NCBI RefSeq assembly: GCF_004664715.2
Contig: NC_051068.1
Location: 131,026,716 to 131,090,715, forward strand
Direction: 5' to 3'
Length of the DNA: 64,000 nt
Origin: Peromyscus leucopus
Taxonomy: Eukaryota; Chordata; Mammalia; Rodentia; Cricetidae
Position 1 is the first letter of the stretch. The number at the start of each line of letters is the position of its first letter. Below the pieces are notes generated by a model that had not been told where the DNA came from, did not search any database, and saw only the letters and a program-made list of their open reading frames with translations. This document shows, piece by piece, positions 1-64,000 of the stretch. Made by a program: the position numbers and the translations under genes.

Positions 1-769
1 CAGATGTGATTATGATAGTTCTGTGTATGGTGTCATCACTTTCCTATTGCCTTTCCTTCATGTTCTCAGTCTCATTTTCCTTTACACTCAGTTTAGCTTT
101 ACCATTGTATATATAGTATCTTTTCAGCCATTTCTGAGCTGACCTTTCCTCAATTGCTCTCTTCCTCATTCTTCTCCTGTATGGAGCCATGTCACCTTTC
201 CTAAACTTCCGAGCCTTCAGAAACTTTGAGTGGGTAGAAGCAGGAAGCCATCTCAGTGCTTCCAGACTGTGACTCCAGCCCCACAGTCTGGCTTTCTCTG
301 GTTTAGGTTCCAGTCTTACCAGGGTTGCAAAACTTCTGCTTCTCACTGGCACAGGTACAATCTTCTAGCCATACCTGCTTATTCACAATTCCCTAGCATG
401 CTAACTAGCTCTATATCACCCTTACTCCCTGGACAATCCTTGTTTCTTCCTGAGTTTTAAAGTCATGTTCTTGTTTTAATCTGAAGTCAAATTTCAACTT
501 CAGGTTGTTCTTAGGCCTTGTCTTTTTGACTCCTTAAAACAGACAAAAAGTTTCCTCCACCCATTTGTCCGTGGGACACACTAACTGCCTTATGTTCTGA
601 ACCCACTGTAATGTCCTGTCCTTCCTACCCACAAGCAAGTGCTACCTATGTTCTCCTTTGTCCTAGAGCATTACAAAAGTCCTGGATTGTAATGCTTTCA
701 TGTGTTTTCTCAAATTCTATATTCACATGCCATGTGGCCATTTCAGCCCTTCTTATAGCTGTCTCCCCA

Positions 770-935
770 AAACCTAATATAATCCATGTTCTACAGGAGA
801 TGCTTAATAAGTGCTCATGGAGTAATCAAATGACCAAGATGTTTTCAGTCATGCTAATTGCATTTGTAATAGAGAATTTATTTGGAGAATCCCTAAATAA
901 CCTTTGCCCTCCTAGCACCTAGCATGGTACCTAGC
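770..935. repeat. Possible MIR/L2-derived fragment
   Basis: The stretch has the wording of old mammalian MIR/L2 tails, such as gcttaataagtgctcatgg and ctagcacctagcatggtacc. It is too diverged for certainty by eye. Confidence 0.35.
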
Positions 936-941
936 ACACAG

Positions 942-1267
942 TGTGGGAGCCCACAAAGGTTTTCTAGTGAGTTCTTAGCTTGCTTTATGCAGCAGGGCTG
1001 CATTTGGGGATGGCTTGACCACATGCATAGTTACCAGGTGTTTGGGATGGTCTGCACTTGGCTCTGCTGGGAGGAGGTCTTTTGCTCCACCCCTTGGCAT
1101 TCCTTTAAAAGCCCTTTAGAAGAGACAGAAGGGGCTGGTGGGTTTTGACCCAGGCCCTCCCGAGGCTATCCTGTGCTTCTGTCTCTCTCCTCTATATTTC
1201 TATCTCTTATTCCTCACTCCTCAAGAGTCCATGGGGTAAATAAATGTGGAAGCTGGACCTCCAAACA
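942..1267 (+). mobile_element. Solo LTR (ERVK-type), same family as 3037-3360
   Basis: The element begins TGTGGGAGCCCACAAAGG and is collinear with the LTR at 3037-3360, including the motif gggaggaggtcttttgct, the run gaagagacagaaggggctgg and a late AATAAA. No clear target-site duplication is visible, so the right end (near tccaaaca) is approximate. It lies in intron 10 in the same orientation as RPE65. Confidence 0.75.
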
Positions 1268-1661
1268 GAAGTAAGTTGTTAAGAAACAGATTTGCCTGAT
1301 TGATTGGCTACATAGAAGAATGGAGTTTTAGGAAAGGACAGTGTCACATGGCACCTTTTCTGAAGTCTATGACCATTATCCAGGATTTTAAGCTAATCAA
1401 TATGGCTATCACGTTCAAGTAGAGGCAAACATTTAACCCTAAACAGCATGTTTCCAGTGGGTTACTTATAACCTACCAATATGGTATCTGAGAGATTTTA
1501 AAATCTGATACAGTAGCCAGGCTCCTAGACTGCTTTTTGTTTTGTTATTACTCTCCACATGATGAGCCCTGAAAGAGGAGGCAAAATTTAAGAAGTCTGC
1601 ATTTACAGATGCTTGGGTTTTCTTCCCTGCTCACTGAAGTCTCTGTTATCTTCTTCCTAAG

Positions 1662-1776
1662 GCTGACACAGGCAGGAATTTAGTCACACTTGCCCACACA
1701 ACTGCCACAGCAATTCTGTGCAGTGATGAGACCATCTGGCTGGAACCTGAGGTTCTCTTTTCAGGGCCCCGTCAAG
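1662..1776 (+). CDS. RPE65: RPE65 exon 11 (coding)
   Basis: RPE65 is the all-trans-retinyl ester isomerohydrolase of the visual cycle, a membrane-associated Fe(II) enzyme of the carotenoid oxygenase family in retinal pigment epithelium. This exon encodes roughly residues 377-414 and includes the stretch [17 protein letters not shown], which I recognise as RPE65. The acceptor AG is at 1660-1661 and the donor GTAAGT starts at 1777. The exon is 115 bp, starts in phase 0 and leaves one base for the next codon. The frame is open and no lesion is seen. Confidence 0.95.
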
Positions 1777-1867
1777 GTAAGTAATATAGAGAAAACATCA
1801 CTGAGAAGGGAACAGATGTCCCACTTAAAGAGACTGAGTTTTCCTATGTCTGTGTTCTGTTTTGAAG

Positions 1868-1962
1868 CCTTTGAATTTCCTCAAATCAACTATCAGAAAT
1901 ATGGAGGAAAACCTTATACCTATGCATATGGACTTGGGTTGAATCACTTTGTACCAGACAAG
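1868..1962 (+). CDS. RPE65: RPE65 exon 12 (coding)
   Basis: This 95-bp exon encodes about residues 415-446, ending [11 protein letters not shown]. It carries Glu417 (codon 1873-1875), one of the second-shell glutamates that hold the iron-binding histidines in this family. The acceptor AG is at 1866-1867 and the donor GTAATG starts at 1963. The split alanine codon with the previous exon reads correctly across a 91-bp intron. Gly at residue 427 and Lys at 446 resemble rodent rather than human RPE65. Confidence 0.96.
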
Positions 1963-2065
1963 GTAATGAAACACCTTACTAACACCCAATAGAACTTTGA
2001 GTCATGTGCTAGTCAAGTAAAGCAGCTCATTAATTAACCAATTGCTTTTTCTTGGGCACAAGCAG

Positions 2066-2177
2066 CTCTGTAAGCTGAATGTCAAAACTAAAGAAATCTG
2101 GATGTGGCAAGAACCAGAATCTTACCCATCTGAACCCATCTTTGTTTCTCATCCAGAAGCCCTGGAAGAGGATGATG
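2066..2177 (+). CDS. RPE65: RPE65 exon 13 (coding)
   Basis: This 112-bp exon encodes about residues 447-483, including [17 protein letters not shown]. It carries Glu469 (codon 2132-2134), another second-shell glutamate of the iron centre. The acceptor is cag at 2063-2065, and the donor GT at 2178-2179 leaves one base of a glycine codon. Intron 12 is only 103 bp. No frameshift or stop is seen. Confidence 0.96.
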
Positions 2178-2689
2178 GTAATGAAATCAATTCATGTGTC
2201 TGAACTTCTCTTTGTGCTGAAACACATGTGTTTGATATTAGGAAAGGGGTTAGGCTGATTATTCGCTAATTTTCAAAAGTGATTCTTAAACTTTTGAATT
2301 CCTTTGAAAGTGACTTTCATCTGTGGTCAGGTCTTGTTGATTGCTAATATTAAAAAACAAACAAACAACAACAACAACAACCACAGCAAAATACCTTCTG
2401 TGTCATGGTGGAGCTCTGAATGGAAGGGATGAGAAAAGGGTGTGACTGCAAGAATTCTAGGTATTTGCTTTTCCTGACCAAAATATATTTCTAAAAAAAA
2501 GCAGATAGAGTTCTAATAAGAGAAATAGAATATTCTAGCAGATCAATGAATGTGCAGCTCTGGAACTCTAGTGTTTGTTTGTTTCTTTGTTTTAATAAGT
2601 CGGGGCTAAGAAAGAATTCAGAGCCTCAACATATAATTGAAAAACTGCATTACATAGCATCAGTCTCAATTAAGCATTAATGATAGGGA

Positions 2690-2890
2690 GTGTGGAGAGC
2701 TGAATCAGTGTTTAAGAGCACTGTTCTTGTTGAAGACTGGGTTCAATTCCCAGTGCCCACATTATAGATCGCAACCAGCTGTAACTCAGGTGATCCAGCA
2801 CCCTCTACTGGCCTCTATGAGTACCAGACATACAGTTCTACAAAACATTCATGCAGGCAAAACACTCATACACATAAAAATAACAAAATA
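2690..2890 (+). mobile_element. B2 SINE
   Basis: The sequence has the tRNA-derived B2 head (gagctgaatcagtgtttaag, then ggttcaattcccagtgccca), the middle (gtaactcaggtgatccagca) and an A-rich tail near 2870-2890. It is moderately diverged and lies in RPE65 intron 13. Confidence 0.85.
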
Positions 2891-3036
2891 ACTTTTAAAA
2901 ATCAATGCAAGGAAGGATAGGGAAATATTATAGTCTGAATGATTAATTTAATAAAATATGGGAAACTGTAGAAGAATGAAATAATTATGGGGCCATTTTC
3001 TGACATAAAATTTTTACATTCATATCACTTATTCAA

Positions 3037-3360
3037 TGTGGAGGCCCACAAAGGTTTCCTAGTGAGATCTGAGCTTGCTTTACCCAGCAGAGCTGCATTA
3101 GAAGATTACTTGACCATGTGCATGATTACCAGTGATTGGAAAGGGTCTGCACTTGGCTGTGCTGGGAGGAGGTCTTTTGCTTCACCCCTTGGCATTCTTA
3201 TAAATAGCCCTTTAGAAGAGACAGAAGGGGCTGGTGGATAGGGATCCAGTCTCTCCCAAGGCTATCCTGTGTTTCTGTTTCTCTCCCCTCTATCCTTCTA
3301 TCTAAATCTCTTATCCCTGGGGTAAAATGTGGGAGCTAGTCTCCCAGCTGGCCTCCCACA
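3037..3360 (+). mobile_element. Solo LTR with 6-bp TSD (ERVK-type)
   Basis: The 324-bp element begins TGTGGAGGCCCACAAAGG and ends GGCCTCCCACA. It is flanked by the exact duplication ATTCAA (3031-3036 and 3361-3366). A TATA-like ataaatag lies near 3200. TG...CA ends plus a 6-bp TSD are what is expected of a class II (ERVK) LTR. It matches the LTR at 942-1267. Confidence 0.92.
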
Positions 3361-3519
3361 ATTCAAAAGTGTAAAAGGTATGTTTTCATTTTGTCTGAAA
3401 GAAGTAAACTTACATATAGGTCTTGAAAATTATAATTATAACAGACTCTTCTGCTTTAAAAGTTTTAAAGTATACATTTTTACTTTATCATAACTTTTTT
3501 CTAGTAAATAGAGCAAAGA

Positions 3520-3550
3520 CTATGTTCTTATACTACAGATAAGAACATAG
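3520..3550. repeat. Perfect 12-bp inverted repeat
   Basis: ctatgttcttat (3520-3531) and ataagaacatag (3539-3550) are exact reverse complements around a 7-nt loop in the last RPE65 intron. Function is unknown; it may be chance or the product of a template switch. Confidence 0.8.
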
Positions 3551-3844
3551 ATCCACTAACTTAGTCAACATTGAGTTTGTACTTTGGTCATTGTACTAAG
3601 ATACTGTGGTTGCAGCTGTAAGAGACAAAGACAAGGTCAGCCCCTTCCTGGGGCAGTGCTAATCAGGAAGAAAGAGTTTAGATCTAGTACTCCTTCAAGT
3701 GGTCATACAGACAGGTGATTGAAGAGCCAGAACTAGCTAAGTCACATGGTTTTCTATATTTAATGTAATACCACCTTACTATCTATATAATCTCAATGCC
3801 AAATAATATTAAGATCTGATTTCAAAATTTCAAAACTGCCTTAA

Positions 3845-4003
<159 letters not shown>

Positions 4004-4215
4004 ACATATTCCAGATCAGCAAAAAATGACTCCATGGGTAAAGTTACTTGTTGCCAGGCCTGGAAACCTGAGTTCAATCTTTGGGATCCACATAGTGAAA
4101 GGATAAAACTTACTGAAATTTTTACTTTGACCTCTACACACACACACCATGGCACCTACATGTCCACGTGTAAGAAATAAAAGTAATTTTTAATTAAAAA
4201 TTAAATAAAATCATC
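4004..4215 (+). promoter_or_regulatory. RPE65: RPE65 3' UTR start with candidate polyadenylation signals
   Basis: Two AATAAA hexamers lie at 4176-4181 and 4204-4209, 170-210 bases after the stop. The first is inside the A-rich tail of a B3 SINE. Whether RPE65 transcripts end here or further downstream cannot be told from sequence alone. Confidence 0.4.
4025..4195 (+). mobile_element. B3 SINE in RPE65 3' UTR
   Basis: The head ccatgggtaaagttacttgt, the middle ctgagttcaatctttgggat and gacctctacacacacacacc, and an A-rich tail are all in B3 order. It starts about 20 bp after the RPE65 stop codon. Confidence 0.8.
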
Positions 4216-4320
4216 AACATGTTTCTAATTACAAAACCAAGAAGGCCAACTAGCCCCCAATCTACAATCAAATTTTGCCTATTTTAGCTTGCTGTCTTGC
4301 TGGTTTTAAGATGGAGATGG

Positions 4321-4477
4321 GGCCGGGCGTTGGTGGCGCACGCCTTTAATCCCAGCATTCGGGAGGCAGAGCCAGGCAGATCTCTGTGAGTTCGAGGCCA
4401 GCCTGGGCTACCAAGTGAGCTCCAGGAAAGGCGCAAAGCTACACAGAGAAACCCTGTCTCGAAAAAAAAAAAAAAAA
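4321..4477 (+). mobile_element. B1 SINE (young, cricetid-type)
   Basis: Near-consensus B1 from gccgggcg to a poly-A of 15 bases. It carries the cricetid-like segment ggctaccaagtgagctccag and ggcgcaaagctacacagaga. It is flanked by copies of aagatggagatg (about 4308-4319 and 4476-4487), a TSD. Confidence 0.95.
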
Positions 4478-4866
4478 GATGGAGATGAACACAATTTTGC
4501 AGTGCTTTTCAGAAATCACTGAGTTGAACAAGTAGTTCCTATTAAAACTTAAGTACTTATTTATATGATAATACCTTTTCTGTGAGATAGATATAAACTG
4601 AAAATAACTGCATTATTTAAGGCATTTAGTAATCAAATGAGAAAGGAATGTAGACTTTCAAAACTTCCTTTTCTATAATAAAAGTTTTTTTAGTAAGCTA
4701 TCTGCCTATATAGTTCATATTACTCTTTAACATTTAAGAAACAAAGTCTTATATACTTCATTTGTATATAGCATTACTCTGTCAAGGAAGAGAAAGTACA
4801 CTTACTGTCAAAGCAAACATTTTTCTTAGACCTGAGAATGTCATCCAGGACCACATAGTAATTAGT

Positions 4867-4916
<50 letters not shown>

Positions 4917-5467
4917 TTGCTAAAGAAATCTCAAGCTTATAAACTTTAACTTTCTTATTTTATATTTCCATACTATATTTTATTCAATTTAATGTAATCA
5001 ATTATTATTTTTGATTTTTCAATTAGAAAACCTGTGTATCAATGACTAAGGCCTCCCATCAAATAATGTATCAAAGATTAAATTAACTATTAAAGGCTTA
5101 TGTCATTAGAGAAAGTTTATATGATAGTATGTAGTATATTAGGGTCCTCTAAAGGAACAGCATTTATAGAAGTAACCAAAGGGAATTAACACATAAATTC
5201 ATAATAAATTAATTAAAGAAACTTCTTTTTAAGAAAAAGCTACCTACTTGAGAGACTGAGAGAACCATGACATTTCTAGAAACAAATGAATCTGTTTTAA
5301 GGAGGAAATTTTCAGTTGACTTAGTGTAACTCTGCCTGATAATGAACGGTTATATTTAAAATAACATCTGCTGATAGGAAGGGTCTTTTTTTCTATTTTG
5401 AGTATCTTATGGCTCACCTTAGCCAATGGGGAAAAGACAATAAAACTTCTGATGTTCAAGAGGTTAT
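4478..5467. other. Intergenic, mostly unique; (TG)n at 4872-4914
   Basis: AT-rich sequence with one 43-bp (TG)n microsatellite. I see no gene or recognisable repeat in the rest. Confidence 0.6.
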
Positions 5468-5690
5468 TTGATGGCTGAGTATAAACCTGTAATCATAACA
5501 CTTAGGAAGCCGAGGCAGATGGATCACAAATTCAAGTCCAACCTGGCATACACAGTGAATTTGAGGGCAGCTAGCCTATATAGGAAGACCATATATAAAA
5601 TAAAAACCAAGAGAGACAGAGAGAGAGAGAGGTGGGGGAGGGAGAGAGGAAGGAAGGAAGGAAGGATGGGGATAAAGGAAGGAAGAGGTA
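5468..5690 (+). mobile_element. Old B1-related SINE with purine-rich tail
   Basis: The words cctgtaatcataacacttag, gaggcagatggatcac and caacctggcatacacagtga are in B1 order but strongly diverged. A (GA)/(GGAA) purine tail follows at 5608-5690. Confidence 0.65.
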
Positions 5691-5876
5691 ATTAGTAACT
5701 GATAACTGTCTCATAAACAATCTTGACAAAAATCTATTATACTACGTTATAAGATAGAAAATACAAACAGATATCAGAGAGAATCCATCTTCTAAAATCC
5801 TATTGCAGTATGACTCCAGTATTCCACAATTTAACTAAGGAATAAAACACCATATTTTTTTTAGTGGCCTGACAGG

Positions 5877-6052
5877 AAGTGTAGTGGTTGGAATAGGAAT
5901 GGCTCCCATTGGCTCCAATATGAGTGCTTGGTCATTAGGGAGTGGTGGGACTTGAGAGAGAATAGGAAGTGTGGCTTTGACAGAGTGGGTATGGCATTTT
6001 TGGCATAGTTATGGCCTTGTTGATTTCAGAAGCCCAAGCCAGGTCCAGCTGC

Positions 6053-6117
<65 letters not shown>

Positions 6118-6134
6118 GTCTCTCTCTCTCTCTG

Positions 6135-6198
<64 letters not shown>

Positions 6199-6412
6199 TC
6201 TCCCCCAGCTACCTGTAGATCCAGATGAAGAATTCTCAGCTATCTCTTCAGCACCAAGTACTGTGCCTGTGTACCACCACACTTCCCTCCCATCATGATA
6301 ATAATGAACTAAACCTCTGAAACTGTAAGCCAGCACCAATTAAATGTTTTCTTTATAAGAGTTGCTGTGGTCATGGTGTATCTTCACAGTAATAAAATAT
6401 TGACTAAGACAG
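5877..6412. mobile_element. URR1-like nonautonomous DNA element carrying a (CT)n expansion
   Basis: The element runs from tagtggttggaataggaatg to cacagtaataaaatattgac. Its right half has catgataataatgaactaaa and ctttataagagttgctgtgg. A second copy is at 7560-7912. I recognise the pattern as a common rodent hAT-type element (URR1), though the class name is from memory. A 147-bp (CT)n tract at 6051-6197 sits inside it. Confidence 0.6.
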
Positions 6413-7907
<1,495 letters not shown>

Positions 7908-7912
<5 letters not shown>

Positions 7913-7938
7913 GAGGAAGGGAGGGAGGGAGGGAGGAA

Positions 7939-8021
<83 letters not shown>

Positions 8022-8022
8022 A
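7908..8022. repeat. (GGGA)n/(GA)n tract
   Basis: A purine-only run of GGGA units passes into a long GA tract. Long open frames across it are composition artefacts. Confidence 0.95.
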
Positions 8023-9253
8023 TAAAAAGTCTGAGACACTGAGATTAGAACTGAATGTTTTCCTAAAAGAGAAAAAAATATGGCAGGGAAAAAATGGCCA
8101 GTCCCCATAATATAAGGGATTCAGAAAAAGAAACAATCACTAATTTCAAAAGGCTTTAAAGATGTAATATTATCAGGATATAGCTAAAGAAAATAAAAAT
8201 CAAAAATGGAAGGGGTTTTTCTTGATGATTCTCAAGTGGGGAAAATAAAAACAAAAATGTCTAGATTCTTACAGAATTAGATACTAAAAATGAGACAGAA
8301 AAGGTAGTGTGTGCAGTTATAAAGGGCACTATGACATGATTTCTGGTACATACAAAGGATTGAACGGTAGTGAAGTTATGAGTGTTTTGGAGAGAGATAC
8401 ACTGTATCCTCTGGGTATCTTGCCAGAGTCAGCACTGTTCAACACCTGCCTCCCACTAATGGAAGTGAGGACCCCTGACAAAGGCAGGCTTCCTCTGAAG
8501 ATCCAGAAACTATCATTCTTGCTGATAGTGGCTGCAGGAATTGTGCCAACCCTATGACTGGATGCTCTCTTGATCACTTTCACAACAGTCTGAAGAAGAG
8601 ATAATATTTCTGACTTCAGTGTACCAGACCTTGTTCTACACATTCTTCATTCATTCTACTCAACTAACCCCACAACAACTCTGTGGAGTAGACTCTCTTC
8701 ATTTCTATTGGACTTGGCTCCTTTGTTTAATGTGTCTGATGACTAGATTAGTGTAGAACAAGCTCCCTAAAATCCATCTATTTACTCACAGAGCCAGATC
8801 TAGGTCATAACTTCTTGGGATTCTTGACTTCACCATGTACTTCCTGATTATAATATTATTAAATCCATACCTACTTTCTTCTTTGACTGTAGCTCTATAG
8901 CTGAAAACAATGTTCCTACAGTCTCTTATGGATTGTTTCTGGGATCAAGGAATAGTTTTATACTGTTTATAGTAGGGAAATAACTAAAACTCACATTTGT
9001 GATATACCATTTAAGATATATCACAACCAAAATCATGGTATAGAATTTATTGCCAAACCACAGATGCTGAATAGTTGGGGGGAACAGCTGCATGGAGAAA
9101 TGTAGTCATCACAGAGCCTGGGCTCAGCTACAGGCAAGATCTGTTGTCTGGGAGTGTTTATTTAAGATCTATGCCACATTATTTACTATTCTAGAAAACA
9201 ATCACAGGAATCACCTGTTGTCCAAACACAAATATGTACATTGTAGGAGGGAA

Positions 9254-9256
<3 letters not shown>
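8023..9256. other. Intergenic; nothing identified
   Basis: Unique sequence. Around 8655-8720 (ccacaacaactctgtggagt) resembles an MIR fragment. No exon-like signal was found on either strand. Confidence 0.45.

Positions 9257-9309
<53 letters not shown>
9257..9309. repeat. (TA)n microsatellite
   Basis: About 26 uninterrupted TA units. Confidence 0.95.
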
Positions 9310-9312
<3 letters not shown>

Positions 9313-10139
9313 AAATGCCAAAATACAATATAAGAACAAAGGAAGTAAAGAATACAATAAATCATGGTAGGGGCTAGAAATGATGAAGACAGGGAGATAA
9401 TACATAATATGTGACTAAGTACCTATAGTGCCATAAATAATGACATTAACCATTTACCAAGTTCCTCCTTATTGGTTTTGCAGAAGGATTTATATCTGAA
9501 TGACTGCTTAATTCTTTTGATGAGCTATGGAGGTTTCTACCATTTTTATTTTCTAATAAAGGTAACTAAGGGTCAGAAAACCTAAGCAACTTGTGAATGA
9601 CAAAGGTTGCTTGGACCTATTCAGTTCTAAATCTTGCCATCTTCTTTAGCTCCATAGAAGCATAAAGAACATTCTTCAGAGGAGAAAATTAAGCTTTAAC
9701 AGAAAATATTATCATGATGTTTTTCTGAACTATTCATTAGGAATAAAACATGTCCCTAAGACTAATAAGGTTATTCAAAACAAGTTATTTCTAAGATTAA
9801 ATAATAAAGTTATTTGATAGTATTTCATTGTTGGAACTATTTAAAAGATATTTTTTTTAAAAAAAATAGCTTTGATTTTTGTTAAAAAAATCACTCAGAG
9901 ATGTTGTTTGTAAGACTGTCTCAAAGGACATTAAATTACTCAAAGGACATTAAATAGAAGAAAGGGACAACTTTTCTGTTTGTTGTTTATGTCTTATTGA
10001 TAACATAAGCTTGGTACATGAATGACATGAAATAATTACAGTATTTGTTGAAAGAACTAATGCTAGAAGATTTGACTGATACCAAGTCAAAAAGAAAACA
10101 CTTATTGTTAAAAAAAAAACCCTACATGCTCTTTCAAAA

Positions 10140-10143
<4 letters not shown>
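9310..10143. other. Intergenic; possible MIR fragment at 9545-9635
   Basis: ggtaactaagggtcagaaaa and acctaagcaacttgtgaatg resemble an MIR core. The rest is unique and AT-rich. Confidence 0.45.

Positions 10144-10200
<57 letters not shown>
10144..10200. repeat. (CA)n microsatellite
   Basis: About 28 CA units. Confidence 0.95.
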
Positions 10201-10201
<1 letters not shown>

Positions 10202-10516
10202 ACGTGTGTGCATTTGATAACATGCAAAATAACATGATAGGCCTAGTAAATTCATGAAGATAAAGCAGAAACATAGAGAGGAAACCAAGGAGAAATTGTA
10301 GGATATTGAGAATACGATATTCAAATTGCTTTAAACCAATTCCTATGATGTGTTAGAAACACCAACCGTGAAAAATGAATGTAAGTAGCTCAAACAAAAT
10401 GACCTAGTAGTGTAGGCCTGTATTGCAGCTCTTCAAGAAGCTGGGCATAAGGATCATACAAGTTCATTACTCATCTGTTCTACAGAATACACACAAAGTG
10501 ACAACTTAGTGAGACT

Positions 10517-10684
10517 TTTTTTTTTTTTTTTTTTTTTGGTATTTTCGAGACAGGGTTTCTCTGTGTAGCTTTGCGCCTTTCCTGGGACTCACTTGGTAGT
10601 CCAGGCTGGCCTCAAACTCACAGAGATCCACCTGGCTCTGCCTCCCAAGTGCTGAGATTAAAGGCGTGCGCCACCACCGCCCGG
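10517..10684 (-). mobile_element. B1 SINE, antisense, with 12-bp TSD
   Basis: Poly-T then gagacagggtttctctgtgt through to gcgccaccaccgcccggc is a near-consensus B1 in reverse. It is flanked by exact cttagtgagact at 10505-10516 and 10685-10696. Confidence 0.97.
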
Positions 10685-10696
10685 CTTAGTGAGACT

Positions 10697-11066
10697 CTGT
10701 TAATCTCACTTGTCAACTTGATAAAGATCTAGAATCACCTGGGAGATTGGCCTTTTTGCATGATTTGTTGTGGTTATCTAGATTAGATTAGTTGAAGTGG
10801 ATACACCTTCCTGCCCATTGTGGGTCACATTAATTCTATGGGCTGGAATCTCTGAATGAAAAGAAAAGAGCTGAGCACAAGCATGCATCATGCTCTACTT
10901 CCTGATTGTGGATTCAATGTGACTAAGCACCTCCTCTACTATAGCTACCATGCCTTACCTGTCACAATGAACTATATCCCCTGGAAATTTAAGCCAAAAA
11001 TGAACTGTTTATTTCATGAATTGGGTTTATTGGGTATTTTGTTGCAGCAACAAGTCAATTAATATA
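10697..11066. repeat. Probable rodent interspersed repeat, family uncertain
   Basis: Phrases such as gatctagaatcacctgggag, cccattgtgggtcacattaa and gcagcaacaagtcaattaat have the layout of a widespread muroid repeat. I cannot assign the family. Confidence 0.4.
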
Positions 11067-11884
11067 GATAGCATAGAAAAGGTGAAAAGTGCTGAAGAAA
11101 GATAAGCAAAGCATCAAACATAAGCCAGACTGAACACAGACATAGCTTTATGGATACCCATTTGGGGGAAAGACATAGGACTTTATCCAAAGGTATACCA
11201 GGAAACCCTCTAGGAAAGGCTATCAGTCCTACCCTCAGGACCAGCTCAGTGCTAAAGAGCCTTAAATCCAGTTGCAAGTTTTAGTGAAACTGTGATTCTT
11301 CTAGTGGATGAATCAGCAACAAAAAATAGCATTTTCTTACTCTGTAAGACTTGAAGGACATTGAGAAGCATCTTACATTTTAAAACAGAACTACTCTGTG
11401 GTTCTGAGAAAGAGAACCAATGACAAGACAAGAAGACAGCTGTTTATCACCTGGCTGTTTGGGAGTGATAAACAGCCCAGGAATGCAGTAATGGAGAGAA
11501 GGAGGGTATGATACCAAAATTCTGAAAATGGAAGAATATGAGTCTCAGCTCAGGCAGTGAAGTGCAGATTCCTGATGTTAGTGGCCAAGACTTGTTCTTA
11601 CCAACTTGAAATAACACTAGGTATTGATAACCCTGAGCCTCAGGTCAGCAGGAGATCACCTTCTGGAGCCACATACCTGAACCTAAGAACTCTGACGTAT
11701 ATCCCTTCAGCATGGTATTTAGGAGCTCTTGGAAGTACAGATCTCAGTATGTAGTTGCTTTCCACACTCCTAGTGTATGTGAGTAATACATCAGTTAAAA
11801 TTTTAGCTACTCCAGGGAGAACAATCTAGAGATACTCAGGAGTGTTAAAGAACCCATACAACCCACAGACTTCAACGCCAATAA
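11067..11884. other. Intergenic; nothing identified
   Basis: No gene, RNA or repeat recognised. Confidence 0.4.
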
Positions 11885-12058
11885 TTTATATTTAGAAATA
11901 CATATGTATATACATATATGCATGTAACAGCAATTAATGAAAAAAAATGAAGCCACAAATTTGAAAAATAGCAAGGAGGAGTATATGGGAGGGTTTGAAA
12001 GGAAAAGAGGAAAGGAGAAATGATGTAATTATATTATAATCTCAAAAATAAAATTAAA
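11885..12058 (+). mobile_element. L1 (Lx-type) 3' UTR end
   Basis: The run tatatgggagggtttgaaag then atgatgtaattatattataa and an A-rich end is the terminal 3' UTR of older rodent L1 (Lx) elements, strongly 5'-truncated. Confidence 0.7.
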
Positions 12059-12083
12059 AAAATTTAGGAGATACCAGAATTAT

Positions 12084-12084
<1 letters not shown>

Positions 12085-12131
<47 letters not shown>

Positions 12132-12187
12132 AGGAAAGAAAAAAGAAGGAAGGAAGGAAGGAAGGAAGGAAGGAAGGAAGGAAGGAA

Positions 12188-12233
<46 letters not shown>

Positions 12234-12263
12234 AGGAAAGAAAGAAGGAAAGAAAAAAAGAAA
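12085..12263. repeat. (CA)n followed by (GGAA)n/(GAAA)n
   Basis: A 45-bp CA tract is followed by about 130 bp of GGAA and GAAA units, probably expanded from the tail of the adjoining L1. Confidence 0.95.
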
Positions 12264-12365
12264 TAGAAGCAGTGTGATCAGCAAAAAGTGCTAGATCACA
12301 AGAAAGAGAGCTACTAAAATGAAGAGAGCTCTAGTGGACAATTGCCCAATACAGGCTCAAGAAGT

Positions 12366-12955
12366 TTCCTTTATTGTTTTCTTCTAATTTGTTTGCCCTT
12401 TCCTCTAGTTGTTTACATCATTCTTCCTATTTTTTTGTCTTTTCCTCTACACAAGCCTCTACCTTCTTCATGCTGTTATTCATAAGGCTGTTTTCTTCTG
12501 CTTCTTCCAATTTTTGATGTTCAGGTATAGATGTTGGAGGCGGGCTAGGTTCTGGTGATGCTGTATTGCTCTTCATTTTGTTGTATGTACTTCTGCCTTG
12601 ACGTCTGCCCATCTCCTTGTGGTTCGTTCTTGGTCTTATCAGTGCACTTGGTTCAGGCAGAGCTGGCAGATTCAGGAAGTCTCTCTCTCTTGTCCAGATG
12701 GGAGCTCTCTTGTCCAAATGGGAACTCCAGGGCAGGATGGAAGCTCTTATCTGGATGGGAAACTGAGGCAGGATGGGAGCTTTTGTCCAGACAGGAAGTC
12801 AGTGGTAGGATGGGTGCTCTATCCTGGAGGTGGTGGGAATGGGGGGTGGGCTGGGGGAAAGGGGAGAGGGGCAGGAAGGGGGAGAACAAGGGAATCTGTG
12901 GCTGTTATGTAGAACTGAATAGTATTGTAAAATAAAATAAATAAGGGGAAAAAAC
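12366..12955. mobile_element. L1 with 5' inversion (twin-priming product)
   Basis: 12366 to about 12830 reads as ORF1 start and 5' UTR in reverse (compare 24480-25050, e.g. ggagggctaggttctggtga). From about 12830 the sequence switches to the forward L1 3' UTR (gggggtgggctgggg to ctgaatagtattgtaaaata), as at 29105-29218. Head-to-tail inversion within one short L1 is the usual twin-priming structure. A TSD was not found by eye. Confidence 0.75.
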
Positions 12956-13984
12956 ACAAAGCCTTTCATAAAGGCATTTAGGTAATTTAATTTTAGGGAA
13001 AGTTAGCAAATACAAAATTAATCAAATGCAAATATACATCAAAATGTTTGTGTGCTTATTGACACTAGGTGATTAAAAAAAATAAACCTGGAAATACGCA
13101 AAATAAAAAAAAGAAGTTTCCATTAGTTTAGCTGAATACCCACTTCTGAAAATAATTGAGCTGAAGGAAGTGCTATAGAGTTCAACTTTTTTTTTTTGTC
13201 TATGATATTAACACTTTCACCAGGGACTCTTCTCACTTACATCTTTTGTTCTCATTTATCAAGACCTAAATTCTTCTCCTACTTTTGTAAGTATCCAGGT
13301 GGATGGCTAGACTGCTCTGTCTTCTCAGAATACTCCCTTATCAGACATGTTTAATTTGTGGGCTGCAGGTTTTCATGTAGTACAATATAGCTATGAATGC
13401 AGGCCCAACACAAATTGTAGGCTTACTTGAAACAATATAAGATTATAGTTTGCCATGTTTTATGGTTTTTGTAAATAAAATGTGTGTGTTGTGTCACACT
13501 GTCAAAAGGTTGGACAGGCTCAAACCTACATAATCCTAAACAGGGTCTGGACCCTTCTCTGTGAGGCATGCATCAGTCTTCATGGTCTAATCTTTCTGAT
13601 TGTTAATGTGTTACTGACCCTTCCTAGAGAAGTTTACCACCTACTCACATAAATGATGCATATATACCTATGAGCCAGAAAATCAGATTTCCCTGAAAAA
13701 ATGCATTCAAGCATGCAAAGAAAAAGAAGTATGCTTAACAAAGAAAAAAATCTATGGTAAGGATTTCACAGTTTATTGAAGAAAAAGAAAATTTTTTGTT
13801 TGTATCCTAATTTTTTTTTGTAAGGGAACTGATAGTAAGACTGGAAAGCTAACAGCCAGAATACATTAAGTGGCCACATATCATACTATATTGTAATCAT
13901 ATTAAATGTAGTATGACAGTCCCATAGGGTAGAAGAAATTGGCTCAAACTATTTTCCAAGACATGCATATAACATACTTCCTTG
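12956..13984. other. Intergenic; nothing identified
   Basis: AT-rich unique sequence. No coding or RNA gene evidence. Confidence 0.45.
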
Positions 13985-14225
13985 TGAACCAACCTAGAGC
14001 CTCCTGAGGACCTAGCAACAGGTGCTGTTAGAGGTCTTGATAATGCCTAGCTAATGAGGGATGGCCACACAATGTCACCAGATTGGGACACAGCCTGGGT
14101 GCTGGGAGGAGGGTATATAAGGCCTTCCCTGTTATTGAATAAATGAGTTTGCTGTTTGCCTTTCATCTGACTTTCAGTGTCTGTGTCATTGACACTGTAC
14201 CTTCTCACCCCCTCCCCAGAGGTAG
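13985..14225 (+). mobile_element. Candidate LTR with TATA box and poly-A signal
   Basis: gggtatataaggcc (TATA-like) is followed about 30 bp on by AATAAA in gttattgaataaatgag, then a pyrimidine-rich stretch ending in cattgacactgtaccttctc. This U3-R-U5 spacing resembles a gammaretrovirus-like LTR. Ends and TSD are not resolved. Confidence 0.5.
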
Positions 14226-15046
14226 CCATTAGGGCCCATCAACAATTACAGACAGTATGTCACTTGGTCCCTCTCCTCAGGCTTTGTTACACAGAAGAGG
14301 AAGCTGGGTGTATGAAGGGTGTCTGTGACTTGTCCAAAATAAGTTGTTGATCAGGATCTTGGACCAAGGCAGTATGTTTTTGTCTTTCAGTTATTACCAG
14401 CTCCTGAGCATCAACTACTATCACTGCAGTGCCCCTTCCAGTTGTCCTGACCTCTTACTCCTTCAGTTCCTGATTTTCCTTCCCTTCTCCTTCCCTTGTC
14501 TTCCCCTTTTTCTGTATCACATTTTGCTGTTACTTCTACAAACCACTGGTGAGTATATAATGCTAGTTAAGAACATTGCTACAGGGTAAGATTATAATTT
14601 ATAGGATATTCTTTCAACAATTAACTATTCCTCTAATTCTGTAGACTCATATGATTAGAAAGTTATGATTTCCTTTTGAGAGCTAACTTCTACTTTTCCT
14701 GAATATTTAAAATTTGAATTTATTTTTACTGATACAATTAAATTTATCCCTGGTTCAATTCTGTGTCACTGCCCTAAATCTACCATCTTCTTTTTCACTT
14801 GCTTATAATTTTACTTTTTTGAATTGCAGATTACTTAGAAAATGGCTATAAAGATCTTTATAATAGTAATTTATCTCTTCATTTCCAACAGTCATCAGAG
14901 TAAAACTGGAAATGATGCTAATGAGCATTCTTTTATTCTATATCACTGTGTGGTCCTTCGACCGCTTTGTTTGCTTTGATTTGAGTAAACACTTTTTATT
15001 GGATTCATAAATTTTCCCTGCTAGTCCAGGTTTCCTCTGAGTTTTT
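14226..15046. other. Intergenic; possible MIR at 14290-14370
   Basis: cagaagaggaagctgggtgt and ctgtgacttgtccaaaataa look like an MIR core. The rest is unique. Confidence 0.4.
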
Positions 15047-15062
15047 CTTACAAATAACTTTT

Positions 15063-15990
15063 TTTCTTTTAATTTTTTTAAAATTTTTCTTATTTTATAA
15101 TTAATTTAATTTTACATATCAGCCACAGATTCCCCTGTCCTCCCTCCTCCCAACCTCCAGCCTTCTCCCCCAATCCTCCCCCAATTCCTACCTCTTCCAA
15201 GGCAAGGTCTCCCCTGGGGATTCAGCTTGGTCTGGTAGATTCAGTTGAGGCAAATCCAGTCCTCTCCTCCCTACACCAAAGTTGATCAAAATGTCTCAGC
15301 ATAGGCCCTAGGTTCCAGAAAGCCAGTTCATGCACTAAGAACAGGTCCCAATCCCACTGCCTGGGGGCCTCCTAAATAGTTCAAGCTAACCAACTGTCTC
15401 ACTTATCCAAAGGGCTTGACTCAGTTCCATGGAGGCTCCTCAGCTATTGGTTGGTAGTTAATGTGTTTCCACTAGTTTGGCTATTTGTCCCTGTGCTTTT
15501 TCCAATCATGGTCTTAATATCTCTTGCTCATATAATCCCTCCTCTCTCTCACCAGTTGAACTTCTGGAGCTCCACTTGGGATTAGCCATGGATCTCTGCA
15601 TCTGCTTCCATCAGTCACTGGATGAGAGTTCTATCATGACAGTTAAGGGGTTTGGTCATCAGATCACCAGAGTAGGTCAGCTTGGGCTTTCTCTTGACCA
15701 TTGTCAGTAGTCTATTGCGGAGGTATCTTTGTGGATTTCTGGGTACCTCTCTAGATCTTTGTTTCTTCTTCTTCTTCTTCCCATGGAGTCTTCATTTATA
15801 ACGGTATCTCTTTCCTTGTTCTCCCACACTGTTCCTGATCCAGCTGGGACCTCCCGCTCCCCTAAGCTCTCTTTTCCCTGACCCTTTCCCTCCATTACCC
15901 CCCAAATTTCCAGGTTGCTCATGTAGATCTCATCCATTTCTCTGTCGATGGGTGATCCATGTGTCTTTCTTAGGGTCCTCTTTACCAGGT
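15063..15990 (-). other. L1 3' UTR
   Basis: The reverse of the G-rich rodent L1 3' UTR is visible as a C-rich stretch at 15120-15190, followed by sequence matching the forward L1 fragment at 28505-29218. Confidence 0.85.
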
Positions 15991-18479
15991 AGCCTCCCTG
16001 GAGTTGTGAGTTGCAGTCTGATTATCTTTTGCTTTACATCTAATATCCACTCATGAGTGAGTACACACCATGTTTGCCTTTCTGAGTCTGGGTTACCTCA
16101 CTCAGGATGATTTTTTCTAGTTCCATCTATTTGCCTGCAAACCTCATGATGTCATTGTTTTTCTCTGCGGAGTAGGACTCCATTGTGTATATGTACCACA
16201 TTTTCTTTATCCATTCTTCAGTTGAAGAGCATCTAGGTTGTTTCCAGGTTCTGACTATTACAAATAATGCTGCTAAGAACATAGTTGAGCATGTATCCTT
16301 GTAGTATGTTTGAGCATTCTTTGGGTATATGCCCAAGAGTGGTATAGCTGTGTCTTAAGGGAGATTGATTCCCAATTTGCTAGGAAAGTGCCATCTTGAT
16401 TTCCAAAGTGGTTGTACAAGTTTGCATTCCTACCAACAATGTAGGAGTGTTTCCCTTTCTCCACATCCTCTCCAACATAAGCTATCTTCAGTGTTTTTGA
16501 TTTTAGCCATTCTGACAGGTGTAAGATGGTATCTTAGAATCATTTTTGATTTGCATTTCCCTAATGATTAAGGATGTTAAGCATGAAATGTCTTTCAGCC
16601 ATTTGAGCTTCTTCTGCTGAGAATTCTGTTTAGCTCTATAGCCCATTTTTTTTAATTGGACTGTTGGTTATTTTGATGTCTAATTTCTTGAGTTTTTATA
16701 TATTCTGGATATCAGCCCTCTGTCAGATGTGGGGTTGGTGAAGATCTTTTCCCATTCTGTAGGCTGTCATTTTGTCTTGTTGACCATGTCCTTAGCCCTA
16801 CAAAAGCTTCTCAGTTTTAAGGGGTCCCATTTATTAATTGTTTCTCTCAGTGTCTGTGCTACTGGTGTTATTTTTAGGAAGTGATCTCCGGTGCCAATGT
16901 GTTCAAGACTTCTTCCTACTTTCTCTTCTATCAGGCTATCAGGTTCAGAGTAACTGGATTTATGTTGAGGTCTTTGATCCACTTGGACTTAAGTTTTGTG
17001 CATGGTGACAGATATGGATCTATTTGCAGTCTTCTACAAGTTGACATCCAGTTATGCCAGCACCATTTGTTGAAGATGCTTTTTTTCCATGGTAGAGTTT
17101 TGGCTTCTTTGTCAAAAATTATATGTTCATAGGTGTGCAGATTAATGTCAGGGTGTTCAGTTTGGTTCCATTGGTACACATGTCAGTTTTTATGCCAGTA
17201 CCAAACTGTTATTTTATTACTGTAGCTCTATAGTAGAGCTTGAAGTCAGGGATCGTGATGCCTCCAGAGGTTGTTTTATTGTATAGGATTCTTTTGGCTA
17301 TCCTGAGTTTTTTTGTTTTTCCATATGAAGTTGAGTATTGTTCTTTCCGGGTCTGTGAAGAATTGTGTTGGTATTTTGATGGGGATTGCACTGAATCTGT
17401 AGATTGCTTTTGGTAAGATTGCCATTTTTACTATGTTAATCCTACCTATCCATGAGCATGGGAGATCTTTCCATTTTCTGACATCTTCTTCAATTTCTTT
17501 TTTCAGGAACTTAAAGTTATTGTCATACAGGTCCTTTGATTGCTTAGTTAGAGTTACTCCAAGGTATTTTATATAGGTTTTGGCTATTGTAAAGGGTGAT
17601 GTATCTCTGATTTCCTTCTCAGCCTGTTTATCATTTGTATATAGGAGAGCTACTGATTTTTTTTTAGTTAATCTTGTATCCTGCTACATTGCTGAAGGTG
17701 ATTATAAGCTGTATGAGTTCCTTGATCAAATTTTTGGGTCACTTATGTCATCTGCAAATAGTGAAATATCATGTCATCTGCATATTGAAAATTTGAATTC
17801 TTCCTTTCCAATTTGTATCCCCTTGATTTCCTTATGTTGTCTTATTTCTCTGGCTAGAACTTCAAGTACTATATTGATTAAGTATGGAGAGAGTGGACAA
17901 CCTTGCTTTGTTTCTGATTTTAGTGGAACCCTTTGAGTTTCTCTCCATTTACTTTCATGTTGCCTGTTGCCTTGCTGTAAATTGCCTTTATTATGTTTAG
18001 GTATGTTCCCTATATTCCTGATCCCTCCAGAACCTTTATCATGAAGGGGTGCTAGATTTTGTCAAAGACCTTTTCAGTATCTAGTAAGATGACAATGTGG
18101 TTTTCTTTCTTTCAGTTTGTTTATATGGTGTATTACATTGACAGACTTTCATAATTGAACCACCTCTGCATTCCTGGGATGAAGCCTGCTTGATCATGGT
18201 GGATAATTGTTTTGATGTGTTCTTGGAGTCTGTTTGGCAGTATTTCATTGAGTATTTTTGCATCAATGTTCATGAGGAAGATTGGCCTGTAGTTCTCTTT
18301 CTTTGTTGCATTTTTGTTTGGCTTGAGAATCAGGGTAATTGTAGCCTCATAGAAGGAGTTTGGTAATATTCCTTCTGTTTCTACTGTGTGGAGCACAATT
18401 TGAAGAGTATTGGTATTATCTCTTCTTTGAAGATCTGGTAGAATTCTGCATTGAATCCATCAGGTCATGGGCTTTTTTT

Positions 18480-18492
18480 TTTTTTTTTTTTT
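18480..18492. repeat. Poly-T run within L1 ORF2
   Basis: The homopolymer begins at 18473 and lies just before the LTR-tRNA insertion. It looks like an expanded T-rich stretch of the antisense ORF2. Confidence 0.7.
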
Positions 18493-18520
18493 GGTTGGGA
18501 AACTTTTAATGATTGTTATT

Positions 18521-18592
18521 GGCTAGCTCAGTCGGTAGAGCATGGGACTCTTAATCCCAGGGTTGTGGGTTTGTGCCCCACGTTGGGTGCCA
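18521..18592 (+). pseudogene. tRNA-Lys(CTT) copy, positions 5-76 including CCA
   Basis: This is an ungapped match to tRNA-Lys with anticodon CTT: D-arm ggctagctcagtcgg, anticodon loop ctcttaa and a 3' CCA (18,590-18,592). Four substitutions are seen. C48T, C56T and C72T are all at CpG. A58T is at 18,574, the position methylated to m1A in mature tRNA. The four bases before it (tatt) do not match GCCC. The encoded CCA and the LTR junction show it was copied from a mature tRNA. The changed T-loop (B box) makes it unlikely to be a working tRNA gene. Confidence 0.92.
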
Positions 18593-18594
18593 GA

Positions 18595-18915
18595 TATTCG
18601 TGAAATTATTTTGGCCACTCCACGTAGTTAAAAGTATATTTATTTAATAGCATAACTCACAAATTAAGTAATAGGTAGGTCGCAGGGTCTGGGGAAGGTG
18701 TATCACAGTCCAGCGGTGTTCTCTTGAGCTCTGCTCAGTCACTCTCCACCGTTCAGCATCCCAGCACAGAGAGAGCGCACTGAGAGAGCGCTGGCCCATC
18801 CAGCTCTCGGGTCTCCAGGCGCCTCCCATGGCCCCACCTTGTAGGTGTAACAGTTGCCAGAGTCTCAATGGGGGTTGTAACTTCCAGATCCAAGCTGGAA
18901 TGGCTACCCACTACA
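18595..18915 (-). repeat. LTR, TGTAGTGGG family (tRNA-Lys primed class II)
   Basis: It matches the LTRs at 35,209-35,527 and 56,343-56,647, which all start TGTAGTGGGTAGCCATTCC and end near ggccataataatttcac. A poly-A signal (tttatttaat in reverse) lies near 18,640. Confidence 0.9.
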
Positions 18916-19017
18916 GATTGTTTCTATTTCCTTAGGGGTTATTTGTCTATTTAAATAGTTTATCTGGTCTTGATTTAACTTAGGTATGTGGTACCTATCC
19001 AGAAAATTATCCATCTC

Positions 19018-19405
19018 TGTAAATAGAGTTTTCCTGCCTGGCCCACAGTCAGGACAAATCTCTGTCACCTGCCAGTCCCACAACCGATCAGACCCAACCA
19101 AGTAAATACAGAGACTTATATTGCTTACAAACTGTATGGCCATGACAGGCTTCTTGCTAACTGTTCTTATAGCTTAAATTAATCCATTTCCATAAATCTA
19201 TACCTTGCCATGTGGCTCCTGGCTTACCGACATCTTCACATGCTGCTTGTCATGGTGGTAGCTGGCAGTGAATTCCTTCCCCTTCCTGTTCCCTTAATTC
19301 TCCTCTCTGTTAGTCCCGCCTATACTTCCTGCCTGGCCACTGGCCAATCACTGTTTTATTTATTGACCAATCAGAGCAATTTGACCTACAGACCATCCCA
19401 CAGCA
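19018..19405 (-). repeat. 3' LTR of the short ERV
   Basis: On the minus strand it begins TGCTGTGGGATGGTCTGTAG and ends CTCTATTTACA. It contains CCAAT-type motifs (gaccaatcagagc and ggccaatcactg in the + reading). Confidence 0.92.
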
Positions 19406-20343
19406 CTTCCCCTTTTCTTTTTTAAAAAGGAAGGTTTTAACTTTTATACATCTCCAAAGCCAGCTTGGTATATTTGGGAATTTGGGCATAGATTCTCTTA
19501 CTACTTCCTGCTGGAGGGGGCCACTGTATCTTATGGGGACACAAAGAAAATTTTAGGATTATGGAGTAGTCTGTGAGGGTGTATCATCTGAACCAGTTGC
19601 CTTGAAATGATTCTGGATGTTGGATCATCTGGACCATGGTGTCATCAGAGACCTTTCAGGGGTTCTTGGCTGGTCAAACCTGATGTATCTTAATCTGGAA
19701 CAAATCCATAGCCTCTGGCTTTCTGTGGAAACAAAAGCAGAGCCTCCTTTCCAAAGCAGCATATCCTTACATCCAAATTTTGAAGTCAAGGTACCTTTAA
19801 AATATACATTTTGGCATATCTCAACAGCTTTTGCAATCAAATGTTTTTCTTCAGTTACGAATATCAAAGAGAACATAATCCAGATTCTCTGTGTGTTAGC
19901 CATTTTACATGTTTTATTTTTTATATTACCTTGAACCATTGCTTTAAACTGCAGCCTTCTAAGACTGAAACAGCACTGTGGCTGCTGGCTCTGCCCACTT
20001 GAGCTTCCCAACAAGGTGGTGGTACCTTTTCTGCCAGCTCTGGGAGCAATCAACTCTCAGAAATAGTGGGTCTATTGCTTCTATCAAAGCAATGTGTAGC
20101 CCAGAAACCTCTTTTTTTGTTTTGTACAAGCAAAGGCTAAATCCACCAAGCAGCTTAATGTGCCACTTGCAGAGGCCTCATTTCTGCCATACTACAGGTC
20201 GAGCACACACGCCAGGAATCTGCCATAGTAGCTCAAACACTCAGGCTGCCGCTAACTTGAAAGAGACAACTAGGAACTGTTTTTAGCTCCATTTTAGAAT
20301 CTTTTTACTCAGGTTTTAAGTAAATGGCACATTGGGTGCTATT
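19406..20343 (-). other. Noncoding internal region of the short ERV
   Basis: The polypurine tract adjoins the 3' LTR and the tRNA-Lys-like primer-binding site adjoins the 5' LTR. The longest open frames (about 100-140 codons) show no retroviral motif. Nothing else is recognised. Confidence 0.8.
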
Positions 20344-20731
20344 TTTAACTAGAGTTTTCCTGCCTGGCCCACAGTCAAGACAAATCTCTGTCACCTGCCA
20401 ATTCCACAGCCGCTCAGACCCAACCAAGTAAACACAGAGACTTATATTGCTAACAAACTATATGGCCATGGCAGGCTTCTTGCTAACTGTTCTTATAGCT
20501 TAAATTAATCCATTTCCATAAATCTATACCTTGCCATGTGGCTCATGGCTTACTGGCATCTTCACATGCTGCTTGTCATGGTGGTGGCTGGCAGTGACTC
20601 CCTTTCCCTTCCTGTTCCCTTAATTGTCCTCTCTGTTAGTCCCGCCTATACTTCCTGCCTGGCCCCTGGCCAATCAGTGTTTTATTTATTGACCAATCAG
20701 AGCAATTTGGCATACAGACCATCCCACAGCA
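20344..20731 (-). repeat. 5' LTR of the short ERV
   Basis: Same length as the 3' LTR (388 bp), with scattered differences, e.g. at the terminal tttaact versus tgtaaat. Confidence 0.9.
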
Positions 20732-21114
20732 CATCTCATTTAGATTTTCCAGTTTTGTGGAGTACAGGTTTTTGAAGTATGACTGATGATTCTCTGGATT
20801 TCCTCTATGTTAGTTGTTATGTCTCCCTTTTCATTTCTGATTTTGCTAATTTGGATGCACTCTCTCTGCCTTTTGGTTAGTTTGGATAAGGGCTTGTCTA
20901 TCTTGTTGATTTTCTCAAAGAACCAACTCTTTGTTTCATTGATTCTTTGTATTGTTCTCTTTGTTTCTATTTTATTGATTTCAGCTCTCAGTTTTATTAT
21001 TTCCTGGCATCTATTCCTCCTGGGTGACTTTGCTTCTTCTTGTTCTAGAGCTTTCAGGTGTGCTGTTAAGTCACTAGTGTGAGATTTCTCCAACTTCTTT
21101 ATGTGGGCATTTAG

Positions 21115-22559
21115 TGTTAGTAAACTGCAAAAGCTCTAGGTTTGGTGTCCCGGGTTTTGGCACCAAAATGTTAGTAAATTGATGGCTAAAACTGTGAGGA
21201 GACAGTTCAGTCCTAGAGGGTGAGGTATCCCAGACATCTCAGAGCTAAATAGGACAAGAGCTCTGCCCTGAAGGTGTCCTGGACACCTGAAGCTGCTTAG
21301 CACAGCTCTGATGGCTGAGACTGCAAAGAAACAGCCCAACCGTGGAAAGAAAGGTTTTCTGACTTCTTGGGAGCATCAAGCCTGGAACTGCTTCAGCAAG
21401 GAAGGGTATCCTGACTCTTCGGGAAGGTCAGGATATAGCTGGTATGATGGTATGATGGGGGATGGTTTCCCCACAGGACACAGCAATCCTACTCCTCTCT
21501 TGGAGAGCCACAATCTCTGGCTCAGTGTTACCAGCTCTTTCTTGCTCAGTTCACTATGGGATGTCCCAGCAAGGTTCTGCTCAGCATCCCCTTGCTCAGT
21601 CCACTATGGGATGTCGCAGCAAGGTTCATCTGTTCAGCTGTCAATGAAGGTCTTCACCCAATACTCTTTTGAGAAAGAGGTTTATTTGGGAAGGAGGAAT
21701 CCAGGAGAGTAGCTGCCTCTTCCAAGGTGGAAAGAACAGCTCACAACTGACCGGGCAGGGCAGTTTATATAGAATGTCTAGGGGGGGGCAGAGTCAACTG
21801 TGATTGGTTATTTTATTTTCTGCCCAGGGATTGGCCAGTTTTGTGAGCAAGGGTAGAGATGGCTCTGAATTTTAGGGCCAAACTATGTTTCTTTAACTGG
21901 CCTTTCTTGCCTTTTTGACACTACCTCTAAGGCCAGGACACATTTCTTTCACTGACTCTGATTCTAGGGGCTGAGTGATATTTTGGTACTAGTCTCAGAG
22001 TCAGGGCATATTTCCTGGGTTCTGGGTTTGGGGATAAAGTGTTCACTTCTCTGGTTCAGGTCCCAAACACAGGCTATGTTTCTTTCCCTGGTCCTGGGCC
22101 CTAGGGCCAGGATTCTACTGTCCTGATCTGTGATTGGTTGATTTCACAAGTCAGTTGGACAGTGGCAGAGATGGCTCTTATCTGAGCTAAACTATGTTTC
22201 TCTCACTGGCCTTACTTAGCTTTCTGTCACTACCTCTAAGGCCAGGGAACATTCCATTCACTGACTCTGATTCTAGGGGCCAAGAGTGTTTCTTTGGTAC
22301 TGGTTTCAGAGTCAGGGCATGTTTCCTTGGTTCATTTCTCTGGCTCAGGTCCCAAACACAGGCTGTATTTATTTCCCTTGTTCTGAGCCCTAGGGCCAGG
22401 ATTCTGCTGTCCTGCTCTGTGATTGGTTAATTTCACAAGTCAGTTGGACAGGGGCAGAGATGGCTCTGATCTGAGCTCACTGGCTTTATCTGAGCCATCC
22501 TTCCCTAATTCTGGGCTCCAGGGTCAGAGTGGGTTTCTCTAGCCAGACCTTTCCCTACA
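21115..22559 (-). mobile_element. Collapsed IAP-like ERV: LTR, tRNA-Phe primer site and a 13-bp LTR remnant
   Basis: The insertion in L1 ORF2 is flanked by tttag (21,110-21,114 and 22,560-22,564) and has TG...CA ends. On the minus strand it is a 1391-bp LTR (21,169-22,559), an 18-nt primer-binding site (21,148-21,165) matching tRNA-Phe with one CpG change, about 20 nt of leader, and then a 13-nt segment repeating the LTR's own 3' end (tgttagtaaactg at 21,115 versus tgttagtaaattg at 21,169). The rest of the provirus is gone. A TATA-like ctatataaac lies near 21,760 in reverse. Confidence 0.85.
21799..22559 (-). repeat. Tandem repeats in LTR U3
   Basis: Three units begin with tgtgattggtt at 21,799, 22,129 and 22,418 (about 330, 289 and 142 bp, the last truncated). 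Each carries an inverted CCAAT motif and the shared block tttcacaagtcagttggaca or a relative. A separate 48-50 bp duplication containing cactatgggatgtc lies near 21,545-21,640. Repeated U3 units often act as enhancers in retroviral LTRs. Confidence 0.85.
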
Positions 22560-23018
22560 TTTAGTGCTATGAATTTTCCTCTTATCACTGCTTTCATAGC
22601 GTCCCATAAGTTTGGGTATGTGGCGTATTCATTTTCATTGATCACTAGAAAGTCTTTAATTTCTTTCTTATTTCTTCCTTGACCCATTGCTGATTCAGTT
22701 GAGCATTATTAAGTTTCCATGAGATAGTAGGCTTTTTGTAATTTTTGTTGTTGTTGAAGTCTAACTTTAAACCTTGGTGGTCTGATAGAACACAGGAAAT
22801 TATTCTAATGTTTTTGCATCTTTTGAGCTTTGCTTTGTGGCCAAGTATGTGGTCGATTTTAGAGAAGGTTCCACGGGGTGCTGAGAAGGTATATTCTTTT
22901 TTGTTAGGATGGAATGTTCTGTAGATATTAAGTCCATTTGAGTCATACATCATTTAAGTCCTTTATTTCTCTGTTAAGTTTTGATTTGGCAGATCTGTCC
23001 AGTGGTGAGAGTGGCATG

Positions 23019-23021
23019 GTT

Positions 23022-23059
<38 letters not shown>

Positions 23060-23060
23060 G
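23019..23060. repeat. (TTG)n in L1 ORF2
   Basis: About 13 TTG units inside the antisense endonuclease region, an expansion that disrupts the frame. Confidence 0.9.
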
Positions 23061-23595
23061 GGTTTTTTTGTTTTTTTTACATATGTGGGTGCCCTTGTGT
23101 TTGGGGCATAAATGTTCAGAATTGAAACTTCATCTTAGTGGATCTTTCTCGTAATGAGTATGTAATATCCTTCTTAATCTCTTTTGATTGATTTTAGTTT
23201 GAAGTCTATTTTGCTGGATATTAGGATGGCTACACCAGCTTGCTTCTTAAGACCATTTGATTGGAAAGACTTTTCCCAGCCTTTTTTTCTTATGTAGTGT
23301 CTATCTTTGAATTTGAGGTGTGTTTCTTGTATGCAACAGAAAGATGTGTCCTGCATCGATTCTGTTAGCCTGTGTCTTTTTATAGTTGAATTAAGTCCAT
23401 TGATATTAAGGAATATTAATGACCAGTGATTGTTCATTCCTGCTATCTTTTGGTGGTAGTGTGTGTGTGTGTACTTCTCTTCTTTGAGGTTTACTGCTGT
23501 GGTGTTATCTATTGCCTGTGTTTTCATGGATGTATCTGACTTCCTTGGAATTTTCCTTCTAGTGCTTTCTGTAGGGCTGGATTTGTGGATAAGTA

Positions 23596-24540
23596 TTATT
23601 TAAATCTGGTTTTGTCCTGGAATTTCTTGTTCACTCTGTCTATGATGATTGAAAGTTTTGCTGGGTATATTAGTCTAGGCTGGCATCCATGGTCTCTTAG
23701 TGTCTGCATTACATCTGTCCAGGTCCTTCTGGCCTTCAAAGTCTCCATTGAGAAATCAGGTGTTATTCTGATGGGTATGCCTTTATAAGTCACTTGGCCT
23801 TTTTCCTTTGCTGCTCTTAATATTCTTTCTTTATTCTGTACTTTTAGTTGTTTCATTATTATGGGGCAAGGGGACTCTTTGGGGGGGGTCTAGTCTGTTT
23901 GGTGTTCTATAGGCTTCTTGTATCTTCATAGGCATTTCCTTCTTTAAGTTGAGAAAGTTTTCTTCTATGGTCTTGATTAATACATTTTCTGTGTCTTTGA
24001 GTTGGTTTTCTTCTTCTTCCTCTGTCCCTGTAATCCTTAGTTTTGGTCTTTTCATGGTGTTCCAGATTTCTTGGACATTTTGTGTTATGAATTTTTTGGC
24101 TTTGGTATTTTCTTTGACAAATGAATCCATTTCTTTGAGATCCTCTCTTCCATCTCTTGTATTCTGTTGGTTATGTTTGCATCTATGTTTCCTGTTCATT
24201 TACTCAGATTTTCTATTTCCAGCATTCCCTCTGTTTATGTCTTCTTCATTGTTTCTATTTCACTTTTCTTGTCTTGAAGTGTTTCCCTCACCTGTTTTAT
24301 TGCTTTTTCATGTTTTTAAGGGATTTGTTGCTTCCTTCCAATTTTTTATTTGTCTTTTCCTCTATTTCTTTATAGATTTCTTCCCATTTTTGTTTAACTT
24401 TTTCTCAATTTCTTTATTGATTTCCTCCACTTTTTTTGTTAATCTTTTCCTCAATTTCATTTTTTCTCTAAAAGCCTCTAGCAACTTCATGATGCTATTC
24501 TTTAAGGTTGCTTTCTTCTGCTTCTTCTACTTGTGATGTT
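23596..24540 (-). pseudogene. L1 ORF1 (RNA-binding chaperone), broken
   Basis: The minus-strand pieces have the ORF1 layout: an acidic/lysine-rich coiled-coil part (about 24,480-24,000) and a C-terminal part with KERILRAAKEKGQVTYKG and PIRITPDFSMETLKARR (23,800-23,720). At least one frameshift separates the pieces at about 23,840, next to a G-run at 23,881-23,888. Confidence 0.9.
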
Positions 24541-25049
24541 CAGGTCTTGCTGTTGGAGGAGGGCTAGGTTATGGTGATGCTATATTTCTCTTTATGTTTT
24601 TGTATGTGCTTCTGCCTTGATGTTTGCCCATCTCCTCATCTAATAGGTATAATAGGTGCCTGTGTCTGAGAGAGTTGTTGTTGGTCCACTCTGTGCTTGT
24701 TGTGTCTGTGTCTCAGGGGGCCCTTCTGGGTCTAATCTTAGCTCTTGGTCTAACTGGAGCAGGTAGCTTCTATGTCTTAGAGAGAGCTAGTCTTGGTTCA
24801 ACCAAAGCTAGTTGATTCTGTGACTCACAGATTCATTCTTGGTCTTATCAGGGCTCTTGGTCCAATCAGAGCTCATAGATTCTGTGTTTCAGAAAGCCTC
24901 TCTTCGTCCAATGAGAGGTTCCATATTCTACTTCTCAGAAAGCCACTCTTGGTCTAATGAGGGCTGGCAGATTCCCTGTCTCCTGAGGTTACTCTTGGTC
25001 CAATGACAGTTCTTTGTCCAATGAGAGCTCTCTCTCTCTAAGCCCAATG

Positions 25050-25116
<67 letters not shown>

Positions 25117-25395
25117 TGTGTGTCAGGTGAGAGCTGGTGATTGGTTTCCAAGCCTCAGGAAGTGGCAGGGGTCTTGGGCAGATAGGTGTGGGGAGAGAGT
25201 GTATAGATTGCAGGGTCCACTGGGGGGGTCTTGGAGAAGGGGCCAAGTTGGGCGGCTGTTTCCTAGGAAAGGCTGGTGCCCAGGAATGGGTCCTAGGGAC
25301 AGGCTTCCCTGGGTATGAACAGAGTCACTCACTTCTGGGCCAGATGGGAGCTGGGGGTTGGTTTCCAAGCCTCAGGAAGTGGCAGGGGTCTTGGT
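24541..25395 (-). promoter_or_regulatory. L1 5' UTR with repeated units
   Basis: It contains repeats of ttggtccaatgagag type every 60-70 bp (24,680-25,030), a (CT)n-(TG)n tract at 25,045-25,123, and a longer unit present twice (ggtttccaagcctcaggaag at about 25,143 and 25,360). Rodent L1 promoters are built of such monomers. Confidence 0.85.
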
Positions 25396-25411
25396 CTTAC
25401 AAATAACTTTT

Positions 25412-25599
25412 AACTGCTATCACAATATGTTTCTGTGTCAAAATATATTGAAATATCTTTCAGATACTATGCATGTCACAAATATTTATTTTAAAATGAA
25501 AAATTAAATTTAATTATTAAAATAGCATCAGGTTAGCTTTTTTGTATAATTCTCCTCATGTGTTCATAGGCTTTCAATCATCATCTAAGAGGTTTTCTT
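25412..25599. other. Intergenic; nothing identified
   Basis: AT-rich sequence to the right of the L1 target site. Confidence 0.5.
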
Positions 25600-25850
25600 G
25601 GGTGTCTGATGGGAGCAGATATGAGATCCATAGCCAAACATTAGGTGGAGAAAGAACCTAAATTGGACACCCAATGGTCTCTTCCCTTTGAAGCTTGGGA
25701 ATCCTGCAGAAGAGGAAGAATTGTAGGAGCCAGAGGAGTCAAAGACACCAGGAGAACATGGACATGGCCCACAGAATCAACTATTCAGGGCTTGTATGAG
25801 CTGACAGATACTGAAGGCTCATACTTAATAGGCCAGAACTCTCACTGAGC
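25600..25850 (+). mobile_element. Old L1 fragment (3' region)
   Basis: The order tggtctcttccctttgaagc, cctgcagaagaggaagaatt, ggagccagaggagtcaaaga and cccacagaatcaactattca matches the region before the rodent L1 3' UTR, strongly decayed. Confidence 0.65.
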
Positions 25851-26004
25851 TATCTCCCCTGGAAGCCTGATTATTTTTTACCTGAGCCTTTCAACTTTAT
25901 TATTCTTCTCAAGGAGGCATATTTTAGCTTTATTTTTGACTAATTTAATTCTATACACTTATACAATTTACTTTCTATAATTTTTTATAATTTCATAGTA
26001 ATTC

Positions 26005-26183
26005 CTTTTTTGTTTTTTGTTTTGTTTTGTTGTTGCTGTTGTTTTGTGACAGGGTTTCTGTGTAACCACCCTGACTGTCTTGGACCTCACTCTGTAGATT
26101 AGACTGGACTTGAACTCAGAGAGATCTATCTCTGCCTTCTGAGTACTGAAATAAAGGGTGTGAGCCACCATTGTCTAACATAA
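26005..26183 (-). mobile_element. B1 SINE, antisense, diverged
   Basis: gacagggtttctgtgtaacc through ggcttgaact-like and ggtgtgagccaccattgtct is B1 in reverse, with a T/TG-rich start. Confidence 0.85.
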
Positions 26184-26844
26184 ATTTTAGAAAATTTAAT
26201 TCTATACATTTCTATTCACTACTTTCTATTTTCATAATTATTTCATTTGTCCTGCTTGTTGTGTTCTTCCTTTGTTGTTATTTTGCATGCATCTTCAAAT
26301 GACTATGTAGCACATTGAACTTACTCTACATGACTTCAATCCTTTCTACTTTACTTGAGAATTTCAGGATCACATCTTTAAGTAGACCCACAAGGTCATA
26401 ATAATTGCATTATGGCCAGCATACAATGTTTAGAGACATTGATTATTTCTTAAATGGTTGAATTACAGTGATGCAGTCTCCAGGAAACTGGCATGGGTCA
26501 TCTCCATTATGGGTAACATATTTAGAAGATAGTTGATTTATTCTTTGCTGAGAATGTAGAATGGCTCTGTGTAGATCATCATTATAACTGTAACTTTTGG
26601 TGTCAGTTTTTATTAGATCTGGCATAGCAAGGAGCATAGAGCCAATTGTATTATAATTACACATTTTTAGGTGGGCTAGTAATGTAGGTAGAAGCTCCTG
26701 TTACATAAAAAAAACATATAGCACTGCTACTTAAAGTAAATAAAACAACAAAATATTCTTTAAGGTCTTAATATTATATGTGTATGTTTATGTTCTATCC
26801 CAAGATCTGAAAAAAAACTCAAAATACAATTAACTTTTTACATT
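26184..26844. other. Intergenic; nothing identified
   Basis: AT-rich unique sequence. Confidence 0.45.
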
Positions 26845-26990
26845 TTTTGAGACAGTCACATGAAACCTAAGCTCCCCTCGAATTCTCTATGTGGCCAAGG
26901 ATGATTTAACTCTTGGTCCTTCTGCCTCTACCCGGAAAGTGCTAGGATTACAGATATACCCCCATGAGATCCAGCTTATGCAATGCTAGG
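26845..26990 (-). mobile_element. Old B1-like SINE, antisense
   Basis: tttttgagacagtcacatga, ctctatgtggccaaggatga and agtgctaggattacagatat are in reverse B1 order but highly diverged. Confidence 0.6.
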
Positions 26991-27329
26991 AATCAAAAAA
27001 TTAAAATTTTCACATAATTGTTTATTGGAAACTTCAAGTGCTAAATGTTCACCTTCATATAAGAAAACAGTGTAGCAGTAACTTACACTAAAATAAAACA
27101 TACTTATGATAGTTTGTTTTCTGTTTGGGATAGTTTCATATACTATAAATCTTTGCTTCTTGTTTTCTGTCATCAGAAGGCCCTTTCTACATGTTTTAAT
27201 CCTATATACCTCTTGCTGTTTTGTCAAAACTCAGCCTTCCCATCCCTCTATAAATACATAGAAATCCTTCTTCTATACATTCAAAAATTTCTTCACATTG
27301 TACTAAAATTATCTGTTTTATTTTTAATG
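26991..27329. other. Intergenic; nothing identified
   Basis: No feature recognised. Confidence 0.4.
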
Positions 27330-27860
27330 TTAAATATCCTTATTCACTCACTCACTCACCTATTCATTTACTTATTTTGCCAATATTTATTATGTGTCTA
27401 CTGTGGGCAAGGTACTGATGTGAGCTCAAGATAAAGCAGTAAGGTGCCAAATTGTCTGCTATTACTGAATTATTTGAGATAGTATTAAGTGCTGTGAAAT
27501 GGGATATGGGCTGTTCAGTGACAGAATTAAGAAAAAGTCCCTTTGATAACTGATATTGGGTAAGATTCATTGATGAAACAAAAGGAATGACAGAGAAGGA
27601 ATCACTGCATCACTGAAGGCAATGATTTCCCAGTAATGGGGATATGAAGTAGTTGCAGAGTCTCAGGGAGAGGAAGAAGAACAATGGCAATGGAGTATGG
27701 TGAACAGGTGAGAAAGAGTAAAAATAAGACCATTACATAAGCAGAAATTTACAGGAGTTTGGATTTTATTCTAAGCAAGACTGATACTCATTAGAGGGAT
27801 TTGAAGCAGACAGTAATATTATCTGATGCTGTTAGTTGTGAGGATGGTCTACCACAAGAA
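27330..27860. mobile_element. Ancient LINE2 (L2) fragment
   Basis: ccaatatttattatgtgtct, agtttggattttattctaag and gagggatttgaagcagacag are typical of mammalian L2. It predates the rodent repeats nearby. Confidence 0.65.
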
Positions 27861-27944
27861 GAAAGCTGAGTGACTAAACAGGAAACCCAGAGTCAGGGGT
27901 GTTAAAAAAAGAAAAACATTCATAAGCGCACAGGATGAGTGACA

Positions 27945-28175
27945 GAAAATGTGCTTGAATTCTGAAGCCAGGCTTCCTGGTTTTCAGTGTTGAATTATCC
28001 TCTTTATGCTGGGTAAGTTTCTGCAATTTATTTAAGACATCTGGGTTTGGATTTCTCTTTACATAAAAACAGAAATAGTGTTAGCAAGTAAATACTCACC
28101 ACCTAAAGTTGTTGTAAATATAAAATATTAATAGATGTTTATACCAGTTCCTGGAACAACAAATATTGGCTATAA
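27945..28175 (+). mobile_element. MIR SINE
   Basis: ctgaagccaggcttcctggt through ctgggtaagtttctgcaatt to aaagttgttgtaaatataaa follows the MIR consensus order. Confidence 0.7.
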
Positions 28176-28490
28176 ACCCTAAAAGATGAGAATGGGGCTA
28201 CAAATATATCAGATTGTACTGAAATTGAACATTTATATAGACTGCTACTGTGAGTACTAAAGCTGTTAGGGAAGCTTAGAAGAGTTTTAATAGCTACTTT
28301 TCTCATTGCTTCCACAAAATGGCTAACAACAGCAACTTAAGAAAGGGTTTATTTTGGTTCATGGTTTGAGAAAACAAAATCCATTATGGTGAGATAGGTG
28401 TGGTTAATGTATGAGGTCACCCTGTGCATTCAGCTTAGAAGCAGAGGTAGATGAAATACTGCAGCTCTATGGAATATGCTGCCCACATTC
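28176..28490. other. Intergenic; nothing identified
   Basis: Unique sequence up to the L1 target site. Confidence 0.4.
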
Positions 28491-28504
28491 AAAATGGTGT
28501 TCCA

Positions 28505-29218
28505 AGGAATAGGAGACCATGGTAAATGAAGACCACATGAGAAAAGGAAAAAACAAAGAGCTAAAGAGGCCCACAGAAATCCACAAAGATACCCCCACAA
28601 AAGATTGCTGGCAATGGTCGAGAGACAACTGGGACTGACCTACTCTGGTGATGGGATGGCCAAACACCCTAATAGTCGTGCCAGAAACCCCATCCAAGGA
28701 CTGAGGAATCTGGATGCAGACATCCACGGCTAGGCCCCTGGTGGAGTGCTGGGAGTCTAATTAGTGAGAAAGAGGAGGGTTTATATGAGCGAGAATTGTT
28801 GAAACCAAGGTTGGATAAAGCACAGGGACAAATAACCAAATGAATGGAAACACATGAACTATGAACCAAAGGCTGAGGGGCCCCCAACTGGATCAAGCCC
28901 TCTGAATAGATGAGACAGTCGATTGGCTTGATCTGTTTGAGAGGCATCTAGGCAGTGGTACCAGGTCCTGGGCTCGTTGCATGAGTTAGCTGTTTGAAAC
29001 CTGGGACTTATGCAGGGTCGCTTGGCTCGGCCTGGGAGGAGGGGACTGGACCTGCCTGGACTGAGTCTATCAGGTCGATCCCAGTCCTCGGGGGAGATCT
29101 TGATCTGGAGTAGGTAGGAATGGGGGGTGTCCTGGGGGGAAGGGGATGGGGGCAGGAAGGGAGAGAACAAGGGAATCTGTGGCTATTATGTAGAACTGAA
29201 TAGTATTGTAAAAAAAAA
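28505..29218 (+). mobile_element. 5'-truncated L1 3' end with 14-bp TSD
   Basis: The forward L1 3' UTR ends ctgaatagtattgta plus poly-A. It is flanked by aaaatggtgttcca at 28,491-28,504 and 29,219-29,232. About 714 bp of recent L1 were inserted by target-primed reverse transcription. Confidence 0.95.
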
Positions 29219-29434
29219 AAAATGGTGTTCCATCCTCAGTTAAATTTCTTTGAACATGTCTTCATAGATATGCCCAGATGTGTATTTCCTAATGGTTTTA
29301 AACATAGATAGCTGACTATGAAGATTAATCATCACAAGAATGCAGTGTGTAAAAATAAACAATTTTGCCAAATAGTGTAGCCTTCTTTTTTAGGTAGATC
29401 TTTGGGATACTGTTTTTTGTTTGTTTGTTTTATT

Positions 29435-29545
29435 GTTTTACTTTTGTTTTTCAGTACTAATGATCAAACTCAGGGCCTAGTGCATGCTAGGGTTAATGTT
29501 CTATCACTGAGCTACACTCTCAAACCTTTTTCCTTTTTTTTACAT
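29435..29545 (-). mobile_element. B4/ID-type SINE, antisense
   Basis: gatcaaactcagggcctagt and atgttctatcactgagctac are the reverse of the tRNA-derived part of B4/ID SINEs. Confidence 0.65.
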
Positions 29546-29700
29546 TTATTATCTATGTGAATGGGGATATTATTTGTACCTCAGGGCATTTGTAAAAGTC
29601 AATCCTGTAGAAATCATCAGGTAAATTTCAGAGATCAAACTCAAGTCACCAGGTTTAGCAGAAAGTGCCTTTACTGACTGAACCATCTCATTGTCCCACC
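29546..29700 (-). mobile_element. B2/B3-type SINE, antisense
   Basis: gatcaaactcaagtcaccag and ctttactgactgaaccatct are the reverse of a B2/B3 head. It is moderately diverged. Confidence 0.65.
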
Positions 29701-29862
29701 TCTTGGTTTTTTTGTTTTGTTTTTTTTTAAACAGGATTTCACTATGTACTTGGGCTTTGAACTTGCTATGTAGACCCAGATTGGCCTCAAACTCACAATT
29801 CTCGTGCTTCCATCTCCATGATGAGATTACAGGAGTGCCTTATCATACCCATCTTTGGGGAT
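29701..29862 (-). mobile_element. B1 SINE, antisense, diverged
   Basis: T-rich start, then aggatttcactatgtacttg, cagattggcctcaaactcac and gatgagattacaggagtgcc in reverse B1 order. Confidence 0.75.
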
Positions 29863-29924
29863 GGGTATATATCTTACTTCCACACAGAACTGTTACTGTG
29901 ATACACTAATCAATGATATCTGGG

Positions 29925-30185
29925 ACTCTCAGAATATGGCTACTGGCAGGGGTAAGGGTGGGGAAGGACTCACTTTTCTATAAGGGGCTGGCCACCGGGA
30001 GTTTGACCATACTATAGTGATTACATGAACAACACAAATTGGTCTTTTTAAAATCCTTTTTGGGGGGACCACAAGGTTTGGAGAACAGATTTGGGGGGAC
30101 TTGGAAGTAATGGTTATTGGGGTGCATTGTATAAAATTCTAAAATAATCAATAAAAATATTATGCTAAAAATAAATTTTTAAAAA
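29925..30185 (+). mobile_element. L1 (Lx-type) 3' end
   Basis: ctggccaccgggagtttgac to aatcaataaaaatattatgc is the terminal part of an older rodent L1 3' UTR with an A-rich end. Confidence 0.7.
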
Positions 30186-31255
30186 AATAAGTCATCTTCA
30201 CTTTTAATTATTTCCTCTAAACATCATATAAAATTAATTTAGAACCATTAATTTTTCTAAGGAATTGTTACTTCTTGCTAAGAAATAGATCCTGGGGGAA
30301 AGAAAGATAAAATAGTCTCCAGAAATTACCAAATAATGAATCTTATTTGTGGTTCACTAGTTGCATATCCACTTTGGTACTGAAAACATCATTCTCTCCA
30401 TGATTCATTAACCAGAGTCATCACAACACAGAATCATTTTACAAACCACAGATGCATATAAAAGGAACTAAAGATGACACTATTTTTTAAAAAATGTTGT
30501 AAATGTTTGTAGTTACTAAAATACAACCACAGGAGGGCTCATTCTTTCTTTGATAACAGTGGTTTCTTCAGAAGGTATTAAAGACTGGTGACTCCCAAGG
30601 ACAAGCCCATAAAAAAGATGACTCATTTCCCAGATTTCGTCATCAAATCACTGTTGAGATCATTCCTACTTAAGCTGAGCACTTCAAATGTATGAGTCAC
30701 CACACAAATCTCTGCATTTTCAATTAGAAATGAGGACATATTTTGGGATAGTTGGTGAAGTAGCTCCAAAGAATTTTCTCTGAAACCAGGGATGTTTGTC
30801 TGGACTGTAAGAATCCAGCACATGTATTCTAAACAGGCAACTCATGACCAAGTGTGCCCCATGACAAGCACCTGGTATTTTCACAAGAAAAGACACTTCC
30901 TACAGCTAGAGGATAAAGGGAACTCTGGGCCATCTGCTGAAGCCACAGGATCCAGAGCCACATCTAGGTATGTGAAAACCTGCCAACAAAGGCTTGGGTA
31001 TTTTCTACTTTTATTAGAGATGTTACCACTTGAAATTATCTCCTCTAATGGTGCTGTCATCCAGGAAGATGCCCACTGCCAAAGATGAACAACCTAATCT
31101 CTAGCCACAACTCCTTTGTTGTTTTCCACATCAGTGACCTTCATCCCACGTATCCCATATGTATTGCCCACATGCATCCTAGATTGCTAAAACTATGTCA
31201 TTATTTGAAGTCATTCCAAATCTGAAATATTAAATTGAAACACTTCACATGCTGT

Positions 31256-31256
<1 letters not shown>
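30186..31256. other. Intergenic; nothing identified
   Basis: Mostly unique. Open frames of up to about 98 codons show no known domain or exon structure. Confidence 0.4.
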
Positions 31257-31337
<81 letters not shown>

Positions 31338-31352
31338 CTCTCCTCTCTCTCC
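31257..31352. repeat. (CT)n microsatellite
   Basis: About 95 bp of CT, with a few interruptions. Confidence 0.95.
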
Positions 31353-31944
31353 CTGGAATTGATAGCTAGAACCTAACTTTTTCATTCAGTTACTGGTTCT
31401 ATTATTTTGCACATTTATTACATTACTAACAATAACAAATAATAGCAATTAACAACAGCCTTTATCAATGGTGTTATTTTATGCTAGAAACTGTATTAGG
31501 TACTTAAAATATTCAATGCTGTTTTCTATCATTTAGCTTCAGAGACTAAATGAACTAAGTGGTAAGGGCCTTACTTGCCCATGCTAAGCCCTTCCTATGT
31601 CATGAACCTTTTATACTCTGTTCATCATTACAACTTAAGTACACATATGAGAGGAATAGTACAGAACCCTGATACATATTGCCTGAACTGTCAGACTTGC
31701 CTTTGAAAGCTGGTAGAAATCATGACTTTTTAACTCCTGAGTTTTTCTATACCTGAAAAAGCAGTATCATACATATCACAGCAAGATATGCCACCAACTC
31801 AAGCAGCTGTCAAGGCACTTTGGGCCATAACCACATTGTTTGATGTCTGAATGCTTGAATAGCTAAACTACTCAATCATGGGGAAACAATTTCCCAGGCA
31901 GCCTGTTCATGTAAGGTTCCCTCTTCTCAAAGGGAAGTCTTTCA
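31353..31944. other. Intergenic; possible MIR/L2 at 31440-31560
   Basis: caattaacaacagcctttat and ctagaaactgtattaggtac resemble old MIR/L2 sequence. Nothing else was identified. Confidence 0.45.
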
Positions 31945-32115
31945 TGGCAGGTGAAATGGTTCATCAGGTAAAAGTGCTTGCTGCTTAGCCTGATGATCTT
32001 AGTTCACTCCTGAGTCCCACAAAGTGAAAAGAGAGAACCAAATCTTTCATATCCTCTAACCTCCACATGCAGTCATATGTGTGGTAATAGACAATATAAT
32101 AAAAACAAACATTTT
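31945..32115 (+). mobile_element. B3 SINE
   Basis: ggtgaaatggttcatcaggt, gtgcttgctgcttagcctga and ctctaacctccacatgcagt with an A-rich tail match B3 order. Confidence 0.8.
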
Positions 32116-32440
32116 TAAGGGAAGTTTTCAAATTTGTACTTTTTCATGCCCTTGAGCCTTTAATGATTGGGATCTGGCCAATTCCACAAATGCCTTCAAG
32201 AAATCACTTTGTTTTGTTTTTAGATATTCTTTTGAGAATTTCTTTTTTTTTAATAAGAAAATTTTTTCATTCAATTTAAACACCAAAGATCCCCTCTTCT
32301 CTCCTCTCACCTCCCCAGCTTCCCCCCAACCTACCTCCCACTCCCCCCACAAGAAGTCAAGGCCTCCCATGGGGAGGCACATCCAGTAGAGACAACTCCA
32401 AGCCCTTCGCCCTGCCTCAAGGCTACACGAGGTGTCCCAT

Positions 32441-33392
32441 TGTGGTGATATTGTATTCCCCAATATAGTGTGTACCCTAATAAACTTATCTGGATCAGAG
32501 AACATGACAGCCACTAGATATAGAGGCCAGAAAATGGTAGCACACACACCTTTAATCCTAGCATTCCAAAGGCAGAGATCCATCTGGATCTCTGTGAGTT
32601 CAAAGCCACGATGGAAACAGCTGGGCATGGTGACACACACCTTTAATCCCAGGAAGTGATGACAGGAAGCAGAAAGGTATATAAGGCATGAAGACCATGA
32701 ACTGGAGCCCTTATTAAACTTTTAGACTTTTGAGCAGCAGTTCAGCTGAGATTCATTCTGGATGAGGACTCAGAGGCTTCCAGTTTGAGGAAACAGGATT
32801 GGCTGTGTAGATGTAACCAACCGTCTTATTAAATAAGAAACACAGAACCAATGCAAAGAAGAAAGCCAAGAGATCAGAGCTAAGAAGCCTTACCCGCCTG
32901 CTGCAGCTAGCAAGAGACCTCTCCAAAAAAGGACCTACTTCCTGTGTGTTTGTCTTTATATAGTCTTTCTGTTCTGCCTTCTCATTGGTTGTAAACCCAA
33001 ACACATGACTGCATCATCACTGCCTGTATGTACAGCCCTCCAGGTCTTCCATGGTATTGAGATTAAAGGTGTGTGTCTCCAATGCTGGCTGTATCTTTGA
33101 CCACACAGAGATCTACCTAGCTCTTCTACCAAGTGCTGGGGTTAAAGGCGTGCACCACGAATGCCCAGCTCTGCGATGGCTTGGTATTAGCTCTGACCCC
33201 CAAGCAACTTTATTTATTAACATACAATTAAAATCACATTTCAGTACAAATAAAATACCACCATATGGCTGAGCAGTTGGTAAGGTGAGGTTAGCCCTAG
33301 CTAGTTCTGTTTCTCTGATCTTTCAATGTTCACCCCAATACCTGCCTCCAGGTTTGTTTTTATTAATAAGACCTTCTAAGATTCATGCTATA
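32441..33392 (+). mobile_element. Solo LTR (TGTGGTGATATTG family, 'LTR1') with TSD TCCCAT, itself interrupted
   Basis: It begins TGTGGTGATATTGTATTCCC and ends agattcatgctata. TSD tcccat lies at 32,435-32,440 and 33,393-33,398. The same family is found at 41,281-41,757 and 56,727-57,268. Its middle holds stretches of B1-like sequence (acctttaatcctagcattcc, ggatctctgtgagttcaaag). A second LTR has inserted at 32,806-33,265. Confidence 0.93.
32806..33265 (-). mobile_element. Solo LTR ('LTR2' family), antisense, TSD TGGCTG
   Basis: It is the reverse of the LTRs at 53,781-54,233 and 59,419-59,823. TSD tggctg lies at 32,800-32,805 and 33,266-33,271. It also carries a B1-like block (gtgctggggttaaaggcgtg in this orientation). 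It is younger than the LTR1 it interrupts. Confidence 0.93.
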
Positions 33393-34091
33393 TCCCATCA
33401 TAGGTAGTGGACTTCAAAAAGCCCCCTAATGCACCAGGGATGGATTCTGATTCTACCACTGCCCCCACCCCAAGCAAATCAAGCTATACAATTGTCTTGC
33501 CATGCAGAGGGCCTAGTCTAGTCCCATGCAGGTTCCATAGCCATTGATCCAACTTTCATGAGTCCCAACTAGTTTGGTTTTGTTGTCTCTGCAGGTTTCT
33601 GCATCATGATCCTGATGCACTTGCTCATAGAATCCCTCCTCTCTCTCCTACTGGACTCCTGGAGCTCTGCCTGGTGTTTGGCTGTGGATCTCTGCATCTG
33701 TCTCCATCAGTCATTGGAAAAAAGCTCTATGATGACAGTTAGGGTATTCACCAATCTGATCACTGGGGCAAGCCAGTTCAGTTCAGGCAACCTCTCCACT
33801 ATTTCTAGTAGTCCAAGGTGGGGTCATCCTTGGAGATTCCTGGCAGCTTCCCTAGCACCAGGTGTCTCTCTATTCCCATGATATCTCCCTTTATCATGGT
33901 ATCTCTCTCATTGCTTTCCCACTCCATCCCTGTTCCATCTCAACCATCCTATACTCTTACATTCTTATCCCCCATCCCCTACCCTCCATTGCCCACCCTC
34001 ACCCACAGTTCACTCATGGAGATCTTATCTATCTCCCCTTCCCAGGGTGATCCATGCATCCCTCTTTGGGTCTTCCTTGTTAACTAGCTTG

Positions 34092-35028
34092 AGAATTTCT
34101 TACATGTTTACTGTATTTACACCATTCCTACTCCTCCTGTTCTCCCCTCCAACTCCTGCATGCCCTCTCCAGTCCTTCTCAAATGACTTTATTATTGAAT
34201 ATGTATCCTGCTAAATCTGTTCAGGGTTGTGTTTTTAAAGCTGACCACTTTGGATTATATAATCTTTTGTGGAGCTTATCCCTGAAAAAAGTTGAATCCC
34301 TATCTTCCAGCAATCATTAATTGCCTGCAGTTCTTTATAGGGAGGCCCTGTGAAATTTTCCCCATCCACGTTGATCTGTCAACTGGTGCTGCCATTGTGC
34401 AGATCTTGTTTAAGTGATCACATTGTTGAGATTTTATTATACAGCTGTAAGATAGCTATGACAATATCTTATAGGAGACATCTTGGTTTTCTAACACTTA
34501 CAGTCTTTCTGCCCCCTTTTCTGTGATGTTCCCTCAGCCTTAGGTGTAGAGGTTGTGTTATATTTGTTAATTAAATCAGCCTTATCATTTCCAGAAGACA
34601 GTGTTTCATAGGACTATTTCCAATCCACCACTCGTAAAATATTTCTGTCCAATTTTCTATATTATTCCCTGTATTTTGAAGAAGGTGATACAGATGTCCT
34701 ATTTAGAGTTGAATACTTAACAGCCATTTGTTCTCAGCATTTTGACTAGTTGTGAGTCTCTGTACTGTATTGCTCACTGCAAGAAAAGTCTTTGGCCAAG
34801 GCAGATAGTAGCACCAGTCTAAGGATACAAATATAAATATTTATAGGGCACTTTGGCTACATATCTATTTACCTTAATATCAGTAATAAGTTCTACCATC
34901 TCCAAAAACCTGTGACATCCACAGCTTTCAGTTTTTACCAGGTTTACAGTACTTGGTATGTAATTCTTCCTGGAGAGAAGGCTTTAAATACAATGATAAA
35001 GTGGTTAGTTAATTACAAAACAATTGTA
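34092..35028 (-). mobile_element. L1 (Lx-type) fragment, antisense
   Basis: ctgccccc-type motifs such as ctttctgcccccttttctgt, gttgtgagtctctgtactgt and gataaagtggttagttaatt are in the order of the antisense Lx 3' region. Moderately confident, by eye. Confidence 0.6.
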
Positions 35029-35029
35029 C

Positions 35030-35147
35030 CAGAGTGATGCTTTGAATGAGAATGGCCCATATGCTCATATATTTGAATGTCTGGTTCTCAATTGGTAGAC
35101 CATTTAGGAAGAAATATGAGGTGTGACCTTGCTGGAGGAGGTGTGTT
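35030..35147. mobile_element. URR1-like element, left part only
   Basis: tgctttgaatgagaatggcc to gaggtgtgaccttgctggag matches the left half of the URR1-like elements at 5877 and 7560. It stops abruptly where the ERV copy A LTR begins, so A probably inserted in it. Confidence 0.55.
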
Positions 35148-35820
35148 GAAGGATATTTGATCATTCTGTAAACACCAAGATTAATCAAATAAAAACCTGA
35201 GGCCACGATGTAGTGGGTAGCCATTCCAGCTTGGATCTGGAAGTTCCAACCCCCAATGAAACTCTGGCAACTGTCACACCTACGAGGTGGGGCCAGGGGA
35301 GGCGCCTGGAGACCTGTGAGCTGGATGGGCCAGCCCTCTCTCTGTTTGCTCTCTGTGCTAGGACCCTGAGGCATGGAGGTGGACCGAGCAGTGCTCCAGA
35401 GAACACTGCTGGACTGCAATACAACTTTCCCAGACCCTGCGACCTACCTATCACTTAATTTGGGAGTTACACCATTAAATAAATATCATTTTAACTACGT
35501 GGAGTGGCCATAATAATTTCACCAATACCAGGAGGTGGAGACAGTCACTAGTAGACAAGAAGTAGCCATAGAGAGTAAAGAAGGAGTCGGGAAGATGGAT
35601 ACAGAAGTGCACAGGGAGTAGATGGGAGGGACTAAGAGTTTGACAGTCCCTTTTGGACTGGAATGGTGGGAAAGGACCTCTTACTGAGACACTGGTTAAG
35701 GAGGAAGGTCAGTGAGTTGCTTCTCAACCTCTGATCTAGCAGATTTTTACCCCAGCCTTTAACTCCTGAGTCTTTATTAGTAAAATCATAAGGTATAAAT
35801 TTAGATTAAAAAAAAATATT
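35148..35820 (+). mobile_element. Probable 5' LTR of ERV copy A, interrupted
   Basis: 35,148-35,208 (gatatttgatcattctgtaa, caaataaaaacctgaggcca) joins in sense to 35,534-35,820 once the LTR at 35,209-35,527 is removed. It ends directly before a weak primer-site-like tggcactcat at 35,821 and the ERV leader. The start is approximate. Confidence 0.5.
35209..35527 (+). mobile_element. Solo LTR, TGTAGTGGG family
   Basis: Same family as the LTR in the tRNA chimera. Near-identical flanks ccacga (35,203-35,208) and ccagga (35,528-35,533) suggest a 6-bp TSD with one mutation. Confidence 0.85.
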
Positions 35821-36140
35821 TGGCACTCATGACATGAGCTTTTGCCAGGCAGCACTGTGGCTTCTGCTGCTGCCACTCCTCCACATATGCAAATAGGAGA
35901 CTCTGTTCAGAGTGCTGCCACTGCCCTAGCCTACCTCCTGCAATGCACCCTAGCCCTGTGTATAGCTGCCATGCACCCTGGCCCAGAGCACCTGAAAGTC
36001 CTGAGCCAGGGGCAGCTAGCCTGCTCATCTACCAGTGTAGCTGCAGAAAAACTGAAAAGTCAGCAGATTTGATGAGGGACACCTGGGAAGTCCTTGAGAG
36101 AGTTTAAGTAATAATAAAAAGAATCTTCTTCACATTAAGA
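35821..36140 (+). other. ERV copy A leader
   Basis: Untranslated region between the LTR and the gag start. Only the first bases resemble a tRNA-Lys primer-binding site (tggcactc). Later parts are loosely similar to the leader of copy B. Confidence 0.5.
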
Positions 36141-36465
36141 ATGGGAAATATCACAATTTTTTGTGATATTTCTCTAGGGCCCCATACAGTGCTATTATGA
36201 ATGGCTTGAACATGGAAACAGTAAATAAGGGAAGAGACTTATCTGGGATTGATATAATGCCAATTTTAAATACTATCAGTCTGATAATTCTCATTTTGTC
36301 CTTAATAGCCATAGTGATTTCTTGTGCCAAATATAAAAAGTAGTCTGATAATTGTGCCAAATATGGAAAGTTGACTGATAAGATATAAGCCTTAGAAAGA
36401 CCTATTAAGGAAAATATGCAGATACAGACAGAGGAATTTAGATAAGAATCTGCCATATCACCACA

Positions 36466-36894
36466 TGTGCTGATATTTTCTTTGTGATCTAACAAATAAA
36501 GCTTACCTGAAGATTAGAATGTGGAGCTAAGTCACTAGTTAGCCATAGAGGCCAGGGAGTGGTGGCACATAACTTTAATCCTAGCACTCAGGAGACAGAG
36601 GCAGATGGATCTCTGTGAGTTCAAGAATACTCTAAGCTACACAAGATTGATCCAGTCTGAAAGAGAAATGGATCCAGGTGTTAGTAGTATCCCACACCTT
36701 TAATCCCAGAACTAGGAAGGTGGAGACAGGAATATAAGGTGGGTAGAGATAGGATCTCAGATCTCTTTCAGGCTGAGGATTTGGTAGAGGTAAGAACTCT
36801 AGTGCTGGCTGCTTCAGCTTTCACTGAAATCTAATTTCAGTGAAATCAATTTCACTTTGGATTTTTACTAAAACCAATCAGGATTCATTCTACA
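36466..36894 (+). mobile_element. Solo LTR inserted in copy A gag
   Basis: 429 bp, TGTGCTGATATTTTC...TTCTACA, flanked by accaca (36,460-36,465) and acctca (36,895-36,900), a 5/6 TSD. It also contains a B1-like segment (actttaatcctagcactcag, ggatctctgtgagttcaaga). Confidence 0.85.
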
Positions 36895-36960
36895 ACCTCA
36901 TGATGAAACTGAAGCACGGTAGCCCAAGGTTGTTATAAAACCAACATTAGTTTCTCCAGT

Positions 36961-37041
36961 TATTTCAATAGGATTCTATTTAACTTGTAGGTACCAGAAT
37001 ATGGCAGGTACCTACAAGTTAAATGGAATCCTATGGAAATA
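36961..37041. repeat. Long hairpin: 35-bp inverted repeat in copy A gag
   Basis: Arms 36,961-36,995 and 37,007-37,041 are reverse complements at 33 of 35 positions (27 of 28 in the core), around an 11-nt loop. Copies B and E lack it. Confidence 0.92.
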
Positions 37042-38034
37042 TTAGGTTTGAAGAGATTTAAGGAAATGGTCATTCCATATGGTATATGTTCACTCTACAT
37101 GATATAGATGTTAAATTCATGGGCAATTCAGAACAGAATTATCCCTCAAGACTGGAAAAATTTAGTCACAGCAATATTGGAAGCTGGTCCTCAGTTACAT
37201 TTGAGAACATGGTAGAAAGAGTAAGTTAAGGCCATAGAACAATGAAATAGGACTAGATGTATTGATATTTTCCAAGATCAGTTACTAGGTGAAGGCCAGT
37301 AATCTAAATTGCAAAGGAAGATTGATTTTGATGATCATATGTTGGCCTATGTCATTTAGCAGTTTGAATGCATGAGGCAAGGATGAAGAAGCAGGAAAGA
37401 GGCCCGAGTCACTTACTAAAATTACACAAGGCCCAAAAGAAGCCCTCACTGGCTTTTTTTTTTTTTTTTTGCAAAGATTGGCATCAGCTGAAAATAGAAT
37501 AGTATCAGACCCAGGAGTCAGACAAATATTAATTGAATCTTTGCCCTTTGAAATGCTAGTTCAGAATGCAAAAGGGTGATTAGGCCTTTAAAGGCAAGAT
37601 CAGCACCAATTGATAGCTGGATTAGAAATACAACTAATATTAGATCTGATGCTTATGATGCTACTCTAATAGGAGAAGTAGCCTCTAAGATTTTTTTTAA
37701 ATTAAAATGTTAGATGTTTTAATTGTGGCAAGCAAGGCCATTTTAAAAGGGATTATAGGCAAAGCATTCCTAGAAATAATATTTTTTCTAGAGATAATAC
37801 AGACAGAAGGCCCCTACCTTCTGGAGTATGTTGAACGTGTGGCAAAGGCCTTCATTGGATTCATGAATACAGATCAATAACAGACAGGCAAGGTAACCAT
37901 TCGCTATTGGGAAATGGCTTTGGGGGCCTTCCTTAGGCCCTAAAACTAAATTTGGTTCAGTCATTCCCTGTCAGCATCAGAAAAACTCATGCACAAAGTA
38001 ATTAAAATATTTAATTGTTAAGAAAAACACTGCT

Positions 38035-38295
38035 CCTGTATTCCAAAAGTTGGTTGCACACACATTTAATACCAGTACTTAGGAGGCAGAGGCAGGCAGA
38101 TCTCTCTGAGTTCAAGCCCAGCCTGGTATACAAAGTGAGTTCCAGGACATCCAGGGCTCTTATCCAGAGGAGAAGGAGAGGGAAAGGGAGAGGGGGAGGG
38201 AGAGGGAGAGGGAGAAGAAGGAAGAAGAAGAGGAGGAGGAGGAGAAGAAAAGAAATAAAGAAAGAAAGAAAGAAAGAAAGAAAGGAAGGAAGGAA

Positions 38296-38345
<50 letters not shown>

Positions 38346-38375
38346 CAGGAAGGAAGGAAGGAAGGAAGGAAGGAA

Positions 38376-38441
<66 letters not shown>

Positions 38442-38455
38442 AAAAGAAGAAAGTG
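38035..38455 (+). mobile_element. B1-type SINE with expanded (GGGA)/(GAAA)/(GGAA) tail in copy A
   Basis: ggttgcacacacatttaata, aggaggcagaggcaggcaga and cagcctggtatacaaagtga are B1-like. The tail at 38,165-38,453 is pure purine. It sits between gag and pro of copy A. Confidence 0.85.
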
Positions 38456-38464
38456 TCCTGGAAG

Positions 38465-38960
38465 TAATCAAGGACAGAACAGCTTCAGTAGATAAAACAA
38501 AAATTCAGGAGAGACCATAAGACAAGTATTTTGGCAAACTTCTATAAATGATCAAAAACCAAAGCTATAAATGCAAATCAATGGCATTGTAATTGAAGAT
38601 TAACTGGACACAGGAACAGATGTAAGAATAATTTCACCAAAATTTTGGCATCAAGATTGACCTCTTCAGGGGGTAAATATTCACCTTTTAGAGATTGGAA
38701 CTTCATCTCAGATGAAACAAAGTACAAAGTAGATTGAAAGTATATGGCAAGAAGGACAGATAGGAAAATTAAAGCCATATGTGGCTGACATAGCAATGAA
38801 TTTGTAGGAATGTGATTTGTTGCAGCAATAGAAAATACAGATTAACATTCCTCCAATCTCAGAAACAAACAAGTAAATAAAGAATGCTTCTGACAAAAGT
38901 ATTAAAAGGTATTATCAGGAACAGTCACAGACCATTCAGGCTATACATAAGCAGAGCACA
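38465..38960 (+). pseudogene. pro: ERV copy A pro, broken
   Basis: The aspartic protease region is aligned with copies B, C, D and E. The catalytic D-T-G triplet is present near 38,605-38,615 but a stop codon lies just upstream and the following residue differs. Further stops follow. Confidence 0.8.
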
Positions 38961-38989
38961 GCAGCTGTTAGTCTTTTAAAGATACCAAC

Positions 38990-40009
38990 AGCCCTTCCTT
39001 TAAAATGGTTAACAGACAAACCTGTGTGAGTGGAACAACACTTTTGATATCAGAAAAATTACAGACATTAGAACAGCTTGTAAAGGAATAACTAAATGCT
39101 CAACATATTTAGGAATCATCCAATCCTTGGAATTCTCTTATATTTGTCATTAAAAAGATATCTGGAAAATGGAGAATGGTAGCAAATTTGAGAGCTGTAA
39201 ATAAGGTGATCAAGCCAGTGGGTTCTTTACAACTTGGAATTCCTTTACCTTCATTTTTACCTAAAGGAAGGTCTATTGTAGTGATTGATTTAAAAGAATG
39301 TTTTTCTATAATTTTACAGAAACAGGATAGAGAAAAAATCGCCTTCACAGTGCCCACTTACATTAATTCTCAACCTGTTAGAAGGTACCAGTGGAAGGTC
39401 TTGCCACAAGAAATGTTAATCAGCCCATTTTGTATCAATATTTTGAACAACAGCCATTAGAAATAATTTGTAAGCAGTTTTCTCAATCTATAATTCACCA
39501 CTATATGGATGATATCTTACTGGCTGATTCAGACACAAATACCTTAGAAAAGTGTTTGATGAAGTAATGAGAATTTTATCTTGTTAGGAATTACAAATTG
39601 CTCCTGAAAAAAATAGAATGAGAAGATTCTATTAATTATCTGGGATATAAGATAAGCTTACAGAAAATTCAACCACACAAAGTACAAATCAGGAGAGATC
39701 AGTTATGTACTCTTAATGATTTTCAAAAATTGCTGGGAGATATTAACTGGCTATGTCCCACAACTGGAATAACTACTAAAGAGCTAAGTAATTTATTTCA
39801 AACCTTACAAGGTGATAAGAACTTAAACAATTCAAGAAAATTATCAGTTGAGGTTGAGAGAGAATTGGTTCTGGAAGACAAGAAATTACAGGATGCACAT
39901 GTAGATTTCTTAGATCCAGAGCTTGATTATTTTCTGGTTATCTTACCTCTATTCACTCTCCCATAGGAATTCTTATGCAGATAGAAGATAATGTCTTAGA
40001 ATGGATATT

Positions 40010-40045
<36 letters not shown>

Positions 40046-40575
40046 AGAGTAAACATTAAGGTCCTATATAGAAATGTTTTCTGAAATGATTCTAAAAAGA
40101 AAAATGAAACTTCATCATTTAGCAGGAATAGACTCAGCTGAAATTGCAGTGCCTTTTACTAATGCTGAAATTGCCTCATTATGAGCAGAAAATGAACAGT
40201 GACAAAGTGCTTGGAGTAATTTTTGGAAGAGATTAGCAACAAAATATTCCAAAAGCAAGAGACTTTGTTTTTTTAAAAAAAGAACTAATTGAATGCTCCC
40301 TCATATAGTGAGAGGACAACCAATTTCTGAAGGCCCTATATTCTATACTGATGCAAACAAATCAGGAAAGTCAGATTATAAGTCAGGAAAAATAAGTTGA
40401 GTGGCTTAAAGCCCTTATGATTCATTTAAAAATCAGAATTATATGCTATTCTCATGGCATTATTAGGTTTTTGAGAACCTCTTAATAGAGTTACTGAACC
40501 TCAATATGCAGAAACAGTTGTTTTGCATATGTTGATTCAGAATTAAATTTGTTATTTATTCAACCACAACAAAAA
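38990..40575 (+). pseudogene. pol: ERV copy A pol: RT and partial RNase H, integrase lost
   Basis: The reverse transcriptase includes an intact YMDD at 39,502-39,513 and a readable segment with LRAVNKVIKPVGSLQ. RT connection and the start of RNase H follow (to about 40,575). An A-run at 40,016-40,044 and several stops break the frame. The sequence then jumps to the 3' region, so the end of RNase H and all of integrase are deleted. Confidence 0.88.
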
Positions 40576-41280
40576 AAATCTGCTAAAAAAGGAACTCCCC
40601 AAAGTTAGGGTTGGGTCAGGGATTTTTTTTTTCTTTCCAGGATAATAAAGGCATCCAGCTAAGGAATATAAAGACCACTGGACAAATGAGACATCTGAAG
40701 AATAACAATGAATCATAAAAAGAAAATGTCCCAAGAAAAAGAGTAAATTGGCCCACTGGTATAGCCCACATCCAACAGGACAGAATTTCATACATTTTTC
40801 TAAATACTTGTTTCTGTTGTTCTCCACAGACATAAAATCAAATGGTATTTTGTGGTCCCAATTTAATTAAAATTGAAGCTGGCTTTGGAGCTGGAGTGTA
40901 GCTCTCTTCCTCTCTAAACCTATGCATGTTTGCTAAAAGGAAATCCCAAATCTCTGTCTCATGTCAGAAAAGACACCTGGTATGGGACAAAATATATATA
41001 TAATATAAATATTATTAATATATATATAAATATAAATATTATCTCAAAATCTATAAGATTATTATGTATATATAAACTTTCTGTTGTGATATTAGTGGTC
41101 ATATAGAGTACAAACTAATTCTAGAAATATGCTTCATCCTCTAGTTTCCTATGTGTGTTTTTGGGTTTGAGTCTGAATCAGGCAACTAGGAATTAAGTGT
41201 GTGTTCTCCATTGTGTCTGTATTTAACAGACTGTGATCCTTTAATCTCTTAGAGATCTTCAGCATACGACATTTAAAATG
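40576..41280 (+). other. ERV copy A 3' region (no env)
   Basis: It is homologous to 47,410-48,179 and 50,960-52,660. There is no envelope-like frame. It retains pyrimidine tracts ending in AG at 40,639-40,640 and 40,828-40,829. It stops at the start of the copy B LTR, before the polypurine tract is reached. An AT-rich stretch lies at 40,990-41,060. Confidence 0.8.
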
Positions 41281-41757
41281 TGTGGTGATATATTGTTTCC
41301 CCCAGTATATTGTGCACGCTAATAAAGCTTTTCTGAGGATCAGAGGGAAAATCCAACTACTATATTAAACATAGAAGTCAGGCAATGGTAGCACATGCCT
41401 TTAATCATAGCATTCATGAGGCAGAGATCCATCTGGATTTCTGTGAGTTCAAGACTACACTGGGAACAGAGCCAGGCATGGTAGCACATGCCTTAAATTC
41501 TACACTAGTTAACCATAAAGGTCTGGAGTTCCGCATAGAGAGACAGGAAGTGACAGAGCTGGACAGAGAGGACGTGAGATGGCAGAACAGAAAGGTATAT
41601 AAGTGTGGGTATACAGGAAGTAGTTTTCTATGGAGACTGAGTTGTTGGTAAGGTAAGGTTGGCTGTGGCTTGTCCTGTTGCTCTGATCTCTCAGTTTTAA
41701 CCCCAATATCTGGATCTGGGTTTTTATTAATAATACCATTTAGTAATTTATCTTACA
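41281..41757 (+). mobile_element. 5' LTR of ERV copy B (LTR1 family)
   Basis: It begins TGTGGTGATATATTG and ends atcttaca. It is followed by the spacer tc and a primer-binding site, so this is a true 5' LTR. It has a TATA-like tatataag near 41,595 and B1-like stretches in U3. Its left neighbour is truncated copy A. Confidence 0.9.
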
Positions 41758-41759
41758 TC

Positions 41760-41777
41760 TGGCGGCCCAACATTTAT
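41760..41777 (+). other. Primer-binding site, tRNA-Lys type
   Basis: tggcggcccaacatttat is a partly decayed match to the complement of the tRNA-Lys(CTT) 3' end, two bases after the LTR. Confidence 0.75.
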
Positions 41778-42067
41778 GGCAAGAATTCACTAAAAAGCCA
41801 GTTGTGGCATTGCAGGTCCCCACTCATGCTGGAGCTGCATGTGGCCAGATCTCCACACCACATGGTCAGGAGTCTCTTGGCTTTTTCTCTGCTGGTGGGT
41901 GGTGGACTCTCTCTAGATTTCCATCTCAGATTACTACCACTCTAGGTAGCTGCCTTGAAACTCCCTCAGACTTGACTGTTGAACACAGTTAGCAGACTTG
42001 GTGAGTCAACTAAGATATCTTAAAGGGAGGAAATTAGCTAAAAGAGATTTTTTTCCCACATCAAAAA
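41778..42067 (+). other. ERV copy B leader
   Basis: Noncoding leader between primer site and gag start. A tggtgag donor-like site lies near 42,000. Nothing else recognised. Confidence 0.65.
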
Positions 42068-42755
42068 ATGGGAAATATCTTTACAATGAAGGGAATTTGA
42101 TTTCTGTTTGACAACACATCAGGCAGTCAGAAATTAGAACAATTAAATGAGAGAATAATTAATATTGATTGAATTTGCATAATGTCAATTATGAATATTA
42201 TTTGTTTGATCATTTTTATTTTAGCATTATAAAGGCTGGTGCCAAAATAAAAGTTTTAGAAACAACTTGTTAAAATAAATTATAGAGAAATTTAGACCCA
42301 GACAAAAAAATTTAAAGGTGAACCTATCTCAGCATTGAAGTATAGAGTAAAAGAGAAATAGCCTAAGGTTACCAGACAACAAACATTAATCTACCCAGTA
42401 ACCTTACAGGAACACTCAAATGCTCCAGCCTGTGTACAAGCTAACTGAACTCCAATGGAACTGTTAGATTTGAGAAAATTTAAAGAAGCTATAGTCTCAT
42501 ATGGTATACATTCTCCATTTGTAAAGCAGATGTTAAACTTGTGGTCAACTTGTAATAGAATTATCCCTCAGGACTGGAAAGATTTTGTTACAGCAGTCCT
42601 AGAGGCTGGGCCACAGATACAATGTAGAACTTGATGGAAAGAGGGAGCTAAAACTATAGGACAACAATGTAGGACTAGAGGTATGGAAATTTCACAGGAT
42701 CAACTTCTTGGAGGGGATTATGCTGATATACAAAGATAATCTTTATATGATGGCC

Positions 42756-43153
42756 TGTCCCAGCCAGCGGGATCTTCAGCAGAGACCCTAGAAGGGGGAA
42801 TGGTGAATGAAGGGACAAGAGACAAAAAGAAATGACAGCAAGACAGCATTCTGATCAAGCTGCGAAATTTTATTTTTCTCAGGTGGGTTTTATAGAAGCA
42901 GACCAGGAAACTTTCTTTGGGAAAAGATCAGGGGACTGTTGAGTTGCTAAGCAACTCAACCAAGCAACCTAACCACAAAACATTGTTACTAATGGTCACT
43001 GTGCAAGAAAAATAAGGAAATGTTAAGTTATTTTCTAATAACTCAGGACTTGTCCAGGCATGTCAAAAGTTTCTGGTTAGTGGCTCAATACTGGACAACA
43101 GAAACTTAACTCAGTCAGGCAATATGGCATGGCTCTTAAAATTGTCCTTGGCA
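42756..43153 (-). mobile_element. Solo LTR in copy B gag, antisense, TSD ATGGCC
   Basis: 398 bp with TG...CA ends and exact atggcc at 42,750-42,755 and 43,154-43,159. In reverse it has CTATAAAA and AATAAA about 20-30 bases apart (near 42,890 and 42,870), so it lies opposite to its host. Confidence 0.95.
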
Positions 43154-43631
43154 ATGGCCACACCCTAATTCATGCTGCATGGAAGCCATGAATGCATGAA
43201 ACATAACTGAGGAAGCAGGGAAGATAATTGAGTCATTTATGGAAGTTATACAGGGACCAAAAGAAACCTTCATGGATTTCTTACAAAAGCTGTCTTTGAC
43301 AGGAAATAGAATGTTACCAAATTCAGAAGCTAGATAAATAATAACTGAATCTCTGGCTTTTGAGAACTCTAATGAAGCATGCAAAAGGGTGAGTAGGCCA
43401 TTCAAGGTAAGATCAGTACCCTTGGAGGATTGGATTGGAGATACAATTAACATTAAATCTCATGACCATGATGATAAATGGATAGGAGAGGTGATTTTAA
43501 AAGGTTTGAAGACAAATAATAATGTCAGATGCTCTAATTGTGGTAAACAAGGCCACCTAAAAAGGGACTGTAAACAGGGCATTCCTAGAAACAATGTTTC
43601 TTCAAGGAACAATGACAACAGAACACCCTTC

Positions 43632-44097
43632 TGTGGTGGCATTCCTGCTGAGCTGCACCTGGCCTTGCTCCAGAGAGTAGCACCTAGCTCTAATCCATCT
43701 TTTGTTTCCTTTGTTGCCCTCTGTGTGAATCTTCTCTCTGAGTTTCCCAAGGATACAAAAGCCTATGTGAAACTTGATTCAGGAAACCTGAAAAACTATG
43801 GTACCTGACAAATCGAGGAATTTGCACTTGACATTGTATTGTTGGGAGCCCCCTTTGGGGTTCTTTTGAACATATGGAAATTAACTGGCTAAACTGTGTT
43901 GGTGAGAAATAAAACTGCCCTAGGCAAAGGGATAGTGCTTCAGTCCTTTGAGGCTGGACCCCCTGCAGCCATGAAAGGCTAGATACATTCTTAAGATGCC
44001 TCTGAGTCTTCATTTCATGGACCTGAGTAACCCACACACTCATGTCATAACCTCACAGCTACATTTGGCACCCAATGTGACACACAGTTATACCCCT
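43632..44097 (+). mobile_element. LTR plus primer-binding site insertion, no internal region, TSD CCCTTC
   Basis: Inserted between the zinc knuckles of copy B, flanked by exact cccttc (43,626-43,631 and 44,098-44,103). It consists of an LTR of 432 bp (43,632-44,063, TGTGGTGGCATTCC...CAGCTACA), the spacer tt, a tRNA-Lys-like primer site tggcacccaatgtgacac (44,066-44,083) and only 14 more bases. A poly-A signal (gaaataaaact) lies near 43,907. Confidence 0.88.
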
Positions 44098-44329
44098 CCC
44101 TTCTGGATTGTGCAGAAGGTGTGGTAAAGGCAAATATTGAACTAAAAAATGTAAATCAACAAGAGACAGACAAGGTATTTTTGCCTTTGCCATCAAGAAA
44201 TTCTCTGAGGGGCCTCTTGCAGGCCTCCATGGCAAATTTAGTTCAATCCTTTCCTGCTACTGTAGAAGAAACCCCTTCTCAGAGCAATTAAATAACCAAA
44301 TGCCTATTGTAATAAACCATACTCCTCAG

Positions 44330-44990
44330 GGTGATAGAACATCTATAGCAAAGAGAACAGAAAATTCAGGAGAAACCATAAAACATATTTTTTACAAACT
44401 TCCATAAATGAACAAAGATTAAATTAAATTTAAAATTTAAAATAAAAATAAAAACAAATCGTGTTCTCATGGAGGGTCTTATAGACACAGGTGCAGATAT
44501 AACAAAAATTGTACCAGAATCCTGGCATCCAAATTGGCCTCTTCAGGAAGTAAATGTTCAGCTTTTAGGGGTTGGAACATTATCTCAAGTGCAACAGAGT
44601 GCTAAGTAGTTTGAATGTATAGAGCCAGAAGGACAAAAAGGAAAATGAAAGCCATATGTGGCTAATATAGCTATGAATTTATGTGGCTGTGATCTATTAC
44701 AACAATGGAATACCAAATTAACATTCCTCAAACCTCAGAAACAAACCATAAACTAACACATGTTTCTGAGAGAAATATTAGGAGATATTATTATAAAGAA
44801 GAGTCACCAGCCATCCAGATTGTACAAGAACAGGGCACAACAACTGCTAATCTTTCAAAGACACCAAAAGCTCTACCTTTAAAATGGTTAACAGAGAAGC
44901 CTGTATGGGTTCAGCATTGGCCTTTAACAAACAGAGAAACTGCAGGCTTTAGAAGAACTGGTACAAGAGCAGTTATATGTTCAGCATAAT
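44330..44990 (+). pseudogene. pro: ERV copy B pro, broken
   Basis: The protease core is clear: catalytic Asp codon 44,484-44,486 in the context DTGAD, followed by the conserved WPLQEV region. Frameshifts and a stop (near 44,608) interrupt it. The flap and C-terminal part lead into RT, as in betaretroviruses where pro overlaps pol. Confidence 0.85.
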
Positions 44991-47370
44991 GAAGAATCAA
45001 CCAACCCTTGGAATTCTATATTTGTTATTAAAAAGAAATCTGGTGAATGGAGATTGGTAACAGACCTAAGAGCAATTAACAAGGTAATTCAGCCAATGGG
45101 CTCTCTACAATCTGGAATTCCTTTGCCTATTCTCATACCTAAACGATGGCCTCTTATAGTTATCAATTTTGAAAGGCTTTTTTTCAATACCCTTATAAGA
45201 AAAAGAGAAAGATTTGCCTTCATGGTGCCTACTTATAATAATTCTCAGCCAGTTAAGAGATATCAAGGCAGGTTTCTCCCACAGGGAATGTTAAATAGCC
45301 TAAACCAGTGCCAATATTTTGTATGAAAGCCATTAGAAGCAATATGTAAACAATTTCTTAAATCTATAATTTTTCATTACATTAATGATATTTTACTAGC
45401 TGACTCAAATGCAGATACTTTAGAAAGAATGTTTGAAGAAGTAAAGAAAATTTGGCCTTGTTGGGGATTACAAATTGCTCCTGAAAAGATTCAAGGAGGA
45501 GATTCTATTAATTATTTAGGATATATAATAGGTCTACATAAAGAATAGATCCCAAAAGATGCAAATTAGGAGAGATTGATTACAGCCTCTTAATAACTTT
45601 CAAAGATTATTCAGAGACATTTCCCATCTACAGACTGTTGTTAGGGTTAAAAATGATGAACTGAATAATTTGTTCAAAACCTTAGAGGGTGACAAGGACA
45701 TAAATAGTCCAAGAGAATTACCAGCTGAAGCTGAGAGAGAATTGACCTTGGTGGAAAAGAATATATAGGATACACATGTGGACTGTGTGGATCCAAAGCT
45801 TGATTGCATTTTGGTTATTTCAACCTCTAAGCATTCTCCTATAGGAATTTTAATGCAGAGGGAAGATATTATATTGGAATGGATATTTTTTACCAGATAA
45901 ACACAGTAAAAAATTAAAAACTTATGAGGAAAAGATCTCTGACTTGATTTTAAAAAGAAAATGAGACTTCATCAATTAGCAGGAATAGACTCAGCAGAAA
46001 TTGTAGTATCTTTAACTAAGGATGGCATTGACAAATTGTGGGCAGAAAGTGAACCTTGGCAAAGAGTTTGCAGTAATTTTTTGGGAGAGAGTAACAGAAA
46101 ATATCCCCAAATCAATAGAATTCAACTCTTAAAGAGAACTGATTGGATCTGCCTCTCATTGTATGGGAAACACCAGTATCTGGAGCCCCTACATTTTATA
46201 CAGATGCCAACAAACAAAGAAAGGCAGGTTACAAATCAGAAACATTAAGTAAAGTGGTTCAATGCCCTTATAATTCAGTGCAAAAAAAATCATAATTATA
46301 TGCTATTCTTATGGTATTAATGGATATTTCAGAACCTCTCAACAAAGTTACTGACTCTCAGTATGCTGAAAGAGTGGTCTTACATATTGAGACTGCAGAA
46401 TTTATCCCACATGAGTCAGAATTAACTTTGTTATTTATTCAGTTACAGCATATAATCAGGAATAGGAAGCATCCCTTATATATAATTCATATCTGATCCC
46501 ATATGGGTCTGTCAGAACCTCTAGCACAAAGTAATGATGAGATTGATAAAATATTGATGAGAAATGTGCTGAAGGCCTCAGAATTTCACTTTAAAAACAC
46601 CATCATGTCAATAGTAATGGTTTGAAATATGATTTTTCCATAACTTGGCAACAAGCCAAGGAAATTATAAGAAAATGTCCATTTGTTCTTTTTACAATCA
46701 GACTGCACTACCATCAGGATGTAACCCAAAGGGTACTCAGAGGAATGAAATCTGGCAATTGGATGTGTTTCACTTTGCAGAATTTGTAAAATTGAAATAT
46801 GTACACCACACCATTGATACTTATTCAGGATTTCAATGGGCAACTGCTCTGAGTTGTGAAAAAGCTGATTCAATAATCACACATTTGCTAGATGTTATGG
46901 CCATCATGGTTATACCTGCATAAATTAAAACAAACAATGCTCCAGCATATGTCTCTGGTAAAATGAGACACTTTTTGCTTATTACAATATAAAGTATACT
47001 ACAGGTGTACCACATAATCCTACAAGCCAAGCAGCCATAGAAAAATCAAATCAAACTCTGAAAGATATTCTAAATAAACAGAGAGGGGTAACAAAAACCC
47101 CAGAAATAGATTACATAATGCTCTATTAACTTTGAATTTTTTCAATGCTAATGAGAAAGGAAAAACAGCTACAGAGAGACATTGGATAATAGGAAAAAAT
47201 TACTGAATTAAATCAGCCCGTATACTTTAAAAATGTGCTGAGCTCAGAATGTAAACAAAGATATGTATTACATTGGGAATGAGGTTTTACATTTGTCTCT
47301 ACAGAAGAAAAGCTATGGATACCATCAAAATCGATAAAGGCTCAATTTGAACAAGAGATACCTCTTAATT
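44860..47370 (+). pseudogene. pol: ERV copy B pol with RT, RNase H and integrase, inactive
   Basis: RT motifs run from about 44,870; the active-site YMDD is changed to YIND (45,378-45,389). RNase H is at about 46,190-46,560. Integrase follows: the first catalytic aspartate is present (WQLD, about 46,755), but the second is Asn (AAC at 46,933-46,935). Multiple stops are present. With E, this is one of only two copies still containing an integrase domain. Confidence 0.88.
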
Positions 47371-48179
47371 AGAAGAGGTGATAGTTCATCAACCAGTTTG
47401 ACCATTCAATTTAAACTAACATATTACTAACAAATGTTTTTCATTTAACGAGATATAACTTAACAAAAGGAAATTTCCCCAAAAGTAGGGTTGGAGACGG
47501 GTTTTTGTTTTTTTTTTTCTTTCAGGAAAATAAAGGCTAAGGAATCTGAAGAACATTGAACAAATGAGACATCTGAAGGAAAAGGACAAATCATCCAGAA
47601 AAAAATAAAGTCCCAAAAAAAAAGAGTAAATTGGCCTATTGGTATATCACATATAAAATTTCCTATCTCTTCCTAAATGTTTGTTTCTGCTCTTCTCTAC
47701 AGACATTTAATACAAATGGTCTTTATGTAGTCCTGGTTCAATTAAAAATTAAAGCTGGCTTTGGAATTGGAGCATGGCTCTCTCATTCTCTAAACCCAAG
47801 TATGCTTGATAAAAGGAAAGGGAAAAATCTCTGTACCATGTCAGAAATGCCACCTAATATAGGACAGAAGAAAAACCAAAATTCAGAAACTATTTTATTG
47901 CTACTAATCTCATAATTCTTTGGCTCTATTTTGAATCTATAAAACTTTTCTTAAAGTATGAATTTTATATCAAAATTTACAAGATTTATATATAAATCTT
48001 TTGTCATGATATTAATAGTACTAGAGAATACTAACTTATTCTAAAAAACAAGGCTTCATCTAGCTGCTTGTACGTGTTTTTGTATTTGCCCATGCCTAAC
48101 AGCAAATTTGAAGTCTGCAGAAAGATGATGGGGCCCCACAATGATGATTCCACATGGATGATAATAATACCACTAAGCT
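47371..48179 (+). other. ERV copy B 3' region (no env), runs into the gap
   Basis: Homologous to the 3' regions of A and C. Pyrimidine-AG acceptor-like sites are at 47,524-47,525 and 47,701-47,702. No envelope motifs are seen. It is cut by the N run at 48,180, so copy B's 3' LTR is not visible. Confidence 0.8.
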
Positions 48180-48679
48180 NNNNNNNNNNNNNNNNNNNNN
48201 NNNNNNNNNNNNNNNNNNNNNNNNNNNNNNNNNNNNNNNNNNNNNNNNNNNNNNNNNNNNNNNNNNNNNNNNNNNNNNNNNNNNNNNNNNNNNNNNNNNN
48301 NNNNNNNNNNNNNNNNNNNNNNNNNNNNNNNNNNNNNNNNNNNNNNNNNNNNNNNNNNNNNNNNNNNNNNNNNNNNNNNNNNNNNNNNNNNNNNNNNNNN
48401 NNNNNNNNNNNNNNNNNNNNNNNNNNNNNNNNNNNNNNNNNNNNNNNNNNNNNNNNNNNNNNNNNNNNNNNNNNNNNNNNNNNNNNNNNNNNNNNNNNNN
48501 NNNNNNNNNNNNNNNNNNNNNNNNNNNNNNNNNNNNNNNNNNNNNNNNNNNNNNNNNNNNNNNNNNNNNNNNNNNNNNNNNNNNNNNNNNNNNNNNNNNN
48601 NNNNNNNNNNNNNNNNNNNNNNNNNNNNNNNNNNNNNNNNNNNNNNNNNNNNNNNNNNNNNNNNNNNNNNNNNNNNNNN
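48180..48679. other. Assembly gap (500 N)
   Basis: A round 500-base N run, probably a placeholder of unknown true size, between two copies of the same ERV family. Confidence 0.99.
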
Positions 48680-48960
48680 GTGTTAGATGTTTTGGATGTG
48701 GAAAGCAAGAACATTTGGAAAGGGACTGTAGACAGGTCATTCCTAGAAACAATGTTTCTTCAAGGAACAATAGCAGCAAAAAGCCTCTTCCTTCTGGACT
48801 ATGCAGAAGGTGTGGTAAGGGAAAACACTGGACCAACGAATGTAGATCAACAAGAGACAGACAGGGTAATCCTTTGCCTCAGTTTTTGGGAAACTCCCAG
48901 AGGGGCCTCAGGCAGGCCCCCACAGCAAATCCAGTTCAAACCTTTCCTGAGTTGTAGAGG
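48680..48960 (+). pseudogene. gag: ERV copy C gag, nucleocapsid end only
   Basis: Begins at the gap edge inside the first zinc knuckle (CFGCGKQEHLERDC), then the second (CRRCGKGKHWTNEC). Both keep the CX2CX4HX4C spacing for zinc binding and RNA packaging. An open frame runs from the gap to the stop at about 48,957. Anything upstream is in the gap. Confidence 0.88.
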
Positions 48961-49490
48961 AAACCCCTACTCAGAGCAATTAAATAACCAAATGCCTATT
49001 AGAATAAATCATGCTGGTCAAGATGATGAAACAGAAAGAATAGAAAATTCAGGAGAAAACATAAAGAAAAATATTTGGCAAACTTCTATTAATGCACAAA
49101 GACCAAAATTAATGATAAAAATAAATGGTGTTTTGTTGTCTGGTCTGGTAGACACAGGTGCAGATGTTACCATAATTACACAAGAATTTTGGCATCCAAC
49201 TTGGCCTCTTCAGGAGGTAAACGTTCAACTGTTAGGAATTGAGACATTATCTCAAGGTGAAACAGAGTGCAAGATGGCTCAATTGTATAGGACCAGAAAG
49301 ACAGAGTGAAAAATTCAAACCATATGTGGCTAACATAGCTATGAACCAGTGGGAAGAGAATTGTTGCAACAATGAAATACTCAGATTAACATCCCACCAA
49401 CCTCAGAAACAAATCATAAACTAGCACATGTTACTGAGAAAAATATAAGAAGATATTATTCTAATGAGTGGTCACCAGCCATACATATTA
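48960..49490 (+). pseudogene. pro: ERV copy C pro, frameshifted
   Basis: The protease has its catalytic Asp at 49,151-49,153 (LVDTGADVTII). The frame shifts at about 49,255 (near a gtgaaac), and the conserved GRDLL block seen in D and E is lost. Confidence 0.87.
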
Positions 49491-50884
49491 TACAAGAACA
49501 GGCAAAACAACTGGTGATCTTCCAAAGACACCAACAGCTCTACCTTTAAAATGGTTAACAGACAAGCCTGTATGGGTTCAGCAATGGCCCTTAACAACAG
49601 AGAAACTCCAGGTTTTAGAAGAGCTGGTAGAACAGTTAAAAGCTCAGCATATTGAAGAATCAACCAGCCCTTGGAATTTTCCTGAATTTGTTATTACAGA
49701 GAAATCTGGTAAATGGAAAATGGTAACAGACCTTAGAGCAATTAACAAATTAATTCAGCCAATGGGCTCTCTACAGTCTGGAATTCCTTTGCCTACTTTG
49801 TTACCAAATGATGGCCTCTCATAGTTATCGACTTCAAAGACTGTTTCTTTTCAATACCCTTACAAGAAAAAGATAAAGATTTGCTTTCACAGTGCCTATT
49901 TATAATAATTCTTAACCGGTTAAAAGATTTAAATGGAGGGTCCTCCCACAGGGAATTTTGAATAGCCCAACTCTGTGCCAATATTTGGTACAACAGCCAT
50001 TAGAAGTAATAAATAAAAAATTTCCTAAATCTATAATTTATCATTATATGGATGATTTTTTACTAGCTGACTCAAATGCAGATATTCTAGAAAGAATGTT
50101 TGAAGAAATAAAGAAAAATTTGCCTTGCTGGGGATTACAAATTGCTCCTGAAAAGATACAAAGAGGAGATTCTATTAATTATTTAGGATATAAAATAGAG
50201 CTACAAAAAATTAGACCCCAAAAGGTGCAAATTAGGAGAGATAGACTGCAGGCACTTAATGACTTTCAAAGATTATTTAGAGACATTTCTTATCCACAAA
50301 CTCTTGTTGGGGTAAAAAATGATGAACTGAATAATTTATTCAAAACCTTAGAAGGTGACAAGGACTTAAATAGTCCAAGAGAATTATCACCTGAATCTGA
50401 GAAAGAATTGGCCTTGGTAGAAAAGAAAGTACACGAAGGGCACGTGGATCATATTGATTCAAAGCTGGATTGCATTTTGGTTATTTTACCTTCTAGGCAT
50501 TCTCCAACAGGAATATTAATGCAGAGGGAAGATATTATATTGGAATGGATATTTTTACCAAATAAACCAAATAAAAAATTAAAAACTTATGTGGAAAAAA
50601 TCTCTGACTTGATTTGGAAAGGAAAATTGAGAGTTTGTCAATTAGCAGGAATAGACCCAGCAGAAATTGGCATGCCTTAATTAAGGAGAACATTGGATAA
50701 TAGAAAAAACTTCAGAATTAAATCAGCCTATGTACTTTAAGGATGTGCTGACCTCAGAATGGAAACCAGGATATGTGTTACATTGGGGACGAGGTTTTGC
50801 TTTTGTTTCTACAGGAGAAGATAAGCTGTGGATACCATCAAAATTGATAAAGGTTCGATTTGAACAGGAGAGACCTCTTAATTA
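49480..50884 (+). pseudogene. pol: ERV copy C pol: RT, then deletion to the integrase C-terminus
   Basis: The RT N-terminal part is open to 49,824. A 240-codon open stretch from 49,958 contains an intact YMDD (50,045-50,056) and the thumb/connection. At about 50,690 the sequence jumps from the end of the connection to the integrase C-terminal region, so RNase H and most of integrase are missing. The junction falls on a short shared acattg. The region ends near the aattag stop at about 50,884. Confidence 0.9.
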
Positions 50885-53768
50885 GAGAGGTGATAGTTTA
50901 TCAACCTGCATGAACATCCAATTGAAATTAACTTATACCAGTAACACATGCCTTTTCATTTAATCAGATAATAACTTGCCAAAAAGGAACGTCCCCAAAA
51001 TTAGTCTTTTGGAAAAGTTTTTGTTTTTGTTTTTATCTTTTAGGAGAATGAAGGTTAAGGAATCTGAAGAACACTGGACAAATGAGACAACTGAAGAAAA
51101 GGGACAAGTCATCTATCCCAGGAAACAGAGTGAAATGGTATATGAGCATATCATCTAAAAAATTTTATAAGAATTTCTAAATGTTTGTTTCTGCTCTTCT
51201 CTAAAGAAATTTAACACTCTTGGTCTTCTAAGAGTCCCAATTCAATTAAAATTTAAAGCTGACTTTGGATTTGGAGGATGGTTCTCTACTTCTTTAAACT
51301 CAAGCATGTTGTTAAAAGGAAAATGCAAACTCCGTGTATCATGCCAGGAAAAAAAGAGCCATCTTCTGCTATGGGACAGGAGAAAACCCAAATTAATTAA
51401 GGGACTATTCCATTACTAATCTCAACTCTTTGATTCTATTCTGATTCATTAAACTTTTCTTAAAGTATGAATTTTATATCAAAATTTACAAGATTAACAT
51501 ATATAGATATACATACATTTTAAACTTTGTTAAGATATGCATGGTCATATAGAGTACTAACTAATTCTAGAAAAAAGGCTTCAATTAGCTGCATATATAT
51601 GTCTTTGTGTTTGAGTCTCTTATCAGTTTTCTGCAGGAAATCATGACCAGGCCTAACATCAACTGAAGTCTTCAGAAAGAAGATGGGGCCCCACAACCAC
51701 AATTGCATGTGGACAATAATAATATCACTAAGCTGAGAAACATCATCTACAGATCAGCTTTGGACTACAAAGTCGTCAGAGCAATTTTGAGATGGCTAGC
51801 TGAGATGATCCAGTTTCAAAGACTACTTGAATAAGGACTTGAGATAAACCCTGAATTTTGGCATTATAAATAGACTGGATAACGAGGAATATAGTTACTT
51901 TTCCTAGAAATTGACAGTTAACCTAAAATTTTTCTTTTCAGGATAAAGATACCTTCACCCATACCCAGCAGGAAGCAATTTTAAGAATACGATGCCCACA
52001 TTCCCAAAGAGGTGCTGTGGGGCAGGTGGATTTTTTTGTTTTTATTAGGTTTTGGGTCTAAGATAATTTTCATTGTTTAGTGGCGTTGGTTACAAGTTGT
52101 TGTTAAGGGTTAGGAAAATGGCTAAGCAAAGGAAATTAGATTTAATGTTCTTATTTAAAAAAAAGACAGTTACTAGTTTTAAATACTTTACACTGGATTG
52201 GATTGTTTTATATTATATCCAAATTCATATATATTGATAAAAAATGCTATATGTTGTGCCGGGCAGTGGTGGCACACACCTTTAATCCCAGCACTCGGGA
52301 GGCAGAGGCAGGCGGATCTCTGTGAATTCGAGGCCAGCCTGGGCTACCAAGTGAGTTCCAGGAAAGGCGCGCAAAGCTACACAAGAGAAACCCTGTCTTG
52401 AAAAACCAAAAAGAAAAAAAAGAAAATGCTATATGTATATTTCTAATTGTAATTATACTGTTCATTTAACAATGTAATGTAATTTTCTGATCCTTGAATG
52501 TTATTATTACCAAATATTAGGATATAAAGAAATGAAAGTTAGTGGTTAAACATTATAATAGAACTTGTAGTCATATTAGGTGTGTTTTCAAAATCGAGCA
52601 GATATATTTTAGATAGACTGGTCATCTTCAAACCTTTCAGAGATCTACAGAATATGGCATTTAAAATATTTTAATAACTTAGAAAAATTTTCTTTTTGTT
52701 ATGACTATGAGACATGTTGGCTCCTAGCAGTACCAACCTACTTCAGAGAAAATATGGGCATTGAAGAAACTGCAATTGGAGTTAACTTTCATTGTGGCAA
52801 AAGTTAGCCACTGGACAACAAGGTATCCTCGAATCAACTGCTGACAAATAGGACAGACAGGACATGAAACAAAAGACTACTGATTCTTGCCAAAACAAGT
52901 GTGGTTATGGCTTTATCAAAAGGCATCTTCTGAGGCAAGGACAATATGGTACCATCCCTGAAGTGGCTTTCACAATCTGGAAAAGGTACAGTGCCCTTTT
53001 CTTCAAAAGCAGCTGAACAGGCAGTGGGCCAATGGCTTCTGATGTGCAGTAAAGTGACAGCTGAAACAGTTATTCTTGAAGAGTAACTAAACTCACACCT
53101 CTCAATAGTAGACTGGCATTTAATAGAAGGATATGAAGAACAGGATGCTGAGATGAAGCCACACACACACAGCCAAGAAGAATGGACAGCTGAATTTAAA
53201 AAAAAAAAAGTCAACAATTTCCAGAATTTAAAATCCTGAATCATGACATGACACTAGTGGAATTCAGGTGTTTCTGGTACATGGACTGCTCTCACCCAAT
53301 GTAAGGACAAACTATTGACCTTGTGTACATCCTACTTCACAAATGAGTTTGTCAGATATGCTAAGCCTGTAGGCAGAAGATGATACCCCAACACTGCGGA
53401 GAAACTTCAGGTGACTGTTCAGGCAGCTGGCTGTTTCTGTCAACTCATGTTTTTTTGGAGGCTGCTTGCATGCACTTCCTGTTTTTATTTTTTAATAGGT
53501 AATATTATTTTCCTTCTTGGATCTCTGAGGGAGTTAAAGATTAGTTAGTTATAGCTGAAGATTAGTTAGGATAGAAAGTGAATTAGGTACATTTTGGACT
53601 TACCAAAATAGGATAGAATTATTTTCTCTGAATTTGTCAAATACAAATGGACTAGACATTGTTTAGGTATTTATTACTTGTATATATGGTATATAGTTAT
53701 TGTACTTTTGTATATAGTTTTTTCTTACATTAGTTACAACTTCCTTCCTTTTTTCTTTTTATTGAAAT
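50885..53768 (+). other. ERV copy C 3' region (2.9 kb, no env)
   Basis: The longest version of the family's 3' region. It has acceptor-like pyrimidine-AG sites at 51,042-51,043 and 51,205-51,206. The former is followed by a short frame starting MKVKESEEHWTNET. No envelope surface or transmembrane motif was found. It contains a young B1 at 52,255-52,422. Confidence 0.8.
52255..52422 (+). mobile_element. B1 SINE (young), TSD aaaatgctatatgt
   Basis: Near-consensus cricetid-type B1 (ggctaccaagtgagttccag), flanked by 14-bp copies at 52,241-52,254 and 52,423-52,436. It is younger than ERV copy C. Confidence 0.97.
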
Positions 53769-53780
53769 AGAAAAGGGAAT
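53769..53780 (+). other. Polypurine tract of copy C
   Basis: agaaaagggaat directly precedes the LTR at 53,781 and is the expected plus-strand primer site. Confidence 0.75.
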
Positions 53781-54233
53781 TATGGTAGTATTTTATTTGT
53801 ACTAAAATGTGATTTGTATCTTAATAAATAAAGTTGCCTGGGGGTCAGAGCTAATAGCAAGCCTTAGCAGAAGCTGGGTGGTGGTGGTGCATACATTTAA
53901 TCCCAGCACTTGGTAGGCAGAGCTATGTAGATCTCTGTGTGTTCAAGGATACAGCCAGCATTGGAGACACATGCCTCTAATCTCAATACCAACCATAGAA
54001 GACCTGGAGGTCTGTACAGACAGGCAGTGACTAGGAGTTCATGTGGTTGGGTTTACAACCAATGAGAAGGTAGAACAGAAAGTCTATATAAAGACAAACA
54101 GACAGGAAGTAGGTCTCTTGGCTGAAGAGGATAGCTGCAGCAGTGAAGAGTAAGGTTCTTAGCTCTGACCTCTTGGGCTTTCATCTTTGAATTGGCTCTC
54201 TGTTTCTTATTTAGTAAGATGGTTACTTCTACA
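53781..54233 (+). mobile_element. LTR2, 3' LTR of copy C, abutting copy D
   Basis: 453 bp; it begins TATGGTAGTATTTTATTTG and ends ggttacttctaca, matching the ends of the TSD-defined LTR2 at 32,806-33,265. A polypurine tract lies upstream. Downstream there is no primer site or leader: pro sequence begins at the next base. Contains a B1-like block (catttaatcccagcacttgg). Confidence 0.88.
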
Positions 54234-54600
54234 GATTTCCATAAATGAACAAAGACCAAAGCTTAGAATTCAAAAATATGGCCTGGTTCTGGAGGGCCTG
54301 GTAGACACGGGTGCAGATGTGATTATAATTACACCAAAATCATGGCAGCCGAATTGGCCTCTTCAAGAGGTAGATGTCCAACTTCTAGGGATTGGTACCC
54401 TATCTCACATAAAACAGATTTCGAGATGGGTTGAATGCATTGGGCCAGAAGGTCAGAGAGGAAGGTTGAAGCCATATGTAGCAAATGTAGCAGTAAATCT
54501 TTGGGGCCGAGATCTGTTACAACAGTGGAATACCCAGATTAAAATTCCTACTCTCAGAAAAGGAATACAGACCAATGAATGTTTCTAGGAATAATATCAT
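54234..54600 (+). pseudogene. pro: ERV copy D pro, N-terminally truncated
   Basis: It starts exactly at the LTR2 end. Catalytic Asp at 54,304-54,306 (LVDTGADVIII) and a WGRDLLQQW block are intact in one open frame up to about 54,588. No gag precedes it. Confidence 0.87.
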
Positions 54601-54639
54601 AACATGCTATAAAAAACAGTCACCAACCAATCAGGCTGT

Positions 54640-55735
54640 GTATAAGCAGAGCACAACTGATGCTGAACTCTCAGAAGTATCAACTGTCTTACCTTTAAAA
54701 TAGCTAACTAATAAACCTGTCTGGGTTGGACAAGACCTTTGATAAAAGAGAGCTGCAAGCTTTAGAACAGCTGGTTCAAGAGCAGTTAAATGCTCAACAC
54801 ATTGAAGAACCAACAGTCCTTGGAATTCTCCTGTATTTGTTATTTTAAAAAAAAAAAAAGTCCGATAATTGGAGAATGCTGACAGATCTGAGAGCTATTA
54901 ATAACGTAATTCAGCCAATGGGCTCCCTACAGACTGGGATGCCTTTGTCCTCTCTGCTACCCAAAGAATGCCCTATAATAGTTATTGACATAAAAGACTG
55001 TTTATGTAAATTTACCATACCCTTACAAGAAAATGATAGAGAAAAATTTGCCTTCACAGTACCTAATTAAAACAATTCCCAGCCAGTCAAGAGATGTCAA
55101 TGGAAGGTCCTCTCACAGGGAATGTTAAACAGCCCTACTTTGTGCCAATACTTTGTGCAGAAACCATTAGAGATAATTCATGTAAAGTTTCCACAATCCA
55201 TAATTTATCACTATATGGATGATATCCTATTAGCTGATCCAAAGTTAGATAAATTAGAAAGTGTGTTTGAAGAAGTAAAAAAAAAAATTGCCTCACTGGG
55301 GAGTGCAAATTGCTCCTGAAAAAATACAAAGAGGAGATTCTATCAATTACTTAGGATATAAGAGAGAGCTACAAAAATTTAGGCACCAAAAGGTACAACT
55401 AAGGAGAGATTGATTAAAGACTCTTAATTATTTTCAAAAGTTGTTAGGAAGCATTTCCAACTTACTGGGTATCATGGGAATACCCAAAGATGGACTACAA
55501 AATTTGGCTAATACTCTAGAAGGGGACAAAGAATTAAATAGTCCAAGAGAATTATCAGCCGAAGCTGAGAAGGAATTGGCTCTAGTAGACAAGACAATTT
55601 GAGAAGCACATGTGGATCATGTGGATCCAGAACTTAAATGCATTCTTGTCATATTCCCCTCCAGACATTCCCCCACAGGTATTTTGATGCAGAGAGAAGA
55701 TATTATATTGGAATGGATATTCCTACCACATACGA
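54640..55735 (+). pseudogene. pol: ERV copy D pol: RT only
   Basis: RT pieces in shifting frames, with YMDD intact at 55,212-55,223. A-runs at about 54,848 and 55,277 mark frame changes. The sequence leaves pol at a position equal to about 50,560 of copy C (gaatggatattcctacc) and joins the family's 3' region, so RNase H and integrase are absent. Confidence 0.87.
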
Positions 55736-56046
55736 GTGCTGTCCTTCTGGACAAGTGGGACACAAGGAAAAGTGACTTCTGAACTCTGCCAAGACAGGGT
55801 AAGATGATCTTTCAGAATTCCTGCTTCTAAAAATGGTCTGTCAGATACTCTAGGCCTGTAGCCAATTTGAATACAATGCTGAGAAACATTAGGTGACTCT
55901 CCAGGCTGCCAGCTGTCCTTGTCTACTCTTGCAAGATTCCCAAAAGTTGCTTACATCCATCTTCCATTTCTCGGGTACCATTATATTCCTTCTCAGGTCT
56001 TTGATGGGATTGAAGACTAGCAGTTATACTAGCAGTTATAGTTACA

Positions 56047-56103
<57 letters not shown>

Positions 56104-56342
56104 TTAGATAGAACATATTAAGTATTAGATTCAGGTTCTTTAGGATAGGGCGTCTGTTTGAATCATCTTTGTAACATGCCATTTACCTACACTCTAGACT
56201 TCTCTGGATTTTAGTATGTTTCTTACTTGATATTGTTCACATTGGTTGTAGTTCCATCTTATGTAGGTCATTATCCCTTATTACTCCTGGACAATATTTG
56301 ATAACCATTCCTTTGTATATAGTCTTGTATTAGGTTAGGAGA
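55736..56342 (+). other. ERV copy D 3' region
   Basis: Homologous to about 53,280-53,740 of copy C (gtcagatactctaggcctgt and related words). It contains a (TA)n expansion at 56,049-56,102. Confidence 0.75.
56049..56102. repeat. (TA)n microsatellite
   Basis: About 26 TA units inside copy D's 3' region; copy C has only a short tatatatgg-type stretch in the comparable region. Confidence 0.95.
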
Positions 56343-56647
56343 TGTAGTGGGTAGCCATTCCAGCTTTGATCTGGAATTTCCAACCCCCATTGAGGCTTCG
56401 GTAACTGTCATGCCTACAAGGCAGAGCCAAGAGAGGACCCTGAAGACCTGAGATCCAGATGCGCTGGCTCTCTTGGTTCCTGGACACTAGACGCTGGAGG
56501 TAGACCAAGCAGAGTTCTCCAGAGAACACTGCTGGACTGTACTACACCTTTCCCAGACCCTGTTACCTATCCCTTCACTTGTAAGTTACCCCACAAAATA
56601 CACCTCCATTTTAACTACGTAGAGTGGCCTTTATAATTTCACCATTA
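56343..56647 (+). mobile_element. LTR, TGTAGTGGG family
   Basis: Third copy of this family in the window; it begins TGTAGTGGGTAGCCATTCC and ends near ttataatttcaccatta. No clear TSD is seen, and it replaces the expected end of copy D. Confidence 0.85.
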
Positions 56648-56726
56648 TCAGTGTATTGAAGTGCAGCTATCAAAAGCACCCTTTGGCTCACCTAATAAAC
56701 ATGCTCAATTCAAATTAAACACCTAC

Positions 56727-57268
56727 TGTGGTGGTATTGTTTTCCCCAAAATATTGTGTACTCTAATAAATTTATCTGGGGTCAGAGAACAGACAGCCAC
56801 TAGATACAAAGGCCAGAAAATGGTGGCACTCACACCTTTAATCCTAGCATTCCAGAGATAGAAATCCCTCTGGATCTCTGTGAGTTCAAGGCCACATTGG
56901 AAATAGCCAAGCATGGTGACACACGCCTTTAATCCCAGAAAGCCAGCCTTTAATCCCAGGGAGTGGTGGTAGAAAGCAAAAAGATATATAAGGTGTGAGG
57001 ACCAGAAACTAGAAGCATTTGGCTGGTTAAGCTTTTGGCTGGTTAAGCATGTGGCTGGTTAAGCTTCAGGCTTTCCAGCAGCAGTTCAGCTGAGAGCCAT
57101 CAGGATGAGGACACAGAGGTTTACAGTCTGAGGAAACAGGACCAACTGAGGAATTGGCAAGGTGAGATAGCTGTGGCTTATTCTGTCTCTCTGACCTTCC
57201 AGTATTCACTCCAATAACTGGCCTCAGGTTTGATTTTATTAATAAGAACTTTTAAGATTCATGCTATA
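56727..57268 (+). mobile_element. Solo LTR1 with TSD ACCTAC
   Basis: 542 bp, TGTGGTGGTATTGTTTTCC...agattcatgctata, flanked by exact acctac at 56,721-56,726 and 57,269-57,274. A small repeat of ggctggttaagc is present three times near 57,020-57,065. Confidence 0.95.
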
Positions 57269-57274
57269 ACCTAC

Positions 57275-59224
57275 CTCATACTAACACTGCTTGTACCCTT
57301 TTACGTTAATAAACATTCATTTTTCTATGGGTCATGTCTGTCTCCCTTCTATCCAGAGGCAGTCCTCCCCCCACCCCTGCAAGACAAATATCCCTTCCCC
57401 CTCTTCTTCATTCCCTTCTCCTTCTCTCTCTTCATCTATCTTCTTTCTTTGTCCCTTGTCTCTGCCCCTGTCCCTTTGGGGCAAATAAATCTCCTTTGTT
57501 CTGAGAACTTGGTCTTGGGGTGTCTTTAGCCAACTCCAAGGTTCCCTACATAGCCCATTATCCAGGGAAGCCAGGCTAGGAACCTGGAGACAGGAACTGA
57601 AGTAAAAGTCACAGTGGAGTGCTGCTTGCTAGCTTTTTTCCTATGACTTGCTCAGCCTGATTTCTTATACACACTAGGACCACCACAATGGGTGGGTGGT
57701 ACAAATTTGCACAAGTAGGGAACCCCAAGCTGGCCAGGCCATGGTATCCCACACATGAGGGAAAACATGATGGGCAGATGCAACAGGGGTGGTGGTGCAT
57801 GAAAGTCATTCACACCCAGGCTCTGCATCCACATGGAGAGTTTATTATAATAGAGAGATGAAGAGAAAGATAGGAAAGGAGACAAGGGAAAACAAGAAGG
57901 AAGAGAAAGCAGAGGTGTGCACATCTCTTGGGAATGGAGAGAGAAAGTTGAAAAGAGAGAGGAAAGGAAGTTTTTCCTTAAAATGAGGGTTTCACATCAG
58001 GACATGGGGAGGCACCAAGGTGTGGGATTTCAAGGGGTGGGTCAAAATATTAATATTCCTCCATTTTGATTATTATGAAAGGGGTGAGTTATGGAAGCAA
58101 GTGGGAGCAACAAGGGCACTGAATTCCCAAGACTGCTTCAAGCCAACAAAGGGCAAAGTGGGAAGGGGGAACCAGAGGTCATACATAGTGAAAGATCTCA
58201 GGAACATTCCTTGAAGGAGCTGAGAAGGCAGGTTGCAATAGTGGTGTTCCAGGAGCTTGGAGAGAAATGGCACACCAAATCAGGGGTATAGAAGCCATTG
58301 CATCTGCTGTTTCTCTGGAGGTCAGGTGAGAACAGTGAACCTGAAAAATACTCTCAAAAAATAGGTGGGATCAGAAATGGACTCTGGAGATTGTTAGTTT
58401 TCATCATACCAGATTTCTTGATACAGTAGCAGAACTTTTCCCAGGAGCCTGTAGTTATCTGTAAGACAGCTGGAATGGATTTACATTGTGGCAAAAGGTT
58501 TAAAAATCTTAAGAACCATTTGTTAATGGTTTTTAACCATTGAACCTCTGGAGTTATAGCTGAAACCAGTCTACCCTGTACCATGAAGTCTGGGGCTGTT
58601 AAACTGATGGTTGATGTCATCAAACATCACCAGATCTGAGAAGAATAAATTTAAGAAGAAGTGAGACAGCTTTCCAGCTACCTAGGCAGCAACTCCAAGT
58701 CTCTCCATGGTTGTTGTGGGACAACGTCCCCAACAGTAGTACTTGTTTAGCTGATAGGCCCAGAAAACCTGACAGATACTTTTCTGTGAAGTAGAAATTT
58801 GGGGAGGTGATCCTACCTGTATTGGCAGAGAGGATAATCTATCCCTATTGCTCCTCTTATTCACAGTCTGGACAGGTTCTCAGCTTTTTGCTGCATGGCC
58901 AGCCTTGCCATGAGCTTTTGGGTAGAAGTTCTTATGCACCCATCTGTCTTCCTGGAGGAGATACAGGATGTTGCCAGGAGCTGACATGTCTATCATTGAA
59001 AGCTTCTATATTAAATGTCATATTCTCAGATCTCTACAGGTACTTGAGGACTGGGGGAACAAAATCTGTTGGCTGTATTTATAACTTTGAGAGCAAATAT
59101 ATGACTTAAATCTAAATATACAGGTTTCCAAGTTAGTTACAGCTTAATGAAGTTAGCAAGGACAGGGGCATGACTTTTGGGCACAGACAGATTATAATCT
59201 TGAATGAGTTATGTTGAAATAATT
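57275..59224. other. Unassigned stretch, possibly old ERV sequence
   Basis: 57,288-57,550 has an AATAAA and ends ttccctaca, so it may be a decayed LTR, but no TSD was found. 57,560-59,220 has no convincing frame. Its style (gaagtagaaatttggggagg, cagtctggacaggttctcag) resembles noncoding internal parts of rodent ERVs in antisense. No host exon is seen. Confidence 0.3.
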
Positions 59225-59418
59225 TTTTCTTTTTTTAATTTTAAAATTAACTTAATTTCACATAACATCCACAGATTCCCCCTCCTGCCTCCTCCCACCC
59301 CCCATCCCTCCCCCGAATAGACTCCCTCATTCCCACCCCCTCCAATGCAAGATCTGGGAGTCAGCCCAGCCTGGTATATTCAACCAAGGCAGGTCCAGTC
59401 CCCTCCTCCCTACACCAA
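59225..59418 (-). mobile_element. L1 3' end, antisense, cut by ERV copy E
   Basis: T-rich start then the C-rich reverse 3' UTR (cacagattccccctcctgcc), as at 15,063-15,290. It ends where LTR2 begins. Confidence 0.85.
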
Positions 59419-59823
59419 TGTGGTGGTATTCTAATTGTACTGAAATGTGATTTTGATTGTATGTTAATAAATAAAGTTGCCCGGGGGTCAGAGCTATTAA
59501 AGCCATAGACAGAGTGTGCCGGTGGTGGTGCATGCCTTTAATCCCACAGATCTCTGTGTGTTCAGGGATACAGTCAGCATTGGAGACATATGCCTTTAAG
59601 ACCTGGGGGGGGCTGTACATACAGACAGTGATGAGGCAGTCACGTGTTTGGGTTTACAAAAAATGAGAAGGCAGAACAAAAGACTATGAAAAGACAGACA
59701 GACAGGAAATAGCTCTCTTTTGGGAAGCTAGGAACACTGCAGGAGGAAGGGTGAGATTTTAGCTCTGAGCTCTGACCTCTTTTTCTTTATGCAGTTTGTC
59801 ACTATGCTTATCCTCATTTTACA
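59419..59823 (+). mobile_element. LTR2 at the 5' side of ERV copy E
   Basis: It begins TGTGGTGGTATTCTAATTG and follows the other LTR2 copies to about ctgacctctt (59,780). The last 40 bp are more diverged and end near ttttaca. Gag sequence follows at once, without primer site or leader. Confidence 0.8.
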
Positions 59824-61005
59824 ATTTAAAAATATAGTCAATTTAAGTGCCAGGATAACAGCTTTAGAAAAACTTGTTAAACCTGTAAAAAATCAGACAG
59901 AAGAAATTAACAGTGAATTTGTTTCAAGTTTGGATCATAAGGTTACAGAAAGAAAGCCTGTTTTCACACAGTCATCCTTAATTTATCTTGTAACCATACA
60001 GCAGATGCCTGATCAAATGACTACACAAAATATTTGGGCTCCAATTGAAATGTTGGATATAAAAAGGTTTAAGGAGGCAATAGTATCTTATGGCATGCAT
60101 TCCCCATATGTAAAGCAAATGTTAAACTCTTGGTCACCATATAAAAGGATTGTACCACAGGACTGGCGGGACCTTGCACAAGGTGTTCTGGAACCCAGCC
60201 AGAGACTTCAATTTCTAACATGGTTCAAGGATGAGGCTAAAAACATAGAAAAACAATGGAGGGACAAAGGAATACAAGTTTGCCAGGATCAGATTATTGG
60301 AGAAGGCCAATATGCTTCAATACAAACACAATGTTTATATTATGTCCAAACACTAATTTTATGTCGAATGGCAGCATTGAATGCATGGGACAGAGTTGAG
60401 GAACAAGGAAAAAATCTGAGTCATTTACAAAGGTTATGCAAGGCCCAAAAGAATCTTTTACAGATTTTTTAGAAAGACTGGCTTCAGCAGTAAAGAGAAT
60501 AGTCTCGGATTCAGAAGATAGTAAGGCAATAATTGAATCTTTGGCCTTTGAGAATGCGAATGCAGAATGCAAAAGAATAATCAGGCCATTAAAGGCAAGA
60601 TCTGCACCTTTGGAAGATTGGATTAGAGACACAGTTAATGTTGAGGCTCATGAGCATGATGCTATGTGGGTAGGAGAAGCAATTTCAAAAGGTTTGAGGA
60701 ATATTAGATGTTTTGGATGTGGAAAGCAAGGACATTTGAAAAGGGACTGTAAACAGGTCATTCCTAGAAACAATGTTTCTTCAAGGAACAATGGCAACAG
60801 AATGGCCCTTCCTTCTGGAGTATGCAGAAGGTGTGGTAAGGGAAAACACTGGACCAACGAATGTAGATCAACAAAGGACAGACAGGGTAATCCTTTGCCT
60901 CAGTCTTTGGGAAACTCCCAGAGGGGCTTCATGCAGGCCCCCACAGCAAATCCAGTTCAAACCTTTCCTTCAGCCATAGAGGAAATCCCTGCTCAGAGCA
61001 ATTAA
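59824..61005 (+). pseudogene. gag: ERV copy E gag (5'-truncated, one frameshift)
   Basis: The best-preserved gag here. The first frame, to about 60,472, covers the matrix/capsid junction and capsid N-terminal domain (MHSPYVKQMLNSWSPYKR). The frame shifts by one base near 60,424-60,432; the second frame carries the major homology region (QGPKESFTDFLERL) and two CCHC knuckles (CFGCGKQGHLKRDC at about 60,711-60,752 and CRRCGKGKHWTNEC at about 60,826-60,867), ending at a stop at about 61,003-61,005. The gag start and N-terminal matrix are absent, so no particle-forming product is expected. Confidence 0.92.
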
Positions 61006-61013
61006 ATAACCAA

Positions 61014-61538
61014 ATGACTACTGGAATAAATCATGCTGGTCAGGATGATGAAACAGAGAGAATAGAAAATTCAGGAGAAAACATAAAGAAAAATTTTTGG
61101 CAAACTTCTACTAATGCACAAAGACCAAAATTAAAGATAAAAATAAATGGTGTTTTGTTGTCTGGTCTGGTAGACACAGGTGCAAATGTTACCATAATTG
61201 CACGAGAATTTTGGCATCCAACTTGGCCTCTTCAGGAGGTAAACATTCAACTGGTAGGAATTGGGACATTATCTCAGGTGAAACAGAGTGCAAGGTGGCT
61301 CAAATGTATAGGTCGAGAAGGACAGAGAGGAAAATTAAAACCATATGTGGCTAACATAACTATGAACCTGTGGGGTCGAGACTTGTTGCAACAATGGAAT
61401 ACTCAGAATAACATCCCTCCAGTCTCAGAAACAAATCATAAACTAGCACATATTACTGAGAGAAATATTAGAAGATATTATTCTAATGAGTGGTCACCAG
61501 CCATCCATATTATACAAGAACAGGGCACAACAAACTGA
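61014..61538 (+). pseudogene. pro: ERV copy E pro, open frame, one active-site neighbour changed
   Basis: A 174-codon open stretch holding the whole aspartic protease core: catalytic Asp at 61,173-61,175 in LVDTGANVTII (the Ala-Asp of copies B-D is Ala-Asn here), then WGRDLLQQW at about 61,370. Betaretroviral pro is normally read by frameshift from gag and acts as a dimer to mature Gag and Pol. It runs to a TGA just before RT. Confidence 0.9.
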
Positions 61539-64000
61539 TGATCTTCCAAAGACACCAATAGCTCTACCTTTAAAATGGCTAACAGACAAGCCTGTATGGG
61601 TCCAGCAATGGCCTTTAACAACAGAGAAACTCCAGGCTTTAGAAGAGCTGGTAGAAGAACAGTTAAATGCTCAGCATATTGAAGAATCAACCAACCCTTG
61701 GAATTTTCCTGTATTTGTTATTACAGAGAAATCTGGTAAATGGAAAATGGTAACAGACCTTAGAGCAATTAACAAATTAATTCAGCCAATGGGCTCTCTA
61801 CAGTCTGGAATTCCTTTGCCTACTTTGTTACCAAATGAGGGCCTCTCATAGTTATCGACTTCAAAGACTTTCTTTTCAATACCCTTACAAGAAAAAGACA
61901 GAGAAAAAATTGCTTTTACAGTGCCTACTTATAATAATTCTGAACCGGTTAAAAGATTTAAATGGAGAGTCCTCCCACAGGGAATGTTGAATAGCCCAAC
62001 TCTGTGCCAATATTTTGTACAACAGCCATTGGAAGTGGTACATAAAAAAATTCTTATATCTATAATTTATCATTATATGGATGATATTTTATTAGCTGAC
62101 TCAAATGCAGATACTTTAGAAAGAATGTTTGAAGAAGTAAAGAAAATTTTGCCTTGCTGGGGATTATAAATTGCTCCTGAATAGATACAAAGAGGAGATT
62201 CTATTAATTATTTAGGATATAAAATAGAGCTACAAAAAATAAGACCCCAAAAGGTGCAAATTAGGAGAGATAGACTACAGACTCTTAATGACTTTCAAAG
62301 ATTATTTGGAGATATTTCTAATCTACAAACTATTGTTGGGGTAAAAAATGATGAAATGACTAATTTGTTCAAACCTTAGAAGGTGACAAGGATTTAAATA
62401 GTCCAAGAGAATTATCACCTGAATCTGAGAAAGAATTGGCCCTGGTAGAAAAGAAAGTACATGAAGGGCACGTGGATCATATTGATCCAAAGCTGGATTG
62501 CATTTTGGTTATTTTACCTTCTAGGCGTTCTCCTACTGAAATATTAGTGCAGAGGGAAGATATTATATTGGAATGGATATTTTTACCAAATAAACCAAAT
62601 AAAAAATTAAAAACTTATGTGGAAAAAATCTCTGACTTGATTTGGAAAGGAAAATTAAGACTTCGTCAATTAGCAGGAATAGACCCAGCAGAAATTGTCA
62701 TACCATTAACTAAGGAGGACATTGAAAAATTATGGACAGAAAGTGAACCTTGGCAAAGAGCTTGCAGTAATTTTTTGGGAGAAATTAACAGCAAATATCC
62801 CAAAAGCAATAGAACTGATCTTATCAAGAGAGCTGATTGGATCTTGCCTCGAAATGTGCAGAAAAAAAACCATATCTGGAGTTCGTACATTTTATACAGA
62901 TGCCAACAAAAAAGGAAAGGCAGGTTACAAATCAGAAAATTTAAGTAAAGTGGTTCAAAGTCCTTATAATTCATTTCAAAAATCAGAATTGTATGCTATT
63001 CTATTGGTAATAATAGATTTTTCAGAATCTCTCAACATAGTAACTGACTCTTAGTATGCTGAAAGAGTGGTGTTACATATTGAGATTGCAGAATTTATCC
63101 CTGATGTTTCTGAATTAACTTCACTATTTATTCAATTACAAGATACAATCAGGAAAAGGAATCATCCTTTATATATAACTCACATTCGATCCCATACTGG
63201 TCTGCCAGGTCCTCTAGCACAAGGCAATGATGAGATTGATAAATTATTGATAGGAAATGTGCTAGAGGCCACAGAATTTCATAAAAAAATATCATATCAA
63301 TAGTAAAGGTTTAAAAAAGGATTTTTCCATAACCTGGCAACAGGCCAAAGAAATAGTAAAGAAATGTCCTACTTGTTCCTTCTACAATTAAACGCCATTA
63401 CCAGCAGGAAGTAACCCAAGGGGTACTCAGAGAAATGAAATCTGGCAGATGGAAGTGTTTCACTTTGCAGAATTTGAAAAATTGAAATATGTACACCACA
63501 CCATTGATACTTATTCAGGATTTCAATGGGCAACTGCTTTGAGTTCTGAAAAAGCTGATTCTGTAATCACTCATTTGCTAGAAGTTATAGCCATCATGGG
63601 TATACCTGCACAAATCAAAACTGACAATGCTTCATCATATGTCTCTGTTAAAATGAAACAGTTTTTTGCTTATTATAATATAAAGCATATTACAGGTATA
63701 CTACATAATCCTACAGGTCAGGCAGTTATAGAAAGATCAAACAGAACTCTAAAAGATATGCTAAATAAACAGAAAGGGGTAACAAAAACCCCCAGAAATA
63801 GACTGCATAATGCTGTATTAACTTTGAATTTTCTCAGTGCCAATGAGAAAGGAACAACAGCTGCAGAGAGACATTGGATAATAGAAAAAACTACAGAATT
63901 AAATCAGTCTATATACTTTAAGGATGTGCTGACCTCAGAATGGAAACCAGGGTATGTATTACATTGGGGACGAGGTTTTGCTTTTGTTTCTACAGGAGAA
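61486..64000 (+). pseudogene. pol: ERV copy E pol: RT, RNase H, integrase, broken; continues past the window
   Basis: RT starts near 61,540 ([20 protein letters not shown]) and breaks at about 61,850. It resumes with an intact YMDD at 62,074-62,085, then stops at about 62,168 and 62,187. Connection and RNase H (62,436-63,303) keep the TDANKKGK, KSELYA and SHTGLPGPLAQGNDEID motifs, with a stop at about 63,052. Integrase follows: the first catalytic Asp is Glu (GAA at 63,452-63,454), while the KTDN and NPTGQAVIERS motifs are present. The integrase end is outside the window. Confidence 0.9.

Follow-up and report, generated by a model that had tools for sequence, protein, structure and literature searches.

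How did a long terminal repeat (LTR) come to be fused to an almost complete copy of a mature tRNA-Lys(CTT) that is altered at the very base where reverse transcriptase (RT) normally stops? This question is raised by a 399-bp insertion (18517-18915) inside an L1, recognised by eye, in a stretch of 64,000 nucleotides of Peromyscus leucopus DNA, here called the window. The stop at m1A58 of the primer tRNA is familiar from studies in vitro and in cells. A first-pass annotation, made from the letters of the window, saw in this insertion an integrated plus-strand strong-stop DNA that had read through m1A58 and copied the whole tRNA, a fossil of a transient intermediate. The overall observation was confirmed and the read-through idea proved right, but the label of integrated strong-stop DNA is incomplete. 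The best explanation, to which we assign a probability of roughly 0.88, is read-through of m1A58 followed by a template jump and insertion by integrase.

In LTR sense, the insertion reads LTR, TC, an 18-nt primer-binding site (PBS), the complement of tRNA-Lys(CTT) back to position 5, and AATA (Table 1). Direct reading and a script bore out the annotated order of LTR, two-base spacer, PBS and ungapped tRNA, the last ending at 18521. Both parts lie, as had been claimed, within one duplication, GATTGT/GATTGT, which is 6 bp long and has a matching seventh base, T. Compared with the G29/C41 isodecoder, a sequence that we take as the reference for this copy, tRNA positions 5-76 carry C48T, C56T and C72T, all at CpG, together with A58T, in agreement with the three CpG transitions and one further change reported initially. 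This isodecoder type is present in the genome as a gene-like locus (L098). The Rfam tRNA model scored 42.9 bits on the copy (gathering threshold 29); where the copy has U in the T-loop, the model's consensus has A. ARAGORN called no tRNA gene at the insertion and the RNA fold of the tRNA stretch was no better than shuffles, both of which are expected of a damaged copy without tRNA positions 1-4. At a normal end, the TC spacer would be expected to be removed by integrase.

The claim that the whole tRNA had been copied does not hold: the window copy stops at tRNA positions 5-7, and AATA at 18517-18520 stands in place of positions 1-4. Since the same letters form the U5 terminus of the family LTR at 35209-35527, AATA is most likely not damage, but the family U5 terminus fused at a common CC, an end for integrase to use. 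Both outer ends of the insertion equal family LTR termini, TGTAGTGGG and CC-AATA; the random chance of AATA in the window is about 0.8-0.9%, and longer U5 pieces in the same arrangement occur in two other copies (L072, L078). The added U5 piece extends only 4 nt beyond the tRNA homology, which counts against the best explanation. The tRNA complement past position 58 agrees with a plus-strand strong-stop DNA, whereas the molecule was not a bare one, a U5 end having been added. Judging from the 6-bp duplication, the ERV behind this LTR is probably class II/ERVK-like, and Mys/MysTR is a candidate lineage. MysTR is reported to occur in deer mice (PMC10089650).

Table 1. Features of the LTR+tRNA insertion and related LTRs in the window
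Feature	Position	Strand	Basis or remark
Target-site duplication, left copy (GATTGT)	18511..18516	.	Direct reading and script
AATA (LTR sense; TATT on + strand), most likely re-acquired U5 terminus/integrase end	18517..18520	-	Joined to tRNA copy at common CC
DNA copy of mature tRNA-Lys(CTT), positions 5-76 including CCA	18521..18592	+ (tRNA sense)	Rfam and script
tRNA position 58, T for A (m1A58 site)	18574..18574	+	Rfam, script and copy comparison
18-nt PBS, tRNA positions 59-76	18575..18592	-	Direct reading and script
Two-base spacer TC, U5 to PBS	18593..18594	-	Direct reading and script
Complete LTR, 321 bp, TGTAGTGGG...CACGAATA; AATAAA at LTR position 272	18595..18915	-	
Target-site duplication, right copy (GATTGT)	18916..18921	.	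Direct reading and script
Ordinary solo LTR, same family as the window LTR	35209..35527	+	Flanks ccacga/ccagga, one mismatch; ends CACCAATA
More diverged solo LTR, same family	56343..56647	+	Duplication looked for, none seen

The annotation had treated the insertion as a single fossil. The query 18511-18922 was compared with the same genome, with the best 40 candidates of 5180 in the first pass scored, and yielded 48 rows, comprising the window copy, 39 more LTR+tRNA copies (89-92% identity) and 8 neighbouring pieces. These 40 copies are a biased set, as the query carries T58 and 40 of 5180 candidates were scored. The annotation had also proposed a genome search for LTRs followed by more than 18 nt of tRNA-Lys complement. 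A pattern of 34 places (tRNA 49-76, TC and the U5 end, with N at 58 and up to 2 mismatches) gave 403 tRNA-to-U5 junctions in 2.48 Gb, and the reversed-pattern control gave 0. LTR+tRNA junctions are a recurrent class in this genome, beyond chance, and with 39 further copies and 403 junctions the one-off view was dropped. In hundreds of copies the CCA is fused exactly at the PBS. U5+PBS sites number 573 in the genome (up to 1 mismatch in 24 places). Among the zero-mismatch U5+PBS sites on contigs C1-C4, compared by hand, at least 37 of 85 have an exact tRNA extension; the true number may be higher, since the matches listed do not include extensions with mismatches.

Position 58 bears out the idea that read-through of m1A58 was recorded as a mutation. 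This base is changed in 37 of the 40 copies (T32, G5, A3), versus 12 changes in 2363 cells (0.5%, at most three at any site) for the 61 other non-CpG sites, isodecoder sites 29 and 41 excluded; the Fisher p of about 1e-67 refers to a non-random sample whose query has T58. CpG cells were changed in 40 of 459 cases. When one copy was kept per distinct junction, base 58 was T in 28, G in 5 and A in 3 of 36. The tally of base 58 and end points that accompanied the annotation as a check was made as well: the 100 listed zero-mismatch junctions, which were chosen with N at 58 and are unbiased for that base, have T83, A9, G8 and C0, an alteration in 91 of 100, and end points vary among the 40 copies. 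A genomic tRNA-Lys gene already carrying T58 had been named as a finding that would speak against the idea. Two CCA-excluding patterns searched at zero mismatches, which would miss genes off the pattern, identified three gene-like tRNA-Lys(CTT) loci (L097-L099), all with A58, without CCA and including both main isodecoder types. The sole gene-like match with T58 (L096) was rejected as another chimera, being followed by TAGATATTGG.

The excess of change at position 58 only, with T over G, and its absence from the three gene-like loci are the signature of misincorporation, and a change rate of 91% speaks for bypass of the modified base rather than for a lack of m1A58. In HIV-1, m1A58 of tRNA-Lys3 is described as the normal stop, and read-through as occurring with unmodified tRNA or with a mutated TRMT6/TRMT61A methyltransferase (PMC13191261). 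For an evolved HIV RT, A-to-T is reported as the main misreading of m1A, while misincorporation opposite m1A by wild-type HIV-1 RT was not visible in one Sanger assay (PMC11019740), a result that stands against a simple generalisation of m1A misreading.

We infer in what order the events took place, which strand was the acceptor and that an ERV's own RT was at work. A tRNA-Lys(CTT)-primed ERV would make plus-strand DNA comprising U3-R-U5 and then the attached primer tRNA, and RT would pass m1A58 instead of stopping at 18 nt, usually placing dA (T in tRNA sense) and more rarely dC (G). The plus strand would copy the tRNA all or almost all the way to its 5' end, giving a tail that is presumably unfit for normal second strand transfer. 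Its 3' end would then jump to another template. For the window copy this would be the last 4-6 nt or so of U5 on minus-strand DNA; elsewhere it would be a whole tRNA-Glu, some other sequence, or a longer stretch with U5, inverted U3 or U3-R-poly(A) at its end. In inverted-U3 copies, U3 or U3-R would have been copied in the opposite direction, with the other U3 end possibly set by a second PPT. Such a jump would supply a second integrase-competent end, and integrase would insert the molecule with a 6-bp duplication. For the window copy, the integrating DNA may have been short from the outset, or a two-LTR form reduced afterwards by recombination.

Far ends were examined on the tRNA side of all 40 copies. 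In 14 of them an exact 6-bp duplication touches a family-type end (TGTAGT or TATTGG), seven copies ending in U5 and seven in inverted U3; duplications permuted among loci gave a mean of 0.42 and a largest value of 4 (500 permutations). The U5 ends are 4 (window copy), 21, 24, 576, 798, 1064 and 1702 nt from the tRNA, and the seven inverted-U3 ends 67-509 nt. A one-mismatch duplication next to a family-type end is present in L054, L073, L075 and L089; apart from these four, looser candidates, which have either one mismatch or different letters at the end (L061, for instance, has an exact 6-mer ahead of TGTAGA), were taken for chance. An exact duplication with a family-type end was absent on the tRNA side in 26 of the 40 copies within the 4 kb read (1.5 kb for L023), and these missing duplications count against the best explanation.

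In 10 of the 40 copies, another complete LTR with the same orientation lies within 2.5 kb. The paired LTRs are 94.7-99.7% alike, and in all 10 cases the match within the pair exceeds that to the median other copy; in L075, however, the pair (94.7%) falls below the match of one of its LTRs to another locus (96.9%), and five further pairs are equalled by some other copy. Nine copies contain an inverted LTR or U3 piece, eight of which are nearer their own LTR than the median copy and one equal, with a closer match elsewhere in four (L058, L081, L084, L089). This pattern agrees with single events that took place at different times, and templates may have been co-packaged, but pairing that is not exclusive, in either orientation, counts against the best explanation.

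Several neighbours of the tRNA suggest what the acceptors may have been. In L081, U3-R runs to LTR position 291 and is followed by A39 and then the tRNA. Given this U3-R end, the A39 and the AATAAA at 272 of the window LTR, the acceptor looks like the polyadenylated end of a viral RNA. Poly(A)-tRNA-Lys junctions number 13 genome-wide (up to 1 mismatch; control 0). One of the copies, L065, adjoins by eye an apparent L1 ORF2 fragment with a tail and is without a duplication; its poly(A) may be the genomic L1 tail, and a possible genomic origin of poly(A) neighbours counts against the best explanation. L077 has the order LTR-TC-A-tRNA-Glu+CCA-tRNA-Lys-inverted LTR, in which a complete tRNA-Glu with CCA (75/75 to a sequence that we take as its reference; A at 58) and a complete tRNA-Lys stand end to end between inverted LTRs that match at 318/318 bases. 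In L062, a short tandem repeat coding PPLAEV units is located directly beside the tRNA 5' end.

For the window copy, a two-step route has to be considered as a genuine, if minority, possibility: two-LTR or full-length DNA with the tRNA at its U5 end would have been integrated, and LTR-LTR recombination would afterwards have left one LTR plus tRNA. The two other family LTRs in the window are solo, circular DNAs that retain the primer tRNA at their U5 end are known (Colicelli and Goff 1986, via PMC12220202), and 2-LTR junctions with PBS/tRNA insertions have been described (PMC5618025, PMC9198661). In the region of L085, two LTR+tRNA junctions occur 0.84 kb apart on the same strand (C3:141144072 and C3:141144910), perhaps because each LTR of a single element retained its tRNA copy. 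However, recombination requires two events for the window copy, and by itself leaves inverted-U3 copies unexplained.

An improbable alternative is that these loci form a non-autonomous ERV subfamily whose internal region starts with an inherited T58 tRNA copy and which spread by ordinary retrotransposition, in the manner of Helenus. Hundreds of copies do exist, and Helenus elements are existing tRNA-bearing LTR families (PMC10886601). The LTRs, however, show a median pairwise difference of 6.9% (741 pairs of 39 LTRs, L078 left out by a length filter), about 7% against about 1% at non-CpG tRNA sites (0.98%, 442/44976). The tRNA ends at position 1 in 22 of the 40 copies and at 2, 3, 4, 5, 6, 7, 9, 13 or 19 in the other 18; 36 distinct 14-mers lie beside the tRNA end, neighbouring sequences and flanks vary, and isodecoder states are mixed (A29/T41 in 32, G29/C41 in 6, G29/T41 in 2). 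From this contrast between LTR and tRNA divergence, and the variation of end point, neighbour, flank and isodecoder, the tRNA appears to have been copied anew, not inherited, in most copies. A Helenus-like family would have one junction and inherited tRNA changes, whereas here 36 junctions were found among 40 copies, with T, G and A at 58 and near constancy at other non-CpG sites. Some sharing does favour inheritance: the only non-poly(A) junction found twice is that of L053 and L068 (98.7% over 150 adjacent bases), and several other loci have a common acceptor sequence near the junction. Yet L053 and L068 have different flanks and A in one and T in the other at 58, and their common junction may mark a hot spot, or the two may belong to a small lineage.

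An ordinary mutation of later date is a very unlikely source of A58T in the window copy: although a single non-CpG change among 61 sites would be unremarkable taken alone, position 58 is altered in 37 of the 40 copies and in 91 of 100 blind sites. Tailless tRNA retrocopies exist, and a genomic tRNA-Lys gene, pseudogene or L1-made retrocopy that happened to adjoin an LTR could be thought of as the source; among the 36 tRNA-Lys+CCA sites where the next base is not G, nine read CCAA, five of them with A58. This origin is hardly credible against the exact CCA-PBS fusion in hundreds of copies, gene-like loci without CCA (found with patterns that exclude CCA) and a single duplication enclosing both LTR and tRNA in the window copy. 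An L1-made retrocopy would have a longer duplication and no LTR, and the window copy has a 6-bp duplication and an LTR.

The 36 sites with a non-G next base, counted by hand, comprise 27 CCAT (base 58: T20, A5, G2) and 9 CCAA (T4, A5). Six were inspected, and five of these (L090-L093, L095) share another U5-like sequence that has no BLAST match to the window LTR; their bases at 58 are T, T, G, T and T and their tRNA end points 5, 1, 9, 5 and 4. The sixth (L094) has A58 and end point 17. Patterns for two other primer tRNAs, built on sequences that we assume to be representative and covering the T-arm plus CCA only, gave few matches, which counts against the best explanation: tRNA-Lys3(TTT) had 2 matches in the genome, both A58 with one mismatch each, and tRNA-Phe had 0; other families may still occur.

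At slightly less than even odds, we propose a long-standing by-pass in which several unrelated tRNA-Lys(CTT)-primed ERV families would regularly have crossed m1A58. RT would then have switched, end to end, to other packaged RNAs, namely viral poly(A) tails, tRNA-Glu and perhaps mRNAs of the host, and the resulting chimeras would have been inserted by integrase. Solo-LTR-like and internally deleted elements would thus be made at insertion, without later recombination, and LTR elements that bear a tRNA may have originated through this by-pass.

No L1 copy lacking the insertion (empty site) was found in the window or in virus and prokaryote contig collections, nor were relatives of the insertion found in these collections. 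The 22 loci from the virus collection were rejected as chance matches; BLAST of the insertion against them gave 5 loci with one 18-base stretch each.

The insertions resemble several known products of aberrant reverse transcription. HIV-1 plus-strand strong-stop DNA on tRNA-Lys3 involves the same step and stop base (PMC13191261), whereas the read-through products in this genome are integrated in the germ line and altered at 58 in 91 of 100 sites. A circular Moloney MLV DNA has tRNA-Gly between its LTRs (Colicelli and Goff 1986, as described in PMC12220202). As in that circle, a primer-like tRNA is copied beside U5, with 4 nt lacking at the tRNA 5' end in the MLV case; the MLV example is a circle clone with a spurious primer, whereas here the primer is cognate, the junctions are genomic and number hundreds, and integrase ends were restored in at least 14 of 40 copies. 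A reverse-transcribed tRNA-Gly at the 3' LTR of an HIV provirus in a clonal line (Gurgo and Franchini 2025, PMC12220202), which its authors propose arose by two independent events, is likewise a mature CCA tRNA beside an LTR and lacks 5 nt at the 5' end. Unlike the present copies, it is described as a case from a clonal line with a non-cognate tRNA and without an integrase end on the tRNA side.

PBS sequence also occurs at HIV U5-host junctions in Mre11-deficient cells, but the remnants reported there measure only 2, 4, 11 or 15 nt and belong to abnormal proviruses with no or 2-3-bp repeats (PMC2797772). In contrast, the window copy has a regular 6-bp duplication, which fits its restored U5 end. 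Helenus TRIM elements share tRNA sequence inside LTR-element DNA, but are described as amplified families with conservation around Pol III boxes (PMC10886601), whereas here most copies appear to be independent read-through products; the LTR+tRNA class could be one birth route for Helenus-like elements. Like a solo LTR, the window copy has a single LTR and a target-site duplication, and unlike a solo LTR it has primer tRNA and a second U5 end. The known kind is aberrant reverse transcripts, and what is new is germ-line occurrence, recurrence and an RNA-modification signature. No genome-wide record of LTR-tRNA read-through insertions was found in the literature searched, which reached subscription journals only scantly.

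These fossils preserve a transient replication step and an RNA modification in DNA, and make hundreds of natural read-through junctions readable at base resolution. They allow misincorporation during ERV reverse transcription in vivo to be tallied (T:G:A of 83:8:9 at the 100 listed sites), and their far ends reveal where a failed second strand transfer went and, perhaps, which RNAs were near RT. A one-step origin of LTR-only and internally deleted insertions is suggested, which bears on solo LTRs and non-autonomous elements. Similar insertions, with CCA-tRNA past the PBS and an altered base 58, are predicted in any genome with tRNA-primed ERVs.

Other repeats in the window were also noted. At 43840-44080, an apparent U5-PBS junction of another ERV (CTACA, TT, TGGCACCCAATGTGACAC) is followed by non-tRNA sequence, i.e., an ordinary PBS without read-through. 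Near the L1 that carries the insertion, another repeat occurs as two direct copies (19020-19319 and 20346-20645, 94%). A sequence similar to it by eye directly follows tRNA-Lys+CCA in L094, and this resemblance makes the repeat probably the LTR of a tRNA-Lys-primed ERV. From about 37500 to 64000, several families are present in two to five direct copies at a spacing of 5-7 kb and longer, as of a tandem unit.

What the first reader, a model, noticed from the sequence alone, without database searches (positions are those of the whole stretch)
18511..18922. LTR fused to an almost complete mature tRNA-Lys, with a change exactly at the m1A58 position
Seen: an LTR, a two-base spacer, the 18-nt primer-binding site, then ungapped tRNA-Lys(CTT) sequence back to position 5, all inside one gattgt(t) duplication in an L1. 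Of four substitutions over tRNA positions 5-76, three are CpG transitions and the fourth is A58T. Known: retroviral plus-strand strong-stop synthesis copies only the last 18 nt of the primer because m1A58 blocks reverse transcriptase; bypass of m1A leaves misincorporation. Inference: this is an integrated plus-strand strong-stop DNA that read through m1A58 and copied the whole tRNA. It is a fossil of a normally transient intermediate, with the modification recorded as a mutation.
Basis: partly seen in the sequence, partly recalled or inferred. Interest (0 to 1): 0.92.

Follow-up and report, generated by a model that had tools for sequence, protein, structure and literature searches.

The report
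Retroviral copies recording a tRNA modification
A viral end-repeat fused to a nearly complete lysine tRNA copy sits at this spot and similar fusions sit at 176 other places in the same genome, and in 161 of these 177 the tRNA base at position 58 is changed, which likely means that the viral enzyme copied its tRNA primer straight through the methylated base that should have stopped it and left a hereditary trace.

Summary
In detail: on the minus strand, LTR – TC – 18-nt PBS – tRNA-Lys(CTT) back to position 5 – AATA, inside a perfect 6-bp GATTGT duplication in an L1 ORF2; three CpG transitions plus A58T. It is not a one-off. A pattern leaving base 58 free finds 177 such fusions in the genome: G 18, A 16, C 0, so T 143. 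In 59 copies taken in genome order, base 58 differs in 48, against 38 of 3,030 other non-CpG cells. Two tRNA versions (29/41 pair), base-58 states scattered on the LTR tree, and 92 distinct junctions in 100 copies point to mostly independent events. The copy often runs to tRNA base 1 and is then joined to something else: U5 end, 3' proviral sequence, poly(A), a complete mature tRNA-Glu, or an inverted LTR. Best reading: plus-strand strong-stop DNA read through m1A58 with misincorporation, jumped template, and integrase inserted the chimera.

The parts
18511..18516 (.). Left copy of the 6-bp target-site duplication GATTGT
   Evidence: identical to 18916-18921
18517..18520 (-). TATT: last 4 nt of the LTR U5 end (AATA in LTR sense), read as the landing place of the template jump; the following GG could belong to either side
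   Evidence: the window's second LTR copy ends CCAATA; sister copies with 8-21 nt of U5 at this place
18521..18592 (+). tRNA-Lys(CTT) positions 5-76 including the post-transcriptional CCA; G29-C41 version
   Evidence: Rfam RF00005 42.9 bits
18574..18574 (+). tRNA position 58: T instead of A, the site that is m1A in mature tRNA-Lys (known biology)
   Evidence: genome-wide spectrum
18575..18592 (-). Primer-binding site, complement of tRNA positions 59-76
18593..18594 (-). Two-base spacer TC (LTR sense) between LTR end and PBS
18595..18915 (-). LTR, 321 bp, TGTAGTGGG...GAATA, complete
   Evidence: two further copies in the window
18916..18921 (.). Right copy of the target-site duplication GATTGT
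18130..18510 (-). L1 ORF2 flank (host of the insertion), the part matched; L1-like sequence goes on to the left
18922..19026 (-). L1 ORF2 flank on the other side; the frame continues across the joined site
35209..35527 (+). LTR of the same family without PBS or tRNA, flanked by CCACGA / CCAGGA (5 of 6); 39 of 317 aligned bases differ from the finding's LTR
56343..56647 (+). More diverged LTR copy of the family (66 of 300 aligned bases differ) without PBS or tRNA; no duplication recognisable

Best explanation
The insertion is an LTR joined through its primer-binding site to a copy of the matching tRNA-Lys, and it was most likely made when the reverse transcriptase of an endogenous retrovirus, extending plus-strand strong-stop DNA, copied the primer tRNA past the base that would carry m1A58 (probably putting in a wrong base there), ran to or near the tRNA 5' end and likely jumped to another template end, after which the viral integrase would have inserted the product. 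Shown by sequence: LTR-PBS-tRNA continuity with CCA, a 6-bp target duplication, base 58 changed in 161 of 177 fusions genome-wide, tRNA copies that often stop exactly at base 1, and a variety of joined sequences. Inferred: that A58 was methylated in the primer, that the change arose during reverse transcription, and that jumping goes from the tRNA 5' end to the 3' end of other nucleic acids. In the window copy the jump likely landed in the last 4 to 6 nt of the minus-strand U5 end, which would have restored an integrase-competent terminus (AATA) and so explains the precise duplication on both sides. Where minus-strand DNA was incomplete there would be no PBS complement to receive the strong-stop strand, which may be why it kept going; this last step is untested.
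For: (1) 177 exact matches to tRNA 49-76 plus LTR end with base 58 free, backward-pattern control 0; G 18, A 16, C 0, hence T 143. (2) 59 usable of 60 copies fetched in genome order: base 58 differs in 48 of 59; other non-CpG cells 38 of 3,030; CpG cells 83 of 597; Fisher p 5e-71. (3) Over the 100 fetched copies both 29/41 versions carry the change: A-T 56 T, 8 G, 9 A; G-C 14 T, 1 G, 4 A; 8 copies mixed or incomplete. (4) On a tree of 91 LTRs (of 100 loci; 9 too short) base 58 changes state 21 times, shuffled mean 20.0, range 16-21; the 29/41 version 14 times over 84 tips, shuffled mean 14.0. (5) 22 of 40 and 19 of 60 copies start exactly at tRNA base 1 (stricter scripts gave 20 of 40 and 18 of 59); 92 of 100 junction 14-mers are distinct, the repeats being 8 poly(A) and one pair. 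(6) Partners at the junction: poly(A) in 9 of 100, among them the family's own U3-R-poly(A) (L035, L101); complete mature tRNA-Glu(CTC) with CCA, 75 nt, in L031 (100%) and L074 (98.7%); inverted LTR in 23 of 100, TSD identical in 18; same-direction LTR in 10 of 100, TSD identical in 5, a polypurine tract before 6 of those LTRs; short U5 ends with TSD 0 or 1 mismatch in 4, plus the window. (7) T over G with no C fits the m1A signature when G follows, 'overall low C signal' (PMC4787781, passages). [quoted passage not shown]
Against: Modification of the primer tRNA in this host was not measured. PMC11019740 (passages) found no misincorporation by wild-type HIV RT and only minimal A-to-T by three other RTs on untreated m1A; its high A-to-T figures are for reduced m1A or an evolved RT, so the strong T bias here needs an RT that behaves differently. 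Both complete tRNA-Glu copies (2 of 2) keep A58, which fits only if that tRNA was unmethylated or copied faithfully. 16 of 177 tRNA-Lys copies keep A58. L007 and L022 share a junction, so a few copies may be inherited rather than new. For 62 of 100 fetched copies (window copy not counted) the script identified no far LTR end; with 5-kb flanks, 16 of 20 copies still showed none with a matching TSD. Of the 23 inverted copies 4 and of the 10 same-direction copies 3 have TSDs that do not match. TSDs of L015, L021 and L040 match only as 5 bp with a one-base shift. In the window copy AATA has a chance probability of about 0.009.
Confidence: 0.85

Rival explanations
1. The primer itself carried U58 (or G58): a variant tRNA-Lys gene without A58 cannot be methylated there, so reverse transcriptase read through easily and copied the base faithfully.
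For: A58U tRNA-Lys3 inhibits HIV replication and is used to disturb the normal plus-strand stop (PMC13191261 and PMC3832253, passages).
Against: Exact T-arm matches not followed by C: 3, all A58; followed by C and not C: 1 with T58, which is another LTR fusion with a damaged CCA. It would need variant genes for two 29/41 versions and for two different bases. The gene search demanded perfect matches and did not cover CC-then-not-A, so a gene could be missed.
Confidence: 0.06
2. T58 arose once and was inherited: a master element with the tRNA extension in its genome spread by retrotransposition, and later deletions made the different junctions.
For: L007 and L022 share junction and flank; ten groups of copies share 50 nt or more of left sequence, though one group of 26 is mostly the inverted LTR itself. 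The tree count cannot exclude that many T copies inherited their T.
Against: Two 29/41 versions, three bases at 58 scattered over the LTR tree as if shuffled, and starts exactly at tRNA base 1 in 41 of 100 copies, which deletion would not produce.
Confidence: 0.05
3. One reading: bare plus-strand strong-stop DNA, extended through the tRNA, integrated directly as a singular event.
For: The window copy has one LTR and the tRNA and nothing longer than 4 nt besides.
Against: By the accepted scheme strong-stop DNA has no free U3 end on the minus strand and no second integrase end; the window copy ends in the LTR's AATA next to a 6-bp TSD, sister copies carry longer U5 pieces there, and 177 fusions exist.
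Confidence: 0.1
4. Primer retained at the right end of complete linear DNA and copied there, followed by LTR-LTR recombination to a solo LTR with a tRNA tail (the Colicelli-Goff type of event).
For: Precedents: tRNA-Gly lacking 4 nt between LTRs of a cloned MMLV circle, and tRNA-Gly lacking 5 nt beside an HIV provirus (PMC12220202, first part of the Discussion).
Against: In the same-direction copies the tRNA lies inside the element between one LTR and 3' sequence, and in inverted copies between two LTRs; right-end copying predicts neither.
Confidence: 0.06
5. L1 machinery pasted tRNA and LTR RNA together.
For: The insertion lies in an L1, and L1 chimeras with other RNAs exist (PMC13174262, passages).
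Against: No poly(A) tail at the insert end, exact U3 terminus, 6-bp duplications in 18 of 23 inverted copies, and U3 upstream of R is absent from the 5' end of ordinary viral RNA.
Confidence: 0.01

Closest known systems
Plus-strand strong-stop DNA of retroviruses, terminated at m1A58 of the primer (HIV-1/tRNA-Lys3)
   Same: Same order LTR-PBS-tRNA complement; the strand passes the position where it normally stops; read-through products are known in vitro and in TRMT6-mutant cells (PMC13191261, passages)
   Different: Here read-through products are integrated in a genome at 177 places, with the base at position 58 preserved
tRNA-Gly copied into an MMLV circle (Colicelli and Goff, as reported in) and beside an HIV provirus (Gurgo and Franchini 2025, PMC12220202)
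   Same: Mature tRNA with CCA copied next to the LTR end; 4 or 5 nt missing at the tRNA 5' end, as the window copy lacks positions 1-4
   Different: Those are a non-cognate tRNA and single clones, one not integrated and the other without direct repeats around the tRNA; here the cognate primer, proper TSDs, many copies and a base-58 signature
m1A misincorporation signature used in RNA sequencing (PMC4787781, PMC11019740)
   Same: A read as T or G at m1A, little C when G or A follows (passages)
   Different: Read here from old genomic copies instead of laboratory cDNA
Strong-stop-DNA model for the origin of tRNA-Lys SINEs (Ohshima, Okada and others 1993; recalled, not read)
   Same: tRNA-Lys followed by retroviral U5 sequence
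   Different: These copies look like integrase products without poly(A) tail, and no evidence of Pol III spread was sought
mys/MysTR class II elements of New World rodents (recalled; paper not held)
   Same: Possibly the same LTR family; genome size and contig numbering suggest Peromyscus to me
   Different: Neither family nor host name was tested here

Membership tests
Class II (betaretrovirus-like) ERV LTR element | 6-bp target duplication | tested here: met
   GATTGT 6/6 in the window; 18 of 23 inverted and 5 of 10 same-direction copies 6/6
Class II (betaretrovirus-like) ERV LTR element | Lys primer-binding site two bases after the LTR, polypurine tract before the 3' LTR | tested here: met
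   LTR end, two spacer bases and PBS pattern at 468 places; AAAAGGGGGAGA before the second LTR of L007, L008, L029, L030, L033, L039
Class II (betaretrovirus-like) ERV LTR element | Class II pol phylogeny | not tested
   No internal gene was analysed
Canonical plus-strand strong-stop DNA | Starts at U3 and ends after 18 nt of PBS, at m1A58 | tested here: not met
   Continues to tRNA position 5 and on to AATA
Read-through plus-strand strong-stop DNA | LTR, PBS and contiguous tRNA complement with CCA | tested here: met
   177 places
Read-through plus-strand strong-stop DNA | Primer carried m1A58 and was bypassed | not testable with these tools
   Only the resulting base spectrum is visible
Ordinary solo LTR | LTR directly between the two TSD copies | tested here: not met
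   74 tRNA/spacer bases and TATT lie between LTR and left TSD
L1-mediated processed insertion | Poly(A) tail at the insert end and TSD usually over 6 bp | tested here: not met
   Neither at the window insert
tRNA-derived SINE | Spread as a Pol III transcript with its own 3' tail | tested here: inconclusive
   Junctions differ in 92 of 100 copies, which argues against spread from one master; transcription not testable

The most novel reading that the evidence does not exclude
One endogenous retrovirus family of this host habitually transcribed through the m1A58 roadblock and then jumped end to end onto whatever 3' ends were in the particle, so the host genome holds well over a hundred largely independent, datable recordings of a tRNA modification and of virion nucleic-acid ends (poly(A) RNAs, mature tRNA-Glu, strong-stop and truncated minus strands), including palindromic proviruses with two U3 termini that integrase accepted.
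Probability: 0.72. Interest if true: 0.93.

Novelty: new variant of a known kind. Interest (0 to 1): 0.87.

Why it matters
The m1A58 stop is textbook reverse transcription, known mainly from HIV assays. Here a genome gives a natural record of its failure: frequency (177 of 468 PBS-bearing LTR ends, a lower bound), the base inserted opposite the lesion, and the fate of the strand afterwards. It would offer a way to ask whether tRNA methylation was present in germ cells or virions long ago, shows that tRNA read-through need not be a dead end, and may provide real intermediates for the old idea that retroviral strong-stop DNA seeded tRNA-derived repeats. It also warns that CCA-bearing tRNA 'pseudogenes' next to LTRs are not tRNA genes.

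Tried and rejected
Rejected: assembly artefact (both TSD copies and the L1 frame agree; no N nearby). Rejected: tRNA gene beside an LTR (CCA present, exact PBS junction). Rejected: tRNA positions 1-4 mutated in place (4 of 4 mismatches next to 72 well-kept bases; the U5 end explains them better). An early idea of mine, a complete linear DNA with a right-end tRNA tail collapsed to a solo LTR, was dropped when copies with internal tRNA appeared. Mended on re-check: read one copy (L036) out of register because of a one-base deletion; re-registers all 100 and its numbers are the ones used for base 58, tRNA start, junctions and the tree. In one search the window LTR was cut one to two bases off, which hardly moves the divergence counts. 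Led nowhere: phage collection and four IMG/VR patterns: three contigs carried the 18-mer by chance without the tRNA extension. Read-through of tRNA-Phe could not be searched; tRNA-Pro was not tried. tRNA-Lys3 gave 2 places, one with A58 and one with T58. Literature: ten searches showed, in the titles and abstract beginnings listed, no report of genomic ERVs with tRNA sequence beyond the PBS; most listed papers were not opened, and the library holds open-licence papers only. PMC7472051 (passages) says PBS mutations do not match tRNA modification sites, which fits, as the PBS ends before base 58. PMC3747384 (passages) gave nothing on the strong-stop model.

Full report
What is there. On the minus strand of the window the insertion reads TSD ACAATC, LTR (321 bp, TGTAGTGGG...CACGAATA), TC, the 18-nt Lys primer-binding site, the complement of tRNA-Lys(CTT) without a gap back to tRNA position 5, AATA, TSD ACAATC (GATTGT on the plus strand at 18511-18516 and 18916-18921). 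Positions 5-76 differ from tRNA-Lys(CTT) at 48, 56 and 72, all CpG transitions, and at 58, A to T; of 61 non-CpG sites only 58 is changed. Rfam recognises the tRNA. With one TSD copy and the insert left out, an L1 ORF2 frame runs on across the join.

It is one of many. After many unanswered tries the genome search replied: 5,180 candidates, 40 scored; the 40 main places found, the window included, carry tRNA joined to this LTR. The tool undercounts repeats, so I used an exact pattern: tRNA 49-76 and the LTR end, CpG sites degenerate, base 58 free. It finds 177 places, and none for the backward control. By base 58: G 18, A 16, C 0, leaving 143 T. The shorter pattern of LTR end plus 18-nt PBS, which contains the former, finds 468 places, so at least 38% of such LTR ends have read-through past base 58.

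Base 58. The 40 copies have T 32, G 5, A 3; other non-CpG sites of positions 13-76 (29 and 41 left out) are changed in 10 of 2,040 cells and CpG sites in 37 of 400. These 40 were picked by likeness to the window, so I fetched 60 more of the 100 listed places in genome order, skipping those already held. One had an insertion or deletion and was left out; in the other 59, base 58 is T 43, A 11, G 5, against 38 of 3,030 other non-CpG cells and 83 of 597 CpG cells. Among the first 100 listed places: T 76, A 13, G 11. Over all 100 fetched copies, aligned anew: T 76, A 14, G 10. No other non-CpG position stands out except 29 and 41, which mostly covary as A-T or G-C, the difference between two tRNA-Lys isodecoders as I recall them.

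Independent events. Both 29/41 versions occur with T, G and A at 58: A-T 56, 8 and 9; G-C 14, 1 and 4. On a tree of the 91 of 100 LTRs that were long enough, base 58 changes state 21 times (shuffles: mean 20.0, range 16-21) and the 29/41 version 14 times among 84 tips (shuffles: mean 14.0): no sign of inheritance along LTR lineages, though the count cannot exclude that some T copies inherited their T. The 14 bases next to the tRNA start are distinct in 92 of 100 copies; the repeats are eight poly(A) runs and one pair. The tRNA copy starts exactly at base 1 in 22 of 40 and 19 of 60 copies, the others between 2 and 42.

What the tRNA is joined to. Of 100 fetched copies, 23 have an inverted piece of the same LTR on the far side; the 6-bp TSD before it is identical in 18, has one mismatch in 1, and 2, 4, 6 and 6 mismatches in the rest. 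These are insertions with two U3 ends. Ten have a same-direction LTR: TSD identical in 5, one mismatch in 2, no match in 3; in six of them that LTR is preceded by AAAAGGGGGAGA, a polypurine tract. Four have 8 to 21 nt of the U5 end and then a matching TSD (0, 0, 0 and 1 mismatch); the window copy has 4 to 6 nt of it and a perfect TSD. Nine show poly(A) at the junction, including the family's own U3-R followed by poly(A) (L035, L101) and, in L019, what I recognise from memory as a B2-like SINE. L031 and L074 have a complete mature tRNA-Glu(CTC) with CCA next to tRNA-Lys. For 62 copies the script saw no far LTR end. Five-kb flanks of 20 copies gave one perfect TSD (L023), three shifted by one base (L015, L021, L040) and 16 without a match.

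How it most likely works. In the accepted scheme plus-strand strong-stop DNA starts at the polypurine tract, copies U3-R-U5 and 18 nt of the primer, and stops at m1A58 (PMC13191261, passages). The same review reports full copying of unmodified tRNA and read-through in TRMT6-mutant cells. The tRNA in these copies lies where that strand would put it. T much above G and no C resembles the published reading of m1A when G follows it (PMC4787781, passages). PMC11019740 (passages) gives A-to-T as the main error at reduced m1A or with an evolved RT, but none with wild-type HIV RT and little with three other RTs on untreated m1A, so the enzyme matters. A start at tRNA base 1 is run-off at an RNA 5' end. 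Many joined partners are natural 3' ends (poly(A), CCA, LTR ends), so end-to-end template jumping is the economical reading. A jump to truncated minus strands would give the same-direction copies; to plus-sense RNA or DNA, the inverted ones; to the very end of U5, the window copy. Integrase is implied by the TSDs and exact termini.

Against this reading. Methylation was not measured; 16 of 177 copies keep A58; both tRNA-Glu copies keep A58; one junction is shared by L007 and L022. A T58 gene is not excluded outright: exact T-arm matches not followed by C were three A58 places, and followed by C and then not C one T58 place, which is another LTR fusion whose CCA is damaged; diverged genes would escape.

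Known or new. Read-through in vitro and tRNA-Gly copies in an MMLV circle and beside one HIV provirus are known (PMC12220202: outline, passages and the first part of the Discussion seen); strikingly, those lack 4 and 5 tRNA bases, and the window copy lacks 4. Ten paper searches showed, in what they list, nothing on a germ-line population of such products or a base-58 record. I file it as a new variant of a known kind. tRNA-Lys3 gives only 2 CCA-bearing T-arm matches in this genome, so the habit may be particular to this family. Host and family names (Peromyscus, mys/MysTR) are recalled guesses.

Noticed in passing
L011, L012, L017, L031, L035, L037, L038, L041 and others: Palindromic insertions with an LTR U3 terminus at both ends and perfect 6-bp TSDs, so integrase apparently used two U3 ends.
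   Followed up: partly
L031, L074 (upstream of tRNA-Lys); fragments in L066, L118: Complete mature tRNA-Glu(CTC) with CCA joined to the tRNA-Lys start; both keep A58.
   Followed up: partly
L039: Two tRNA-LTR units in tandem 443 bp apart with the same junction, probably a recombination product.
   Followed up: no
G000:C8:70994021-70994046: A CCA-bearing tRNA-Lys3 T-arm with T58, perhaps the same phenomenon with another primer; one of only 2 such places.
   Followed up: no
L007, L022, L069: Three copies end in ccagagtgaa before tRNA base 1, perhaps a favoured strand end or one amplified event; their bases 58 are A, T and A.
   Followed up: no
window 48180-48679: 500-base run of N, an assembly gap.
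   Followed up: no
window 19045-19390: A dispersed repeat next to the L1; by eye a similar sequence abuts the tRNA in L005.
   Followed up: no
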